Source of the DNA: Nocardioides luteus
GTDB lineage: Bacteria; Actinomycetota; Actinomycetes; Propionibacteriales; Nocardioidaceae
Length of the DNA: 64,000 nt
Direction of reading: 5' to 3'
Assembly: GCF_015752315.1 (NCBI RefSeq)
Contig: NZ_JADOVJ010000001.1
Span: forward strand, 4,084,501-4,148,500
The notes beneath the pieces are model-generated. The model ran no database searches. It was not told where the DNA came from and was given only the letters and a program-made list of their open reading frames with translations. The position numbers and the translations under genes were made by a program. Positions 1-64,000 of this stretch are shown here, piece after piece (the stretch's first letter is position 1; each line of letters starts with the position of its first letter).

Positions 1-307
1 TGAGGACCTCGGCCAGCTGGCCGGCGCGTACCTCCGGCAGGGCGTCCGCCTCGATGCCGGCGGCCAGCTCCTCCCCCAGCTCGTCGAGCCACCTGCCGAG
101 GAAGTCGTCCAGCAGCTCGAGCAGCACCGCCTCGCGCGACTCGAAGTAGCGCAGGACGTTCGACTTGGCCAGACCGACCCGGCGGCTGAGCTCGTTGAGG
201 CTCAGCTCGGCCACCGGCATCTCGTCGAGCATCGCCACCGCGGTGTCGAGGATCGCCCGGCGGCGAATCTCCCGCTGCTCATCGCTTCGCGCCCGTTGGA
301 ACGTCAT
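1..307 (-). CDS. TetR-family transcriptional repressor, 3' end outside window
   Basis: This is the N-terminal 102 residues of a TetR-type regulator, read from an ATG at 305-307; the rest lies beyond the window edge. The visible part is a typical TetR DNA-binding domain: an Arg-rich start, then the helix-turn-helix core LNELSRRVGLAKSNVLRYF near residues 38-56 and ESREAVL after it. It is divergent from the short-chain dehydrogenase that starts at 408. Three copies of an AGACCG-N-CGGTCT-like palindrome lie between the two genes, so it very probably represses both itself and the dehydrogenase. The ligand cannot be inferred because the binding domain is missing. Confidence 0.9.
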   Translation of the reverse strand, partial: MTFQRARSDEQREIRRRAILDTAVAMLDEMPVAELSLNELSRRVGLAKSNVLRYFESREAVLLELLDDFLGRWLDELGEELAAGIEADALPEVRAGQLAEVL

Positions 308-318
308 CGCCCCAGACT

Positions 319-400
319 AACTTAAAGACCGCCGGTCCCTTGACATTAGACCGGCGGTCTCTTAAGTTCGATGTCATAACAGACCGATGGTTCCTTAGGA
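319..400. promoter_or_regulatory. divergent tetR/SDR promoter with TetR operators
   Basis: Near-perfect operators occur at 326-338 (AGACCGCCGGTCC) and 348-360 (AGACCGGCGGTCT, a perfect 13-bp palindrome), with a weaker third copy at 383-395 (AGACCGATGGTTC). The first two also form a larger inverted repeat with AACTTAA/TTAAGTT flanks. Rightward, TTGACA (340-345) and TAAGTT (363-368) are 17 bp apart and enclose the perfect operator, so bound repressor would block RNA polymerase. AGGAG at 397-401 is the dehydrogenase ribosome-binding site. Confidence 0.75.
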
Positions 401-407
401 GTGGGCA

Positions 408-1313
408 ATGAGCGAGACCTGGACCGAACAGCACATCCCCGACCAGCACGGCCGCGTGGCGGTCGTGACCGGCGCCAACACCGGCCTCGGCTTCGAGACG
501 GCGCGCATGCTCGCCGAGCGCGGCGCCCAGGTGGTCATGGCCGTACGCGACGTCGAGAAGGGCAAGCAGGCAGCGGCGCGCGTCGACGGCGACGTCACCG
601 TCCAGGTCCTCGACCTGGCCTCCCTGGACTCCATCCGCTCCGCGGCGGCCGATCTGCGCGCCAGCCACCCCCGGATCGACCTGCTGATCAACAACGCCGG
701 CGTGATGTACACGCCGAAGCAGACCACCGCCGACGGCTTCGAGATGCAGCTCGGCACCAACCACCTCGGCCACTTCGCCTTCACCGGCCTGCTGCTCGAC
801 CAGCTCCTCCCCGTCCCGGGCTCGCGGATCGTCACCGTCAGCAGCGTCGGCCACCGCATCCGAGCCGACATCCACTTCGACGACCTGCAGTGGGAGCGTT
901 CCTACAGCCGCGTCGCCGCCTATGGCCAGGCCAAGCTCGCCAACCTGATGTTCACCTACGAGCTCCAGCGCCGGCTGGCCCCGCACGGCACCACGGTCGC
1001 GGTGGCTGCCCACCCCGGCGGCTCCAACACCGAGCTCGCCCGCAACTCCCCCGCCGCGCTGCGGGTGCCCTTCGCCCTGGTCGGGCCGCTGCTCGCCCAG
1101 TCGGCCGCGATGGGCGCCCTGCCCACCCTGCGCGCCGCCACCGACCCCGCCGTCCTCGGCGGTCAGTACTACGGCCCCAGCGGCCGCGGCGAGATCCGCG
1201 GCTACCCGAAGCTGGTCACCTCCAGCCCGGCTTCCTACGACCTGGCGACCCAGCAGCGGCTGTGGGCCGTGTCCGAGCAGCTCACCGACGTACGCTTCCC
1301 GCTCGACAGCTGA
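408..1313 (+). CDS. short-chain dehydrogenase/reductase (retinol dehydrogenase/WWOX-like)
   Basis: A 301-residue SDR with the NAD(P)-binding motif TGANTGLG (residues 21-28), NNAG (95-98), a catalytic Ser in VSSVG (about 145), and YGQAK (Tyr172/Lys176) as the active-site pair. Sequence style and length match the WWOX/retinol dehydrogenase/protochlorophyllide-reductase-like group, which acts on hydrophobic carbonyls or alcohols; the true substrate is unknown. The ATG at 408 follows AGGAG with good spacing. Its promoter carries TetR operators, so expression is probably induced by a small molecule sensed by the divergent TetR protein. Confidence 0.9.
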   Translation: MSETWTEQHIPDQHGRVAVVTGANTGLGFETARMLAERGAQVVMAVRDVEKGKQAAARVDGDVTVQVLDLASLDSIRSAAADLRASHPRIDLLINNAGVMYTPKQTTADGFEMQLGTNHLGHFAFTGLLLDQLLPVPGSRIVTVSSVGHRIRADIHFDDLQWERSYSRVAAYGQAKLANLMFTYELQRRLAPHGTTVAVAAHPGGSNTELARNSPAALRVPFALVGPLLAQSAAMGALPTLRAATDPAVLGGQYYGPSGRGEIRGYPKLVTSSPASYDLATQQRLWAVSEQLTDVRFPLDS

Positions 1314-1341
1314 GCCGGCAGCTCGACCCCATGGCGCCAGG

Positions 1342-1998
1342 TCACTCGGGGCCGATGGAGTCGGCCGCCTCGATCCGGTGTGCGTGCCGCACCGACACCG
1401 AACCGGCACACCCGTCGACGAAGCCGACCACCACGTCGTACTCATCCCCCGCGGTGGAGCGCAGCGTGAGCGTCCAGGAGTCGTCGGCCGGGTGGTGCTC
1501 CTCCGCGCGGAGCGACAGGGCGTCCGGGTCCACGGCGTACGCCGTCGCAGCCGCGCTTCGAGAGCGCTGGACCGCCGACTCCCGTGTGGTCGGCGTCCGC
1601 TCCGGCTGACCGACCACCTCCATCACGTCCCGGAAGGCGCGGGTCACGCCGTCGTACGAAGCCTCCGAGAGGGCGGTGGTTCGGGGCCCGGTGTCCACCA
1701 GCAGTCCGAACTCCAGGGCGCCCGGACTCGCGCCCCAGCTGGTGTGCCATCGGTGCTGGTGCAGGGAGTAGTGGCGACGCGCGTCAGCGCCTGCGTACAG
1801 GACCGGCTCCAGTGCGGCGAGGATCGCCCTCTCCTCGAGCACGTCCTCGCCCTCCGGCTCCGGGACCGACAGATCGAGCAGGTAATGCCGATCCACCCGA
1901 TCGTCCGGGCTCGCCCGATAACCGACCTGGACCCGCACCGAGTCCACCCGGCCGAGCGTCAGCAGCGAACGCGAGTCATCGACCGCACGGCTAGTCAT
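1342..1998 (-). CDS. hypothetical protein
   Basis: About 218 residues, no signal peptide or membrane segment, acidic and polar; I do not recognise a family. It may start at ATG 1998 (GGAGGG lies almost against it) or at GTG 2037, which would put it two bases after the stop of the upstream membrane-protein gene and couple their translation. Codon use is typical of the neighbourhood, so it is probably a real gene. It ends close to, and convergent with, the SDR gene. Confidence 0.6.
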   Translation of the reverse strand: MTSRAVDDSRSLLTLGRVDSVRVQVGYRASPDDRVDRHYLLDLSVPEPEGEDVLEERAILAALEPVLYAGADARRHYSLHQHRWHTSWGASPGALEFGLLVDTGPRTTALSEASYDGVTRAFRDVMEVVGQPERTPTTRESAVQRSRSAAATAYAVDPDALSLRAEEHHPADDSWTLTLRSTAGDEYDVVVGFVDGCAGSVSVRHAHRIEAADSIGPE

Positions 1999-2038
1999 CC
2001 CTCCAGAGTTCTCCTGGTTCCCGCCCGGGTCAAGCACC

Positions 2039-2542
2039 TCAGCGCTCTACGCTGGCACGCCCCGACCGAGTGCCGAGCGCTTCGCGAAGCTGCCTCGAGG
2101 CGGACCGTGGTGTCGCGCCCGCCCGCCAGATGGCGAACAGCAGGTCCGCGCGCGGCCGGCCCGGTTCCGTCCAGCTCGGCCCGAGCTTCGCCTGGTGAAG
2201 CGCCTCGATGAGGTCATCGTCGGCCGCTGAGCGCGCTTCGGCCCAGGCCCGTGCGTACGCCTCATCGACCCGTTGCAAGGTCGTCTCGCTCTCCACGATC
2301 GCGGGTGAGACAGCAACCTCGGCTCCAGACTCCTGGCGGTGACGCAGGAACGCGATGAGGAAGTAGACCAGGGCACCAGCCCAGCTGAAGACCAGCACCA
2401 TCACGATGTCGAGGACGTCCAGCCCACTCATGCGCCCCCGGGCAGCGATACCGCGGCCGATCAGGACCAGCGCGACGATCGTCGGCACCCACCACATCGC
2501 CACGAGCCCGACGATCCACAACGCCTCGACCTGGTCAACCAT
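2039..2542 (-). CDS. small membrane protein with two transmembrane helices
   Basis: A 167-residue protein with two hydrophobic helices (about residues 8-28 and 42-64), the second followed by a basic RHR stop-transfer, then a ~100-residue Ala/Arg-rich cytoplasmic tail. The layout resembles short phospholipase-D-N-terminal or SHOCT-type actinobacterial membrane proteins, but no diagnostic motif is visible. GGAG sits about 6 nt before the ATG. It lies directly upstream of the hypothetical gene on the same strand, suggesting a two-gene operon of unknown role. Confidence 0.65.
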   Translation of the reverse strand: MVDQVEALWIVGLVAMWWVPTIVALVLIGRGIAARGRMSGLDVLDIVMVLVFSWAGALVYFLIAFLRHRQESGAEVAVSPAIVESETTLQRVDEAYARAWAEARSAADDDLIEALHQAKLGPSWTEPGRPRADLLFAIWRAGATPRSASRQLREALGTRSGRASVER

Positions 2543-2643
2543 CGCAACTCCACTCCGTCAGCCAAAACCTCGGCCGAGAGTAGCCGCGGTTCGTCGGTCA
2601 TCGACGGCGAACTCAGCAAAGAGGTCGCGGCGTCCCAGGGACC

Positions 2644-2826
2644 TCAGGACTCAGGACCGGAGAGGGTCACCGAGTCTCCGAGGCGCATCACACCTGAGGT
2701 GACTCCGGCGACGGCGCGCTCGCCCGAGTCGGACATCGACGACCGGTGCGCGTCCACGGACAGGCTCAGCTCGAAGCATTCTTCCGGCGTCGCCGGTATC
2801 TCCGTCGTGAGCTCGATACGCGGCAT
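2644..2826 (-). pseudogene. truncated SRPBCC (polyketide cyclase/dehydrase-like) gene
   Basis: The 60-residue reading frame begins like an SRPBCC ligand-binding protein (start MPRIELTTEIPATPEECFEL, then GERAVAGVTSGVMRLGDSVT). It then stops after six unrelated residues, whereas family members continue for about 90 more residues with the rest of the helix-grip fold. The 100 bp between its stop and the next gene do not encode the missing part in any frame that I can see. I read it as a 3'-deleted remnant. Confidence 0.6.
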
Positions 2827-2841
2827 CCGACCGGACCTCGG

Positions 2842-3135
2842 TCAGTCGAGGCCTTCGACGATGCGGAAGTCGCGCTCGACGCCGCCGGCGAGGGCGGCGA
2901 GCGCCTCCTGGTAAGCGGGGCTCTCGTGCGTCGCGACGGCCTGCTCGAAGCTGTCGAACTCGATCAGGACGGTGCGCTCGGCGATTCCGTCGTCATACGC
3001 CACGACCCGGCTGCCGCGGGTGAGGACCCGGCCGCCCCCGGCCTCGACGGCCGCCGGAGCGAGCTTGCCGTAGGCAGCCAGCTTCTCGGGGTCCGAGATG
3101 TTGCGGTAGACGCTGACCCAGTAGCCCTTGGGCAT
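2842..3135 (-). CDS. DUF1330 family protein
   Basis: A 97-residue protein matching the DUF1330 (dimeric alpha-beta barrel) pattern: GYWVSVYRNISDPEKLAAY near the start, the GGRVLTRG stretch, an ERTVLIEFDSFEQA core and the SPAYQEAL motif. The fold is related to small ferredoxin-like oxygenases and isomerases, but no activity is established for the family. GGAGG precedes the ATG by about 5 nt. It stands alone between the SRPBCC remnant and ychF. Confidence 0.85.
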   Translation of the reverse strand: MPKGYWVSVYRNISDPEKLAAYGKLAPAAVEAGGGRVLTRGSRVVAYDDGIAERTVLIEFDSFEQAVATHESPAYQEALAALAGGVERDFRIVEGLD

Positions 3136-3186
3136 GGAACCTCCAGTGTTGGCGTGAGTGCGGGGACGACAGATGACGGCCGTCGC

Positions 3187-4260
3187 TCAGACGTTGAAGC
3201 GGAACTCCACGACGTCGCCGTCGGCCATGACGTAGTCCTTGCCCTCCATACGGACCTTGCCGAGGTCACGGGCCTTGGCGACGGAGCCGGCGGCGATGAG
3301 GTCGTCGTAGGAGACGATCTCGGCCTTGATGAAGCCCTTCTGGAAGTCGGTGTGGATGACACCGGCGGCCTCGGGGGCGGTGGCGCCCTTGGGGATCTCC
3401 CACGCACGGACCTCCTTGGGTCCCGCGGTGAGGTAGGTCTGCAGGCCGAGGGTGTCGAAGCCGACGCGGGCGAGGATGTCCAGGCCCGGCTCCTCGACGC
3501 CGGCGTCGGCCAGGAACTCGCGGGCCTCGTCCTCGTCGAGCTCGACGAGCTCGGACTCGAACTTGGCGTCCAGGAAGATCGCCTCGGCGGGGGCGACCAG
3601 CTCGCGCATCGAGTCCTTGAGGGCCTCGTCGGCGAGCTCGTCGGAGTCGCAGTTGAAGACGAAGATGTAGGGCTTCGCGGTGAGCAGCATCAGGTCGCGG
3701 ATCAGGGCGCGGTCGATCTTGGTGGCGATGATCGGGGTGCCGGCCTCGAGGGCCTCCTTGGCCTCGACCACGGCGGCGAGGTTCGCCTTGAGGTCAGGAG
3801 CCTTGCGCGACTCCTTCTCCAGCCGCGGGATCGCCTTCTCGACCGTCTCGAGGTCGGCGAGGATCAGCTCGGTCTGGATGGTGGAGATGTCGTTGGCGGG
3901 CTCGACCTTGCCGTCGACGTGGGTGACGTCGTCGTCGCGGAAGACCCGCGTGACCTGGCAGATCGCGTCGGACTCACGGATGTGGGAGAGGAACTTGTTG
4001 CCCAGGCCCTCACCCTGCGAGGCGCCGCGCACGATGCCGGCGATGTCGACGAACTGCACCGTGGCCGGCAGCAGCTTCTGGGATCCGTAGATCTTCGCCA
4101 GCTCGGCCAGCCTCTCATCGGGGACCCCGACGACGCCGACGTTGGGCTCGATGGTGGCGAAGGGGTAGTTCGCCGCGAGTACGTCGTTCTTGGTCAGAGC
4201 GTTGAAGAGGGTCGACTTGCCCGCGTTGGGAAGTCCCACGATGCCGATGGTGAGTGCCAC
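3187..4260 (-). CDS. ychF: redox-regulated ATPase/GTPase YchF
   Basis: A 357-residue OBG-family P-loop NTPase. G1 is GLPNAGKST (residues ~8-16), followed by the switch region PFATIEPN and G3 in DIAGIVRGA. The specificity region has FNCD rather than the canonical NKxD, as usual for YchF, which prefers ATP. The C-terminal TGS-like domain ends EFRFNV. YchF binds ribosomes and affects stress responses. The start is GTG 4260. A TAGGAT hexamer 8 nt upstream and no ribosome-binding site suggest a leaderless message. Confidence 0.97.
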   Translation of the reverse strand: MALTIGIVGLPNAGKSTLFNALTKNDVLAANYPFATIEPNVGVVGVPDERLAELAKIYGSQKLLPATVQFVDIAGIVRGASQGEGLGNKFLSHIRESDAICQVTRVFRDDDVTHVDGKVEPANDISTIQTELILADLETVEKAIPRLEKESRKAPDLKANLAAVVEAKEALEAGTPIIATKIDRALIRDLMLLTAKPYIFVFNCDSDELADEALKDSMRELVAPAEAIFLDAKFESELVELDEDEAREFLADAGVEEPGLDILARVGFDTLGLQTYLTAGPKEVRAWEIPKGATAPEAAGVIHTDFQKGFIKAEIVSYDDLIAAGSVAKARDLGKVRMEGKDYVMADGDVVEFRFNV

Positions 4261-4274
4261 GATCGACAATCCTA
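4261..4274 (-). promoter_or_regulatory. -10 element and leaderless start of ychF
   Basis: On the minus strand TAGGAT (4269-4274) lies 8 nt before the GTG codon, with no purine-rich ribosome-binding site between. The first transcribed base would be at or next to the start codon. Confidence 0.5.
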
Positions 4275-4341
4275 GAGTCGTACGCCGCCTTCCCCCGAAA
4301 CCACGGACGGCACCCGGGCACAGCGGGCACACTGTGGTCGC

Positions 4342-5670
<1,329 letters not shown>

Positions 5671-5685
5671 AGGGAGCCGACCCAA

Positions 5686-5697
5686 TAGGCTCGCGCC
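5686..5697 (+). promoter_or_regulatory. -10 element before the PH-domain operon
   Basis: TAGGCT (5686-5691) lies 6 nt before GTG 5698. The only AGGGAG is over 20 nt away, too far to act as a ribosome-binding site. This fits a leaderless transcript for the two PH-domain genes. Confidence 0.45.
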
Positions 5698-6213
5698 GTG
5701 AATGCCGACGCACCACAGCGACTGCGCGAACCCGCCCATCAGGTCTCCGAGCGAGCACCGGCCTATTGGCGTACGGCGGAGGCGATCGGGGCCGTGATCT
5801 GGCTGGCGCTCGCGGTCGGTGCGGTGGTGGCGGCGGTCATGGTGCCCGACGGCTTCTGGACCTGGATCCTCTGGCTCGCCGCGGTGGTCTTCGCCCTGGC
5901 GCCGGTCCCGGGACTGACCTTCGTGCCGTCGATCCGGTTCCGGATCCACCGGTGGGAGGTGACCGACATCGCGGTCCACGTACGCCACGGGTGGCTCACC
6001 GTCGTCGACGAGATCGTGCCGCTCTCCCGGGTGCAGACGGTCGACTCGACGCAGGGGCCGCTGATGCGGCGGTTCGGGCTGCGTACGGTCAAGGTCTCCA
6101 CCGCCTCCTCGGCCGGCATCGTCCAGATCGCCTGCCTCGACGACGCGCTCGCGCTCGAGGTGGTCGCGAAGCTCGTCGCGATCACCGCCGCGACGCCCGA
6201 GGACGCGACGTGA
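5698..6213 (+). CDS. bacterial PH-domain membrane protein (YdbS-like)
   Basis: A 171-residue protein with two adjacent transmembrane helices (about residues 27-49 and 54-76), then one bPH2 domain (about 80-165) with the typical RFRIHRWEVTD...HVRHGWLT...VPLSRVQTVDSTQGPLMRRFG pattern. It is paired with a larger three-domain partner whose GTG overlaps its stop codon. In Bacillus, YdbS and YdbT are similarly paired and linked to resistance to heterologous bacteriocins; a membrane-protective role here is inferred. Confidence 0.85.
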   Translation: MNADAPQRLREPAHQVSERAPAYWRTAEAIGAVIWLALAVGAVVAAVMVPDGFWTWILWLAAVVFALAPVPGLTFVPSIRFRIHRWEVTDIAVHVRHGWLTVVDEIVPLSRVQTVDSTQGPLMRRFGLRTVKVSTASSAGIVQIACLDDALALEVVAKLVAITAATPEDAT

Positions 6214-7805
6214 GCACACCCGAGGTCCCCGAGACCCCCGAAACCCCTGTGATCCCGGACGCGGAGTGGCAGCGGCTGGCCGGCTGGACCGCGATCGTCA
6301 GCCCCCTCGCGACGCTGCGCCAGGCGATCATCCCGGCCGCGGTCGGTGCCTTCGGCGCCGGTCAGGCCAACGTCTTCATCGGTCTGCTGGTCGCGCTCGG
6401 CATCGCGGTGGTCGCGGCCCTGGCCGGTCTGGTCCCGTGGCTGACCACGACCTACCGGGTGACCCCGACCCATCTGGAGGTACGCAAGGGGCTGCTCAAC
6501 CGCACCACCCTGACCGCGCGCCTCGACCGGGTGCGCAGCGTCGACCTCAGCTCGACCCTCATCCACCGTGCCCTGGGCGTCACCAAGGTCAACGTCGGCA
6601 CCGGCGTCGACGAGGGTCAGATCACCCTCGACTCGCTGACCAAGGACGCCGCAGCCCGCCTCCGGCGCGAGCTGCTCCACGCGGCGCCCACATCACCGAC
6701 GGACGTCGCGCCCGAGGCGTCCGGCGGCGACGCCTCGGCGGCTGTCGCGACCAGCCCGGGGCCACTTCGTTCAGACCCCGGGGGCGAGGTCATCGCCAAG
6801 CTCGACTGGTCCTGGATCAGGTACGCCCCGCTCAACCTCAAGAACCTCGCGATCGCGCTCGGTGGACTGGCCGCGTTCTTCGGCGCGTTCTCCGACGTCA
6901 TCCCGTGGGAGCGGACGATCGGGATCCGGGTCGACGACGGCCAGATCAACGGCCGGTCGATCGACTCCTTCCTGCAGTTGCTGATCATCGCCATCCCGAT
7001 CGCCCTGGTCGCCGCGGTGGTGGTGTGGGCGGTCGGCTCGTGCGTGGGCTACGCGGTGCGGTGGTGGGACCTCCAGGTCGTGCGTGAGCAGGGCCGCGAG
7101 GGCACCACGCTGCGGCGCAGCTTCGGCCTGACCAGCACCCGCGCGACGACGGTGGAGGAGGCGAAGGTACGCGGCGCCACCTCGACCGTCGGCCCGCTGA
7201 TCGGTCTGGCCGGCGGTGCCGACCTCAACCTGCTGACGACCGGCCTCGACGACAACTCCCCCGCGGTCCTGCCGACGGCCCCGGAGTCGGTCGTGTCGGC
7301 CGTCGGCACGGACATCCTCGGCGAGGACGCGTTCTCAGCGGAGCTGACCGGTCACGGGCCGCGGCCGCGGCGGCGCTACTGGTTCCGGGCGGCCGTCGCC
7401 ACCGTGATCTGGACCCTGGTCGCGCTCGTCCCGACCGTGCTGATCGGCGTCCTCGGCGACACCTGGATCTGGTGGCTCCCGGTGACCGTCATGGTGGTCG
7501 CCCTCGTCCTCGGCATGCTCGGCGCCGAGCTGCGCCACCGCCACCTCGGCCACGCCCTCACCGACCGCTACCTGGTGGTCCGCTCCGGCTCCTACACCGC
7601 CGTACGCACCGCCCTGCAGACCGACGGCATCATCGGCTGGCGGGTCCGGCAGACCTTCTTCGACCGCCGCATCGGCCTCGCCCAGGTCACCGCGATGACC
7701 GCGGCCGGTCAGGAGCACGTCGCCGTCCCGGACGTGCCGCTCGAGACGGCCGTCGCCCTCGCGACGGCGGCCACGCCGCGTACGGTCTCGGGGTTCGTCG
7801 AATAA
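6210..7805 (+). CDS. multi-domain bacterial PH-domain membrane protein (YdbT-like)
   Basis: A 531-residue membrane protein that starts at GTG 6210, overlapping the upstream stop by 4 nt. It has three helix-pair plus bPH2 units. The first domain (~80-150) reads YRVTPTHLEVRKGLLNRTT...LDRVRSVDLSSTLIHRALG. The second follows helices at ~200-285. The third follows helices at ~385-430 and carries DRYLVVRSGSYT...DGIIGWRVRQTFFDRRIG. A Pro/Ala/Ser linker (~155-190) separates the first two. It probably forms a complex with the upstream YdbS-like protein. Confidence 0.85.
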   Translation: MSTPEVPETPETPVIPDAEWQRLAGWTAIVSPLATLRQAIIPAAVGAFGAGQANVFIGLLVALGIAVVAALAGLVPWLTTTYRVTPTHLEVRKGLLNRTTLTARLDRVRSVDLSSTLIHRALGVTKVNVGTGVDEGQITLDSLTKDAAARLRRELLHAAPTSPTDVAPEASGGDASAAVATSPGPLRSDPGGEVIAKLDWSWIRYAPLNLKNLAIALGGLAAFFGAFSDVIPWERTIGIRVDDGQINGRSIDSFLQLLIIAIPIALVAAVVVWAVGSCVGYAVRWWDLQVVREQGREGTTLRRSFGLTSTRATTVEEAKVRGATSTVGPLIGLAGGADLNLLTTGLDDNSPAVLPTAPESVVSAVGTDILGEDAFSAELTGHGPRPRRRYWFRAAVATVIWTLVALVPTVLIGVLGDTWIWWLPVTVMVVALVLGMLGAELRHRHLGHALTDRYLVVRSGSYTAVRTALQTDGIIGWRVRQTFFDRRIGLAQVTAMTAAGQEHVAVPDVPLETAVALATAATPRTVSGFVE

Positions 7806-7844
7806 CCCGTTTCCCACGGTCCGGCTTTGGAGGATGATCCGCCC

Positions 7845-8252
7845 ATGACGATCCAGATCCGCCACCTCACCTTCGACTGTGCCGACCCTCGCAAGCTCGC
7901 CGAGTTCTGGTCGGCGGTCGCCGGCTGGCACCTCTTCTACGACGAGGACCCGGAGGTGATCGTCGCCAGGAGCTTCCCGTCGAAGGAGCTGATGTTCCTC
8001 TTCGTCCCCGTGCCCGAGGCGAAGACGGCGAAGAACCGGGTCCACATCGACATCAAGCCGGAGGACACCACCCGCGACGAGCTGGTCGAGCGGGCGCTCT
8101 CGCTCGGCGCCACCGTCTTCGGCGACCACCGCAAGGAGGACGGGTCCGGCTTCGTCGCGCTCCGCGACCCCGAGGGCAACGAGTTCTGCATCGAACGCGG
8201 CGAGCACGAGATGGCCCCGAGCGGCCCGATGACCATCGGGCTCACGATCTGA
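7845..8252 (+). CDS. VOC (glyoxalase-like) family protein
   Basis: A 135-residue vicinal-oxygen-chelate protein of the glyoxalase-like subfamily. Two beta-alpha-beta-beta modules are visible: ITFDCADPRKLAEFWSAV-type N-terminus, KNRVHIDIKPED in the middle, and FVALRDPEGNEFCIERGE at the C-terminus. The DPEGNEFC motif and the His of HIDI are candidate metal-binding positions. Substrate unknown. The ATG at 7845 is preferred because GGAGG lies 11 nt before it. Confidence 0.85.
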   Translation: MTIQIRHLTFDCADPRKLAEFWSAVAGWHLFYDEDPEVIVARSFPSKELMFLFVPVPEAKTAKNRVHIDIKPEDTTRDELVERALSLGATVFGDHRKEDGSGFVALRDPEGNEFCIERGEHEMAPSGPMTIGLTI

Positions 8253-8255
8253 CCG

Positions 8256-9305
8256 TCAGCGGCTGAGCACGCCGACCCGTCCACCCGCGCCGGCGGCCCA
8301 GCAGGTGTCGCCGACGCAGTCGACGGTGTGGAAGCGGGTCTGGGTCGCGCCGAACGGCTTCCACGAGCGGCCGTTGTCGTGGCTGATGTCGCTGCCGTTG
8401 GGGCCGACCGCGATCGCGGTGCGGCCGCCGATCCAGTCCACCGCCTCGCGGTATCCGCCCAGGTCGGAGGAGTTCTTCCAGGTGCGGCCGCCGTCGGTGG
8501 AGTAGGCCGCGCGGTCGACCCCGTCGTCCTCGAGGCCGAAGTCGCCACCGACCGCGATCCCCTGGCGAGGGTTGCGGAAGCCGAGACCGAAGACGCCGGC
8601 GGCCTCGCCGGTCGCGATCGTGGAGTCGGCCGACGACCAGGAGCGGCCGCCGTCGTGGGTGGCGTAGATCTTCGCAGCGGCACCGCCACCGCCGATCCAG
8701 GCGTCGTGCGCCCCCGCGGTGACCAGGCAGGTGCCGCTGGCCGAGTAGCCGAACTCGCCCGGTGCCTCGAGGCCCTGGGTGTCCGCGATCTCCCAGGTGT
8801 CGCCGCCGTCGGAGGTGGTGATAATCCGCCACTCGCCACCGACCGGGTCGCTCATCGCGATGCCCCGCTCGCCGCCTGGCCAGAAGTCGACGCAGTTGTA
8901 GAACGCCGTCGGCTCCGCGGAGCGGAACGTCTCGGTCCAGGTCGCGCCGCCGTCAATGGTCTTGTAGATCCGGCTCGCCTCGCCCTCGCCGATCGAGAGC
9001 ACCACGGCCTCGCGCGCCGAGCGCGCCTCGACGTCGCGGAAGAGCAGCCCGTCGGATCCCGGCGGCGAGACCTCGTCCCAGGTGTCACCGCCGTCCGTCG
9101 TACGGAACATTCCCCCGCGGTCCCCGCCGACCCACGCGGTCTCCGCGTCGACGGCATCCAGCGCCCGGAACCCCTGCGTCGTATCCACGTTCACAGCCGT
9201 CCAGTCGTACGCACCCCCTGACTGCACAGCCTGCGCCGCCGGCGCCAGGGTGAGGGTGGTGAGGGCGAGAGTGGCCGCCGCTGCGGCTCCGACAACGATG
9301 CGCAC
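8256..9305 (-). CDS. secreted BNR/YCF48-like beta-propeller protein
   Basis: A 349-residue exported protein. A signal peptide of about 26 residues ends AQA. At least six BNR/Asp-box repeats follow, such as TTDGGDTW, TIDGGATW, TSDGGDTW, THDGGRSW, STDGGRTW and SHDNGRSW. This is the repeat pattern of photosystem II assembly factor YCF48-like and sialidase-like propellers. Actinobacterial members are often annotated oxidoreductase without evidence. No catalytic residues of a true sialidase are visible, so a binding role is as likely as an enzymatic one. Confidence 0.85.
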   Translation of the reverse strand: MRIVVGAAAAATLALTTLTLAPAAQAVQSGGAYDWTAVNVDTTQGFRALDAVDAETAWVGGDRGGMFRTTDGGDTWDEVSPPGSDGLLFRDVEARSAREAVVLSIGEGEASRIYKTIDGGATWTETFRSAEPTAFYNCVDFWPGGERGIAMSDPVGGEWRIITTSDGGDTWEIADTQGLEAPGEFGYSASGTCLVTAGAHDAWIGGGGAAAKIYATHDGGRSWSSADSTIATGEAAGVFGLGFRNPRQGIAVGGDFGLEDDGVDRAAYSTDGGRTWKNSSDLGGYREAVDWIGGRTAIAVGPNGSDISHDNGRSWKPFGATQTRFHTVDCVGDTCWAAGAGGRVGVLSR

Positions 9306-9356
9306 GAAGGTTCACCCTGGCCCTGCGGAGCCGTTCTGTCCACCGATCCGACAAAA

Positions 9357-9473
9357 TTCGTCCGCCGAATCAGTGGTTGTGGCAGGCGAATCTGTAGATG
9401 TGGGTGACGAATGTCGAGTTTCGTCCGCCATTGCGACAGTTTCGGTCGCCACAACGACCGATTCGGCGTGTCC
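9357..9473. repeat. intergenic GTGGTTGTGG/TTCGTC element, degenerate copy
   Basis: The 230-bp gap between divergent genes holds several repeated words: TTCGTCCGCC twice, GTGGTTGTGG, GTGGGTGACGAA facing GTTTCGTCCGCC, then CGCCACAAC and CGATTCGGC. The same order of words occurs in the compact element at 48872-48930, where the hairpin is perfect. I read this as a degraded or expanded member of the same intergenic repeat family. Confidence 0.5.
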
Positions 9474-9570
9474 ACTTGCGCGGAGTCGTCAATTATCTTC
9501 CGTGACCGGTTGGTAGCCCCTAAAGTGAATCGCCGTGCCGCACAGCAGCGGCGCAGATGGCGAGGTTGTC

Positions 9571-11433
9571 ATGAGCAGAGCGACACTGACCAGAGGTGCA
9601 CGGCTGGCGACTGCGGGGCTTGCCGCCGCGGTGGCGGTTGCGATGCCGTACGCAGCAACCCACGCCGTCGAGCCCGACCCGCCCAGGACGACCGCCGGCC
9701 AGCCGGCCCCGGACACGGCGTCGCCGCAGCACCGTCAGATCGTCTCGCTGATGCGCCACATGTCACTGCAGCAGAAGATCGGGCAGCTGTTCGTGATCGA
9801 GGTCTACGGACGCGACGCCAACAACGTCAGCGACGCCGCGAAGGCCGGCAACCAGAAGCTCTACGGCGTCGACACCCCGGCGCAGGCGATCGCGAAGTAC
9901 CAGCCCGGCGGGGTCATCTACTTCACCACCCGCGGCCCCGACAACATCGGTGACGCCACCCAGGTGGCGACGCTCTCCAACGGCCTCCAGACCGCCGCGC
10001 TGCAGCAGCGCCCCAAGATCCCGCTGAACATCGCGGTCGACCAGGAGGGCGGCGCGCTCGTGGCCCGCTTCGGACCGGCCAGCGGTGCGACCCAGATGCC
10101 CGGCCAGATGGCGCTCGGCGCCGACGGCTCGACCGCGGACGCGGCCCGGTCGGCCGAGGTGATCGGCACCGAGCTGGCCGCCGTGGGCGTCACCCAGGAC
10201 TACGCGCCCGTCGCCGACGTCAACCTCAACCCCAACAACCCGGTCATCGGCATCCGCAGCGCCGGGGCCGACTCCGCCGCGGTCTCCGACATCGTCGCCG
10301 CGGAGGTCGGCGGTTTCGACAAGGGCGGCCTCTCCTCGATCGCCAAGCACTTCCCGGGACACGGCGACACCGGCACCGACAGCCACTACGGCCTGCCCGA
10401 GGTGACCCACACCCGCGAGCAGCTCGAGGCGATCGACCTGCCGCCCTTCGAGGCCGCGATCGATGCCGGGATCGACGCGATCATGACGGCCCACGTGACC
10501 GTGCCCGCGATCGACCCGAGCGGCGAGCCGGCCACCATGTCCGAGCCGATCCTCACCGGCCTGCTCCGCGAGGAGATGGGCTTCAACGGCCTCATCGTGA
10601 CCGACGCCCTCGACATGCAGGGCGCCAGCGCGACCTACCCGCCCGACGTCGCCCCGGTCGAGGCCTTCCTCGCCGGAGCCGATCAGTTGCTCATCCCGCC
10701 GCAGATGGACACGGCGTACGCAGCGGTCCTCGGCGCCGTCAAGAACGGCACCATCTCGCGCCAGCGGCTCGACGAGTCGGTCTACCGGATCCTCAAGCAC
10801 AAGCTCGACAACAAGATCTTCGAGAGCCCGTACGTCGACCCGGCCGCCGCTCCCGCGGTCTTCGCCGACCCGGTGCACAAGGCCGACGCCCAGGCGATCT
10901 CCGACCGCACCACCACCCTGGTGAAGAACGACGACGGCCTGCTGCCGCTGGCCCCCGGCCCGAAGGACGTCCTGGTCGCGGGATGGGGAGTGGACACGAC
11001 CGCGGGCATCGCGGCCGGTTTCCAGAAGCGTGGTGCGACGACCCAGGTGCTGCAGTCCGGCACCACCCCGACCGACGCGCAGATCGACGCCGCCGTCGCA
11101 GCCGCCGCGGGCAAGGACCTGGTGGTCGTGCCGACCAACAACGCCTGGCAGATCAACCCGGCGACCGGCCAGCCGACGCCGGCGTCGGTGGCGCAGACCA
11201 AGCTGGTCAAGGCGCTGCTCGCCACCGACACCCCGGTGGTCGTGACCGCGATGCGCAACCCCTACGACGTCACGTCCTTCCCCGAGGCGGCCACGGTCCT
11301 CGACACGTACGGCTACACATCCCACCAGCTCGAGTCGCTGGTGCGGGTGCTCCACGGCGAGGTGAACCCGAGCGGCAAGCTCCCAGTCGAGATCCCGGAT
11401 CTCTTCCCGCTCGGTCACGGACTGTCCTACTAG
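9571..11433 (+). CDS. secreted GH3 beta-N-acetylhexosaminidase (NagZ-type)
   Basis: A 620-residue family-3 glycoside hydrolase with an N-terminal signal sequence. The NagZ signature KHFPGHGDTGTDSHYGLP is present, supplying the catalytic Asp-His loop, and the nucleophile Asp is in VTDALDMQG (~345). A C-terminal GH3 sandwich domain (~435-620) makes it longer than cytoplasmic NagZ. It likely trims GlcNAc from muropeptides or exogenous substrates outside the cell. ATG 9571 follows GAGG and gives a clean signal peptide; GTG 9535, 8 nt after TAAAGT, would add 12 residues. Confidence 0.9.
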   Translation: MSRATLTRGARLATAGLAAAVAVAMPYAATHAVEPDPPRTTAGQPAPDTASPQHRQIVSLMRHMSLQQKIGQLFVIEVYGRDANNVSDAAKAGNQKLYGVDTPAQAIAKYQPGGVIYFTTRGPDNIGDATQVATLSNGLQTAALQQRPKIPLNIAVDQEGGALVARFGPASGATQMPGQMALGADGSTADAARSAEVIGTELAAVGVTQDYAPVADVNLNPNNPVIGIRSAGADSAAVSDIVAAEVGGFDKGGLSSIAKHFPGHGDTGTDSHYGLPEVTHTREQLEAIDLPPFEAAIDAGIDAIMTAHVTVPAIDPSGEPATMSEPILTGLLREEMGFNGLIVTDALDMQGASATYPPDVAPVEAFLAGADQLLIPPQMDTAYAAVLGAVKNGTISRQRLDESVYRILKHKLDNKIFESPYVDPAAAPAVFADPVHKADAQAISDRTTTLVKNDDGLLPLAPGPKDVLVAGWGVDTTAGIAAGFQKRGATTQVLQSGTTPTDAQIDAAVAAAAGKDLVVVPTNNAWQINPATGQPTPASVAQTKLVKALLATDTPVVVTAMRNPYDVTSFPEAATVLDTYGYTSHQLESLVRVLHGEVNPSGKLPVEIPDLFPLGHGLSY

Positions 11434-11443
11434 GCGATACAGG

Positions 11444-11477
11444 AAGGCGGCCCTCCCGGAACCGGGAGGGCCGCCTT
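11444..11477 (+). terminator. rho-independent terminator after the GH3 gene
   Basis: A perfect 16-bp inverted repeat (arms AAGGCGGCCCTCCCGG and its complement) with a 2-nt loop begins about 10 nt after the stop, ending in TTTGT. It lies between convergent genes and could end transcription both ways. Confidence 0.9.
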
Positions 11478-11492
11478 TGTGCTGCTAGATGA

Positions 11493-12296
11493 TCAGGAGC
11501 CGTACAGCGCCCGGACCCCGGCCGCGTCGGAGGCCTGGAACTCCAGGTCCGAGGAGCCGCCGTTGCACTGCGGGTAGTGCATGATCGAGGACGAGTCGTA
11601 CGGGGTCAGCGCACGCCAGTTGTTGTCCTCGAAGCAGGTCGCCGCCTCCGGGCGGGTGTGCTCGTGGCGGAAGCCGAGGGTGTGACCGAGCTCGTGACCG
11701 AGGATGTCACCCGGCTCCCAGGCGCCCGACGAGAAGATCGAGTCGTCGATGAGCACGTTGCGCGAGCGCTTCGAGGTCGAGGGGAAGAACGCCCGCGCGA
11801 TGTACTGCGAGGTGCTCACCGGCTCGACGGAGAAGAGCACGTTGGAGTTACGGGTGTTGCACGAGGCGTCCTGGGTGGGGACGTAGATGAAGTCGACCTT
11901 CGAGCTCGCCGCCTCCCACAGACCCGCGCCCTGGCTCATCGCGGTGACGATGGCGGCCTTGTTGGTGCCGAACTTGTCCGAGACACAGTAGGTCAGGTTG
12001 AGCGCCTGGGAGGCGGACCACTTGTCGTCCTTGCCGCTGATGGTGTTGACGATGAGGCCGTCCTCCGGGACGTGCTTCGGCGTCGAGACCATCGACTCGT
12101 AGAACTTGTGCAGGTCACCCTGGTTGGACACGACCTCGTCGCCGTTGACGATGTACTGACCGTCGACGTCGACATACGTGGACGCCTCGAACTCCTGGTA
12201 GCTCGGGGCCTCCTCGGCGAATGCGGGAACCATCGACGCAGTCAGCGCTGCGGCACCCGCAGCCGCGGCGATCATCATGGGAATACGAACTCGCAT
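11493..12296 (-). CDS. secreted matrixin-like zinc metalloprotease
   Basis: A 267-residue exported protein with a signal peptide ending near AFA (about residue 27). The zinc site HELGHTLGFRHEH is the extended HExxHxxGxxHE motif of metzincins, with the SIMHYPQ Met-turn downstream. This is the full active-site arrangement of matrixin/astacin-like enzymes. Cysteines at LTYCVS, DASCNT, ATCFED and PQCNGG probably form disulfides. The region before the catalytic domain may act as a propeptide. The start at 12296 is supported by AGGAGG. It is likely an extracellular protein-degrading enzyme. Confidence 0.9.
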   Translation of the reverse strand: MRVRIPMMIAAAAGAAALTASMVPAFAEEAPSYQEFEASTYVDVDGQYIVNGDEVVSNQGDLHKFYESMVSTPKHVPEDGLIVNTISGKDDKWSASQALNLTYCVSDKFGTNKAAIVTAMSQGAGLWEAASSKVDFIYVPTQDASCNTRNSNVLFSVEPVSTSQYIARAFFPSTSKRSRNVLIDDSIFSSGAWEPGDILGHELGHTLGFRHEHTRPEAATCFEDNNWRALTPYDSSSIMHYPQCNGGSSDLEFQASDAAGVRALYGS

Positions 12297-12322
12297 AGCT
12301 CTTTCCTCCTGGATTTGTGAAC

Positions 12323-12437
12323 GGCCGCCGGCGATTGACGCCGACGGCCACAGGAGATTCAAGCGTTACGACCCCGGATGCGACATAGAAACTCCGGCCA
12401 AATTGCCGTTGAACAGGCAAAAGTTTCGAGCGAAACT
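12323..12437 (-). promoter_or_regulatory. leader hairpin and operator-like palindrome of the metalloprotease
   Basis: The leader contains an 11-bp inverted repeat with one mismatch and a 5-nt loop (12323-12333 and 12339-12349), just ahead of the AGGAGG site. Further upstream AGTTTCG-AG-CGAAACT (12422-12437) is a perfect palindrome and a plausible operator. I could not place the -10 and -35 confidently. Confidence 0.4.
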
Positions 12438-12459
12438 CGTACGTTTGCCATCGGTCGCG

Positions 12460-13548
12460 TCACGGAGCGGGCCAGATCACCTTGTCGGCGTCGTCGACGA
12501 CAGCCTCGGCGAACGAGGTGTCGAACCAGGAGGCTGCCTGCTCGGGCGTGACCTTCTGACCTGCGTGCGTCGTCACGACCTCGGCCAGGGCGGCGACGTT
12601 GGCGGGGTCGACCGAGCCGAACCTGCCGGGGAGCGGGTTGTCGGCCGCGACCTTCACCTCGGTGCGCCAGATGGCGGTCTCGTGCTTCTCGTCGGACTCG
12701 GCGCCGGCCAGGTCGTGCTGGTAGCCGATGCACTCCTCGACGTGCTCGTCGGCGGCGCAGTAGGTGTAGGCCTTGAAGACGGCGCGCAGGACGTCCTCGA
12801 CCGCGGTGGGGTGCTTCTCCGCCCAGGCGGGGTTGACGGAGTAGGCGCCGAGGGAGCCGGGCACGTCGAAGTCGGTCGGCTCCCAGACCGTGACCTTCTC
12901 CCCGGCGTCCTTCAGCTGGTTGGGCTCGTTGGAGACGAAGCCGACCAGCGCGTCGACCTGGCCACGCGGCAGCACGCCGGGGTCGTAGCCGACCTTGACC
13001 TGCTTGACCTTGGACATGTCGACCCCGGCCTCGGCGAGCATCGCCTGCACCCCGACCGGCACCCAGCCCTTGTGGCCGAGGGTCTTGCCCTCGAGCTGCT
13101 TCAGATCCGTGATCGAGGTGCCGGTCATCAGCACGTCGAGGCCGGCGTTGGAGTAGGAGGAGACGCCGAGCACCTTCAGGCCGCTCGCGTTGGAGGTCAT
13201 GATGTCCTGCTCGGAGAGCGGGCCGACCTGCACCTTCCCGGCGGCGATCAGCTTGGCGTTCTGGGAGACGTCGCCCGAGCCCGGCTGGAGCTCGACGTCG
13301 AGGCAGAGATCGTCGAAGTAGCCGAGCCGATCCGCGGCGATGGCCTCCATGATCGAGGCCGACGCCTGCCAGTAGTAGCCCGACATGTAGGTGATCTTCC
13401 CGGCCTTCTCGTTCTGCTCGCAGCGCTCGGCCGAGACGGCGCTCCCCTGCTCGCCGGCGGAGTCCTGCGAGGAGCCGCAGGCGGTGAGCGCACCCAGCAG
13501 GACGACCGCCGACGTGAGGGCAGCGGCGATCGGACGTACGCGAGACAT
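12460..13548 (-). CDS. NMT1/SsuA-type ABC substrate-binding lipoprotein
   Basis: A 362-residue lipoprotein (lipobox LTAC near residue 24) of the NMT1/THI5/SsuA periplasmic-binding class, showing ITYMSGYYWQA, a GYFDDLCLDVEL segment and LKQLEGKTLGHKG. Family members bind sulfonates, nitrate, thiamine pyrimidine precursors or aromatic compounds. The following permease and ATPase genes complete an importer. The ligand cannot be told from sequence, and the TPP-controlled operon is far away, so a thiamine link is only a possibility. Confidence 0.85.
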   Translation of the reverse strand: MSRVRPIAAALTSAVVLLGALTACGSSQDSAGEQGSAVSAERCEQNEKAGKITYMSGYYWQASASIMEAIAADRLGYFDDLCLDVELQPGSGDVSQNAKLIAAGKVQVGPLSEQDIMTSNASGLKVLGVSSYSNAGLDVLMTGTSITDLKQLEGKTLGHKGWVPVGVQAMLAEAGVDMSKVKQVKVGYDPGVLPRGQVDALVGFVSNEPNQLKDAGEKVTVWEPTDFDVPGSLGAYSVNPAWAEKHPTAVEDVLRAVFKAYTYCAADEHVEECIGYQHDLAGAESDEKHETAIWRTEVKVAADNPLPGRFGSVDPANVAALAEVVTTHAGQKVTPEQAASWFDTSFAEAVVDDADKVIWPAP

Positions 13549-13568
13549 GAAGGCTCCTTCGAGTCAGG

Positions 13569-14405
13569 TCAGGACTGGTGCCAGTGGAGCACTCGCCGCT
13601 CGGCGAGCGTCACGAGCCAGAACAGCAGCGAGCCGAGCGCCGCGAGGACGAAGATCGCTGCCCACACCGTAGCCAGTCTGTTCTGCGAGCTGGCCACCTG
13701 TATCACGCTGCCGAGACCGTCGGCCGAGCCCGCGGCGGAGAGCTCCGCCACGACGGCACCGATCATCGACAGCGGGAAGACGATCCGCAGCGACGCGAAC
13801 ACGTAGGGCAGCGAGGCCGGGACACGCAGGTGCCGCAGCACCTCCAGCCGGCTGGCGGCCACGGTGCGGTAGACCTGCAGCACGGGGCCGGGCACCGCAC
13901 GCAGCCCGGTCGCCACGTTGATCAGGATCGGGAAGAAGCAGACCAGCGCGGTCAGCACGACCTTCGGCCCCATCCCGAACCCGAGCGCGACCACGAGCAG
14001 CGGCGCGATCGCCACCAGCGGCGTCACCGAGAGCACGACGGCCAGGGGCATCACCGCGCGCCGCACCACGCCGATCTCGCTCACCACCACGGCGAGCACG
14101 AACGCGGCGACGAACCCGATCCCGAGCCCCACCAGCGCCTCGCCGAGCGTGACCAGGGTGTTGGAGAGGAAGTAGCCCGGGTCGCCGGTCAGCACGCTCG
14201 CGACGTCGCCCAGCGGCGCGAACAGGTAGGGCATCCGCCGCGCCCCCATCTCCCAGCCGAACCCGAGCACCGCGAGGAGGAGGACGAACGGGAGCCAGTA
14301 CGCCGGCCGGAGCATCCGGGCGCGCTGCCGGAGGCGTCGCGCGCCGACTCTTCCCGTGGCCGTGTCGGGAGCCGGAGCGACCACCTCGCCGATCACCCGG
14401 CTCAC
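13569..14405 (-). CDS. ABC transporter permease (SsuC/TauC-like)
   Basis: A 278-residue inner-membrane permease of the BPD_transp_1 family with about six helices. The EAA-like cytoplasmic loop reads YRTVAASRLEVLRHLRVPASLPYVFASL. It starts at GTG 14405, which overlaps the stop of the upstream ATPase gene by 4 nt (GTGA), indicating translational coupling. It forms the channel of the NMT1-type importer with the binding protein downstream (20-nt gap). Confidence 0.92.
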   Translation of the reverse strand: MSRVIGEVVAPAPDTATGRVGARRLRQRARMLRPAYWLPFVLLLAVLGFGWEMGARRMPYLFAPLGDVASVLTGDPGYFLSNTLVTLGEALVGLGIGFVAAFVLAVVVSEIGVVRRAVMPLAVVLSVTPLVAIAPLLVVALGFGMGPKVVLTALVCFFPILINVATGLRAVPGPVLQVYRTVAASRLEVLRHLRVPASLPYVFASLRIVFPLSMIGAVVAELSAAGSADGLGSVIQVASSQNRLATVWAAIFVLAALGSLLFWLVTLAERRVLHWHQS

Positions 14406-15223
14406 CGGGTGACCCCGCTGTGGCTGAACGCGTCCCGCAGGCTCTCCCGCAGGGCGAGCTCGTAGGCGTGGAACTCCGGCGAGGTGATGATCTCCTGGTG
14501 CCGCGGGCGGGGCAGGTCGATGTCGATGACGTCGGTGGTCCGGCCCGGCCGCGGTGCCATCACCACGACCTTGTCCGAGAGCCTGACCGCCTCGGAGATC
14601 GAGTGGGTGACGAAGACGACCGTCGCGCGGGTCTGCTCCCACAGCTCCAGCAGCTGCTCCTGGAGCGCCTCCCGGGTGAACTCGTCGAGCGCACCGAAGG
14701 GCTCGTCGAGAAGGAGTACGTCGGGGCGCAGCCCGAAGGCGCGTACGATCGCGGTCCTCTGCTTCATGCCGCCCGACAGCTCGGCGGGGAGCTTGTGGAG
14801 CGACTCCCCCAGGCCGACCTCGCGCAGCATCGCCTCGAGGTCGGGGCGTACGCGGTCGTCCTTGTCCCGTGGGCGCTGTCGCCTGACCCCGCGCCGGTTG
14901 ACCTTGTGGGGCAACGTCACGTTGCCGAGCACGCTCAGCCAGGGCAGCAGCGCCGGCGACTGCGGCACGAAGCCGAAGGCCTTCGCCTCGGCGGCCTCCT
15001 TCGGGGTCAGGCCGCACACCGTGATCCTGCCCGCGTCCGGCCTCTCCTGCCCGCTGATCAGCCGCAACAGCGTCGACTTGCCGCATCCCGAGGGCCCGAT
15101 GACGCTCACGAACGTTCCCGGCTCGATGGTCAGCTCGATGTCGTCGAGGGCCACCAGCTCGGAGAGGTCGGCCTGCTCATAGAGACGACGGACCCCGTGC
15201 ATCTCGATCGTCGCTCTGCCCAC
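14402..15223 (-). CDS. ABC transporter ATP-binding protein (SsuB/TauB-like)
   Basis: A 273-residue ATPase with Walker A GPSGCGKST (~43-51), Q-loop FVPQSPALLPWL, signature LSGGMKQR (~150) and Walker B VLLLDEPFGALDE, then the His-switch FVTHSISEAV. It is first in the minus-strand order ATPase-permease-binding protein. A 20-residue basic insertion (RRQRPRDKDDR) sits before the signature. The start is GTG 15223. Confidence 0.93.
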   Translation of the reverse strand: MGRATIEMHGVRRLYEQADLSELVALDDIELTIEPGTFVSVIGPSGCGKSTLLRLISGQERPDAGRITVCGLTPKEAAEAKAFGFVPQSPALLPWLSVLGNVTLPHKVNRRGVRRQRPRDKDDRVRPDLEAMLREVGLGESLHKLPAELSGGMKQRTAIVRAFGLRPDVLLLDEPFGALDEFTREALQEQLLELWEQTRATVVFVTHSISEAVRLSDKVVVMAPRPGRTTDVIDIDLPRPRHQEIITSPEFHAYELALRESLRDAFSHSGVTR

Positions 15224-15255
15224 GCCTCAAACGGTAGTCCACGACGGCCAGTCGA

Positions 15256-15268
15256 TAGTCTGACGGGC
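15256..15268 (+). promoter_or_regulatory. -10 element and leaderless start of xthA
   Basis: TAGTCT (15256-15261) is followed by exactly 7 nt and then GTG 15269, with no ribosome-binding site. Confidence 0.55.
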
Positions 15269-16051
15269 GTGCGTATCGCCACCTGGAACATCAACTCCAT
15301 CCGCTCCCGCATCGACCGCGTCGAGGCCTTCGTCGAGCGACACTCGATCGACGTGCTCGCTCTGCAGGAGACCAAGGCCAAGCCCGACCAGATCCCGACG
15401 ATGGGGCTGGAGGCCCGCGGCTACGAGGTCGCCTCGGTGGGGTACGACCAGTGGAACGGCGTCGCGCTGATCTCCCGCGTCGGGCTGTCCGACATCCAGG
15501 TCGGGTTCGAGGGGATGCCCTCGTTCAAGGACGTCGCCGAGGCGCGGGCCCTCACCGCGACGTGCGGCGGCGTACGCGTCACCTCGGTCTACGTCCCCAA
15601 CGGCCGCAAGCCCGACGACCCCCACTACGCCTACAAGCTGGAGTGGCTCGCCGCGCTGCAGAAGGCCGCGACCGCCTGGTACGACGGCCCCTCGGCGATG
15701 GTCGGCGACTGGAACGTCTGCCCCTTCGACGAGGACTGCTTCGACCCCAAGCAGTTCGTCGGCAAGACCCACCTAACCCCGGCCGAGCGCGACGCCTTCT
15801 TCGCCATCGAGAAGGACTTCAAGGACGTCGTACGTCCGTTCGTGCCCGGCCCGGAGGCCTACACCTACTTCGACTACTACCGGCAGCGCTTCGAGCGCAA
15901 CCGCGGCCTGCGCATCGACTTCGTCCTCGGCTCGCCGTCGTTCGCGTCGCGGGTCACGGGTGCCTTCGTCGACCTCGACGAGCGCAACCCCGCCATCGGC
16001 ACCGGCGCCCCCTCCGACCACGCTCCGGTGATCGTCGACCTGGCCGACTGA
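15269..16051 (+). CDS. xthA: exodeoxyribonuclease III
   Basis: A 260-residue endonuclease/exonuclease/phosphatase-family AP endonuclease. It shows WNINSIRSR (Asn for metal), LQETKAK (catalytic Glu), GDWNVCP (Asp/Asn pair), RIDFVLGS and the C-terminal SDHAPV (Asp-His dyad). It repairs abasic sites and blocked 3' ends. It starts with GTG 15269, and TAGTCT lies 7 nt ahead, suggesting leaderless translation. Confidence 0.95.
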   Translation: MRIATWNINSIRSRIDRVEAFVERHSIDVLALQETKAKPDQIPTMGLEARGYEVASVGYDQWNGVALISRVGLSDIQVGFEGMPSFKDVAEARALTATCGGVRVTSVYVPNGRKPDDPHYAYKLEWLAALQKAATAWYDGPSAMVGDWNVCPFDEDCFDPKQFVGKTHLTPAERDAFFAIEKDFKDVVRPFVPGPEAYTYFDYYRQRFERNRGLRIDFVLGSPSFASRVTGAFVDLDERNPAIGTGAPSDHAPVIVDLAD

Positions 16052-16075
16052 GGCGGGCTACTTCGGCTTCTTCGG

Positions 16076-16402
16076 CTACTTCGGTGGCTTCGGCGGCAGC
16101 GACTCGGCCGTCGCCACGCCCCGCCGGACCCAGTCGGCGAGCGCATCGCCGCGGAGCAGGTCGGCGGCGACGTTGACGTAGCCGGACATCGTCCGGGCAC
16201 CCATGACCATCGGCTCGGCGCCGGCCTCGATCGCGGCCTCGTAGGCCGACTTGCCGGTGCGTACGAGCAGGTCGTCGGCGCCCACCGCGCACGCCATGTT
16301 GCCGTTCACCATGAACGCCAGCCCACCGAACATCTTCACCTCGGTCACGCCGGCAGGCATCAGGGCGCGGACACGTTCTGCGAGCTCGGCGTCGTAGGCC
16401 AT
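16076..16402 (-). CDS. TfoX N-terminal domain protein
   Basis: A 108-residue protein with the TfoX-N pattern: AELAERVRALMP at the start, VTEVKMFGGLAFMVNGNMACAV in the centre and YEAAIEAGAEPM later. It has no TfoX C-terminal domain. In gamma-proteobacteria TfoX controls competence, but stand-alone N-domain proteins in actinobacteria have no proven role. It ends with Pro/Lys-rich residues. The ATG at 16402 is chosen over one 12 nt upstream to match family length. Confidence 0.8.
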   Translation of the reverse strand: MAYDAELAERVRALMPAGVTEVKMFGGLAFMVNGNMACAVGADDLLVRTGKSAYEAAIEAGAEPMVMGARTMSGYVNVAADLLRGDALADWVRRGVATAESLPPKPPK

Positions 16403-16451
16403 GTCTCCATGCAACCACGAACAAGCTCCTTCCCTCCACGATCAGCGCTGG

Positions 16452-16556
16452 AGCGCCCCTCGTCTGGACGCAGCGCAGAGAGGAGCGAAGCGACGAACGG
16501 AGCGGAGGAAGACGAGGGTCAAGCGCAAGCGCTGCGCGAATTGCGAAGCAATCGCA
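16452..16556. repeat. CCCTCGTCT/AGACGAGGG intergenic repeat, copy A
   Basis: About 105 bp between divergent tfoX-like and rmuC genes, nearly identical to 48965-49070. The outer part is bounded by CCCTCGTCT and AGACGAGGG (inverted) around purine-rich GGAGCG words. The last 22 bp hold the GCGAATTGCGAAGCAATCGC hairpin. A third copy lacking that hairpin is at 63906-63969 in the opposite orientation. Confidence 0.75.
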
Positions 16557-16593
16557 GACAAAACTGTCGGTGGTGCCTGCGAGGATCTGAGGT

Positions 16594-17685
16594 ATGGAGA
16601 TCTGGATCCTCGTGCTCGGGCTGATGATCGGTCTTGCTCTGGGCGCTGTGCTCGGGGGGCTCTGGGTGCGCGCGCGGAGCGTGGAGACGGTCGCGGCGGG
16701 GATGGTGGATCAGGCCGAGGTGATGCAGGGGCTCGACCGGCTCAGCGACCAGATGCAGCATCTCGACCGCGAGCGGGCGCGCTGGCAGGGGCAGTTCGAG
16801 ACGGAGGTCGGGCGGCTGCAGAGCGAGACCCGGTCGCTGTCGACGGCGCTGCGCAAGCCCCAGGTCAGGGGCCGCTGGGGCGAGATGCACCTGCGCCGCG
16901 CGGTGGAGCTGGCCGGCCTGGTGGACAAGTGCGACTTCTCCGAGCAGGTCCAGCTCGAGGACGGACGGCTCCGTCCTGACCTGGTGGTGCACCTCTCCGG
17001 CGGCAAGGAGCTGGTCGTCGACTCCAAGGTCCCCCTCGACGCCTACCTCGACGCCGCGGCTGCGGACAACGAGGACGACTATCGCACCCACCTCCGCCGC
17101 CACACCGCCCAGCTGCGTACGCATGTGGACCAGCTGGCCTCGAAGGCCTACTGGCGCTTCCTGGAGGAGTCGCCCGAGTTCGTGGTGCTCTTCGTGCCGG
17201 CGGAGTCGTTCCTCTCGGCGGCGCTGGAGACCGAGCCCGGCCTGATCGAGTACGCCGGGGAGCGCCGGGTCGTGCTCGCCTCGCCGACCACGCTGATCGC
17301 GCTGCTGCGCACCGTCGCGCACGGATGGTCCCACGAGGCGCTCGCCGAGCAGGCCCGGGAGATCCACCGGCTGGGCCGTGACCTGCACCAGCGCCTCGCC
17401 ACGATGTCGACCCATCTAGACGGCATCGGGCGCTCTCTCAACACCGCCGTGACCCGCTACAACCAGGCGATCAAATCCCTCGACAACCGGGTCCTCGTGG
17501 CCGCCCGTCGTTTCAATGAATTATCGGTAACTGACGATGAACTCGAGACGCCGCGTCCCGTCGAGATCCGCGCCGTGGAGCGGCTCAGCAGCGTAAGGGA
17601 GGATGATCGGCGCGCCGCCGAAAATGACGGTGTGCCGGGCCCTACCGTGGGTTCTGATACACAGGCTGCATACGAGAGATCGTGA
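16594..17685 (+). CDS. rmuC: DNA recombination protein RmuC homologue
   Basis: A 363-residue RmuC-family protein: one N-terminal transmembrane helix (residues ~4-26), a coiled-coil segment rich in Gln/Arg/Glu (~40-85), then the nuclease-like core. The core has GRWGEMHLRRAVELAG and the PD-(D/E)xK-type VDSKVPLDAYLDA. FLEESPEFVVLFVPAE and ASPTTLIALLRTVAHGW follow. RmuC limits rearrangements at inverted repeats in E. coli. It sits beside intergenic repeat copy A; the C-terminal ~50 residues are low-complexity. Confidence 0.92.
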   Translation: MEIWILVLGLMIGLALGAVLGGLWVRARSVETVAAGMVDQAEVMQGLDRLSDQMQHLDRERARWQGQFETEVGRLQSETRSLSTALRKPQVRGRWGEMHLRRAVELAGLVDKCDFSEQVQLEDGRLRPDLVVHLSGGKELVVDSKVPLDAYLDAAAADNEDDYRTHLRRHTAQLRTHVDQLASKAYWRFLEESPEFVVLFVPAESFLSAALETEPGLIEYAGERRVVLASPTTLIALLRTVAHGWSHEALAEQAREIHRLGRDLHQRLATMSTHLDGIGRSLNTAVTRYNQAIKSLDNRVLVAARRFNELSVTDDELETPRPVEIRAVERLSSVREDDRRAAENDGVPGPTVGSDTQAAYERS

Positions 17686-17769
17686 CCCCATGAGCGAGCG
17701 CCAGCGAGCGACAATGAGCCTCGGGCCGTCGCGTCCGTATGATGGCGCTTGCGCGACGGAGGCGACGGC

Positions 17770-18219
17770 ATGAGTCAGCGTCAGCGCACCGTTTGGGAGG
17801 AAGGACGAGAGTCCGGCCGCCATGTCGTCGCGCTCGGATCCGCCACATCGCTGACCGTGACCTTCGTCGACCTCCTGATCGACGACCAGATCGGCCTGCT
17901 CTTCGACCTCACCTTCGTGGCGATCGCGCTGACGCTCGCGCTCATCGTCAGACCCAGCGACTTCTTCGTGGTCGGCGTGCTCCCACCGCTGATCATGCTC
18001 GGCATCTTCATCCTGCTGGCCGCGACCCAGCCCGGGTCGATCGCCGATGCCGAGGACGGCTTCGTCCAAGCCGTGGTCAGCGGCCTCGGACACCACGCGA
18101 TCAGCCTCTTCATCGGCTACGCCCTGTGCCTGGGCTGCCTGGTGATGCGCCGCCGGGTGCTGCGACAGCGCAGCGAGACCCGCGACGAGGTCGAGCGCGA
18201 GCGCGCCCTGGCCTCCTGA
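17770..18219 (+). CDS. DUF6542 membrane protein
   Basis: A 149-residue protein with four predicted helices between about residues 20 and 130, and short charged ends. The order LLIDDQIGLLFDLTFVAIAL, VRPSDFFVVGVLPPLIMLG and VVSGLGHHAISLFIGYALCL matches the DUF6542 family of actinobacterial membrane proteins. Function unknown. The ATG at 17770 is preferred for its GGAGG. Confidence 0.75.
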   Translation: MSQRQRTVWEEGRESGRHVVALGSATSLTVTFVDLLIDDQIGLLFDLTFVAIALTLALIVRPSDFFVVGVLPPLIMLGIFILLAATQPGSIADAEDGFVQAVVSGLGHHAISLFIGYALCLGCLVMRRRVLRQRSETRDEVERERALAS

Positions 18220-18237
18220 GCGCTCCGTCCTGAGCGA

Positions 18238-18867
18238 TCAGTCCAGCGCGAGGAACCCGGAGACGTCGCCGGCACCCTGGCGGATGATCTCGGGCTGACC
18301 GTCGGACCAGTCGATGACCGTGGTCGGCTCTGCCGGGGTCTCGCCGGCCTCGATCACGATGTCGACCTGGTGGTCGAGCGCCTCCTTGACGTTCCAGCCG
18401 AAGACCTCAGGCTCGGTCTCGCCGGGCAGGATCAGCGTCGAGGACAGCAACGGCTCACCGAGCTCCTCGAGCAGCGCCTGCACGACGGCGTGCTCGGGGA
18501 TGCGTACGCCGACGGTCTTCTTCTTCGGGTGCATCAGCCGTCGCGGCACCTCCGGGGTGGCCGGGAGGATGAAGGTGTAGGGCCCCGGGGTGGCGTGCTT
18601 GATCGCCCGGAAGGCGCTGTTGTCGACGTGGACCATCGTGCCGAGCTGCGCGAAGTCCTTGCAGATCAGCGTGAAGTGGTGCCGGTCGTCGAGGCCGCGG
18701 ATCCGCAGGATCCGGTCGCGGCCGTCCTTGTTGCCGATCCGCGACCCGAGCGCGTAGCCGGAGTCGGTGGGGTACGCGATCAGCTGGTCGTCACGCAGGG
18801 CATCGACGACCTGGCTGATCAGACGGGGCTGCGGGTTGTCGGGGTGTACGTCGAGAAATCGGGCCAC
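18238..18867 (-). CDS. YciO-type Sua5/YrdC family protein
   Basis: A 209-residue protein with the YrdC fold: IAYPTDSGYALG near residue 30, RIRGLDDRHHFTLICKDFAQL, PGPYTFILPATPEVPRRL and KKKTVGVRIPEH. These features and the LLSSTLILPGE ending are those of YciO rather than TsaC, lacking the KxR-SxN details of the t6A enzyme. YciO's role is unclear, though L-threonylcarbamoyl-AMP chemistry is possible. The start is GTG 18867 with TAGGGT 6 nt upstream (18874-18879), so probably leaderless. Confidence 0.88.
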   Translation of the reverse strand: MARFLDVHPDNPQPRLISQVVDALRDDQLIAYPTDSGYALGSRIGNKDGRDRILRIRGLDDRHHFTLICKDFAQLGTMVHVDNSAFRAIKHATPGPYTFILPATPEVPRRLMHPKKKTVGVRIPEHAVVQALLEELGEPLLSSTLILPGETEPEVFGWNVKEALDHQVDIVIEAGETPAEPTTVIDWSDGQPEIIRQGAGDVSGFLALD

Positions 18868-18900
18868 CCCTCGACCCTAACGCTCTTGGGGCGGGGCCGC

Positions 18901-19899
18901 TCAACCCCTCGCGGACGCTGCCTTGAGGTCTTTGCGCAGCTCCTTGGGCAGCGCGAAGATCAGCGACTCCTCGGCGCTCTTGTGGGCCTTGGCGTCGGGG
19001 AAGCCACGGTCCTTCAGGAACCCGACGACACCCTCGACCAGCTTCTCGGGGACGCTGGCACCGGAGGTGACCGAGACGCTGCGTACGCCCTCGAGCCAGG
19101 ACTCGTCGATCTCGCTGGCGTCGTCGACGCGGTAGGCCGCCTTGGCGCCGGCCTCGAGCGCGACCTCGACCAGGCGGACCGAGTTGGAGGAGTTGCCGGA
19201 CCCGACGACGATGACCAGGTCGCTAGCCGCGCCGATCTCCTTGACGGCCTGCTGGCGGTTCTGGGTGGCATAGCAGATGTCGTCGCTGGGCGGGTCGAGC
19301 AGCTCGGGGAACTTCACCCGGAGCGCGGCGACGGTGTCCATGGTCTCGTCGACCGAGAGCGTGGTCTGGGAGAGCCAGACGACCTTGGAGGGGTCGGGAA
19401 CCTCGATGCCGGGTACGTCGTCAGGGCCCTCGACGAGCGTGGTCGCCTCCGGCGCCTCGCCCATGGTGCCCTCGACCTCCTCGTGACCGGCGTGGCCGAT
19501 CAGCAGGATGCTGTAGCCCTCGCGCGCGAACCGCTTGGCCTCGAGGTGGACCTTGGTGACCAGCGGGCAGGTCGCGTCGATCGTCTTCAGCTCACGCACG
19601 GCCGCATCGGCGTGGACCGCCGGGGAGACGCCGTGGGCGGAGAAGACGACGGTCGCCCCCGAAGGCACCTCGTCGAGCTCGTTGACGAACACCGCACCGC
19701 GGTTGCGGAGGTCGTCGACGACGTGCTTGTTGTGGACGATCTCCTTGCGCACGTAGACCGGCGCACCGTAGAGGTCCAGGGCCTCTTCGACGGTGATCAC
19801 GGCCCGATCCACCCCGGCGCAGTAGCCGCGCGGCTCGGCGAGAAGGACGGCCTTCTCGTCGTCGGTGATCAGGCGTGGGGTGCCGAGGTCGATGCTCAT
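18901..19899 (-). CDS. ispH: 4-hydroxy-3-methylbut-2-enyl diphosphate reductase
   Basis: A 332-residue IspH, the last enzyme of the MEP isoprenoid pathway, making IPP and DMAPP. The three [4Fe-4S] cysteines are in RGYCAGV (Cys27), DATCPLV and ICYATQN. The [14 protein letters not shown] substrate loop is present. It ends 33 nt from the yciO-like gene on the same strand, but each has its own predicted -10. TAGACT lies 6 nt ahead of the ATG, indicating a leaderless start. Its upstream region is wholly occupied by the 32-bp repeat array. Confidence 0.96.
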
Positions 19900-19911
19900 G
19901 GCTTCAGTCTA
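19900..19911 (-). promoter_or_regulatory. -10 element and leaderless start of ispH
   Basis: On the minus strand TAGACT (19906-19911) is 6 nt before the ATG of ispH. The first 32-bp repeat unit begins 9 bp upstream, so the -35 region lies inside the repeat array. Confidence 0.55.
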
Positions 19912-19919
19912 GAGACCCG

Positions 19920-20161
19920 GTGCACGCATGCCGACTCGGCGCGTCAGTCCCACACCACGACACCGACCCGGCGCATCTGTCCCGCCGATCTGCGTCGAGT
20001 CGGCGCATCTGTCCCACGGTTGCCCGTCGGACCGGGACAGACGCGCCGACTCGACGCTCTGAGGCGGGGCAGACGCGCCGAGTGGGCATGCGTGTGTGGG
20101 GCAGACGCGCCGAGTGGGCATGCGTGTGTGGGGCAAACGGGCCGAGTGGGCGGGCACTAGG
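19920..20161. repeat. seven-unit 32-bp inverted tandem array between ispH and xseA
   Basis: Seven contiguous 32-bp units fill the divergent gap. Units 1-3 (19920-19951, 19952-19983, 19984-20015) read on the minus strand. Units 4-7 (20034-20065, 20066-20097, 20098-20129, 20130-20161) read on the plus strand. An 18-bp spacer (20016-20033) separates the halves. The core is GGGACAGACGCGCCGA followed by a variable C/G-T-C/G and then GGCATGCGTG. Units 5 and 6 are identical. Units 3 and 4 differ at one of their first 24 bases. Unit 7 runs into the xseA -10. Confidence 0.9.
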
Positions 20162-20169
20162 GTGGCGCC
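20158..20169 (+). promoter_or_regulatory. -10 element and leaderless start of xseA
   Basis: TAGGGT (20158-20163) is 6 nt before ATG 20170, and its first bases overlap the end of repeat unit 7. No ribosome-binding site is present. Confidence 0.5.
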
Positions 20170-21402
20170 ATGGCCCTGGACACCTCTCCCGAGTCGCCCG
20201 CTCCGGTGCGGCAGATCGCGAACGCGATCGGCGGTTGGATCGACAAGCTCGGTGCAGTCTGGGTGGAGGGGCAGGTCGCCCAGCTGAGCCGGCGGCCGGG
20301 GATGCAGACGGTGTTCCTGACGTTGCGTGACTCGGTGGCCGACATCTCGGTGCCGGTGACGTGCACCCGGTTCCTTCTCGACAGCCTTAACCCGCCGCTG
20401 GTCGAAGGGGCGTCGGTGATCATCCACGCGAAGCCGTCCTACTACGCCAACCGCGGCACCCTGTCGCTGCAGGCCCGCGACATCCGTCCGGTCGGGCTCG
20501 GCGAGCTGCTCGCACGGCTCGAGCAGCGCCGGCAGCTCCTGGCCGCCGAGGGGCTCTTCGCCGCCGAGCTCAAGCGGCCGCTGCCCTTCCTGCCGACGAA
20601 GGTCGGTCTGGTCACCGCGGCCAACTCCGCGGCCGAGCGGGACGTGCTCGAGAACGCGCGGCGGCGGTGGCCGCAGGTGCGGTTCGAGGTGGCGTACGCA
20701 GCGATGCAGGGGTCGCGCAGCGCCGCCGACGTCGTCGAGAAGCTGCAGCGGCTCGACCGCGACCCCGAGGTCGACGTCATCGTCGTCGCCCGCGGCGGCG
20801 GCTCCGTCGAGGACCTGCTGCCCTTCTCCGACGAGCACCTGATCCGTGCGGTGCACGCCGCCCGCACGCCGATCGTCTCCGCGATCGGCCACGAGCCCGA
20901 CTCGCCGCTGCTGGACCTGGCTGCCGACGTACGTGCCTCGACGCCGACCGACGCCGCCAAGCTCGTCGTGCCCGACGTGGTCGAGGAGCAGCGGATCGTC
21001 GCGACCGGTCGTGACCGGCTCCGCGGCGGCATCGCCGCGCTGGTCCACCGCGAGCAGACGCTCCTCGACGCGCTGCGTTCGCGTCCGGTGCTGGCCGACC
21101 CGCGTTCGCTGATCGACGCCCGGCGTGACGAGGTCACCTCGCTGCGCGACCGCGCCCGCCGCACCGTCGGTCACGCCCTCGACCGGGCCGCCGACGACAT
21201 CGGCCACCATCGTGCCCGCGCCCGTGCGCTCTCACCCCTGGAGACGCTCAGACGGGGCTACGCCGTCGCCCAGGACGCCGACGGGCACGTGCTCACCAGC
21301 GTCACCGACGCCACCGAGGGCGCCGCCGTCAGCATCCGCCTCGCCGACGGTCGCCTGGCCGCCACCATCACCTCGACCGAGAAGGACCCAGCCGATGACT
21401 GA
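20170..21402 (+). CDS. xseA: exodeoxyribonuclease VII large subunit
   Basis: A 410-residue XseA: an OB-fold nucleic-acid-binding domain (~15-110), then the catalytic domain with [16 protein letters not shown] and [29 protein letters not shown], and a helical C-terminus ending in the [19 protein letters not shown] tail segment. With XseB it degrades single-stranded DNA in both directions. The small-subunit gene overlaps its last 8 nt. The start at ATG 20170 abuts the 32-bp array. Confidence 0.95.
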
Positions 21403-21604
21403 CTCCGACGACACCGACAAGAACCTCTCCTACGAGCAGGCCCGCGAGGAGCTGGTCGAGGTCGTCCGCAAGCTCGAGGCCGGCGGCATCACCCTCGAGG
21501 AGTCGCTGGCCCTGTGGGAGCGCGGCGAGAAGCTGGCCACGCTGTGCCAGGAGTGGCTCGACGGCGCCCGGAAGAAGATCGACGCCGCCATCGGCGACGA
21601 CTGA
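21395..21604 (+). CDS. xseB: exodeoxyribonuclease VII small subunit
   Basis: A 69-residue XseB with [41 protein letters not shown] helices; the LExG and ESLxLWERGE positions are conserved in the family. Its ATG lies 8 nt inside the end of xseA, so the two are translationally coupled for the multi-small-subunit enzyme. Confidence 0.95.
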
Positions 21605-21607
21605 CCC

Positions 21608-22243
21608 CTACTTCTTCAGCGGCTCGGTGGTGAGGAGCGCGAGGTAGTCGCGTACGTCGCCGTCCTTGGGGCCCCAGAGCATCAGGGTCTGGCCGTCGAC
21701 CTCGGTGGAGTAGGCGCTGTCGCCGTCGGAGTCGGACCACTCGGTCCAGGTGGTGGCGACGTCGGTCTCGATGCTGACCTCGTCGCCCTTCGTGGCCTGG
21801 GTGTCGACGTTCTTCTGGGCCAGCGCCTGCGCCGAGCGGGCGGAGAGCTCCAGGCCGACGTAGGAGGTCTCGCCCTTGACGAACGACATGGTCCACGCCG
21901 GCTCCTCGCCGCCCTTGTAGGACGGGTCGGTGTTGGCGTACCAGCCCGAGGGCAGCTCTCGCGGGTAGACGACGTCGAGGTCGGCGACCTGGGCGCTGCG
22001 TACGGCCTCGGCCCAGTCGGCCTTGTAGGTCTCGTTGGCGCCGCTCACCTCGCGCTCGAGGTTGCCCCGCCACTGCACGATCAGCACGATCGGGACCACG
22101 AGGACGAGCAGGAAGATCATCGATCCGATGAGAGCACCGAACGTACGCGGGTAGCTGCGCGCCGGGGTCTCCGGCTGCTCGCTCGTCGGCTGATTCGACG
22201 GCTGGGCGGGCTGCTGCTGATCGGTGTCGCTCACGTCCTCCAT
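21608..22243 (-). CDS. DUF4245 membrane-anchored protein
   Basis: A 211-residue protein with a ~30-residue Gln/Pro/Ser-rich cytoplasmic start, one transmembrane helix (~35-57), and an extracytoplasmic domain with YPRELPSGWYANT and VDGQTLMLWGP motifs characteristic of DUF4245. No function is known. This family is commonly found beside xseAB and glpX in actinobacteria. The start could be ATG 22243 or GTG 22234; GGAGG is too near the GTG to serve it. Confidence 0.8.
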   Translation of the reverse strand: MEDVSDTDQQQPAQPSNQPTSEQPETPARSYPRTFGALIGSMIFLLVLVVPIVLIVQWRGNLEREVSGANETYKADWAEAVRSAQVADLDVVYPRELPSGWYANTDPSYKGGEEPAWTMSFVKGETSYVGLELSARSAQALAQKNVDTQATKGDEVSIETDVATTWTEWSDSDGDSAYSTEVDGQTLMLWGPKDGDVRDYLALLTTEPLKK

Positions 22244-22300
22244 GGTCCCACTCGGCCGATGTTCCCTCGAATCGTGGTCTCGACAGGCTCGGCCACCGAG

Positions 22301-22364
22301 TCTGCGTGTTCCGCAGATGAGGACAATTGAAGCGGAATTGCTCCGCAGATGCGATACTCCTCCG
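22301..22364 (+). promoter_or_regulatory. promoter/operator of the molybdate locus
   Basis: An extended -10 (GATACT, 22353-22358) lies 6 nt before GTG 22365, with no ribosome-binding site, so the mRNA is probably leaderless. The 10-bp word TCCGCAGATG occurs twice (22310-22319 and 22342-22351). The first is part of a perfect TCTGCG-N5-CGCAGA palindrome (22301-22317). The second is part of a GCGGA-N5-TCCGC hairpin just before the -10. These are likely operator half-sites, possibly for the HTH-TOBE protein itself. Confidence 0.55.
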
Positions 22365-22754
22365 GTGACCTCGTACCGCATCGCCGAAGCCGCCGATCTC
22401 CTCGGCGTCAGCGACGACACCGTTCGCCGCTGGGTGGATGCGGGACGGATCGAGGCGAGCACGGAGAACGGCCGCGCGGTCATCGACGGGATCGTCCTGG
22501 CCGCGCTGGCCTCGGAGCTGGCCGACGCGCCCAACCCGGACCGGACGAAGGCGGTCAGTGCCCGTAACCGGATGCTCGGGATCGTCACCAAGACCACCCT
22601 GGACACCGTGATGGCTCAGGTGGAGATGGTGTGCGGGCCCTACCGGATCGTCTCGCTGATGAGCGCCGAGGCCGCCATCGAGCTCGGCCTCGAGCCGGGA
22701 GTCAGTGCCGTGGCCTCGATCAAGTCGACCAACGTCGTAGTGGAGCGCCCATGA
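22365..22754 (+). CDS. HTH (excisionase-type) plus TOBE/Mop domain protein
   Basis: A 129-residue two-domain protein. Residues ~1-50 form a MerR/excisionase-like winged helix with RIAEAADLLGVSDDTVRRWVDAGRI. Residues ~60-129 form a single TOBE/Mop molybdate-binding domain with SARNRMLGIVTKTTLDTVMAQVEM and the ending [20 protein letters not shown] strand. It starts the modABC operon and overlaps modA by ATGA. It probably senses molybdate or tungstate and controls this promoter. The TOBE domain is missing from the ModC of this locus. Confidence 0.88.
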   Translation: MTSYRIAEAADLLGVSDDTVRRWVDAGRIEASTENGRAVIDGIVLAALASELADAPNPDRTKAVSARNRMLGIVTKTTLDTVMAQVEMVCGPYRIVSLMSAEAAIELGLEPGVSAVASIKSTNVVVERP

Positions 22755-23506
22755 TCACGAAGTCCACAGTCTCCGCCGTCGTCGCACTGACGGCCCTGTT
22801 CGCGCTCGCCGGCTGTGGGAGCTCGAGCGAGGGGTCGGAGGAGCAGGAGCTGACCGTCTTCGCGGCGGCCTCGCTGACCGACACGTTCACCGAGCTGGCC
22901 GAGGAGTTCGAGAAGGACCACCCCGGGGTGAAGGTGACGATGAGCTTCGGCGGCTCCTCGGACCTGGTGGCTCAGATCGAGGACGGTGCCCCGGCCGACG
23001 TCTTCGCCTCGGCCGACACCAAGAACATGGACAAGCTCGGCGACCTGGCGCCCGCCCCGGAGGACTTCGCCTCCAACACCCTGGAGATCGCCACGCCGTC
23101 GGGCAACCCGGCGAAGATCACCGGCTTCCACGACCTCGCCAAGCCCGGCACCAAGGTCGTCGTCTGCGCGGCCGAGGTCCCGTGCGGCAGCGCAACGGCT
23201 GAGATGGAGAAGAAGACGGGCGTCGACATCGAGCCGGTGAGCGAGGAGCAGTCGGTCAGCGACGTGCTCGCCAAGGTCACCTCCGGCGACGCCGACGCGG
23301 GGCTGGTCTACGTCACCGACGTGACCGCTGCCGGCGACACCGTGACGGGCGTCGAGTTCGAGGAGTCCGACCAGGTCGTGAACACCTATCCGATCAGCGC
23401 CCTCGACGACGCCGACGACGCAGACCTGGCCCAGGAGTTCGTCGACCTGGTGCTGAGCGAGACCGGGCAGAAGGTGCTGAGCGATGCCGGCTTCGGCCAG
23501 CCCTGA
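22751..23506 (+). CDS. modA: molybdate ABC transporter substrate-binding lipoprotein
   Basis: A 251-residue ModA with lipobox LAGC near residue 21. It shows [16 protein letters not shown] (oxyanion-binding Ser), [24 protein letters not shown] and the late DAGLVYVTD region. These are standard molybdate- or tungstate-binding features. Overlaps upstream and downstream genes in a tight operon. Confidence 0.95.
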
Positions 23507-24326
23507 TCTTCTCGGGAGGTCCGGACGGACGGACCGGCAGCGGGGGGCCGGTCCGTCCGTCGGTATGCCGAGCTGGCTGTGGCTTCCGGCGGCCGTCGCG
23601 GCGGCGTTCATCATCGTCCCGCTGGCCGCGATCATCCTCCGCGTCGACCTGGCCGGTTTCCCGGCACTGATCACCTCGCCGTCCGCGCTGGAGGCGCTCT
23701 GGCTCAGCCTGCGCACCGCGGTGGCCAGCACCGTGCTGTGCATCCTCCTCGGCGTACCTCTCTCCACGGTCCTGGCCCGCACCCGGTTCCGGGGACAGGG
23801 ACTGCTGCGCTCGCTGGTGCTGCTTCCGCTCGTGCTGCCGCCGGTCGTCAGCGGGCTGGCGCTGCTCTACACCTTCGGCCGTCGCGGGCTGCTGGGGCAG
23901 TCGCTGGACCTGGTCGGCATCCAGATCCCGTTCACCACCCTCGCCGTGGTGATGGCGCAGACGTTCGTCGCGCTGCCGTTCCTGGTGATCAGCCTCGAGG
24001 GGGCGCTGCGCACCAGCGGCACGCGCTACGAGGCGGTCGCGGCGACGCTCGGCGCCCGCCCGACCACCGTCTTCCGCCGCGTCACCCTCCCCCTGGTCGG
24101 CCCCGGCCTGCTCTCCGGCTCGGTCCTCGCCTTCGCCCGCTGCTTGGGCGAGTTCGGCGCCACCATCACCTTCGCCGGCAACCTCCCCGGCGTCACCAGC
24201 ACGATGCCGCTGCAGGTCTACCTGCTCCGCGTCGACGACCCCGATGCGGCCGTCGCGCTCTCGCTGGTGCTCGTGGTCGTCGCGGTCGCCGTGATCGGCT
24301 TCGCGCGTCATGGGAGGGCGCTGTGA
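23484..24326 (+). CDS. modB: molybdate ABC transporter permease
   Basis: A 280-residue permease with five to six helices from about residue 30. The EAA loop is [32 protein letters not shown], followed by the [14 protein letters not shown] motif diagnostic of ModB. The chosen ATG overlaps modA by 23 nt; ATG 23565 is an alternative that removes a polar 27-residue leader. Confidence 0.93.
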
Positions 24327-25021
24327 GCGCGCTGCACCTCCGTGCCGTGATCGCCCAGCGCGGCATCGACGTCACCCTCGACGTGGCCGCCGGCGAGACG
24401 GTCGCGCTCACCGGCCCCAACGGCGCCGGCAAGTCGAGCATCCTCGGCGTGATCTCCGGTCTCCTCCGTCCCGACGAGGGAGAGGTACGCCTCGGCGACC
24501 GCATCCTCGACACCACTCCCCCGCACGCCCGCGGGGTCGCGCTCCTGGCCCAGGACCCGCTGCTCTTCCCGCACCTGTCGGTGCTGGCCAACGTCGCCTT
24601 CGCACCGCGAGCCCGGGGCGTACGCCGCCACCAGGCCAACGAGCTCGCCACCCGCCACCTCACCGAGGTCGGCGCCGAGAAGCTGGCCGGACGCAGGCCC
24701 ACGGAGATTTCCGGCGGCCAGGCCCAGCGCGTTGCCGTGGCCCGGGCGCTCGCCGCAGACCCCGAGCTGCTCCTGCTCGACGAGCCGATGGCCTCGCTCG
24801 ACGTCGACGTACGCCCGGCGCTGCGGCAGACGCTGCGTACCGCCCTCGAAGGCCGGACCGCCATCATCGTCACCCACGACGCCGCAGACGCCCGAGCGCT
24901 CGCCGACCGGGTGGTCGTGATCGAGCACGGTCACGTCGTCGAGGACGGCCCGACCGAACAGGTGCTGAACGACCCGCAAACACCGTTCGCCGTGAGACTT
25001 GTCTCTGGATCGATCAAGTGA
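24323..25021 (+). CDS. modC: molybdate ABC transporter ATP-binding protein, no TOBE domain
   Basis: A 232-residue ATPase with Walker [10 protein letters not shown], signature ISGGQAQR, Walker [13 protein letters not shown] and VTHDAADA. Typical ModC has ~350 residues with one or two C-terminal Mop/TOBE domains; this one ends right after the nucleotide-binding domain. The regulatory TOBE instead occurs in the first gene of the operon. It begins at GTG 24323, overlapping modB (GTGA). Confidence 0.93.
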
Positions 25022-25051
25022 CACGGCGGTCACGCCACCGCACGCGGCGGA

Positions 25052-25064
25052 TAGATTGATCCCT
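25052..25064 (+). promoter_or_regulatory. -10 element and leaderless start of glpX
   Basis: TAGATT (25052-25057) is 7 nt before ATG 25065, with no ribosome-binding site between. Confidence 0.55.
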
Positions 25065-26084
25065 ATGAACGACACCCAGCCGCTCGGCGTCGCCCCCACC
25101 GCCCCTGACCGCAACCTGGCCCTGGAGCTGGTGCGCGTGACCGAGGCAGCGGCGATGGCCGCCGCCCGCTGGGTGGGTCGTGGCGACAAGAACGGCGCCG
25201 ACGGTGTCGCGGTCAACGCGATGCGCACGATGATCTCCACGGTCGCCATGAACGGCACCGTCGTGATCGGCGAGGGCGAGAAGGACAACGCCCCGATGCT
25301 CTTCAACGGCGAGCAGGTCGGCGACGGCACCGGACCCGAGTGCGACGTCGCGGTCGACCCGATCGACGGCACCACCCTGACCGCCAAGGGCATGAGCAAC
25401 GCCGTCGCGGTGATGGCGGTCGCCCCGCGCGGCAGCATGTACGACCCCAGCGCCGTCTTCTACATGGAGAAGCTGGTCACCGGTCCCGAGGCCGCCGACG
25501 TCGTCGACATCCGCCTGCCGGTCGCCGAGAACATCGCCGCCGTGGCCAAGGCGAAGGACACCACGACCTCCGACATCACCGTGATCGTGCTGGACCGCCC
25601 CCGCCACGACAAGCTGGTCGAGGAGATCCGCGAGACCGGCGCCCGGATCAAGTTCATCGTCGACGGTGACGTCGCCGGCGCGATCTCGGCGGCCCGTGCC
25701 GGCTCCGGCGCCGACCTGCTGATGGGCATCGGGGGCACTCCCGAGGGGATCGTCGCCGCCTGCGCGATGAAGGCGCTGGGCGGCACCATCCAGGGCCGGC
25801 TGTGGCCCAAGGACGACGAGGAACGCCAGCGTGCCCTCGACGCCGGCCACAACCTCGACCCCGACTTCGTCCTCCACACCGACGACCTGGTCACCGGCGA
25901 CGACTGCTTCTTCGTCGCCACCGGCATCACCGACGGCGACCTGATGCGGGGCGTGCAGTACCTCCCCCACGGCGCCGTCGTCACCGACTCCCTGGTGATG
26001 CGCAGCCGCTCGGGCACCATCCGCAAGGTCACCTCCGAGCACCAGCTCGCCAAGCTCAAGGCCTACAGCGCGATCGAGTTCTGA
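25065..26084 (+). CDS. glpX: class II fructose-1,6-bisphosphatase
   Basis: A 339-residue GlpX. Metal and substrate motifs include [30 protein letters not shown] and [20 protein letters not shown]. It catalyses the gluconeogenic step to fructose-6-phosphate and is the main FBPase in most actinobacteria. The start at ATG 25065 is supported by conserved length and by a TAGATT -10 that is 7 nt upstream. Confidence 0.96.
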
Positions 26085-26087
26085 GCC

Positions 26088-26118
26088 TGTGACCCTGCGA
26101 CGAAGTCGCAGGGTCACA
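26088..26118 (+). terminator. terminator hairpin after glpX
   Basis: A perfect 14-bp inverted repeat (arms TGTGACCCTGCGAC and complement) with a GAA loop starts 4 nt after the glpX stop. There is no T-run, so it may be a non-canonical terminator or a stabilising 3' hairpin. A second imperfect palindromic region follows to about 26184. Confidence 0.65.
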
Positions 26119-26212
26119 ACGCGAAGAGATCGAGCGAGCGCAGCGGGTGAGCTTGCGAACCCGCGAAGCGGGTCGAGATCTACGCGTCCAGGAGACATCT
26201 GGTCCCGTCCCG

Positions 26213-26224
26213 TAAAATCTCGGC
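26213..26224 (+). promoter_or_regulatory. -10 element and leaderless start of the hydrolase gene
   Basis: TAAAAT (26213-26218) is 6 nt before ATG 26225. It is the closest match to the TATAAT consensus among such sites here. No ribosome-binding site is present. Confidence 0.6.
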
Positions 26225-27148
26225 ATGACCACCTCCGCCGAGACGACCGAGTCCACCGCCTTCCTCCCCGGAGGAGTCGAGCTTGCGTACGACACGTTCG
26301 GCGATCCCGGCGCTGACCCGCTGCTGCTGATCATGGGGCTCGGCGGGCCGATGACCTGGTGGGACGTCCGGCTGTGCCAGCAGCTGTCCGAGGCCGGGTT
26401 CTACGTCATCCGCTACGACAACCGCGACGTCGGTCACTCCTCGCCCCACCCGAGCGACGAGCGGATCACGCTCGCCCGGCTGGCCCGGGCGTTCGTCGGG
26501 CTGCCCACGCGGTCGCCGTACACCCTGACCGACCTCGCCGACGACGCGGCCGCGCTGCTGACCCACCTCGGCATCGAGTCCGCGCACGTATGGGGCGTGT
26601 CGATGGGCGGGATGATCGCCCAGACCCTGGCCATCCACCACCCCGACCGGGTGCGCTCGGTCTGTTCCACGATGTCGACCACCGGCCGCCGCGCCGTCGG
26701 CTTCCAGCACCCGACCCTGCTGCCGGCGCTGGTCATCAAGAAACCCGGCCTCGAGGGCTACATCGAGCGCCAGATCAAGGGCGGCATCCAGATCGGCTCG
26801 CCCCTCTACCCCGAGCCCGAGGACGAGGTACGCCGCCGCGCGATCGACACCTGGAACCGCGGCGTGAACGCCGCGGCCGTCGCCCGGCAGATGCTCGCCA
26901 TCCTCACCCAGCCCGACCGCACCGAGGACCTCGGCCGGATCAAGGTGCCGTTCAGCGTGATCCACGGCCTGGCCGACAAGATGGTCCACGTCTCCGGTGG
27001 TCGGGCGACCGCCGCGGCCGTCCCCGGTGCCGAGATCACCCTGATCAAGGGCATGGGCCACGACCTTCCCGTGGGCCTGTGGCCGACCTTCATCAAGATC
27101 GTGCGCCGCACCGCCGACCGAGCCGCCGACCGCACCCTCACGGCCTAG
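26225..27148 (+). CDS. alpha/beta-fold hydrolase
   Basis: A 307-residue alpha/beta hydrolase. The oxyanion region is MGLGGPMTWWD, the nucleophile Ser is in GVSMGGM (~120), the acid is probably in GLADKMVH and the His in KGMGHDLP. It resembles hydrolases of the EstB/aclacinomycin-methylesterase-like group. Substrate unknown. A TetR regulator gene follows after 4 nt on the same strand and likely shares its transcript. Confidence 0.88.
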   Translation: MTTSAETTESTAFLPGGVELAYDTFGDPGADPLLLIMGLGGPMTWWDVRLCQQLSEAGFYVIRYDNRDVGHSSPHPSDERITLARLARAFVGLPTRSPYTLTDLADDAAALLTHLGIESAHVWGVSMGGMIAQTLAIHHPDRVRSVCSTMSTTGRRAVGFQHPTLLPALVIKKPGLEGYIERQIKGGIQIGSPLYPEPEDEVRRRAIDTWNRGVNAAAVARQMLAILTQPDRTEDLGRIKVPFSVIHGLADKMVHVSGGRATAAAVPGAEITLIKGMGHDLPVGLWPTFIKIVRRTADRAADRTLTA

Positions 27149-27152
27149 CCGG

Positions 27153-27818
27153 ATGCCCACCACGGTCCCCGAGGACGAGTCGGGGTCGCTGCTCGCGAGG
27201 GCGCTCGCGGACGTCGCCGAGCCGATCGAGGACGAGGCGGTGACCGCGAAGCTCCTCGACGCCGCCGCCGAGCAGTTCCGCCGGATCGGGATCAGGCGCA
27301 CCACCATGGAGGAGGTCGCGAAGCGGGCCGGGGTCGCCCGGATCACCGTCTACCGCCGCTTCGCCAACAAGGACGCCCTGGTCGAGCAGGTCGTACGTCG
27401 GGAGTTCCGGCGCTACTTCGACCAGTTCGTGCTCGACATCGCCGACGCCGCCGACGCGGCCGAGCGCGTGGAGATCGGCTTCGCCAGCGCGATGCGGGCG
27501 ATCCGCGGCAACCCGCTGATCGGCGGCCTGCTCACCGTCGAGACCGACTCGCTGGTGCACTCGATCGTCGGCGACGGCGGCCGCACCGTGGCCACGATCG
27601 CGCGCTTCGTCGCCGGCCAGCTGCGGCGCGAGCAGCGGGCCGGCAACGTACCCGCCGCGGTCGAGGTCGACCTCGTCGCCGAGCTGATGGTCCGCACCTC
27701 GACCTCGTTCCTGGTCACCCCCAGCGAGGTCGTCGACATCGACGACGAGGCCCAGCTGCGCGCGCTCGCCCGGCTGTTCCTGGTGCCGCTGATCCAGCCC
27801 ACCGGCCGCCTGGAATAA
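27153..27818 (+). CDS. TetR/AcrR family transcriptional regulator
   Basis: A 221-residue regulator. The HTH lies at ~45-75 (MEEVAKRAGVARITVYRRFANKDAL), after a 30-residue acidic leader; the C-terminal ligand domain is helical. It follows the hydrolase by 4 nt, so the hydrolase substrate or product may be its ligand. No TetR-type palindrome is evident at 26160-26224. Confidence 0.88.
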   Translation: MPTTVPEDESGSLLARALADVAEPIEDEAVTAKLLDAAAEQFRRIGIRRTTMEEVAKRAGVARITVYRRFANKDALVEQVVRREFRRYFDQFVLDIADAADAAERVEIGFASAMRAIRGNPLIGGLLTVETDSLVHSIVGDGGRTVATIARFVAGQLRREQRAGNVPAAVEVDLVAELMVRTSTSFLVTPSEVVDIDDEAQLRALARLFLVPLIQPTGRLE

Positions 27819-27851
27819 CCTCCGGTCCCGACCCGGAGATACCGTGAGACC

Positions 27852-28829
27852 ATGCACGACCACGGCTCCCTGCCCGCGCTCGGCTGGACCGAGTTCCTCA
27901 CCACCTGGAGTCTCCAGCCCGGCTGGCTGCTCGCCGTGGTCATCCTCGGCGCGGGCTACCTGACGCTCCGCAACGCCGCCGGAGCGGCGTCGACGGTCAA
28001 GGGCTGGCGGGTGGCGTCGTTCCTGACCGGGCTCGGCCTGATGTACGTCGTGGTCGCCTCGGCCATCAACGGCTATGCGATGGCGCTGGCCTGGATGCAC
28101 ATGGTGCTCCACCTGACGCTGATCATGGTCGTGCCCGCACTCCTGGTGCTCGGGCACCCGCTCACCGTCATCGCCGAGACCGGGCCTCGCGCCGAGCGGG
28201 CGATGCGCTCGCTCCCGGTGACCGTCCTGGTCCACCCGGCCACCGGCACCCTGCTCTACTCGCTGGTCATCATCGGCACCCACCTGTCCGGGTTCATGGA
28301 CTCGATGGCGCAGAGCGTGCCGCTGATGGTCGGCGAGCAGATCGCCTACGTCGTCGCCGGCTTCCTCTTCCTCACCGGCACGATCGGCGAGGAGAAGGTA
28401 CGCCCCGACCTGCCCTACCTGGGCCGGATCTCGCTCCTCGTGGTCGGCATGGTGCCCGACACCATCGTCGGGATCGTGATGCTGCAGACCGAGCGCAACC
28501 TCTACCCGGTCTACTCCGCCGCCCGGCCCGAGTGGGCGATGGACGCGGTGCGCGACGTCCAGACCGCCGGCGGTCTGATGTGGGCCGCGGGCGACGCCGG
28601 GATGATGTTCCTCGCCATCGGCCTGGTCATCGCCGTGGTCTCCTCACCCGAGCGCCGCACCAAGATGACCGGCCGTTTCCTCGACGGCGTACGCAGCGCC
28701 CGGCTCGCCCAGGAGAGCGCCCGGGGCACGACCGAGGGCCCCGCCGAGCCGGGATCCGTGGATCCTGACAGCGACGAGGCCCTCGATGCCTACAACGCGA
28801 TGCTGGCCAGAATGAACCAACAGCACTGA
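27852..28829 (+). CDS. ctaG: CtaG-type cytochrome c oxidase assembly membrane protein
   Basis: A 325-residue polytopic protein of the caa3_CtaG family, with about eight helices and the conserved WMHMVLHLTLIMVVPALLVLG and THLSGFMDSMAQS segments containing the His/Met residues thought to handle copper. A 55-residue cytoplasmic tail is acidic. It probably supports assembly of the CuB centre of the heme-copper oxidase. Confidence 0.88.
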   Translation: MHDHGSLPALGWTEFLTTWSLQPGWLLAVVILGAGYLTLRNAAGAASTVKGWRVASFLTGLGLMYVVVASAINGYAMALAWMHMVLHLTLIMVVPALLVLGHPLTVIAETGPRAERAMRSLPVTVLVHPATGTLLYSLVIIGTHLSGFMDSMAQSVPLMVGEQIAYVVAGFLFLTGTIGEEKVRPDLPYLGRISLLVVGMVPDTIVGIVMLQTERNLYPVYSAARPEWAMDAVRDVQTAGGLMWAAGDAGMMFLAIGLVIAVVSSPERRTKMTGRFLDGVRSARLAQESARGTTEGPAEPGSVDPDSDEALDAYNAMLARMNQQH

Positions 28830-28833
28830 GTTA

Positions 28834-28856
28834 TCTGCGATTGCTTCGCAATTCGC
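28834..28856 (+). repeat. post-stop TGCGATTGCTTCGCAATTCGC hairpin, copy 1
   Basis: This 21-23 bp element starts 4 nt after the ctaG stop and can fold as GCGATTGC/GCAATTCGC with one bulge. Related copies lie just after the stop codons of the genes ending at 49077 and 51730, and within repeat copy A. Here it is also between convergent genes. Confidence 0.6.
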
Positions 28857-28862
28857 TGTGAG

Positions 28863-29933
<1,071 letters not shown>

Positions 29934-29952
29934 GATTCCGTTGTCTCCTTCA

Positions 29953-29970
29953 CCGGCAGGTACGTGCCGG
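29953..29970 (-). promoter_or_regulatory. leader palindrome of the MsiK-like gene
   Basis: CCGGCAGGTACGTGCCGG is an 18-bp near-perfect palindrome that lies directly upstream of the GAAGGAG ribosome-binding site, about 20 nt before the start codon. It could be an operator (LacI-like in appearance) or a translation-blocking hairpin. Confidence 0.45.
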
Positions 29971-29989
29971 ACGATCCGTTGTGAAGTGA

Positions 29990-30011
29990 CCGGGGCCACA
30001 TTTGGCCCCGG
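29990..30011 (-). terminator. hairpin after the sulfatase gene
   Basis: A perfect 9-bp inverted repeat, CCGGGGCCA with its complement and a 4-nt loop, lies 28-49 nt after the sulfatase stop on the minus strand. It probably ends sulfatase transcription before the MsiK-like gene. Confidence 0.6.
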
Positions 30012-30038
30012 CTGGGACACCATAGCCCAGATTCGGAA

Positions 30039-31775
30039 TCAGCGGGTCAAAGCCCGGCATACAGCCGGGGCACAGCCCTCGTAGGCATCGAGCCGGCGCA
30101 TCAGGTCGCGGGCGTACGGCTTGGCGTGGTCCTCGGCGAAGACGTTGCGGTCCTCCCACGGCCGGTCATAGCGGTAGAGCTCGTAGGCGTAGTCGGTGCC
30201 CTTCCAGGACTTGTCCAGGTCGAACCGGACCAGCAGCCCCCGCGAACCACGCACCGCGATGTAGGACGGGATGATGTCGATGGTGCCGCCCGAGCCGTCG
30301 TCGAGGTCGACCTCGCCGGGGTGGGACTTGGCGTAGGTGTGCTCGAAGAAGGCGTATCGCCCACCCGGCAGCCGCGGCCGGCTCAGGGTCTCGGCGAACG
30401 AGGTGCCGGAGACGTACGCCGGGGTCGGGGCGCCCGCGATGTCCAGGAAGGTCGGCGCCAGGTCGATGTTGTTGACGAACTGGCTGCGCTTGCCGGGCAC
30501 CACGTCGGGGCCGACGACCACCAGCGGGACCCGGGTATCGGAGTCGTAGGGAGCGCCCTTGCCGCCGTTGAGCTGGTGCTGGCCGAGGTGGAAGCCGTTG
30601 TCCGAGGTCAGCACGATGTAGGTGTCGTCGCCGGCGGCCTTACGGACCTGGGTGATCATCCGGTCGATCGACTGCACCATGCGGGCGCGGTCACGGTACT
30701 GGCTCAGCGCCGTCTCGTCGCTCAGCGAGACCTTGTTGGTGCGCCAGGCAGGAGCCTGCGACGTACGTCCGGCGCGGCCGAGGTAGGTGGGCGCGTTGTC
30801 CCAGCGGTCGTCGCCGTAGCCGACGAGGTCCTTCAGCGTGAGATCGGCACATGCGACCCGGCCGCAGTTGCCGCCCGCGGGGTCGCCGGCGGGCGCCTGG
30901 TCGGCGAACGCGGGCGGGAACCAGGTGTCCAGGCCCGGGTAGTGGTGGCCGAGCCGGGAGTGCGGCCCGTAGGCGGCGATCTCGAGGAAGTAGGGGTTCT
31001 CGTCGTCGCGGTGCTTCTCGATGAAGTCGAGGGCGTAGTCACGCGTGACGCTGGAGGCGTACGCAGCGTCCTTCTGCTGCACGGTGGCGTTCCGCGCGGG
31101 CTGCGGGTGGTTGCGCAGCTGCACCGCGCCGTTCCCGTCGAGGAACGTGCTCTGGTAGCCCCAGCCACCGTAGGCGCCGCCGAGGAGCGCGTTCCAGGAG
31201 TCCCAGCCGGGCACCTTGGGCGGCGGGACCCGCTTGCCGTCGGAGCCGAGGGTGGCCTCGTAGGCGTTGATGTACTTCCCCACGAACCCGGTCGTGTAGC
31301 CGGCCTCCTGCAGCCCGATGCTGAACTGCTTCTCGACGTTGCCGTAGCGCTGGAACGCCGACCAGCCTCCGACCGGGTGCTCCGGGTCGTTCTGGGTGTT
31401 GGTGAGCACCTTGGTGTGGTGCGGCGTCTGCCCGGTCAGCAGCGCGGCCCGCGAGGGGCAGCACAGCGAGTCGATGACGAAGGAGTTCTGGTAGGTCGCT
31501 CCCTCGGCGGCCATCCGGGTCGCCTCCGGCATCGTGCGGAGCAGCTCCAGGGAGAAGTCGTCCATCAGGATGAGGACCATGTTGGGGCGCTGGTCGGTCG
31601 TGGCGGCCAGCTCTGCCGCGGGCTTCTCGACGGGGTGCTCGACGGGCGCGGCCGACGGGTCGGCAGCGGCGGAGCCGGCGGCGAGCGTCTTCGGGCCGAT
31701 GACCAGGAGTCCGGCGATCAGGGCCACGACGGCCACGAGTGCGGCGCCCAGCAGTGCGCTCCACTTCGGCTTCAT
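30039..31775 (-). CDS. exported type I sulfatase
   Basis: A 578-residue arylsulfatase/GlcNAc-6-sulfatase-type enzyme with an N-terminal signal-anchor (~8-34). The sulfatase signature CCPSRAALLTGQ (~107) contains the Cys converted to formylglycine. NMVLILMDDFS supplies metal-binding Asp, VLTSDNGFHLGQH provides the late metal site, and there is a GKYINAYE loop. It needs a formylglycine-generating enzyme, not seen here. It should release sulfate from extracellular sulfated sugars or esters. Confidence 0.93.
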   Translation of the reverse strand: MKPKWSALLGAALVAVVALIAGLLVIGPKTLAAGSAAADPSAAPVEHPVEKPAAELAATTDQRPNMVLILMDDFSLELLRTMPEATRMAAEGATYQNSFVIDSLCCPSRAALLTGQTPHHTKVLTNTQNDPEHPVGGWSAFQRYGNVEKQFSIGLQEAGYTTGFVGKYINAYEATLGSDGKRVPPPKVPGWDSWNALLGGAYGGWGYQSTFLDGNGAVQLRNHPQPARNATVQQKDAAYASSVTRDYALDFIEKHRDDENPYFLEIAAYGPHSRLGHHYPGLDTWFPPAFADQAPAGDPAGGNCGRVACADLTLKDLVGYGDDRWDNAPTYLGRAGRTSQAPAWRTNKVSLSDETALSQYRDRARMVQSIDRMITQVRKAAGDDTYIVLTSDNGFHLGQHQLNGGKGAPYDSDTRVPLVVVGPDVVPGKRSQFVNNIDLAPTFLDIAGAPTPAYVSGTSFAETLSRPRLPGGRYAFFEHTYAKSHPGEVDLDDGSGGTIDIIPSYIAVRGSRGLLVRFDLDKSWKGTDYAYELYRYDRPWEDRNVFAEDHAKPYARDLMRRLDAYEGCAPAVCRALTR

Positions 31776-31820
31776 CCCGAGACTCCTTTGTCTATTATGT
31801 AACTACACAATAACTTGTTC
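31776..31820 (-). promoter_or_regulatory. AT-rich promoter/operator of the sulfatase gene
   Basis: A strikingly AT-rich patch holds a palindrome at 31793-31812: TATTATGTA-AC-TACACAATA, with 8 of 9 arm positions matching. It includes the perfect inner TGTA-N2-TACA. It lies right upstream of AAAGGAG (31783-31789 on the minus strand) and covers likely -10 sequences such as CATAAT/TAATAG. GntR-like repressors bind sites of this kind; which one is unknown. Confidence 0.55.
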
Positions 31821-31894
31821 AGGCGAGGTTAGTGCCTGATTTCCAGGCACGACAAAATCGGTCCGCGGAGCGGACCATCCCCGAGGTGTGCTGC

Positions 31895-32590
31895 TCAGTG
31901 CATCCCGTGTGGCGGGAGCTCGTGCGGCGGCGGCAGCCGCAGCTGCTTGGAGCCCTTGGACTCCTTCAGCGGCTTACGGATGACGGTGACGCCACCCATG
32001 AGCGCCAGCCCCTTCACCCGCAGCACCGGACCGCCGGTCGGCTCGATGCCGCGCGGACCGACGTAGCCGCCCATGATCCCGACGCCCTGCATCACGACCT
32101 GGACGTCGGGGCCGACGGTGATGTTGACCCCGCCCATGATCGCGTTGGCGTAGATCACGGTCTCCTGCGCAGAGAACTGCGCCTGGCGCATGTCGAGGTC
32201 GGCGCCGCCCATCAGCGCGATCACGTTGCCGGTCGCCGGGACCGTCCAGACCCCGCGCCGGTCGACGCCGCTCATGATCGCGACGTAGAGCTGGCTCTCG
32301 ATCGGGTTGTCGGCGAAGACCGCCGGACTGCTTCCGGTCGCAGGCTTCGTCACCGGCACCGGCGGAGCGGGGGTGCCCGCGGCCGGCAGGTCGACGGTGA
32401 TCGGGATCAGGTCGGCGTACGTCTTGGCCTTGAAGGTCGCCTCGAGGCGGTCGTCGAGCTCGTCGATCTCCAGGCGTCCCTCACCCGCGGCCTCGCGCAG
32501 GATGTCGGCCACCTTGTGGCGGTCGGCATCGCTGATCCGGAGATTCGGATCAGGATTCTGGCCGCGAAATGGCTCGGGGGTCGTTCCCAT
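31895..32590 (-). CDS. DUF1707 domain protein (downstream paralogue)
   Basis: A 231-residue protein. Residues ~14-65 are a DUF1707 domain with LRISDADRHKVADILREAA...GRLEIDELDDRLEATFKAKTYADL. A Pro/Ala linker and a C-terminal beta-helical LiaF-like domain follow, rich in GGVNITVGPDVQVVMQGVGIMGG-type turns. Such proteins are linked to cell-envelope stress or localisation, without proven function. Start ATG 32590 has TACCAT 7 nt upstream (32598-32603) and no ribosome-binding site. It is paralogous to the upstream gene. Confidence 0.85.
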   Translation of the reverse strand: MGTTPEPFRGQNPDPNLRISDADRHKVADILREAAGEGRLEIDELDDRLEATFKAKTYADLIPITVDLPAAGTPAPPVPVTKPATGSSPAVFADNPIESQLYVAIMSGVDRRGVWTVPATGNVIALMGGADLDMRQAQFSAQETVIYANAIMGGVNITVGPDVQVVMQGVGIMGGYVGPRGIEPTGGPVLRVKGLALMGGVTVIRKPLKESKGSKQLRLPPPHELPPHGMH

Positions 32591-32659
32591 GGGGCGAATG
32601 GTAGTGGGGGCATCGAGCCTGTGCCTCAACAATCCCCCTACCCCATTTCCATAAGCCAG

Positions 32660-33328
32660 TCACTCCAGGCCGAGATGCTGCTTCAGGGTGCGTTTCGGGC
32701 CGCGCGGACCCCGGCGCTTCACGGTCACATCGCCCAGCACCGCGATGCCCCGCACCCGCACCACCGGCGAGTCCGCGGAGAGCACCTCGGGCACCTTCGC
32801 GGAGGGCTCCTTGAAGTCGCCGAGCACGCCGTTGCCCTCCACGATCACGTGCACGTGGGGCGGCACGGTGACCTTCACGCTGCCCAGCACCGAGGTGGCG
32901 TTGATGACCACCTCGCGCGCGGCGTAGTGCGCCTCGCGCAGGTCGATGTTGGCGTCGCCCAGCACCGCGTTGACCGAGAGGTGCTGCGGGACCATCCACA
33001 CGCCCTTGCGCTCGACGTTGCTCAGGAACGCGCTGGCGCTGTCGGACGCCTCACCCTGGCCGTAGACGACGGGCACCGCCGATGCGGTGGGCACGGCGGG
33101 TGCCGCCGGCATCTGCCCCGCGACCGGGAGGTCCTGCGTGATCGGCTCCAGGTCGGCGTACGTCTTGGCCTTGTAGGTCTCCTCGAGCCGCTCCTCGAGC
33201 TCGTCGATGTCGAGACGGCCCTCCCCCGCTGCCTCGCGCAGGATGTCGGCCACCGCGTGACGGTCGGCGTCGCTGACCCGGAGGTCGGCGCGGCGGGGCT
33301 GGCCGGGGTGCGGTTCGGGGAGTCCCAT
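32660..33328 (-). CDS. DUF1707 domain protein (upstream paralogue)
   Basis: A 222-residue protein with the same layout as the next gene: DUF1707 (LRVSDADRHAVADILREAA, then LDIDELEERLEETYKAKTYADL), a linker, and a LiaF-like beta domain (SVNAVLGDANIDLREAHYAAREVVINATSVLG region). The C-terminal part has diverged more than the first 70 residues. TAGCAT lies 8 nt before the ATG. The two genes are 69 bp apart, each with its own predicted -10, so they may be separately transcribed. Confidence 0.85.
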   Translation of the reverse strand: MGLPEPHPGQPRRADLRVSDADRHAVADILREAAGEGRLDIDELEERLEETYKAKTYADLEPITQDLPVAGQMPAAPAVPTASAVPVVYGQGEASDSASAFLSNVERKGVWMVPQHLSVNAVLGDANIDLREAHYAAREVVINATSVLGSVKVTVPPHVHVIVEGNGVLGDFKEPSAKVPEVLSADSPVVRVRGIAVLGDVTVKRRGPRGPKRTLKQHLGLE

Positions 33329-33416
33329 GAGTGTTGATGCTATCGGCGCACGCCGGATCCGTCTCTCAGGTTGATCCCTGATCCTTTACCCGCGCGCCGC
33401 ACTCACCAGATGGTGC

Positions 33417-33440
33417 GTACCCCAGTAAATAGTGGGTACT
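33417..33440. promoter_or_regulatory. GTACCC/GGGTAC inverted repeat
   Basis: GTACCC (33417-33422) and GGGTAC (33434-33439) flank an AT-rich 11-bp centre, about 28 bp before the dehydrogenase gene. Paired GTAC half-sites resemble HxlR-type operators, but no HxlR gene is in view. Confidence 0.35.
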
Positions 33441-33466
33441 CCCGCGTCGCGACGACCTCCTCCAGC

Positions 33467-34369
33467 ATGGAGGGCGTGTCAGAAACCACTCGAAACTCCA
33501 CCCACGCGACCGACGTGACCGTCCTCGGCCTCGGCGCGATGGGCAGCGCCCTGGCGTCCGCGCTGCTCGACTCCGGCCGTTCCGTGACCGTCTGGAACCG
33601 CACCCCCGGCCGTGCCGCGGACCTGGTGGACCGAGGCGCTTCAGCTGCGGGCTCGGTCCGCGAGGCGGTGCAGGCCAGTCCCGTCGTCATCGCCTGCCTG
33701 CTCAAGCACGCCTCGGTCGAGGAGACCCTCAGCGGCCCGGTCGCCGACGAGCTCCGGGGCCGCACCCTGGTCAACGTCACGACCACGTCGCCGAACGAAG
33801 CCCGTGCGCTCGCCGCTTGGGCGGCCGAGCGCGGTGTCGACTACCTCGACGGCGCCATCATGGCCGTGCCCGCGATGATCGGGTCCCGCGCGGGTCAGAT
33901 CTTCTACAGCGGGTCACGGGCGGCGTACGACGCCCTCCTGCCGACGCTCGACGTCTGGGCCACCAGCGAGTTCCACGGCGAGGACGCCGGCCGGGCGTCG
34001 CTGGTGGACCTGGCGATGCTGTCGGGGATGTACCAGATGTTCACGGGGTTCTTCCACGGCGCAGCGATGGTCTCGTCCATGGGGATGAGCGCGGCCGACT
34101 TCGCTGCTCGGCAGGCGCCCTTCCTGGCCGCGATGACCGAGGGTCTCGACGGCTACGCGAAGGTCATCGACGGTGGCGACTACACCGTCGCGGGCCAGCA
34201 GAGCCTGGAGTTCTCCGACCTCTCGCACATCGTCCGGGCCAGCGAGGAGGAGGGGGTCGACCCCTCCCCCATCGCTGCCGTCCAGGCACTGATCAGCGGA
34301 CAGATCGCCGCAGGGCACGGCTCGGAGGCACTCGCGAGGGTCTACGAGAGCCTGCGGTCGGGCTCGTAG
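33467..34369 (+). CDS. NAD(P)-dependent dehydrogenase, imine-reductase/3-HIBADH-like
   Basis: A 300-residue beta-hydroxyacid-dehydrogenase-superfamily protein. The Rossmann motif GLGAMGSALASALLDSG is at ~16-32, with TVWNRTPGRAADLV giving NADP preference. The C-terminal helical domain has DLAMLSGMYQMFTGFFHGAAM, typical of the imine reductase (IRED) clade rather than of 3-hydroxyisobutyrate dehydrogenase, whose catalytic Lys is absent. It may reduce a cyclic imine. Start ATG 33467 or GTG 33476 is uncertain. Confidence 0.85.
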   Translation: MEGVSETTRNSTHATDVTVLGLGAMGSALASALLDSGRSVTVWNRTPGRAADLVDRGASAAGSVREAVQASPVVIACLLKHASVEETLSGPVADELRGRTLVNVTTTSPNEARALAAWAAERGVDYLDGAIMAVPAMIGSRAGQIFYSGSRAAYDALLPTLDVWATSEFHGEDAGRASLVDLAMLSGMYQMFTGFFHGAAMVSSMGMSAADFAARQAPFLAAMTEGLDGYAKVIDGGDYTVAGQQSLEFSDLSHIVRASEEEGVDPSPIAAVQALISGQIAAGHGSEALARVYESLRSGS

Positions 34370-34377
34370 CCGATCGC

Positions 34378-39465
<5,088 letters not shown>

Positions 39466-39466
<1 letters not shown>

Positions 39467-40077
39467 CAGCCGACCGCTTCCACGAGCTCCTTCGCGGCTT
39501 GGAGTGGATCGGGTTGTCGCCAGAGCCCGCCGATCACGGCGACCCCATGGGCGCCGGCGGCGCGCACCGGCCCGGCAGACTCGGCCGAGATGCCGCCGAT
39601 CGCGATCAGCGGCAGCACGCCGGCCGCATCGGTGACGGCAGCGACCCCCAGCGGGTCGGGAAGCCCGGCCTTGGACGTGGTCGCGAAGACCGGCCCGAAC
39701 CCGGCGTAGTCCGCGCCCGCGTCGGCAGCCGCCTCGACGGCGGCACGGTCGCGGCAGGTCGCGCCGATGATCAGCCCCGGGGAGACCGCGTCGGCGATCC
39801 GCCGGGCCTCGGCCAACGGCAGGTCGGACGCACCGAGATGGACGCCGTCCGCACCGGCGGCGAGCGCGACGTCGAGCCGGTCGTCGACGACCACACAGGC
39901 CTCGTACGTCCCGACCCGCTCGATCACGGTTGCCGTCAGCGCGAGCAGCTCACGGGTCGTCGCGGTCTTGTCGCGCACCTGGAAGCCGGTGACACCGACC
40001 TCCGCGAAGGCGGGCAGCAGCGCGAGATCATCGCGCGAGGAGACCAAACAGAAAATATGTGGAAGAAGCACAACCAA
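39466..40077 (-). CDS. thiE: thiamine-phosphate synthase
   Basis: A 203-residue ThiE coupling HMP-PP and thiazole phosphate. It has FQVRDKTATTRELL, VVVDDRLDVALAAGADGVHLGASDLP, GATCRD, YAGFGPVFATTSK and the PLIAIGGISAES phosphate loop. It is the first gene after the riboswitch. TTG 40077 is the better start because AAGGA lies 5 nt before it; GTG 40071 is the alternative. Confidence 0.9.
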
Positions 40078-40080
40078 TCA

Positions 40081-40168
40081 CTTCCTTCGCCGGCATGATC
40101 CGGATCAGGTGTAACGGTCGGAGCGGCTCCAGCTCCCTCTCAGCCCGCTGCCGCGGACTCCCGTGTGG
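40081..40168 (-). ncRNA. TPP riboswitch
   Basis: On the minus strand the leader has both invariant blocks of the thi-box: CTGAGAGGGA (about 40136-40145) and ACCTGATCCGGATCATGCC followed by GGCGAAGGAAG, ending next to the thiE start. The GGGAGTCCGCGG strand at the 5' end would pair into the P2/P3 side. Because AAGGA is the last part of the aptamer and also the thiE ribosome-binding site, TPP binding likely blocks translation initiation and lowers the whole seven-gene operon. Confidence 0.95.
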
Positions 40169-40250
40169 ACGTCTCCGACCATAGCGCGGATGTCTCGCGC
40201 GTGCAGCCTGATCTCAGACGGAGGCGCCCGGCGGCGTACGATTCGCTTCC

Positions 40251-41939
40251 GTGGCTGACGTTGAGTTCCGGTACTCCGACCTCCTCCCGACCGGCAAGGA
40301 CGACACTCCTTACCGGCTGATCACCAGCGAGGGGGTGGAAGAGATCGAGGTCGACGGGCGCAAGTTCCTCAAGGTCGACCCCGAGGCGATCCGCCGGCTG
40401 ACCGCCGAGGCGATGAAGGACATCAACCAGTACCTCCGCCCTGCCCACCTCAAGCAGCTCCGCAAGATCATCGACGACCCCGAGGCCTCCGGCAACGACC
40501 GCTTCGTCGCGCTCGACCTGCTCAAGAACGTCAACATCTCGGCCGGCGGGATCCTGCCGATGTGCCAGGACACCGGCACCGCGATCGTGATGGGCAAGAA
40601 GTCCGAGGGCGTGCTGACCGGCTCCGACGACGCCGAGACCGTCAGCCGCGGTGTCTTCGACGCCTACACCAAGCTCAACCTGCGCTACTCGCAGCTGGCC
40701 CCGCTGACGACGTACGAGGAGAAGAACACCGGCTCCAACCTGCCCGCACAGGTCGAGATCTACTCGACCACCGAGGGCGAGAACGGCCCGGAGTACAAGT
40801 TCCTCTTCATGGCCAAGGGCGGCGGCAGCGCCAACAAGTCGTTCCTGTTCCAGGAGACCAAGGCGATCCTCAACCCGGACAAGATCCTCACCTTCCTCGA
40901 CGAGAAGATCCGGTCGCTGGGCACGGCCGCCTGCCCGCCGTACCACCTCGCCGTCGTCATCGGCGGGACGTCCGCGGAGTTCGCCCTCAAGACGGCCAAG
41001 TACGCCTCGGCCCACTACCTCGACAACCTCCCGACCGAGGGCTCGATGAGCGCCCACGGCTTCCGCGACACCGAGCTCGAGGAGAAGGTCTTCGAGCTGA
41101 CCCAGTCCTTCGGGATCGGGGCCCAGTTCGGCGGCAAGTACTTCTGCCATGACGTACGCGTCGTCCGGCTCCCCCGCCACGGCGCCTCCTGCCCCGTGGC
41201 GATCGCGGTCTCCTGCTCCGCCGACCGCCAGGCGCTGGGCAAGATCACCCGCGACGGCGTCTTCCTCGAGCAGCTCGAGACGGACCCGGCGCAGTACATG
41301 CCGGACGCCGGGATGGCCGAGGAGATCTCGGCCGGCGAGGTGGTCGACATCGACCTCAACCAGCCGATGTCCGAGATCCTCGCGACGCTCTCCCAGCACC
41401 CGGTCAAGACCCGGCTCTCCCTGTCCGGCCCGATGGTGGTGGCCCGCGACATCGCGCACGCGAAGATCAAGGAGCGCCTCGACGCGGGCGAGGAGATGCC
41501 GGAGTACATGAAGAACCACCCGGTCTACTACGCCGGCCCGGCCAAGACGCCCGAGGGCATGGCGTCGGGCTCCTTCGGACCGACGACCGCCGGCCGGATG
41601 GACTCCTACGTCGAGCAGTTCCAGGCCGCCGGCGGCTCCATGGTCATGCTCGCCAAGGGCAACCGCTCCAAGATCGTCGCCGAGGCCTGCGGCACCTACG
41701 GCGGCTTCTACCTCGGCTCCATCGGCGGCCCGGCCGCGCGGCTCGCCCAGGACTGCATCAAGTCGGTCGAGGTGCTCGAGTACCCCGAGCTCGGCATGGA
41801 GGCGGTCTGGAAGATCGAGGTCGAGAACTTCCCCGCCTTCATCGTCGTCGACGGCGAGGGCAACGACTTCTTCACCGACCCCTCCGGCACCACCACCGTC
41901 CCCCTCACCGGGATCAGGGTGCGGTCGAAGGAGCGCTGA
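40251..41939 (+). CDS. class I fumarate hydratase (iron-sulfur)
   Basis: A 562-residue fused-domain class I fumarase (FumA/FumB type). The alpha domain holds [12 protein letters not shown] and [39 protein letters not shown] lies at its end. The beta domain starts near residue 375 and includes [31 protein letters not shown]. Cysteines at these sites should hold the oxygen-sensitive [4Fe-4S] cluster. Start GTG 40251 follows TACGAT by 8 nt without a ribosome-binding site. A class II FumC is also encoded at 47469. Confidence 0.95.
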
Positions 41940-42027
41940 GCGGACGCCCGCCGACGCTGGGCCTCGGCGAGGCGGGACGACCGGATAGGTTGATGGGCGC
42001 CGATCCCCGACGACGAGGAGACCCCCC

Positions 42028-42327
42028 ATGCAGTGCCCCATCGACGGCGTCACCCTGGTGATGAGCGAGCGCCAAGGCATCGAGATCGACTACTGCCCGC
42101 AGTGCCGTGGCGTGTGGCTCGACCGCGGCGAGATCGACAAGATCATCGAGCGGTCCGTCGGCGCCCCGCAACTCGGCAGCTACCAGCAGCAGCCCCGCCA
42201 GGAGCAGCGCGACGAGCGACGCTACGAGAAGCGGGATTACGAGCGGCGCGACTACGACGACGACCACCGCTACGACAAGCGCCGCAGCCACCACCGCGAG
42301 TCCTGGTTGGGTGACCTCTTCGGCTGA
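42028..42327 (+). CDS. TFIIB-type zinc ribbon protein
   Basis: A 99-residue protein with a zf-TFIIB-like ribbon at residues 3-27 (CPIDGVTL...CPQCRGVWLDRGEIDKI, four Cys) and a very charged tail rich in Arg, Tyr, Asp and Gln with repeated YEKRDYERRDYDDD-like blocks, likely disordered. Proteins of this type are common and uncharacterised. GAGGAG precedes the ATG. Confidence 0.85.
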   Translation: MQCPIDGVTLVMSERQGIEIDYCPQCRGVWLDRGEIDKIIERSVGAPQLGSYQQQPRQEQRDERRYEKRDYERRDYDDDHRYDKRRSHHRESWLGDLFG

Positions 42328-42359
42328 GCCTGACCCAGCCCGGCCCGCCCGCAGAATCG

Positions 42360-42587
42360 CTAGACGTCGTTGTCGCGCCGGTTCTCGGGCGGCGCCTCGC
42401 TCGGTCCGGACCCCTTCGTGTCCGGGCTGCCCGACTCGGAGTCGGGATAACCCGCCGTCGAGTCCGAGGGCGCGATCGGAGTGTCGCCCTCGTCCTCGTC
42501 GAGGCGCTGGGTCTCGGAGACCTGCCCGGACTCGTCGGTGTACTCGGGGTCGTCGGGCCCCTCTGCCGGAAGTTGCTCGTGGCTCAT
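42360..42587 (-). CDS. small acidic, disordered hypothetical protein
   Basis: 75 residues, dominated by Asp, Glu, Ser, Pro and Gly, with no hydrophobic core; probably intrinsically disordered. Its ATG overlaps the stop of the upstream acetyltransferase gene (ATGA), supporting translation. I do not recognise a family. Confidence 0.55.
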   Translation of the reverse strand: MSHEQLPAEGPDDPEYTDESGQVSETQRLDEDEGDTPIAPSDSTAGYPDSESGSPDTKGSGPSEAPPENRRDNDV

Positions 42588-43150
42588 GTCCCTGCGGTAC
42601 CCCGCTGCCGGGCGAACCACTCCCCGCGGAGCAGTCCGAAGACCCAGGAGTCGGAGACGACCCCGTTCACCACGCAGTCCTCCCTCAGCGTCCCCTCGAG
42701 CTTGAACCCGAGCTTCTCCAGCACCCGGGCCGAGGCGGCGTTACGAGTGTCGGCCTCCGCCTGGACCCGGTTGAGGTCGAGCGCGTCGAAGGCCCAGGTC
42801 AGCACGGCACCGGCGGCCTCGGTCGCATAGCCGTGACCCCAGGCCGCCTCGCCGAGGCAGTAGCCGAGCGAGGCGCTGCGGAACTCCGGGTTCCACGAGT
42901 TGAAGGTGCACCAGCCGAGGAACACGGAGTCCCGTTCGACGGCCACCCGGACGCCGGCCCCCTCCTCCGCCATCTCCTGTGACCTGGCGATGAACCGCCC
43001 GGCTTGGGCCGGATCGGTCCACGGCGGTGAGTCCCAGTAACGCAGTACGTGGGCGTCGCTCTGCAACGCGAAGAGGTCATCCGCATCAGCGTCGGTGAAC
43101 GGCCGCAGCCGCAACCGTGTCGTGACGAGCGTGGGAGTGGGCAGCGACAT
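42584..43150 (-). CDS. GNAT acetyltransferase, RimJ/RimL-like
   Basis: A 188-residue GNAT enzyme. It begins TPTLVTTRLRLRPFTDADADDLFAL, has SLGYCLGEAAWGHGYATEAAGAVLTWAF (acetyl-CoA loop, ~90-120) and NAASARVLEKLGFKLEGTLRED (~140-160), as in RimJ/RimL N-terminal acetyltransferases. The real acceptor could be a protein N-terminus or a small amine. Downstream gene is translationally coupled. Confidence 0.9.
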   Translation of the reverse strand: MSLPTPTLVTTRLRLRPFTDADADDLFALQSDAHVLRYWDSPPWTDPAQAGRFIARSQEMAEEGAGVRVAVERDSVFLGWCTFNSWNPEFRSASLGYCLGEAAWGHGYATEAAGAVLTWAFDALDLNRVQAEADTRNAASARVLEKLGFKLEGTLREDCVVNGVVSDSWVFGLLRGEWFARQRGTAGT

Positions 43151-43288
43151 GGCCCGATGCTGTCAACCCGTGACCGCCCGCCGCATCAGGTTTTTCGGGT
43201 CACCGATGCCCGACAGCCCGACCAGTCGGCGTGCCCGTTGCGCGAGGGCACCAGCCGCCTTCGCCGCGAGGTGCCTCGAGGGTCGCGG

Positions 43289-43801
43289 TCATCGGCCAGG
43301 AGCGCCTGGGGCGCCGAGGTCGGTGACCGCGACGCGCTTGACGACGATGCCCCAGTCCTCGCGCGAGCGGCGGGTGGCGTCATAGGCGACATCCGTCAGG
43401 CGCTGGGTGGAGTTGAGGAACTCGTCCTGGTCGACGATTCCGGCGAACTCTCGCAGCGCCTCGCGTACAGCGCGTTCGAGCTGCTGCTGGGTGTTGTCGA
43501 CGCGGTAGGCGATCGACGGGTCCTCGAACTCGAAGTAGACGTTCAGAACCGCCTCGCAGACGTAGTGATCGCGGCAGACGAGCGGTTCCCTCATCGACAG
43601 CACCTGCTCGCGCATGTCGAACCGAGCAACGACCCGGTCCAGCAGCGGCACGATGGCGTTGAGGCCCGGCCTCAGCGTCGTCCGGTACCGGCCGCGGCGC
43701 TCGACCACGAAGCAGGTCGCCGCCGGGACGATCCTGACACTCATCAGCATCCCGACGACCACCACGACAACGAGCAGCACGACCACGAGACCCGGCGACA
43801 T
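43289..43801 (-). CDS. short SPFH/Band 7 protein
   Basis: A 170-residue protein with an N-terminal membrane helix (~5-24) and an SPFH domain (VPAATCFVVERRGRYRTTLRPGLNAIVPLLDRV...) that ends shortly after residue 160, without the coiled-coil/flotillin part. It is clearly related to the next gene upstream (342 residues) and lies 23 bp after it, so it looks like a duplicated and shortened copy. An intact reading frame suggests it is still expressed. Confidence 0.8.
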   Translation of the reverse strand: MSPGLVVVLLVVVVVVGMLMSVRIVPAATCFVVERRGRYRTTLRPGLNAIVPLLDRVVARFDMREQVLSMREPLVCRDHYVCEAVLNVYFEFEDPSIAYRVDNTQQQLERAVREALREFAGIVDQDEFLNSTQRLTDVAYDATRRSREDWGIVVKRVAVTDLGAPGAPGR

Positions 43802-43824
43802 GCCGGTCAGGCTACCGACGTACG

Positions 43825-44853
43825 TCAGCCGACGATGCGATCGGCGCGGGCCGACTCCTCCTTGGCCTCCTCGACGGCCTTGACGGCCTCGTCGTGAGCC
43901 TCGCGCTGGGCCTGCTCGATGGCGTTGCGCGGGGTGGGCAGCGGCGGCGTACGTCGTTCCTCGCCGTTGCCGTTCCCGGTGGCCTTCGAAGCGGTGTCCG
44001 CGAAGGCCCCCGTGACCGTACGCATCGCCTCGGTGAGCTCGCCGGGGATGACCCAGAACGAGTTGCCGTGCGAGGCGAGCGAGGGCAGCATCTCGAGGTA
44101 CTTGTAGGCCAGGACCTTGGCGTCGGCGTCGTTGGCGTGGACCGCCTGGAAGACCCGCTCGAGCGCCTTGGCCTCACCGTCGGCCTCGAGCACGCGGGCC
44201 TGCTGGTGACCTTCGGCCTCCAGGATCGAGCGCTGCCGCGTGCCCTCGGCCTCGAGGATCAGCGAGGCCCGCTTGCCCTCGGCGTGCAGGATCGCGGCAC
44301 GCTTGTCGCGCTCGGCGCGCATCTGCTTCTCCATCGCCTCCTTGATCGAGGCCGGCGGGTCGATCGCCTTGATCTCGACCCGGTTGACCCGGATCCCCCA
44401 CTTCCCGGTGGCGTCGTCGAGCACCTCGCGCAGCCGCGCGTTGATCGTCTCGCGCGAGGTCAGGGTGCGCTCCAGGTCCATCGACCCGATCAGGTTGCGC
44501 AGCGTGGTGACGGTGAGCTGGTCGATCGCCTGCAGGTAGTTCGCCACCTCATAGGCAGCCGCCCGCGGGTCGGTGATCTGGTAGTAGAGCACCGTGTCGA
44601 TGTTGACCACCAGGTTGTCCTCGGTGATCACCGGCCGCGGGTTGGAGGAGTAGACCGTCTCGCGCACGTCCAGCTTGGTGTTGACCCGGTCCACCAGCGG
44701 GATCACGAAGTTGAGCCCCGGTTGCAGCGTGACCCGGTAGCGCCCGAACCGCTCGATGTTGTAGCGGCGGGCCTGCGGCACGATCCGCACCGTCGAGGCG
44801 ACTCCCCCGACCACCAGCCCGATCAGGACCAGCACAATCAGCAGAAGTTCCAT
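43825..44853 (-). CDS. SPFH/Band 7 (stomatin/QmcA-like) membrane protein
   Basis: A 342-residue stomatin-like protein: N-terminal helix (~2-22), SPFH domain (~24-180) with RRYNIERFGRYRVTLQPGLNFVIPLVDRV, then a coiled-coil of EAEGTRQRSILEAEGHQQARVLEADGEAKA type (~190-250) and an acidic tail. Such proteins form oligomeric membrane scaffolds. The NfeD partner gene lies 15 bp upstream on the same strand, the usual stomatin-NfeD operon. Confidence 0.93.
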   Translation of the reverse strand: MELLLIVLVLIGLVVGGVASTVRIVPQARRYNIERFGRYRVTLQPGLNFVIPLVDRVNTKLDVRETVYSSNPRPVITEDNLVVNIDTVLYYQITDPRAAAYEVANYLQAIDQLTVTTLRNLIGSMDLERTLTSRETINARLREVLDDATGKWGIRVNRVEIKAIDPPASIKEAMEKQMRAERDKRAAILHAEGKRASLILEAEGTRQRSILEAEGHQQARVLEADGEAKALERVFQAVHANDADAKVLAYKYLEMLPSLASHGNSFWVIPGELTEAMRTVTGAFADTASKATGNGNGEERRTPPLPTPRNAIEQAQREAHDEAVKAVEEAKEESARADRIVG

Positions 44854-44868
44854 GTCGTACGTCCTCCT

Positions 44869-45339
44869 CTAGGGCGACAGCGACAACGGGTCCCGCGGAT
44901 GCACGAGCGCCGTCGCGCCTTCGATCTCGAGCACGTCGACCCGGCATCCGACCGGGATGACGAGGTCCTCGTCGTAGGGCCGGGCGGTCCAGTCCTCACC
45001 GGCGAGCCGCACCAGGCCGTGGGCGAAGCTGACCTCCGCCAGGACGACCGCCTGACGGCCGACCAGGGCGTCGGTGCCGTCACGCACCGGCGGCGGCAGC
45101 GCCATGTGACGGCGTGCGACGGGCCGTACCAGCAGCACGCTGCCACCGCCGGCGAGCGCGAAGACGAGCATCTGCACCAGCACCGGGGCGCCCAACGCGG
45201 CGCTCCCGGCGGCAAGCAGCGCCCCGCCGGCGACGAAAGCGAACGCCAGCGTCATCGTGAACGCCTCGGCAAGTCCCAGCAGCACCGCGACGATGATCCA
45301 GAAGATCGACCACATAAGCCCACCCGACTCGGTTCCCAT
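44869..45339 (-). CDS. NfeD-family membrane protein
   Basis: A 156-residue protein with three or four helices (~9-85) and a C-terminal OB-fold (~95-150) with DALVGRQAVVLAEVS...GLVRLAGEDWTARP, typical of short NfeD1b proteins that partner stomatins. ATG 45339 has GGGAG 8 nt before it; an alternative ATG at 45315 would remove a short polar leader. Confidence 0.88.
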   Translation of the reverse strand: MGTESGGLMWSIFWIIVAVLLGLAEAFTMTLAFAFVAGGALLAAGSAALGAPVLVQMLVFALAGGGSVLLVRPVARRHMALPPPVRDGTDALVGRQAVVLAEVSFAHGLVRLAGEDWTARPYDEDLVIPVGCRVDVLEIEGATALVHPRDPLSLSP

Positions 45340-45375
45340 CCAGCGTACTCCCGCTGTGGGGGTCATCACACCGGG

Positions 45376-45876
45376 TCAGTGGGAGTTGTTTCGTCCGTTC
45401 ACGAGCGGCAGTCCCGCCCACAGCGAGATGAACAGGACGAGCACGGCCGCCGCGGCCACGAGCGCGGCTTCGAGCGAGACCACGACGTCGAAGACGAGCA
45501 GCACCACCAGCGCCGAGACGATCGCGAAGCCGACCAGCCCGGCCCGCGCGCAGATGTGCGAGGCCGTGACCAGCCAGGGGCGCTGCCGGCGCCGGAACAG
45601 CATCCGGTGGAAGGAGACCGGGGCGATGATGAGACTGGTGGTGATGACCGAGCCGACCAGCACGACGAGATAGATCGTCTGCTGGTGGTCGTTGAGATCG
45701 GGGAAGCGTGGCGAGAACGGCACCGTCAGCAGGAAACCGGTCAGGATCTGCACCCCGGTCTGCAGCACCCGCAGCTCCTGGAGGAGCTCGTTCCAGTTGC
45801 GGGTGATCCGCTGCTCCGGTCCCTCGTCCGGACCACCGCCGTCGATCTCGTTGCCCTCGTAGCTGCTCGTGGCCAT
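45376..45876 (-). CDS. DUF6328 membrane protein
   Basis: A 166-residue protein with a soluble N-terminal stretch, then four helices (~48-155). RNWNELLQELRVLQTGVQILTGFLLTVPFSPRF is the hallmark of DUF6328, an uncharacterised actinobacterial family. Its ATG shares a base with the stop of the upstream SDR gene (TGATG), so the two are co-translated. Confidence 0.8.
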   Translation of the reverse strand: MATSSYEGNEIDGGGPDEGPEQRITRNWNELLQELRVLQTGVQILTGFLLTVPFSPRFPDLNDHQQTIYLVVLVGSVITTSLIIAPVSFHRMLFRRRQRPWLVTASHICARAGLVGFAIVSALVVLLVFDVVVSLEAALVAAAAVLVLFISLWAGLPLVNGRNNSH

Positions 45877-46742
45877 CAGAACACCGGCCGTCCCCCAGTC
45901 ACCCCGAGGACGGTTCCGGACACGTAGGACGCTTCGGTCGGCGAGGCCAGGAAGACGAACGCCGGGGCGACCTCGGCCGGCTGGCCCGCTCGACCCAGCG
46001 GCGTGTTCGCCCCGAACTTCTCCACCTTCTCCGGAGCCTGCGTCGCCGGCTGCAGCGGGGTCCAGATCGGCCCGGGCGCCACCGCGTTCACCCGGACCCC
46101 GTCGGGCCCGAGCTCGGCGGCGAGGTTGACGGTGAAGTTGTTGATCGCGGCCTTCGTCGCGGCGTAGTCGAGCAGGCTGGTCGAGGGTTCGTACGCCTGG
46201 ATGGAGGCGTTGTTGATGACGCAGCCGCTGCTCTTCTTCAGGTGCGGCACGGCCGCCCTGGTCAGCCAGAGCAGGGCGTACAGGTTGGTCTTGAACGTCC
46301 GGTCGATCCGCTCGTCGTCCATGTCCGTCAAACCCTTGTCGCGGGCGAACTGGTAACCGGCGTTGTTCACCAGGATGTCCAGGCCGCCGAGCTCCTGCAC
46401 GGTGCGCTCGACGACCTCGTCGCACGCCTCGCGCTCACGCAGGTCGATCGGGATCGCCAGCGGCGTACGTCCGGCCTCCTCCACCAGCTTCGAGGTCTCC
46501 TGCGCGTCGGGCTCCTCCTCGGGGAGGTAGGTGAAGGCCACGTCGGCGCCCTCGCGGGCGTACGCGATGGCGACCGCGCGACCGATGCCGGAGTCGCCTC
46601 CGGTGATCAGGGCGACCTTGCCCTCGAGGCGGCCGTGGCCCTGGTAGCTCGACTCGCCGTGGTCGGGCACCGGCTCCATCTCGCCGGTGAGCCCGGGAGG
46701 CTCCTGCTGCTGGGCGGGGAACTGGGTGTTGTCTTCGCTCAT
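45876..46742 (-). CDS. SDR family oxidoreductase (YhxC/YhdF-like)
   Basis: A 288-residue SDR with a 40-residue Gln/Pro/Glu-rich leader, then LITGGDSGIGRAVAIAYAREGADV (cofactor), LVNNAGYQF, INNASIQAY (Ser) and YAATKAA (Tyr/Lys). The long leader and the GGRPVF ending are typical of the stress-linked glucose-dehydrogenase-like SDRs of Bacillus and actinobacteria. Substrate unknown. Start ATG 46742; the divergent methyltransferase starts 36 bp away. Confidence 0.9.
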   Translation of the reverse strand: MSEDNTQFPAQQQEPPGLTGEMEPVPDHGESSYQGHGRLEGKVALITGGDSGIGRAVAIAYAREGADVAFTYLPEEEPDAQETSKLVEEAGRTPLAIPIDLREREACDEVVERTVQELGGLDILVNNAGYQFARDKGLTDMDDERIDRTFKTNLYALLWLTRAAVPHLKKSSGCVINNASIQAYEPSTSLLDYAATKAAINNFTVNLAAELGPDGVRVNAVAPGPIWTPLQPATQAPEKVEKFGANTPLGRAGQPAEVAPAFVFLASPTEASYVSGTVLGVTGGRPVF

Positions 46743-46766
46743 GGCAGAGCCGGTACCCACATCGGC

Positions 46767-46778
46767 CACAATGGAGCC
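46767..46778 (+). promoter_or_regulatory. -10 element and leaderless start of the methyltransferase-like gene
   Basis: CACAAT (46767-46772) is 6 nt before GTG 46779. Only 36 bp separate the divergent starts, so the two promoters must overlap. Confidence 0.4.
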
Positions 46779-47450
46779 GTGAGCGGGATGGAATCGGTGA
46801 TCGCAGACGGGGGCCTGGTCCTGAAGCACCGGGCGGACGGCCACCTGGAGCTGCGGGCCAACGGGATCTTCGTGATGGACACCCGGGAGACCTCGACCGA
46901 GAAGGCGCTCGCGACGCGCGCGCTCGGGCTGCACCCGCAGCCTCGGCACGTGCTCATCGGCGGCCTCGGGCTCGGGTTCACCCTCGAGGCGGTGCTGGCC
47001 GACCCGCGGGTCGAAGCCGTCACGGTCGTCGAGATCGAGCCGCGCCTGGTCGAGTGGATGCGCGCCGGCCGGATCCCCCACGGCCCCGGGCTGCTGGCCG
47101 ACGAGCGCGTCCACGTCGAGGTCGCCGATGTGGCCGTGGTCCTGCGGGAGAGCCGGCCCGAGACGTACGACGTGGTGCTGTTGGACGTCGACAACGGTCC
47201 GGGCTACCTGGTGCACGACGCCAACGGGGCGCTCTACGAGGCGCCCGCGCTCGCCGATGCGCGGCGGGCCACCACCCCGGGTGGCAGTGTGGTGGTGTGG
47301 TCGGCGGCGGAGGCTCCGGCGCTGCTGGAGGTCATGGCGCAGGTCTTCGACGACGCGGAGGCGCTCTCCTATCCCGTCGACCTGCAGGGGCACTCGGAGA
47401 CCTACTGGCTCTATGTGGGCACGGTCTCGCAAGGGAATGGCACCAACTAG
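46779..47450 (+). CDS. spermidine-synthase-like methyltransferase fold protein
   Basis: A 223-residue Rossmann-fold protein of the spermidine synthase/SAM-methyltransferase group: HVLIGGLGLGFTLEAVLADPRVEAVTVVEIEPRLVEW gives the nucleotide motif and the acidic residue for SAM, and VVLLDVDNGPGYLV the post-motif loop. The polyamine-binding residues of true SpeE are not all apparent, so its activity is uncertain. Starts at GTG 46779. Confidence 0.8.
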   Translation: MSGMESVIADGGLVLKHRADGHLELRANGIFVMDTRETSTEKALATRALGLHPQPRHVLIGGLGLGFTLEAVLADPRVEAVTVVEIEPRLVEWMRAGRIPHGPGLLADERVHVEVADVAVVLRESRPETYDVVLLDVDNGPGYLVHDANGALYEAPALADARRATTPGGSVVVWSAAEAPALLEVMAQVFDDAEALSYPVDLQGHSETYWLYVGTVSQGNGTN

Positions 47451-47468
47451 TCAAAGGTTGAACCAGAC

Positions 47469-48857
47469 ATGGACGACATGAGCTTTCGCATCGAGCACGA
47501 CTCCATGGGTGAGGTCCGGGTCCCGAAGGACGCGCTGTGGCGCGCCCAGACCCAACGGGCCGTGGAGAACTTCCCCATCTCGGGCACTCCGATCGAGCCG
47601 GCGCTGATCCATGCGATCGGCCATGTGAAGGCCGCCGCCGCCAAGGCCAACCTCGACCTCGGCGTGCTCCCCGGCGACAAGGCCGCGGCGATCATCGCGG
47701 CCGCGGGCGAGGTCTCCGAGGGCCGGCACGACGACGCGTTCCCGATCGACGTCTTCCAGACCGGGTCCGGCACCTCGTCGAACATGAACGCCAACGAGGT
47801 GATCGCGTCGCTGGTGGCCAGGGCCGGAGGCGACGTACATCCCAACGACCACGTCAACGCCTCCCAGTCCTCCAACGACACCTTCCCGACCGCGATCCAC
47901 GTCGCCGCCGCCGTCGCCGTCACCGAGCAGCTGCTGCCCGCGATCGACGTGCTGGCCACCTCGCTCGAGGCGAAGGCCACCGAGTTCGCCGGCCTGGTGA
48001 AGTCGGGACGTACGCACCTGATGGACGCGACGCCGGTCACCCTCGGCCAGGAGTTCGGAGGGTACGCAGCCACCATCCGCTACGCGGCCGAGCGGCTCGA
48101 GGCCGTGCTTCCGAGGGTGCGTGAGCTGGCGCTCGGCGGCACCGCGGTCGGGACCGGCATCAACACGCCCGCCGGCTTCCCGCAGGCCGTGATCGCCGAG
48201 CTGTCCGACCGCACCGGCCAGCCGTTCACCGAGGCCCGCAACCACTTCGAGGCCCAGGGCACCCGCGACTCGCTGGTCGAGCTCTCCGGCGTCCTGAAGA
48301 CTCTCGCGGTCGGCCTGATCAAGATCAACAACGACCTGCGCTGGATGTCCTCTGGCCCGACCACCGGGCTGGCCGAGATCCACCTGCCCGACCTGCAGCC
48401 GGGCTCCTCGATCATGCCCGGCAAGGTGAACCCGGTCGTCCCGGAGGCCACCTTGATGGTGGCGTTCCAGGTGATCGGCAACGACGCCGCCGTGACCGCC
48501 GCCGGAGCGTCGGGTGCCTTCGAGCTCAACGTCGCGATGCCGGTGATGGCCCGCAACATCCTGGAGTCGATCCGCCTGCTCTCGACCTCGATGACCGTCC
48601 TGGCCCAGCGCACCGTCGACGGGATCGTGCCGATCCCCGAGCGCCTCCGCGCCTACGCCGAGTCCTCTCCCTCGATCGTCACGCCGCTCAACAAGTACAT
48701 CGGCTACGAGGCCGCCGCCAAGGTCGCCAAGCAGGCCCTCGCCGAGGGCGCCACGATCAAGGACACCGTCATCAAGCTCGGCTACGTCGCCGACGGCACC
48801 ATCACCGAGGAAGACCTCGACAAGGCCCTCGACGTGGAGTCCATGACCCACCCCTGA
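47469..48857 (+). CDS. fumC: class II fumarate hydratase
   Basis: A 462-residue aspartase/fumarase-family enzyme: [25 protein letters not shown] at the start, [14 protein letters not shown] (~100), [23 protein letters not shown], and the signature [11 protein letters not shown] (~317-327) with the catalytic Ser. It is iron-free and oxygen-stable. The window thus has both fumarase classes, 5.5 kb apart. Confidence 0.95.
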
Positions 48858-48871
48858 TCAAGCACCGCCGA

Positions 48872-48930
48872 GAATGTGGTTGTGGGCGACGAAACATGAG
48901 TTTCGTCGCCCACAACTGACGATTCGGCCG
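48872..48930. repeat. GTTGTGGGCGACGAA hairpin element, intact copy
   Basis: A perfect 17-bp inverted repeat, GTTGTGGGCGACGAAAC and complement with an ATGA loop, is at 48879-48916. GAATGTG precedes it and GACGATTCGGC follows. The same words occur in a degraded order at 9357-9473. As it is 21 nt after the fumC stop and between convergent genes it could also act as a terminator. Confidence 0.65.
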
Positions 48931-48964
48931 CCGGCTGGCACGGTCGGCCACAAGCCAGCGCCGA

Positions 48965-49070
48965 AGCGCCCCTCGTCTGGACGGAGCGGAGCGAGGAGCG
49001 CCAGCGACGAGCGCAGCGGAGGAAGACGAGGGTCAAGCGGAGGTGCTGCGCGAATTGCGAAGCAATCGCA
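48965..49070. repeat. CCCTCGTCT/AGACGAGGG intergenic repeat, copy B
   Basis: Nearly identical over ~105 bp to 16452-16556. It ends in the GCGAATTGCGAAGCAATCGCA hairpin, which here lies 6 nt beyond the stop of the gene ending at 49077 (minus strand). Confidence 0.75.
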
Positions 49071-49076
49071 AAAAGC

Positions 49077-49781
49077 TCAGTACCACCCGACGGACTGGGA
49101 GTGGCTCCAGGCGCCGCACGGGGAGCCGTAGCGGTCGTTGATGTAGCCGAGGCCCCACTCGATCTGGGTGGCGGGGTTGGTCTCCCAGTCGTCTCCGGCC
49201 GAGGCCATCTTGGAGCCCGGGAGGGCCTGCGGGATGCCGTAGGCGCTGGAGGAGGGGTTAGCGGCGGTCGGGTTCCAGCCCGACTCCTTCTCCCACAGCG
49301 GCTCGAGGCAGGAGAACTGGTCCATGCCCCAGCCGAAGTCGCCGAGCATCGACTTGGCGATGTCCTTGGGGTTGCGGAGATCGATCTCGATCTCCTCGAC
49401 GCCGGCGATGGCGCGGACCTCGTTGCCGGCCGACAGCGCGGCCTGCTTGCCCGGGTCGGCGACCTCACGGCGGTCACCGGCCGAACGCGACAGCGTCGTC
49501 TCGCTGCCGCGGGCGGCGGACTCGGCCTCGATCGCGGCGCGCTGGGCGTCGGTCAGCTCGGGGATGCCGGCTGCCTCACCCGCGCTCAGCGTCGGGTCGT
49601 CGGTGGCGGGGCCGGTGTAGGCCACCCCACCGGCGACTGCGGCGCCGGTCCCGCCGAGGGCGAGGACGGAGAGGAGGAGGGTTGTCTTGGCGGTCGTACG
49701 CGCAGCCTTGTGCGGAACGTCGACAAGCGGATTCGCTGGCGCACCGCGATGTCGCGGGGCACGATGAACAGGCTTGGTCAC
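49077..49781 (-). CDS. secreted transglycosylase-like protein
   Basis: A 234-residue exported protein: basic leader with a membrane/signal segment (~33-52), an Ala/Glu-rich linker, and a C-terminal domain with CLEPLWEKESGWNPTAANPSSSAYGIPQALPGSKMASAG. Glu in KESGWN is the putative lytic transglycosylase catalytic residue. Two Cys (FSCLEP and SPCGAW) may pair. It belongs to actinobacterial wall-remodelling lysozyme-fold proteins related to Rpf. Start GTG 49781. Confidence 0.85.
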   Translation of the reverse strand: MTKPVHRAPRHRGAPANPLVDVPHKAARTTAKTTLLLSVLALGGTGAAVAGGVAYTGPATDDPTLSAGEAAGIPELTDAQRAAIEAESAARGSETTLSRSAGDRREVADPGKQAALSAGNEVRAIAGVEEIEIDLRNPKDIAKSMLGDFGWGMDQFSCLEPLWEKESGWNPTAANPSSSAYGIPQALPGSKMASAGDDWETNPATQIEWGLGYINDRYGSPCGAWSHSQSVGWY

Positions 49782-49922
49782 GGGCTCTCATTCGGGGGCT
49801 GAGGCATTACAGACCCGCAAACAATGCATGAGCGCCGTGCCCGTATCAAACCGGACGCACCGTTTGTAGGTCAGAAATGACCGTCCTGAGCATCACTTTC
49901 GTAACATGAGTCACAGGAATCA

Positions 49923-49957
49923 CAACGGCCCCAGACCTCACGGGTCTGGGGCCGTTG
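49923..49957. terminator. bidirectional-looking hairpin after phoH2
   Basis: A perfect 15-bp inverted repeat (CAACGGCCCCAGACC and complement, 5-nt loop) lies 20 nt beyond the phoH2 stop on the minus strand, upstream of the secreted transglycosylase gene. It should stop phoH2 readthrough. Between it and the transglycosylase start, 140 bp hold that gene's promoter region; GTTACGAAAGTGATG is the only notable motif. Confidence 0.8.
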
Positions 49958-49977
49958 ACGTGACAATGATTACGGCG

Positions 49978-51396
49978 TCACGGGACGACGTTCTCCAGCA
50001 TCTCGGTGACGAGCGCCGCGATCGGCGAACGCTCGGAGCGGGTGAGGGTCACGTGCGAGAAGAGCGGGTGGCCCTTCAGCTTCTCGATCACCGCGACGAC
50101 ACCGTCGTGACGGCCGACCCGGAGGTTGTCGCGCTGGGCGACGTCGTGGGTGAGCACGACCTTCGAGTTGGCACCGATCCGGGAGAGCACCGTGAGGAGC
50201 ACGTTGCGCTCCAGCGACTGCGCCTCGTCGACGATGACGAACGAGTCGTGCAGCGACCGGCCGCGGATGTGGGTCAGCGGCAGCACCTCCAGCATGCCGC
50301 GGTCGATGATCTCGTCGATCACGTCCTGCGTGGTCACCGCGGAAAGGGTGTCGAAGACCGCCTGGCCCCACGGCGACATCTTCTCGTTCTCGGTGCCGGG
50401 CAGGTAGCCCAGCTCCTGGCCGCCGACGGCGAACAGCGGACGGAAGATGACCACCTTCTTGTGCTGGTTGCGCTCCATCACCGCCTCGAGCCCCGCGCAG
50501 AGGGCGAGCGCGGACTTCCCGGTGCCGGCCCGGCCACCGAGGGAGACGATGCCGACCTCGGGGTCGAGCAGCATCTCGAGGGCGATCCGCTGCTCCGCGG
50601 AGCGGCCGTGGATCCCGAAGACCTCTCGGTCACCGCGGACGAGGTGGACCTGCTTGTCCGAGCCGACCCGGCCCAGCGCGGTGCCCCGGTCCGACATCAG
50701 CACCAGGCCGGTGTGGCAGGGCAGGTCGCGGGCCGCGTCGAGGTCGAGCACCCCGTCGTCGTAGAGCTCGTCGAGGTCAGCGGCGGTGACGTCCAGCTCG
50801 GCCATCCCCGAGTAGCCGGGGTCGGAGTCGTTGATCCGCTCGCCGCGGTAGTCCTCGGCCTTGAGCCCGACCGCGGACGCCTTGATCCGCATCGGCAGGT
50901 CCTTGGAGACCAGGGTGACGTCGAGCCCGTCGCCCTGGAGGTTGCGCGCGACCGCGAGGATCCGGGTGTCGTTGTCCCCGAGCCGGAATCCGCTCGGCAG
51001 CGAGGACGGGTCGGTGTGGTTGAGCTCGACACGGATCGTGCCGCCCTCCTCGCCGACCGGGACCGCCGTGTCGAGGCGTCCGTGGGTGACCCGCAGCCCG
51101 TCAAGCTGCCGGAGCGCGGAGCGGGCGAAGTAGCCCAGCTCCGGGTGGTGCCGCTTCCCCTCCAGCTCGGTGATCACCACCACCGGGAGCACGACCTGGT
51201 GCTCGGCGAAGCGCGTCATGGCCTTCGGATCCGAGAGCAGGACGCTGGTGTCGAGAACGAACGTCCGCGGGTGCGGTGACTCGCTCTCCGGAGAAGACTC
51301 CGACGCCGGTGTCGGAGCGGCCGACGTGTCGGCCTCGGTGACATGCTCGTTCGTGGTTCGGTTGGCCACGCGGATCACCTCTCGCGACCGGCTCAT
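49978..51396 (-). CDS. PIN-PhoH fusion protein (PhoH2, RNA helicase/RNase family)
   Basis: A 472-residue two-domain protein. The N-terminal PIN domain (~44-175) has [34 protein letters not shown] and [14 protein letters not shown], preserving the acidic metal-binding residues. The PhoH ATPase (~245-470) has Walker [13 protein letters not shown] and Walker [12 protein letters not shown]. Mycobacterial PhoH2 unwinds and cleaves RNA. A small upstream antitoxin gene, as in phoAT-phoH2, is not seen in the 330-bp leader. Confidence 0.93.
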
Positions 51397-51480
51397 ACAC
51401 CCATGAGTCCGGCCATTTCATCGTCAATCAGATGGACCGGACGGTGGACCGTCAGTCGGGGTGCCGACCGCCTCACACCC

Positions 51481-51503
51481 GTCAGGATCGATGTGATCCT
51501 GAC
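51481..51503 (-). promoter_or_regulatory. perfect hairpin/operator in the phoH2 leader
   Basis: GTCAGGATC (51481-51489) and GATCCTGAC (51495-51503) form a perfect 9-bp inverted repeat with a 5-nt loop, about 85-107 nt before the phoH2 start. It could be an operator or an RNA stem in the leader. Confidence 0.5.
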
Positions 51504-51697
51504 GCAGGTTCGGTTCGTGACTACTCACGTAACGGGCCTCCAGGTGCGACGGGAATTTGTTCCCCGCCGTTGGTACAACGCTACGACGCCGCACCAACGG
51601 TCCGTGGCAACACGAACGATTTTTCTTTGTGAACACCTGGTGACACCACCGGTTTGTTCCACCCAGCGGTCAGCGCTGAGCGTCCCTCGAAGCGCTC

Positions 51698-51720
51698 GCG
51701 AACTGCGAAGCAATCGCAGA
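51698..51720 (-). repeat. post-stop hairpin, copy after uppS-like gene
   Basis: On the minus strand TCTGCGATTGCTTCGCAGTTCG begins 9 nt after the stop of the prenyl-diphosphate-synthase gene. It matches the copies near 28834, 49050 and 16535 with one base change. Confidence 0.6.
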
Positions 51721-51729
51721 CGATTCAGG

Positions 51730-52506
51730 TCACCTGCCGAGGCGACGCTCCCGGTGGGCGTAGGCGCGCAGGGCCCGCAGGAAGTCCGTACGCCGGAAGT
51801 CGGGCCAGTAGGCCTCGCAGAAGTAGAACTCCGACTTCGCGCTCTGCCAGAGCAGGAACCCGCCCAGGCGCTGCTCCCCCGACGTACGGATCACCAGGTC
51901 GGGGTCGGGCTGGCCCTTGGTGTAGAGGTGGTCGGCGATGTGCTCGACGTCGATGATCTGGGCGAGCTCCTCCAGCGAGGTGCCGCGGCTGGCGTGCTCG
52001 TTGAGGAGGGCGCGTACGGCATCGGCGATCTCGCGGCGGCCGCCGTAGCCGACGGCGACGTTGACCAGCATCCCGTCGACGTCGCGGGTCGCCTCCTCGG
52101 CGGCCTTGAGCCGGTGGGCGAGCCAGTCGGGCAGCAGATCCAGCGCACCGACCGGGTGCAGCCGCCAGCGGCGTTCGTCGGCCAGCGAGTCGACCGCGTC
52201 GGCGATGATCTCGAGGAGCGGGGCGAGCTCCTCGGCGGGCCGGTTGAGGTTGTCGGTGGAGAGCAGCCACAGGGTGACCACCTCGATGCCGATCTCGTCG
52301 CACCAAGTCAGCAGCGGCTCGATGTTGGCCGCGCCGGCACGGTGGCCGTGGGCGGTCGACTGGCCGACCTCCTTGGCCCAGCGGCGGTTGCCGTCGAGCA
52401 TCACCCCGACGTGCTTGGGAAGCTTGGAGACGTCGAGCTTGCGCAGCATCCGCGCCTCGTAGGCGGGATACAGAATTCGACGTACGCCGTCCTTCCAGTC
52501 TGCCAC
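51730..52506 (-). CDS. uppS: cis-prenyl (Z-isoprenyl) diphosphate synthase
   Basis: A 258-residue UppS-family enzyme: HVGVMLDGNRRWAKE (Asp-Gly-Asn-Arg motif near residue 37), GHRAGAANIEPLLTWCDEIGI, TLWLLSTDNLNRPAEEL, NVAVGYGGRREI and DLVIRTSGEQRLGGFLLWQSAKSEFYF. It makes short or long Z-prenyl diphosphates for wall lipid carriers. Actinobacteria often have two paralogues, so this may be the short-chain one. GTG 52506 lies 6 nt after TACCCT. Confidence 0.92.
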   Translation of the reverse strand: MADWKDGVRRILYPAYEARMLRKLDVSKLPKHVGVMLDGNRRWAKEVGQSTAHGHRAGAANIEPLLTWCDEIGIEVVTLWLLSTDNLNRPAEELAPLLEIIADAVDSLADERRWRLHPVGALDLLPDWLAHRLKAAEEATRDVDGMLVNVAVGYGGRREIADAVRALLNEHASRGTSLEELAQIIDVEHIADHLYTKGQPDPDLVIRTSGEQRLGGFLLWQSAKSEFYFCEAYWPDFRRTDFLRALRAYAHRERRLGR

Positions 52507-52753
52507 GGGAGAAGGGTATCGGCGCACGAGATCGCGCGGGTAGCGGCACCTGCTGCGCGCCGCGATACGGGCGCGCTGGCTGCGTTGTCGCCTCTCGACG
52601 GTGCAACCAGACCGCCTTCGAGGCTCCGCCTTGCCAGCACACCCGTCTCGCGACGCTCGCGACGGCGCCGCCACCCGCACGATCTCTGCCGAACATCACC
52701 CAGCGGGACGGGATTCACCGGATCTTCAGGGTCGACCGATAACCTAACGCTTC
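52507..52753. other. 247-bp non-coding gap with two divergent promoters
   Basis: No gene seen. It has TACCCT 6 nt before the uppS GTG (minus strand, 52513-52518) and TAACCT 8 nt before the TrhA ATG (52740-52745). The middle (52560-52670) contains TCTCGACGG and TCTCGCGACGCTCGCGACGG words like those of dispersed actinobacterial intergenic repeats. Confidence 0.5.
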
Positions 52754-53494
52754 ATGAGTGAGATGACGGACGCGATGCGCCTCAAGGTCGGCACGATCAC
52801 CGACTCGGTCTCCTCGACCGTTCACGAGGCCCTCCCCAAGCTGCGCGGCTGGATCCACCTGGCCAGCGCACCGCTCACCCTCGCCGCCGGGATCGTGCTG
52901 ATCGTGCTCGCTCCGTCGGGCGCGCCACGGCTCGGCGCGGCGGTGTTCACCATGGCCGCGCTGCTGCTCTTCACGGTCTCCGCCGTCTACCACCGCGGCA
53001 ACGCGATGGGTAAGTGGAGCGCCCGCGCCCACACCATCCTGAAGCGCTGGGACCACGCCAACATCATGCTGATGATCGCGGGCTCCTACACCCCGTTCTC
53101 GCTGCTGCTCCTCGAGGGCACCACCCAGATCGTGCTGCTGTCGGTGGTCTGGACCGGAGCGATCCTGGGCGTCTTCTTCCGGGTGTTCTGGCCCGAGGCC
53201 CCCCGCTGGCTGTACGTCCCGAACTACATCGCGCTCGGCTGGGCCGCGATCTTCTTCATCCCGTCCTTCTTCTCCGGCGCCGTCGCCCTCGGCGTCGGCA
53301 TCGGGATCGCCACCTTCACGCTGATCTGCGTGGGCGGGGCGCTCTACACCGCTGGCGGCGTGATCTACGGCTTCAAGCGGCCCAACCCGTGGCCGCAGTG
53401 GTTCGGCTTCCACGAGGTCTTCCACACCTTCACGATCCTGGCGTTCATCGTCCACTACACCGGCGTCTCGCTGGCGACGTACTCGCTGCGCTGA
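52754..53494 (+). CDS. TrhA/hemolysin III family membrane protein
   Basis: A 246-residue HlyIII/PAQR-like protein with seven helices. Conserved residues include the HLASAP region (His/Ser), SAVYHRGNAMGKWSARAHTILKRWDHANIMLMIAGSYTPF (His and Asp metal-site residues) and GFHEVFHTFTILAFIVHY near the end. Bacterial TrhA proteins regulate membrane fluidity; real hemolysin activity is doubtful. Its last 40 bp overlap the end of the convergent MFS gene. Confidence 0.9.
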   Translation: MSEMTDAMRLKVGTITDSVSSTVHEALPKLRGWIHLASAPLTLAAGIVLIVLAPSGAPRLGAAVFTMAALLLFTVSAVYHRGNAMGKWSARAHTILKRWDHANIMLMIAGSYTPFSLLLLEGTTQIVLLSVVWTGAILGVFFRVFWPEAPRWLYVPNYIALGWAAIFFIPSFFSGAVALGVGIGIATFTLICVGGALYTAGGVIYGFKRPNPWPQWFGFHEVFHTFTILAFIVHYTGVSLATYSLR

Positions 53495-54720
53495 GGCACG
53501 CCCCGGGCGCGCGCCGCGGCGGCGTGCCGGGCGAGCACGGCGGTGAGGACGCCGGTGACGGCGAAGAGCGCACCGAGCGCCATCCACCCGCCGGTGCCGT
53601 GGTCGATCGCGGTGGCGGTCACCACCAGCGGCGCGAGCATGTGGGCGAGCGCGTAGCCCATCTGGCTCACGCCCTGGTACGCACCGGCCCGCTGCTGATC
53701 GGCCAGCTCGAAGGCCAGCCCCCAGCTGCCCGCCTCGCCACGGGTCTCGGCGGCCGAGGAGGCGAGCGCGGCCGACAGCAGGAGCACGGTGGCGACCACG
53801 GGGCCGGCGTAGGCCGCCGCGGCGAAGAGGACGCAGGCCGCCAGCAGCAGGAACCCCGCACCACGCACGGCCCGCCCGGCCGTGGCGATGTCGTGGGTGC
53901 CACGCGAGGCCCGGACCTGGAAGAGCGCCACGTAGACGGTGTTCACCACGAGGAGCAGCGAGACCAGGACGGTCGGTGCGTCGGTGTGGTCGGCCACCCA
54001 CAGCGGCACCCCGATCGAGGTCACCCCGAAGTGGATCGCCATCACCCCGCTGAGCACGGTCGCGGTCACGTAGGTGCGGTCGCGCAGCGGCGAGGGTCCC
54101 TTGGCCACCGTCGGGCCGGAGCCGGCGTCCATCGTCTCGCCCAGCCCGGCGACCCGGCGCCTGAGCCCGACGAGCGGCACCGCCGCGAGGGTGGTGAGCG
54201 CCCCGACGAGCACCATGGTGGCGCGGTAGGCCGCCCCGGTGTCCACGGCCAGCGCCACCGCTGCGAGCAGCGTCCCGACCCCGATCATCACGTTCATCAC
54301 CACCCGCAGCCGGGCGCGTACGGCCACCCGCTCGGGACCGTCGAACCAGCGCGCGACCAGCGTCGACTGCGCGCTCGACTGGAAGCCCCGCGAGGCCGAG
54401 ACCCAGGTCGCGACCAGCACGAACGCGACCACGTCCCGCGCCAGGGCGTAGGCCAGCAGAGCGATCCCGTAGCTCGTCATCGCCACCAGCTGGACCCGGT
54501 CGGCGCCCCATCGGTCGCTGAGCCGCCCACCTGCGTACGTGGCCACGACGCCGACCGCGCCGGCGACGGTCAGGCCGACACCGACGGTCACCGCCGAGAG
54601 CCCGATCGTGCGGGTGAAGTAGAGCGCGCTGACGGCGAAGAACATCCCGCGGGCGAGCGAGAGGGCGGCGACGGCGCCGACGAGCGGGCGCTCGACCGGG
54701 TCGCTGGGAGGTCGGATCAT
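53455..54720 (-). CDS. MFS transporter
   Basis: A 421-residue major facilitator with about 12 helices; the loop motif GGRLSDRWGADRV between helices 2 and 3 is the MFS A-motif, and a longer central loop lies near residue 200. The family is mostly drug or metabolite exporters. It is divergent from a DUF5937/ArsR-type regulator 56 bp away, which probably controls it. Its 3' end overlaps the TrhA gene by 40 bp in antisense. Confidence 0.9.
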   Translation of the reverse strand: MIRPPSDPVERPLVGAVAALSLARGMFFAVSALYFTRTIGLSAVTVGVGLTVAGAVGVVATYAGGRLSDRWGADRVQLVAMTSYGIALLAYALARDVVAFVLVATWVSASRGFQSSAQSTLVARWFDGPERVAVRARLRVVMNVMIGVGTLLAAVALAVDTGAAYRATMVLVGALTTLAAVPLVGLRRRVAGLGETMDAGSGPTVAKGPSPLRDRTYVTATVLSGVMAIHFGVTSIGVPLWVADHTDAPTVLVSLLLVVNTVYVALFQVRASRGTHDIATAGRAVRGAGFLLLAACVLFAAAAYAGPVVATVLLLSAALASSAAETRGEAGSWGLAFELADQQRAGAYQGVSQMGYALAHMLAPLVVTATAIDHGTGGWMALGALFAVTGVLTAVLARHAAAARARGVPQRSEYVASETPV

Positions 54721-54776
54721 GAGGCAGTTCTCGCACCTGGCGACCGTGGAACGTTAACGATGTAGCGTATTGCTTC
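54721..54776. promoter_or_regulatory. divergent MFS/DUF5937 promoter
   Basis: 56 bp hold both promoters. AACGTTAACG (54751-54760 region) is a small palindrome, and TAGCGT (54763-54768) lies 8 nt before the regulator ATG. Overlap of these with the MFS promoter suggests autoregulation. Confidence 0.4.
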
Positions 54777-55739
54777 ATGATCAGGTACGAGCTGGCCGGT
54801 CCCGACCTGAGCGAGGTCAGGTTCGCCATCTCGCCGCTCAACGAGCTCACCCTCTCGCTGCGCGCGCTGCGCGACCCCGGCCGCTTCCCGCTCCACCTGC
54901 CCTGGCTCCGCTCGGTCGGCACCGCCGACCTGGACCGCGAGACCCTGCTGGCGCTGACCAACGACCGGCTCTGGACGCCGGACTTCCTCAACCCGCGACC
55001 GCGCACGCCGCTCGCGCGGCTCGAGGACGAGCTCGAGGTCGTCGCGGCGACGCCGCCGGACCGCGTACGTGCCGACCTCGCCGCCGTCCACTTCGACGAC
55101 GGTCCGCCGGCAGTCCTCGCCGGGCGCCCGCAGGAGGTGCTGCGCCGCGTCCTCACCGCGCTCCGCGGCTACTGGGACGCCTGCTTCGAGCCGCACTGGC
55201 AGCGGATGCGCGCGGTGCTGGAGGCCGACATCGTCTACCGCGGGCGCACGATCGTCCACTCCGGCATGGCCGCGATGTTCGCCGACATCTCGCCGCGGGT
55301 CTCCCTGGCCGACGACGTCCTCTCGATCCGGCTCACCACCTCGAAGGTCGACTACCGGCGTACGACCGCGGGGGTCGGGCTCACCGTGGTCCCCACCCTG
55401 TTCACCCGCAACCCGTCGACCCCGATCTCACCGCAGGAGCCGCCGGTCATGTTCTACCCCGCGCGCGGCCTCGGCACCCTCTGGACGACCGACCGGCCGC
55501 AGGCGCCGCGGGCGCTGCGCGACCTCATCGGCGAGACCCGCTCCGGGCTTCTCACCCTGCTGGAGGCCCCGGCGTCCTCGACCGAGCTGGCCGTACGTCT
55601 CGGGGTCACCACCACGGCCGTCAACCAGCACCTGCGGGCGATGCGCGCGGCCGGCCTGCTCACCTCGGCCCGGCACGGCCGATCGGTCCTCTACCTGCGC
55701 TCCGACCTCGGCGATCGCCTTCTGGACGCGGTGAGCTGA
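54777..55739 (+). CDS. DUF5937/ArsR-type winged-helix regulator
   Basis: A 320-residue protein. The first ~230 residues are a DUF5937 domain (RFAISPLNELTLSLRALRDPGRFPLHLPWL at the start). The last ~80 are a winged-helix with SSTELAVRLGVTTTAVNQHLRAMRAAGLLTSARHGRSVLY, like ArsR regulators, without metal-binding Cys. It likely represses the divergent MFS gene. ATG start follows TAGCGT by 8 nt. Confidence 0.88.
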   Translation: MIRYELAGPDLSEVRFAISPLNELTLSLRALRDPGRFPLHLPWLRSVGTADLDRETLLALTNDRLWTPDFLNPRPRTPLARLEDELEVVAATPPDRVRADLAAVHFDDGPPAVLAGRPQEVLRRVLTALRGYWDACFEPHWQRMRAVLEADIVYRGRTIVHSGMAAMFADISPRVSLADDVLSIRLTTSKVDYRRTTAGVGLTVVPTLFTRNPSTPISPQEPPVMFYPARGLGTLWTTDRPQAPRALRDLIGETRSGLLTLLEAPASSTELAVRLGVTTTAVNQHLRAMRAAGLLTSARHGRSVLYLRSDLGDRLLDAVS

Positions 55740-55774
55740 GAAGGGGCGCGCGGCCACCGGCCGCGCGCCCCTTC
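55740..55774. terminator. bidirectional terminator
   Basis: A perfect 16-bp inverted repeat (GAAGGGGCGCGCGGCC and complement, loop ACC) begins 1 nt after the regulator stop and serves the convergent permease gene ending at 55790. Confidence 0.88.
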
Positions 55775-55789
55775 CTGGCAGGCAGAGCG

Positions 55790-57289
55790 TCACATGTGCA
55801 GGGGCTCGACGGCCTTGTCGTCGCCGCCCTTGCCGACACGCGAGTTGCGGTAGCCGTAGACGAAGTAGATCGCGAAGCCGATCGCCATCCAGATCAGGAA
55901 CCGCAGCCAGGTCTCGACGCTCAGGTTGAGCGTCAGGTAGATGCAGATCAGCGCGGCCACGATCGGCAGCACCGGGTTGAACGGCACCTTGAAGGCGCGC
56001 GGCAGGTCCGGGCGACGCTTGCGCAGGATCGGCACGGCGATCGAGACCAGCGCGAACGCGGTCAGAGTGCCGATGTTGACCATCTCCTCGAGCTTGCCGA
56101 TCGGGGTGAACGTGGCCACGATCGCGACGAAGACGCCGACGGTGAGGGTGATCCGCACCGGCGTGCCGGTCTTCGGGTTGACGTGGGCGAACTTCACCGG
56201 GAACAGACCGTCGCGGCTCATCGCGAAGATGACCCGGATCGCGCCGATCATCAGCGTCATCACGACGGTGGTCAGACCGGCGACGGCGCCTGCCGAGATC
56301 AGGGTCGCGAAGCCGCCGCGGCCGACGTCACGGAACGCGGTGGCGAGGGCCGCCTCGGGGTCGATCTGGTCGTACCTCACCATGCCGGTGATGACCAGGG
56401 CGACGGCGACGTAGAGGATCGTGCAGATCACCAGCGAGCCGATGATGCCGCGGGGCAGGTCGCGCTGGGGGTTGTTGGCCTCCTCCGCGGTCGTGGCGAC
56501 CACGTCGAAGCCGATGTAGGCGAAGAAGACGACCGAGGCGGCCGAGATGATGCCGAGGACACCGAAGGTCTGCGGCTCGAGGCCGAAGGCCCACTGGATC
56601 AGCGGCTGGTGGATGCCCTCGCCGCTGACGGAGCCGGCGCGCTCGGGGACGAACGGGTCGTAGTTGGAGCCGGAGATGTAGAACATGCCGGCGACGATGA
56701 CGAACAGGACGATGAACAGCTTGACGGCGACGAGCGCGAGGTTGACCCGCAGCGACTCCTTGATGCCGATCGCGATCAGTCCGACGAGGACGATCACGAG
56801 CACCAGCGCGGCCAGGTTGGGCTGGCCGAACTCGGCGTTGGCGTCAGGGCCGTAGCCCTCGGGCCAGCCGAGGCCGATCTCCTCGAGGAACGTCACCAGG
56901 TAGCTGCTCCAGCCCTGCGCGACCACGGACGCACCGAGCACCATCTCCAGGATCAGGTCCCAGCCGATGATCCAGGCGAGCATCTCGCCGAGGGTGGCGT
57001 AGGAGAAGGTGTAGGCCGACCCCGAGACCGGCACGCTGGAGGCGAACTCGGCGTAGCACAGCGCCGCCAGACCACAGCAGATCGCGGCGATGACGAAGGA
57101 GAAGACCACACCCGGACCGGCGTACTGGGCCGCGGCCCGACCGGTCAGGGTGAAGATTCCCGCTCCGATGATGACGCCGATCCCGAAGACGGTCAGGTCG
57201 ACGGCGGTCAGCCGTCTCTTGAGCTTGAAATCAGGGTGGTCGGCATCGGCGAGAGATTGTTCGATGGACTTGGTTCGCCAAACAGACAT
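55790..57289 (-). CDS. APC-family amino acid permease
   Basis: A 499-residue permease with 12 predicted helices. VFGIGVIIGAGIFTLTGRAAAQYAGPGVV (helix 1 with the unwound GxGxxG-like motif), CYAEFASSVPVSGSAYTFSY, and FFAYIGFDVVATTAEEANNPQRDLPRGI are those of cationic/branched-chain YfnA/CAT-type transporters. It starts 56 bp after the secreted esterase gene on the same strand and may share its transcript. No ribosome-binding site is obvious. Confidence 0.92.
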   Translation of the reverse strand: MSVWRTKSIEQSLADADHPDFKLKRRLTAVDLTVFGIGVIIGAGIFTLTGRAAAQYAGPGVVFSFVIAAICCGLAALCYAEFASSVPVSGSAYTFSYATLGEMLAWIIGWDLILEMVLGASVVAQGWSSYLVTFLEEIGLGWPEGYGPDANAEFGQPNLAALVLVIVLVGLIAIGIKESLRVNLALVAVKLFIVLFVIVAGMFYISGSNYDPFVPERAGSVSGEGIHQPLIQWAFGLEPQTFGVLGIISAASVVFFAYIGFDVVATTAEEANNPQRDLPRGIIGSLVICTILYVAVALVITGMVRYDQIDPEAALATAFRDVGRGGFATLISAGAVAGLTTVVMTLMIGAIRVIFAMSRDGLFPVKFAHVNPKTGTPVRITLTVGVFVAIVATFTPIGKLEEMVNIGTLTAFALVSIAVPILRKRRPDLPRAFKVPFNPVLPIVAALICIYLTLNLSVETWLRFLIWMAIGFAIYFVYGYRNSRVGKGGDDKAVEPLHM

Positions 57290-57344
57290 GAGGGATAGGA
57301 AACCATCTCGACTGATGGACTGGGTAGGTCGGGGGTGTAGTCCG

Positions 57345-59015
57345 TCACATGCCGCACCGGAAGCTGCTCGCCTCGGAGACGGATCCCCCGACGTACGCAG
57401 GCCAGGTCGGCCACTCGCACAAGGGCCGCGTGCGGTTGGCCCCGACGTTGCCGTCGGCGACCACCTGATGCCTGTCCGGAGCGACGCCGTCCTCGGCCCA
57501 CTTCTGCAGCGCCGTGAGGGAGTCGTACGAGGCGGAGAAGGCGACCGGGGCGAAGTTGGCGTGGTTGGCGCCGGGCACCAGGTAGAAGCGCGAGAACTCC
57601 TCGGTGGCCCGCTTGCCCATCACCCGCTGGACCCGCTGGTAGTAGTCGATCGTGGAGCGGTGGCTGACCAGCTCGTCGGCGGCACCGTGGACCAGGATCA
57701 GCCTGCCGCCGGAGCGGGCGAAGGGGCGTAGGTCGGCGTCGTTGACGTCCTGGAGCGCGGTGAGCTCGCTGATCCGGCGCTGCCACTCCCCCGGGGCGGC
57801 CGGGTCGATCGCGAAGGGGCTGATCTGCGGGTCGCGGGCGATGAAGTACTTGGCCCACTGGTTCCAGAACTGCATGCCGTAGCCCGCGGTGACGGGCATC
57901 GGGTCGGCCGGTGCGGTGGTGCCGAAGCCGAGGATCGGGGTGGACATCCGCGCCCCTGACAGCAGCGGGAACCCGGGGTAGCCCCACTCCCCGCTGGCCA
58001 CCCGGTAGGGCAGCCGCCAGCTGCTGTCGGCGGCCACGACCGCGTCGACCTGCTCGCGGGAGAGACAGGTGGCGCCGGGCGTCTCGCCCTCTCCGCACAG
58101 CAGGGTCTCCGGGTCGAAGTCACAGCCGGCCTCGTCGGAGACGACGCCGTCCGCGAGCCCGTCGCCACCGTCGCAGGCGGCGAGAACCCGTTGCGCGACC
58201 AGGTCCTGCTGGACCTTCGACGGGAACGCACCCGGCTTGGCGAACTCGTGGGTGATCCGGCCGAAGAAGAGGTCGAGGGTGGCGGCGTTCCAGGCGGGGT
58301 AGGCCGAGATCACGCCGTCGAAGTCGCGCGGCCAGCGCTGCGCGACGGCGAGGGCCTCGCGCCCGCCGGTCGAGCCGCCGGCGAAGTAGGTCGTGCCGGG
58401 CCCGCGGCCGAACGCCTTCGTGATGACGAACCGGGCGGTGTCGTGCACCTTCTTGAGCGCGTCGCCGGAGAAGTTGCGCAGCGCCTCGTCGTTCTGGCCG
58501 AACCAGCCGTCCAGGCTGGCGATCGGGTGGCGGGTGGTGTCGGCCTGGTGGCCGGAGTCGCTGGCGTAGGTCGCGTAGCCGCGTCCGAGCGGGGTGCGCC
58601 GGTCGACCGGGCCGAAGGGCACGTTCTGGGCGAGGTTGGGGACGGTGCCGTTGTAACCGCCACCGCCGAACATCATCGACCTGCCGTTCCAGCCCTCCGG
58701 CAGCGCCAGCCCCATCCGGATGTCGGGTGCTGCGGGGTCGACCGGATGGATCGCGATGTCGGCGCGGCAGTAGGCCGGGATCGCGGTCGGGCCGGTGCCG
58801 GAGGCCGGCATCGAGGTCGTCGCCGTCACCTCGGCCCCGGTGGTCGGCAGGCCGATGCGGTGCGCGGGGATCCTCAGCCCGGCGAGCGCCGAGCAGTCGG
58901 TGGTGCTCGCCGACGGTGCGGCGCTCGCGGGCACCTGGCCGGCGACCAGGGCCGCGGCGGCGAGAGCCAGCGACGAGCCGAAGGTCAGGAATCTGCGTAC
59001 GAGGGTGCGGGGCAT
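57345..59015 (-). CDS. secreted tannase/feruloyl-esterase family protein
   Basis: A 556-residue exported alpha/beta hydrolase of the tannase family, with a signal peptide ending ASA (~32). The nucleophile is in GGSTGGREAL (~215), a lid with a Ca-binding-like loop CDGGDGLADGVVSDEAGC lies at ~280-300, and the late Asp/His are in HGAADELVSH and GANHANF. Many Cys indicate disulfides. It should cleave esters of aromatic acids such as gallate, ferulate or phthalate/MHET-like substrates. It is divergent from the LIV-type importer. Confidence 0.92.
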   Translation of the reverse strand: MPRTLVRRFLTFGSSLALAAAALVAGQVPASAAPSASTTDCSALAGLRIPAHRIGLPTTGAEVTATTSMPASGTGPTAIPAYCRADIAIHPVDPAAPDIRMGLALPEGWNGRSMMFGGGGYNGTVPNLAQNVPFGPVDRRTPLGRGYATYASDSGHQADTTRHPIASLDGWFGQNDEALRNFSGDALKKVHDTARFVITKAFGRGPGTTYFAGGSTGGREALAVAQRWPRDFDGVISAYPAWNAATLDLFFGRITHEFAKPGAFPSKVQQDLVAQRVLAACDGGDGLADGVVSDEAGCDFDPETLLCGEGETPGATCLSREQVDAVVAADSSWRLPYRVASGEWGYPGFPLLSGARMSTPILGFGTTAPADPMPVTAGYGMQFWNQWAKYFIARDPQISPFAIDPAAPGEWQRRISELTALQDVNDADLRPFARSGGRLILVHGAADELVSHRSTIDYYQRVQRVMGKRATEEFSRFYLVPGANHANFAPVAFSASYDSLTALQKWAEDGVAPDRHQVVADGNVGANRTRPLCEWPTWPAYVGGSVSEASSFRCGM

Positions 59016-59105
59016 GGCTCAAGGATCGCGACGCGGTGTGACGTGCGCCATGTGGACTGCGCACACAACTGCGCGGCCGGAGATGTGGCCGGGCCTCGAC
59101 CGCTC

Positions 59106-59121
59106 GGCATGGCTCCATGCC
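59106..59121. promoter_or_regulatory. palindrome between esterase and LIV importer
   Basis: GGCATGG-CT-CCATGCC is a perfect 7-bp inverted repeat with 2-bp gap in the 178-bp divergent region. GTGCGC/GCGCAC (59045-59070 region) is a second. Either may bind a shared regulator, which is not encoded in the window. Confidence 0.5.
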
Positions 59122-59180
59122 ACACAACAGACCCGCTCAGTGTGTCCCGAACCCCTATGGCGTACGTCTCACCACTTCCC

Positions 59181-59193
59181 TAGCGTCGCCCCT
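59181..59193 (+). promoter_or_regulatory. -10 element and leaderless start of livG
   Basis: TAGCGT (59181-59186) is 7 nt before GTG 59194, with no ribosome-binding site, at the start of the five-gene importer operon. Confidence 0.5.
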
Positions 59194-59967
59194 GTGACGA
59201 GCACCACACCGACCCAGGACTGGGCTCTACGGACCGAGGGCCTCACCAAGGACTTCCGCGGCTTCCGTGCGGTCAGCTCTGTCGACCTCGAGGTCGCCGA
59301 GGGCACCGTACACGCGCTCGTCGGCCCCAACGGCGCCGGCAAGACGACCCTGTTCAACCTGCTGACCGGGTTCCTCAAGCCGACCAGCGGGCGGATCAGG
59401 GTCTTCGGTGACGACGTCACCGGGATGGCACCGGAGCGGATCACCCGGCACGGGGTGGCCCGCTCCTTCCAGATCACCAGCCTCTTCGAGAACCTCACCC
59501 CGCGCGAGCACGTCGAGATCGCGCTCCAGGGGCTCACCAACCAGGGCCTGCGGTTCTGGCGCTCGGAGAAGCTGCTGGGCCGGCGCCGCGAGGAGGTCGA
59601 CCGGCTGCTGGCCGAGGTCGGCCTGACCGAGCTCGCCGACAGGCCGACCGGCCTGATGGCGTACGGCCAGAAGCGGGCGCTCGAGCTCGCGCTCGTGCTC
59701 GCCGTCGAGCCCCGGCTGCTCCTGCTCGACGAGCCGACGGCGGGGATGGGCATCGAGGACGTCGACCGCACCATCGAGCTCGTCCGGCGCATCGCCGCCG
59801 GCCGCACGGTCGTCTTCGTCGACCACAACATGCACGTCGTCGCCCACCTCGCCGACCGGGTCACCGTCCTGCAGCAGGGCTCGGTGCTCGCCGAGGGGCC
59901 CTACGACGAGGTGCGCGCCGACCCGCGCGTCATCACCGCCTACCTCGGGGAGGCCCACAGTGCTTGA
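59194..59967 (+). CDS. livG: LIV-type ABC transporter ATP-binding protein
   Basis: A 257-residue ATPase: LRTEGLTKDFRGFRAVSSVDLEV, Walker A GPNGAGKTT, GVARSFQITSLFENLTPREHV and Walker B LLLLDEPTAGMG; the signature is a divergent MAYGQKRALELA. This is the LivG/BraF pattern. First gene of the operon livG-livF-SBP-livH-livM. Confidence 0.93.
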   Translation: MTSTTPTQDWALRTEGLTKDFRGFRAVSSVDLEVAEGTVHALVGPNGAGKTTLFNLLTGFLKPTSGRIRVFGDDVTGMAPERITRHGVARSFQITSLFENLTPREHVEIALQGLTNQGLRFWRSEKLLGRRREEVDRLLAEVGLTELADRPTGLMAYGQKRALELALVLAVEPRLLLLDEPTAGMGIEDVDRTIELVRRIAAGRTVVFVDHNMHVVAHLADRVTVLQQGSVLAEGPYDEVRADPRVITAYLGEAHSA

Positions 59968-59978
59968 TGGAGGTCCCT

Positions 59979-60671
59979 GTGCTTGAGACAGAGAATCTGA
60001 GTGCCTGGTACGGCGAGGCGCAGGCGCTGCGCGAGGCCACCCTGAGCGTGGCCGAGGGCGAGGTGGTCACCCTGGTCGGCCGCAACGGCGCCGGCAAGAC
60101 CACCCTGGTCCGCTGCCTGATGGGCCTGCACAAGCACCTGACCGGATCGATCCGGCTCGACGGTCGCGACATCACCACGCTGCCGGCGCACAAGCGTGCC
60201 CGCGCCGGGCTCGGCTGGGTGCAGGACGACCGCGGCATCTTCGCCAACCTGAGCGTGGAGGAGAACCTGCTGCTGCCGCCCCGCGTCTCGGAGTCGGCGT
60301 GGACGCTGGAGCAGGTCTACGACGCCTTCCCGGCCCTCGGCAGCCGCCGCCGGGCCGGCGGGACGACGCTCTCGGGCGGCGAGCAGCAGATGCTCGCCGT
60401 CGCCCGTGTGCTCCGCACCGGCGCCCGGGTGCTCCTGCTCGACGAGCCCTCCGAGGGGCTCGCGCCCGTCATCGTCGCCCAGATCGGCGACATCGTGCGG
60501 ACCGCGAAGCAGTCCGGGATCGGCGTGCTCCTGATCGAGCAGAACGTACGTTTCGCCGCCACCGTCGCCGACCGCCACTACCTGCTCGCCCAGGGCCGCC
60601 TGGTCGAGAGCCTCGACAACGACGAGTTCGTCGAACGTCAGGACGAACTGCTCGAACACCTCGGGATCTGA
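59979..60671 (+). CDS. livF: LIV-type ABC transporter ATP-binding protein
   Basis: A 230-residue ATPase: ENLSAWYGEAQALREATLSV, Walker A GRNGAGKTT, GLGWVQDDRGIFANLSVEENL, signature LSGGEQQMLAVARVL, Walker B VLLLDEPSEGLAP and LIEQNVRFA. The GTG at 59979 is chosen because GGAGG is 5 nt before it; ATG 59967, overlapping the livG stop, would add four residues. Confidence 0.93.
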   Translation: MLETENLSAWYGEAQALREATLSVAEGEVVTLVGRNGAGKTTLVRCLMGLHKHLTGSIRLDGRDITTLPAHKRARAGLGWVQDDRGIFANLSVEENLLLPPRVSESAWTLEQVYDAFPALGSRRRAGGTTLSGGEQQMLAVARVLRTGARVLLLDEPSEGLAPVIVAQIGDIVRTAKQSGIGVLLIEQNVRFAATVADRHYLLAQGRLVESLDNDEFVERQDELLEHLGI

Positions 60672-60720
60672 CGTACCGCCCCAGCACAACGCAGTCCCAA
60701 CCCCCGCGAGGAGAGACACG

Positions 60721-61968
<1,248 letters not shown>

Positions 61969-61995
61969 CTGTACCCGAGGTCTAGAGGGATTCGT

Positions 61996-62868
61996 ATGAA
62001 CGCGGTTCTGCAGTACACCGTCCAAGGGCTCGCGGCCGGCAGCTTCTACGCGCTGGCCGCGCTCGGGCTGGCGGTCATCTTCGGGGTGCTGGGCGTGGTC
62101 AACTTCGCCCACGGCGCCTTCTACATGCTGGGAGCGGTCGCAGCCGCGGTGCTCCTGGACACCGTCGGGATGAGCCTGTGGCTGGCGCTGATCGTGGTGC
62201 CGCTGCTGATGCTGGTCTTCGGGATGCTGGTCGAGCGGCTGCTGGTGCAGTGGCTGCTGCCGCTCGACCCGCTCTACAACCTGCTGCTCACCTTCGGGCT
62301 GACCCTGCTGCTGGTCGACCTGGTCAAGCGTCGCTACGGGGTCTCGGGGTTGCCCTATGAACGCCCCTCCGCACTGGACGGGCGGGTGCAGGTGGGTGGC
62401 GTCGGGCTGCCGGTCTACCAGCTCTTCGTGATCGGTGTCGCGCTGCTGGTCTGCCTCGGCGTCTGGCTGCTGATGACGCGTACGCGGGTGGGGATGATCG
62501 TGCGGGCCGCGACCGAGCGGCCGGAGCTCGCCCGTGCGCTCGGCATCAACGTCGGGCGCTGGGTGACGCCGGTCTTCGGCTTCGGGGTCGCGCTCGCCGG
62601 GCTGGCCGGAGTCCTGGCCGCACCGTTCCGGGCGATCACCGCCGAGATGGGCAGCGACTTCATCATCATCCTGTTCGCGGTGGTGGTGATCGGCGGGCTC
62701 GGCTCGATCGTCGGCGCCGTCGTCGGCGGCTTCCTGGTCGGGCTGGTGGAGGCGTTCGGGCAGGCGTACGCACCGACGTTCGCGCAGGTGCTCATCTTCG
62801 TGCTCATGGCCGTGGTCGTCCTGGCCCGGCCGGCCGGGCTCTTCGGTCGAGAGGAGGCGACGGCATGA
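61996..62868 (+). CDS. livH: LIV-type ABC transporter permease LivH
   Basis: A 290-residue permease with ~8 helices: LQYTVQGLAAGSFYALAALGLAVIFGVLGVVNFAHGAFYMLGA at the start and RAATERPELARALGINVGRWVTPVFGFGVALAGLAGVLAAP in the cytoplasmic loop are diagnostic for LivH. AGAGGGA is ahead of the ATG. Overlaps livM by ATGA. Confidence 0.94.
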   Translation: MNAVLQYTVQGLAAGSFYALAALGLAVIFGVLGVVNFAHGAFYMLGAVAAAVLLDTVGMSLWLALIVVPLLMLVFGMLVERLLVQWLLPLDPLYNLLLTFGLTLLLVDLVKRRYGVSGLPYERPSALDGRVQVGGVGLPVYQLFVIGVALLVCLGVWLLMTRTRVGMIVRAATERPELARALGINVGRWVTPVFGFGVALAGLAGVLAAPFRAITAEMGSDFIIILFAVVVIGGLGSIVGAVVGGFLVGLVEAFGQAYAPTFAQVLIFVLMAVVVLARPAGLFGREEATA

Positions 62869-63902
62869 CCCTTCGACAAGCTCAGGACACCGCGTCGATC
62901 GCGACCGCTGGCGCGAGCGTCAGCGAACAGCACGCGGCGATCGCCGGAGCACGGCCGTGGCAGCGGCTGTTGCTGCTGGCCGTGGGTCTGGTGGTGGCGC
63001 TCGGGCTGCCATGGTTCGTCTATCCGCCGGTGGCGATGGACATCGCCGCCTGGGCGCTCTTCGCGGTGGCCCTCGACCTGCTGCTGGGCTACTGCGGGCT
63101 GCTCTCCTTCGGTCACGCCGCGTTCTGGGGCGGGTCGGCCTATGCGACCGGACTGATCGCCATCCACCTCGGCGTCCCGTTCCCGGTGGCGGTGCTCGGC
63201 GGGGCGCTCTTCGCAATGGTCCTGGCGGTGCCGATCGGCTACCTGTCGGTGAAGCGGTCCGGGATCTACTTCGCGATGGTCACCCTGGCCTTCGCGCAGA
63301 TGCTCTTCTTCATCGCCAATCAGGCCTCCTCGCTCACCGGCGGTGAGAACGGACTCCAGGGCGTGCCGCGGTCGTTCTTCGGGATCGAAGCGGTCGAGAC
63401 CGACTCGTTCTTCTTCTACTACGCCGCGCTGCCGATCATCCTCCTCGGGATGTGGGCCGCCTGGCGGATCGTCCACTCCCCCTTCGGGCGGGTGCTCGTC
63501 GCGATCCGCGACAACGCGCCACGGGCCCGGGCGCTGGGCTACGACGTGGAGCGCTACAAGCTGATCGTCTTCGTGCTCTCGGCCGGGCTCTCCGGGCTCG
63601 CCGGCGGCGTCTTCGCGGTCTCGCACGGGTTCGTCGCGCTGCCCGAGCTGCACTGGGCCACCTCCGGGGAGGTCGTGCTGATGACGGTGCTGGGTGGCAT
63701 CGGCACGCTGTGGGGCGGCGTCATCGGCGCCGGGCTGATCGTGATGCTCGCCGACTACCTGGCCTCGTCCGGGTTCGACGGCATCGGGATCGTCACCGGG
63801 GCCGTGTTCGTGACCGTGGTGCTGCTGTTCCGTCGGGGCATCTGGGGCACCGCCCGGCACCTGTACCTGATGCGACGCTCCGCGTCGCGAGCGCGACGCT
63901 GA
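62865..63902 (+). CDS. livM: LIV-type ABC transporter permease LivM
   Basis: A 345-residue permease with ~9-10 helices; AWALFAVALDLLLGYCGLLSFGHAAFWGGSAYATG and RVLVAIRDNAPRARALGYDVERYKLIVFVLSAGLSGLAGG are LivM signatures. Its first eight codons (MTLRQAQD) come from a CCTTCGACAAGCTCAGG word, which occurs as a dispersed repeat in actinobacterial genomes. A 27-residue polar leader thus precedes the first helix. The stop is followed by repeat copy C. Confidence 0.93.
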   Translation: MTLRQAQDTASIATAGASVSEQHAAIAGARPWQRLLLLAVGLVVALGLPWFVYPPVAMDIAAWALFAVALDLLLGYCGLLSFGHAAFWGGSAYATGLIAIHLGVPFPVAVLGGALFAMVLAVPIGYLSVKRSGIYFAMVTLAFAQMLFFIANQASSLTGGENGLQGVPRSFFGIEAVETDSFFFYYAALPIILLGMWAAWRIVHSPFGRVLVAIRDNAPRARALGYDVERYKLIVFVLSAGLSGLAGGVFAVSHGFVALPELHWATSGEVVLMTVLGGIGTLWGGVIGAGLIVMLADYLASSGFDGIGIVTGAVFVTVVLLFRRGIWGTARHLYLMRRSASRARR

Positions 63903-63905
63903 TAA

Positions 63906-63969
63906 CCCTCGTCTTCCTTCCTTCCGCTCAGTCGCTTCGCTCCCTCGCTCCAGTCAGTCCAGACGAGGG
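63906..63969. repeat. CCCTCGTCT/AGACGAGGG intergenic repeat, copy C (inverted)
   Basis: Starts 3 nt after the livM stop. Read on the minus strand it matches the outer 64 bp of copies A and B: CCCTCGTCTGGAC, GGAGCG and GAGCGAAGCGAC words, then GGAAGACGAGGG. It lacks the GCAATCGC hairpin that ends the other two copies. As a long inverted repeat right after the operon it could also act as a transcription end. Confidence 0.7.
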
Positions 63970-64000
63970 CGCGTCGCGCTGGGCTGAGCCGTCGACGTTC

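Follow-up and report, generated by a model that had tools for sequence, protein, structure and literature searches.

A palindromic repeat array in the ispH-xseA gap of Nocardioides luteus and its relation to a repeat family lying mostly behind stop codons

What is the function, if any, of an array of short repeats that occupies the whole gap between two divergent genes, ispH (LytB) and xseA (exonuclease VII large subunit)? The array lies in a 64-kb window (the whole stretch of DNA analysed here), positions 4,084,501-4,148,500 of one 5.82-Mb contig of Nocardioides luteus. The original prediction saw in it a phased platform for a DNA-binding protein, or a chromosome-organising site, which could jointly control ispH and xseAB.

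The layout first described was confirmed: seven 32-bp units, three inverted against four, keep an exact 32-bp period inside each half on either side of an 18-bp centre (Table 1). Units 5 and 6 match at all 32 positions, which suggests a recent tandem duplication, and between units 3 and 4 there is one difference in 24 bp. The array abuts two -10-like hexamers, each 6 bases from its start codon, whose promoter role is a reading of the sequence, and a 93-nt inverted repeat, 80% complementary, runs across its centre. A search for the core with up to three mismatches gave seven matches in the window, all in this array; shuffled windows gave 5.2 on average and often reached seven (28 of 100 shuffles), so that the count is weak evidence and the evidence lies instead in the clustering and the period. 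A known RNA family was discarded as an explanation, as Rfam yielded for positions 19600-20500 a single match with E < 1, at 24.1 bits for a gathering score of 80.

Table 1. Features of the ispH-xseA gap and its flanking genes (positions in the window)
Feature	Position	Strand	Remarks
ispH (LytB)	18901..19899	-	PF02401
ispH -10-like TAGACT	19906..19911	-	start codon 19899; leaderless-type; putative promoter
Unit 1	19920..19951	-	core 19936-19951; sole exact GCCGASTCGGC palindrome of the array
Unit 2	19952..19983	-	core 19968-19983; palindrome altered
Unit 3	19984..20015	-	core 20000-20015; palindrome off by one base
18-bp centre	20016..20033	.	core-to-core offset 34; mostly 24 in other two-sided arrays of the genome
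Unit 4	20034..20065	+	core 20034-20049, the consensus core
Unit 5	20066..20097	+	core from 20066; same sequence as unit 6
Unit 6	20098..20129	+	core from 20098; same sequence as unit 5
Unit 7	20130..20161	+	core from 20130, 3 mismatches; last 4 bases overlap the xseA -10-like hexamer
xseA -10-like TAGGGT	20158..20163	+	start codon 20170; putative promoter
xseA (exonuclease VII large subunit)	20170..21402	+	PF02601
xseB (exonuclease VII small subunit)	21395..21604	+	PF02609

The unit is not confined to this locus. A genome-wide search, proposed along with the original prediction, found the core throughout the 5.8-Mb chromosome, with 117 matches at up to two mismatches (61 forward, 56 reverse) and 3 for the reversed-pattern control. 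A profile built from 35 fetched stretches (28 of them in its gene-context version) shows conservation over a 23-bp block, GGGACAGWYGCGCCGASTCGGCG, ending in the palindrome GCCGASTCGGC and followed by about 9 variable bases. Two-sided arrays carry minus-strand units to the left and plus-strand units to the right of the centre, most commonly with 24 bp between core starts. The exact palindrome occurs in 1 of 7 units in the ispH-xseA array as against 69 of 130 elsewhere in the genome (p = 0.06); the core pattern used in N. luteus contains only the first five bases of the palindrome. That the ispH-xseA array is a member of this repeat family is, in our judgement, very likely. Several types of head, the part of the block preceding the palindrome, can coexist in one genome, as they do in this one (G000). 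Plasmid iterons were dismissed as an identity: 33 clusters of the unit lie on the one contig beside varied genes, and a 301-bp stretch searched against 72,556 plasmid records gave no match.

Among the longest arrays of the genome are L053 (1879-2427; 7 minus and 9 plus units, 85-bp core offset) and L031 (3285-3675; 3 minus and 10 plus units), both with runs of identical spacers, which suggests growth by tandem duplication. Three hairpin elements, nearly identical and some 70 bp long, in which GCCGASTCGGC has the head GCATCCGACCCC and a GCTTCGCTTCGC loop, sit at different loci (approximately L023 1980-2083, L032 1977-2051 and L043 2007-2081) and look like the recent dispersal of one copy. The window also holds a second dispersed repeat, at about 16450-16560 and at 48968-49070, of the form CTCGTCTGGACG ... 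GAGCGAAGCGA-like ... GAAGACGAGGGTCAAGCG ... GCGAATTGCGAAGCAATCGC; its GAAGACGAGGGTCAAGCG part has 9 genome matches at up to one mismatch and none in the control. Over 37 hand-listed positions, bias along the chromosome was not significant for the first harmonic and reached p ~0.013 for the second.

Genes were called with a simple script based on codon usage, in place of a published gene finder, and 33 clusters were placed from 100 of the 117 core matches listed, with some two-mismatch matches unplaced; seven of the 35 fetched stretches, selected for isolated two-mismatch matches (L027, L029, L035, L042, L044, L046, L048), one match within a gene of L034 and clusters with other heads are outside this count. 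Nineteen of these clusters are convergent, 13 tandem and a single one, the ispH-xseA array itself, divergent, against 12, 42 and 13, respectively, for 67 neighbouring gene pairs that come from the window alone, ispH-xseA included (Fisher, p = 0.00015 for convergent and p = 0.03 for divergent). The idea that units point at promoters was overturned by this gene calling. The palindrome end faces the adjacent stop codon in nine of ten one-sided clusters; in the tenth (L031, 1488569) it does not, and a weak opposite unit adjoins the stop codon. A Pfam scan of six genes adjacent or close to other arrays showed ordinary, varied functions.

The same gap in related genomes was then compared. Twenty xseA loci were fetched and the ispH gap was readable in 15, ispH not being found in the stretch for G020, G002, G123, G014 and G085. 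Eight genomes, N. luteus G000 included, form a close clade with XseA at least 95% identical, and six of them have an array here: of the GGGACAG type in G000 and, in the matching position, of the GTCAKGA type in G011, G113, G039, G052 and G001. G110 keeps only a remnant, and G015 has no array in the gap despite an XseA 98% identical. The seven more distant readable genomes have no array in this gap, although two of them, G003 and G022, have members of the family at other loci; in a relative, G040, which is without palindrome pairs, the gap (L066) holds a different short C-rich repeat of about 11 bp, CTGTCCCC-like. A -10-like hexamer is retained on both sides in all eight close-clade gaps, as judged by eye. 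An array at ispH-xseA probably predates the divergence of the close clade; situated between two putative divergent promoters, it would seem to be dispensable there.

A locus-specific platform controlling ispH and xseAB jointly would account for arrays filling the divergent gap in six of the eight close-clade genomes and for an array adjoining both hexamers in the window; it does not account for G015, G110 and the change of head type, nor for the same unit in at least 32 other N. luteus clusters, mostly behind stop codons and none called divergent. Joint control is not supported by these data, and we consider it highly improbable.

How far does the family extend? Among named genomes, 13 stretches contain two cores 32 bp apart, and in every case the title is Nocardioides (N. 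luteus, N. albus, N. turkmenicus, strain YR527 and a MAG). At least 12 core matches with up to one mismatch occur in 9 of 196 Nocardioides genomes. We also searched the order and viral contigs for palindrome pairs, that is, copies of GCCGASTCGGC 9-33 bases apart. At least one pair is present in 76 of the 196 Nocardioides genomes and at least five in 51, with a maximum of 136 (reversed control, 0-3), and 120 have none. Across the order (293 genomes), more than two pairs were found, besides Nocardioides, only in one other genus of the same family, in both of its two genomes (9 and 68 pairs). Viral contigs gave 6 stretches in 2.9 million, and a phage origin was rejected. Heads vary by species while the palindrome under them is constant, a constancy between species that is partly ascertained, the exact palindrome being part of the search pattern outside N. 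luteus.

A set of 112 arrays from 40 species, each defined by one exact palindrome with a neighbour within 60 bp (a definition that excludes the ispH-xseA array) and taken in other species mostly from the first places listed, gave the same picture of position: 62 arrays are convergent, 46 tandem and 1 divergent, with 2 inside called genes and 1 at a locus edge, so that 109 lie between called genes. From the stop codon to the first palindrome the median distance is 10 bp (range -29 to 377). The sole divergent array of the set, L157 of the sister genus (G288, 1500-1639), is 163-189 bp from both genes.

The spacing of neighbouring palindromes in this set is banded: 71 spacings fall at 21-24 bp, 192 at 30-33 and 25 at 38-45, with none at 25-29, one at 34-37 and five above 45 (four at 50-53, one at 60). 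At least two bands occur in 16 of the 40 species. When each species was counted once per spacing (n = 75, over the evenly searched range of 20-44), none of 20,000 uniform simulations was as periodic, in a test for which related species and duplicated units are less independent than it assumes; the best-fitting period is 9.6 (R 0.77), with R 0.72 at 10.5. Such spacings would set the palindromes on one face of the helix.

The blocks also change more slowly than the spacers between them. Over six orthologous locus pairs (G000 against N. turkmenicus three times, and against strain YR527, N. albus and N. luteus), 49 of 670 block positions and 52 of 171 spacer positions are changed, that is, 4.2 times less in blocks (p = 5e-14), in a count that includes a spurious 23-bp block match in L034 and omits unaligned positions (block/spacer: L047 1/0, L022 0/2, L031 202/83, L037 69/26, L026 47/18). 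Aligned genes at these loci differ at 10-22% of third codon positions and 4-17% of all coding positions. The number and order of units are retained at L047/L012 and L034/L014; the number differs at L022/L018, L031/L010 and L037/L020, one L031 array has no counterpart in strain YR527, and at L055/L091 and L028/L083 the orthologous gap holds another head type. Gene conversion or concerted evolution between copies could, as an alternative to selection, explain the likeness of the blocks. The original notion of a helically phased protein-binding or chromosome-organising element gains support from the phasing across the 112 arrays and from the slower change of the blocks; that a protein binds is still something we infer.

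The stop-codon position and a polarity on the sense strand also suit RNA hairpins. Beside stop codons, the centre base of the palindrome reads G in 100 cases and C in 31 (112-array set), which is not expected of a symmetric DNA site. The repeats could then be transcription terminators or mRNA 3'-end hairpins, the inverted halves making a long stem that would serve as a bidirectional terminator or a barrier to exonucleases; the short distance to stop codons and the excess between convergent genes fit this. Folding speaks both ways: the energies are -31 kcal/mol (z -7.7) for the 34-nt centre of G001-type arrays and -3.7 kcal/mol (z about -3) for the bare 11-nt palindrome, but the hairpin of the 23-nt unit is weak (-6.5 kcal/mol, z -1.2; 23 of 200 shuffles fold as well). 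So does covariation, on which two sets of centres disagree: it is weak in 16 centres hand-picked from several genomes (1 of 500 shuffles) and absent from 14 listed G175 centres, for which 470 of 500 shuffles score as high. A consistent T-tract was not seen by eye in the flanks inspected, a hairpin has no need of 10-bp phasing to work, and an array between divergent genes is left unexplained. We regard this explanation as possible but unlikely.

A selfish or neutral repeat, short, palindromic and mobile, that is tolerated behind genes and expands by slippage or recombination without any host function would explain the patchy distribution (fewer than half of the Nocardioides genomes have any pair), the near-identical copies at L023, L032 and L043, the absence from G015, the exchange of head types at ispH-xseA, L055/L091 and L028/L083, the variable unit numbers in orthologous gaps, and the identical neighbouring units. 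It does not readily explain why blocks change so much less than spacers, nor why the same phasing is found under different heads in many species, and the expected Y1 transposase was not found in bearers; a selfish element whose mobiliser needs palindrome and phasing would fit too. We hold a purely selfish nature to be rather improbable.

Among known systems, the ispH-xseA repeats are related in kind to REP/BIME repeats (E. coli BIME-2, Pseudomonas, Stenotrophomonas), placed unusually. Like these, they are short, extragenic and palindromic, have many copies and form clusters that include inverted units. They lie for the most part downstream of stop codons, between genes that are convergent or tandem, and to this the ispH-xseA array is the exception in its own genome. 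Most conv-REPs in the two genomes shown in PMC3733652 are less than 20 bp from both 3' ends, stem-loops are described as preferring convergent gaps in bacteria generally (PMC1590033), and BIMEs as binding IHF and gyrase and taking part in Rho-dependent termination (PMC2817692). Unlike REP/BIME repeats, the Nocardioides palindrome has just 11-13 bp with a centre of 1-3 bases, repeats head to tail about every 22 or 32 bp, stays the same under changing heads, and, within the order searched, reaches high numbers only in Nocardioides and a single sister genus. Nor was a RAYT gene found with it: Y1_Tnp (PF01797) was found in none of 18 genomes, 9 of them core-rich, and among all 196 Nocardioides genomes only in G150 (86% complete), itself without a palindrome pair. 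REPIN/RAYT mobilisation was rejected, Y1_Tnp not being found in bearers.

CGTC-tagged REPs resemble the family in that no dedicated transposase is known for them (Di Nocera 2013, PMC3733652) and in a CGTC-like string after the palindrome of some subfamilies here (TCGTC, GCGTC). Identity with them was ruled out: they are described there with stems of 8-9 bp, loops of 4-5 bases and A-T first pairs, and in the fold of GCCGASTCGGC the loop has 3 bases and the stem 4 bp, or 5 bp when the flanking C/G is counted. The word Actinobacteria is absent from the main text of that paper, as is Nocardioides from the main text of the RepRanger paper (PMC12306157). A literature search by title and abstract, covering few subscription papers, returned no description of this element; the string GCCGAGTCGGC occurs in papers that, by title and abstract, are on other subjects.

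Another likeness is to the sites of chromosome-organising proteins. The sites matS, SlmA and Noc are short dimer-bound palindromes dispersed around the chromosome; they are mostly single, not in phased arrays, their protein is known, and they are not known to prefer 3' ends. The Nocardioides element is likewise a short palindrome repeated around the chromosome, with a putative binding protein.

Taken together, these sequences show a family with a defined position, polarity and phasing, slower change of blocks than of spacers, identical neighbouring units and head types that differ between relatives at the same site. We put at about even chances a genus-level REP/BIME-like family without RAYT that is probably read as DNA by a palindrome-binding protein at gene ends, a reading we prefer because phasing and block conservation favour recognition of duplex DNA; the polar centre base speaks against it, as does the fact that the genus can do without the family, most of its genomes having no pair. 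In such an element the 11-bp palindrome would be repeated at intervals of about whole helical turns, each copy with a head particular to the species or subfamily. The copies would run in tandem, often as two inverted halves, and typically begin some 10 bp after a stop codon, the palindrome end facing the gene. A dimeric DNA-binding protein would recognise the palindrome, and several dimers on one helix face may form a compact complex at gene ends, which would serve as an insulator or roadblock where transcription units converge, or else in nucleoid architecture. Arrays would grow by tandem duplication and be spread or homogenised by recombination or a putative mobiliser. More tentatively, GCCGASTCGGC may be the operator of an undescribed Nocardioidaceae protein in a phased gene-end insulator or roadblock, in which linkers are free to vary and palindrome and phase are kept.

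REP-type repeats are, in the literature examined, known mainly from Proteobacteria, and their spread is linked there to RAYT transposases. The Nocardioides family, which has no detectable RAYT, a single palindrome under varying heads and helical phasing, helps in telling DNA-level explanations of such repeats from RNA-level ones; it offers natural experiments, in which the same locus has a different head type, a different number of units or none, and the repeat itself can serve as bait for finding the binding protein.
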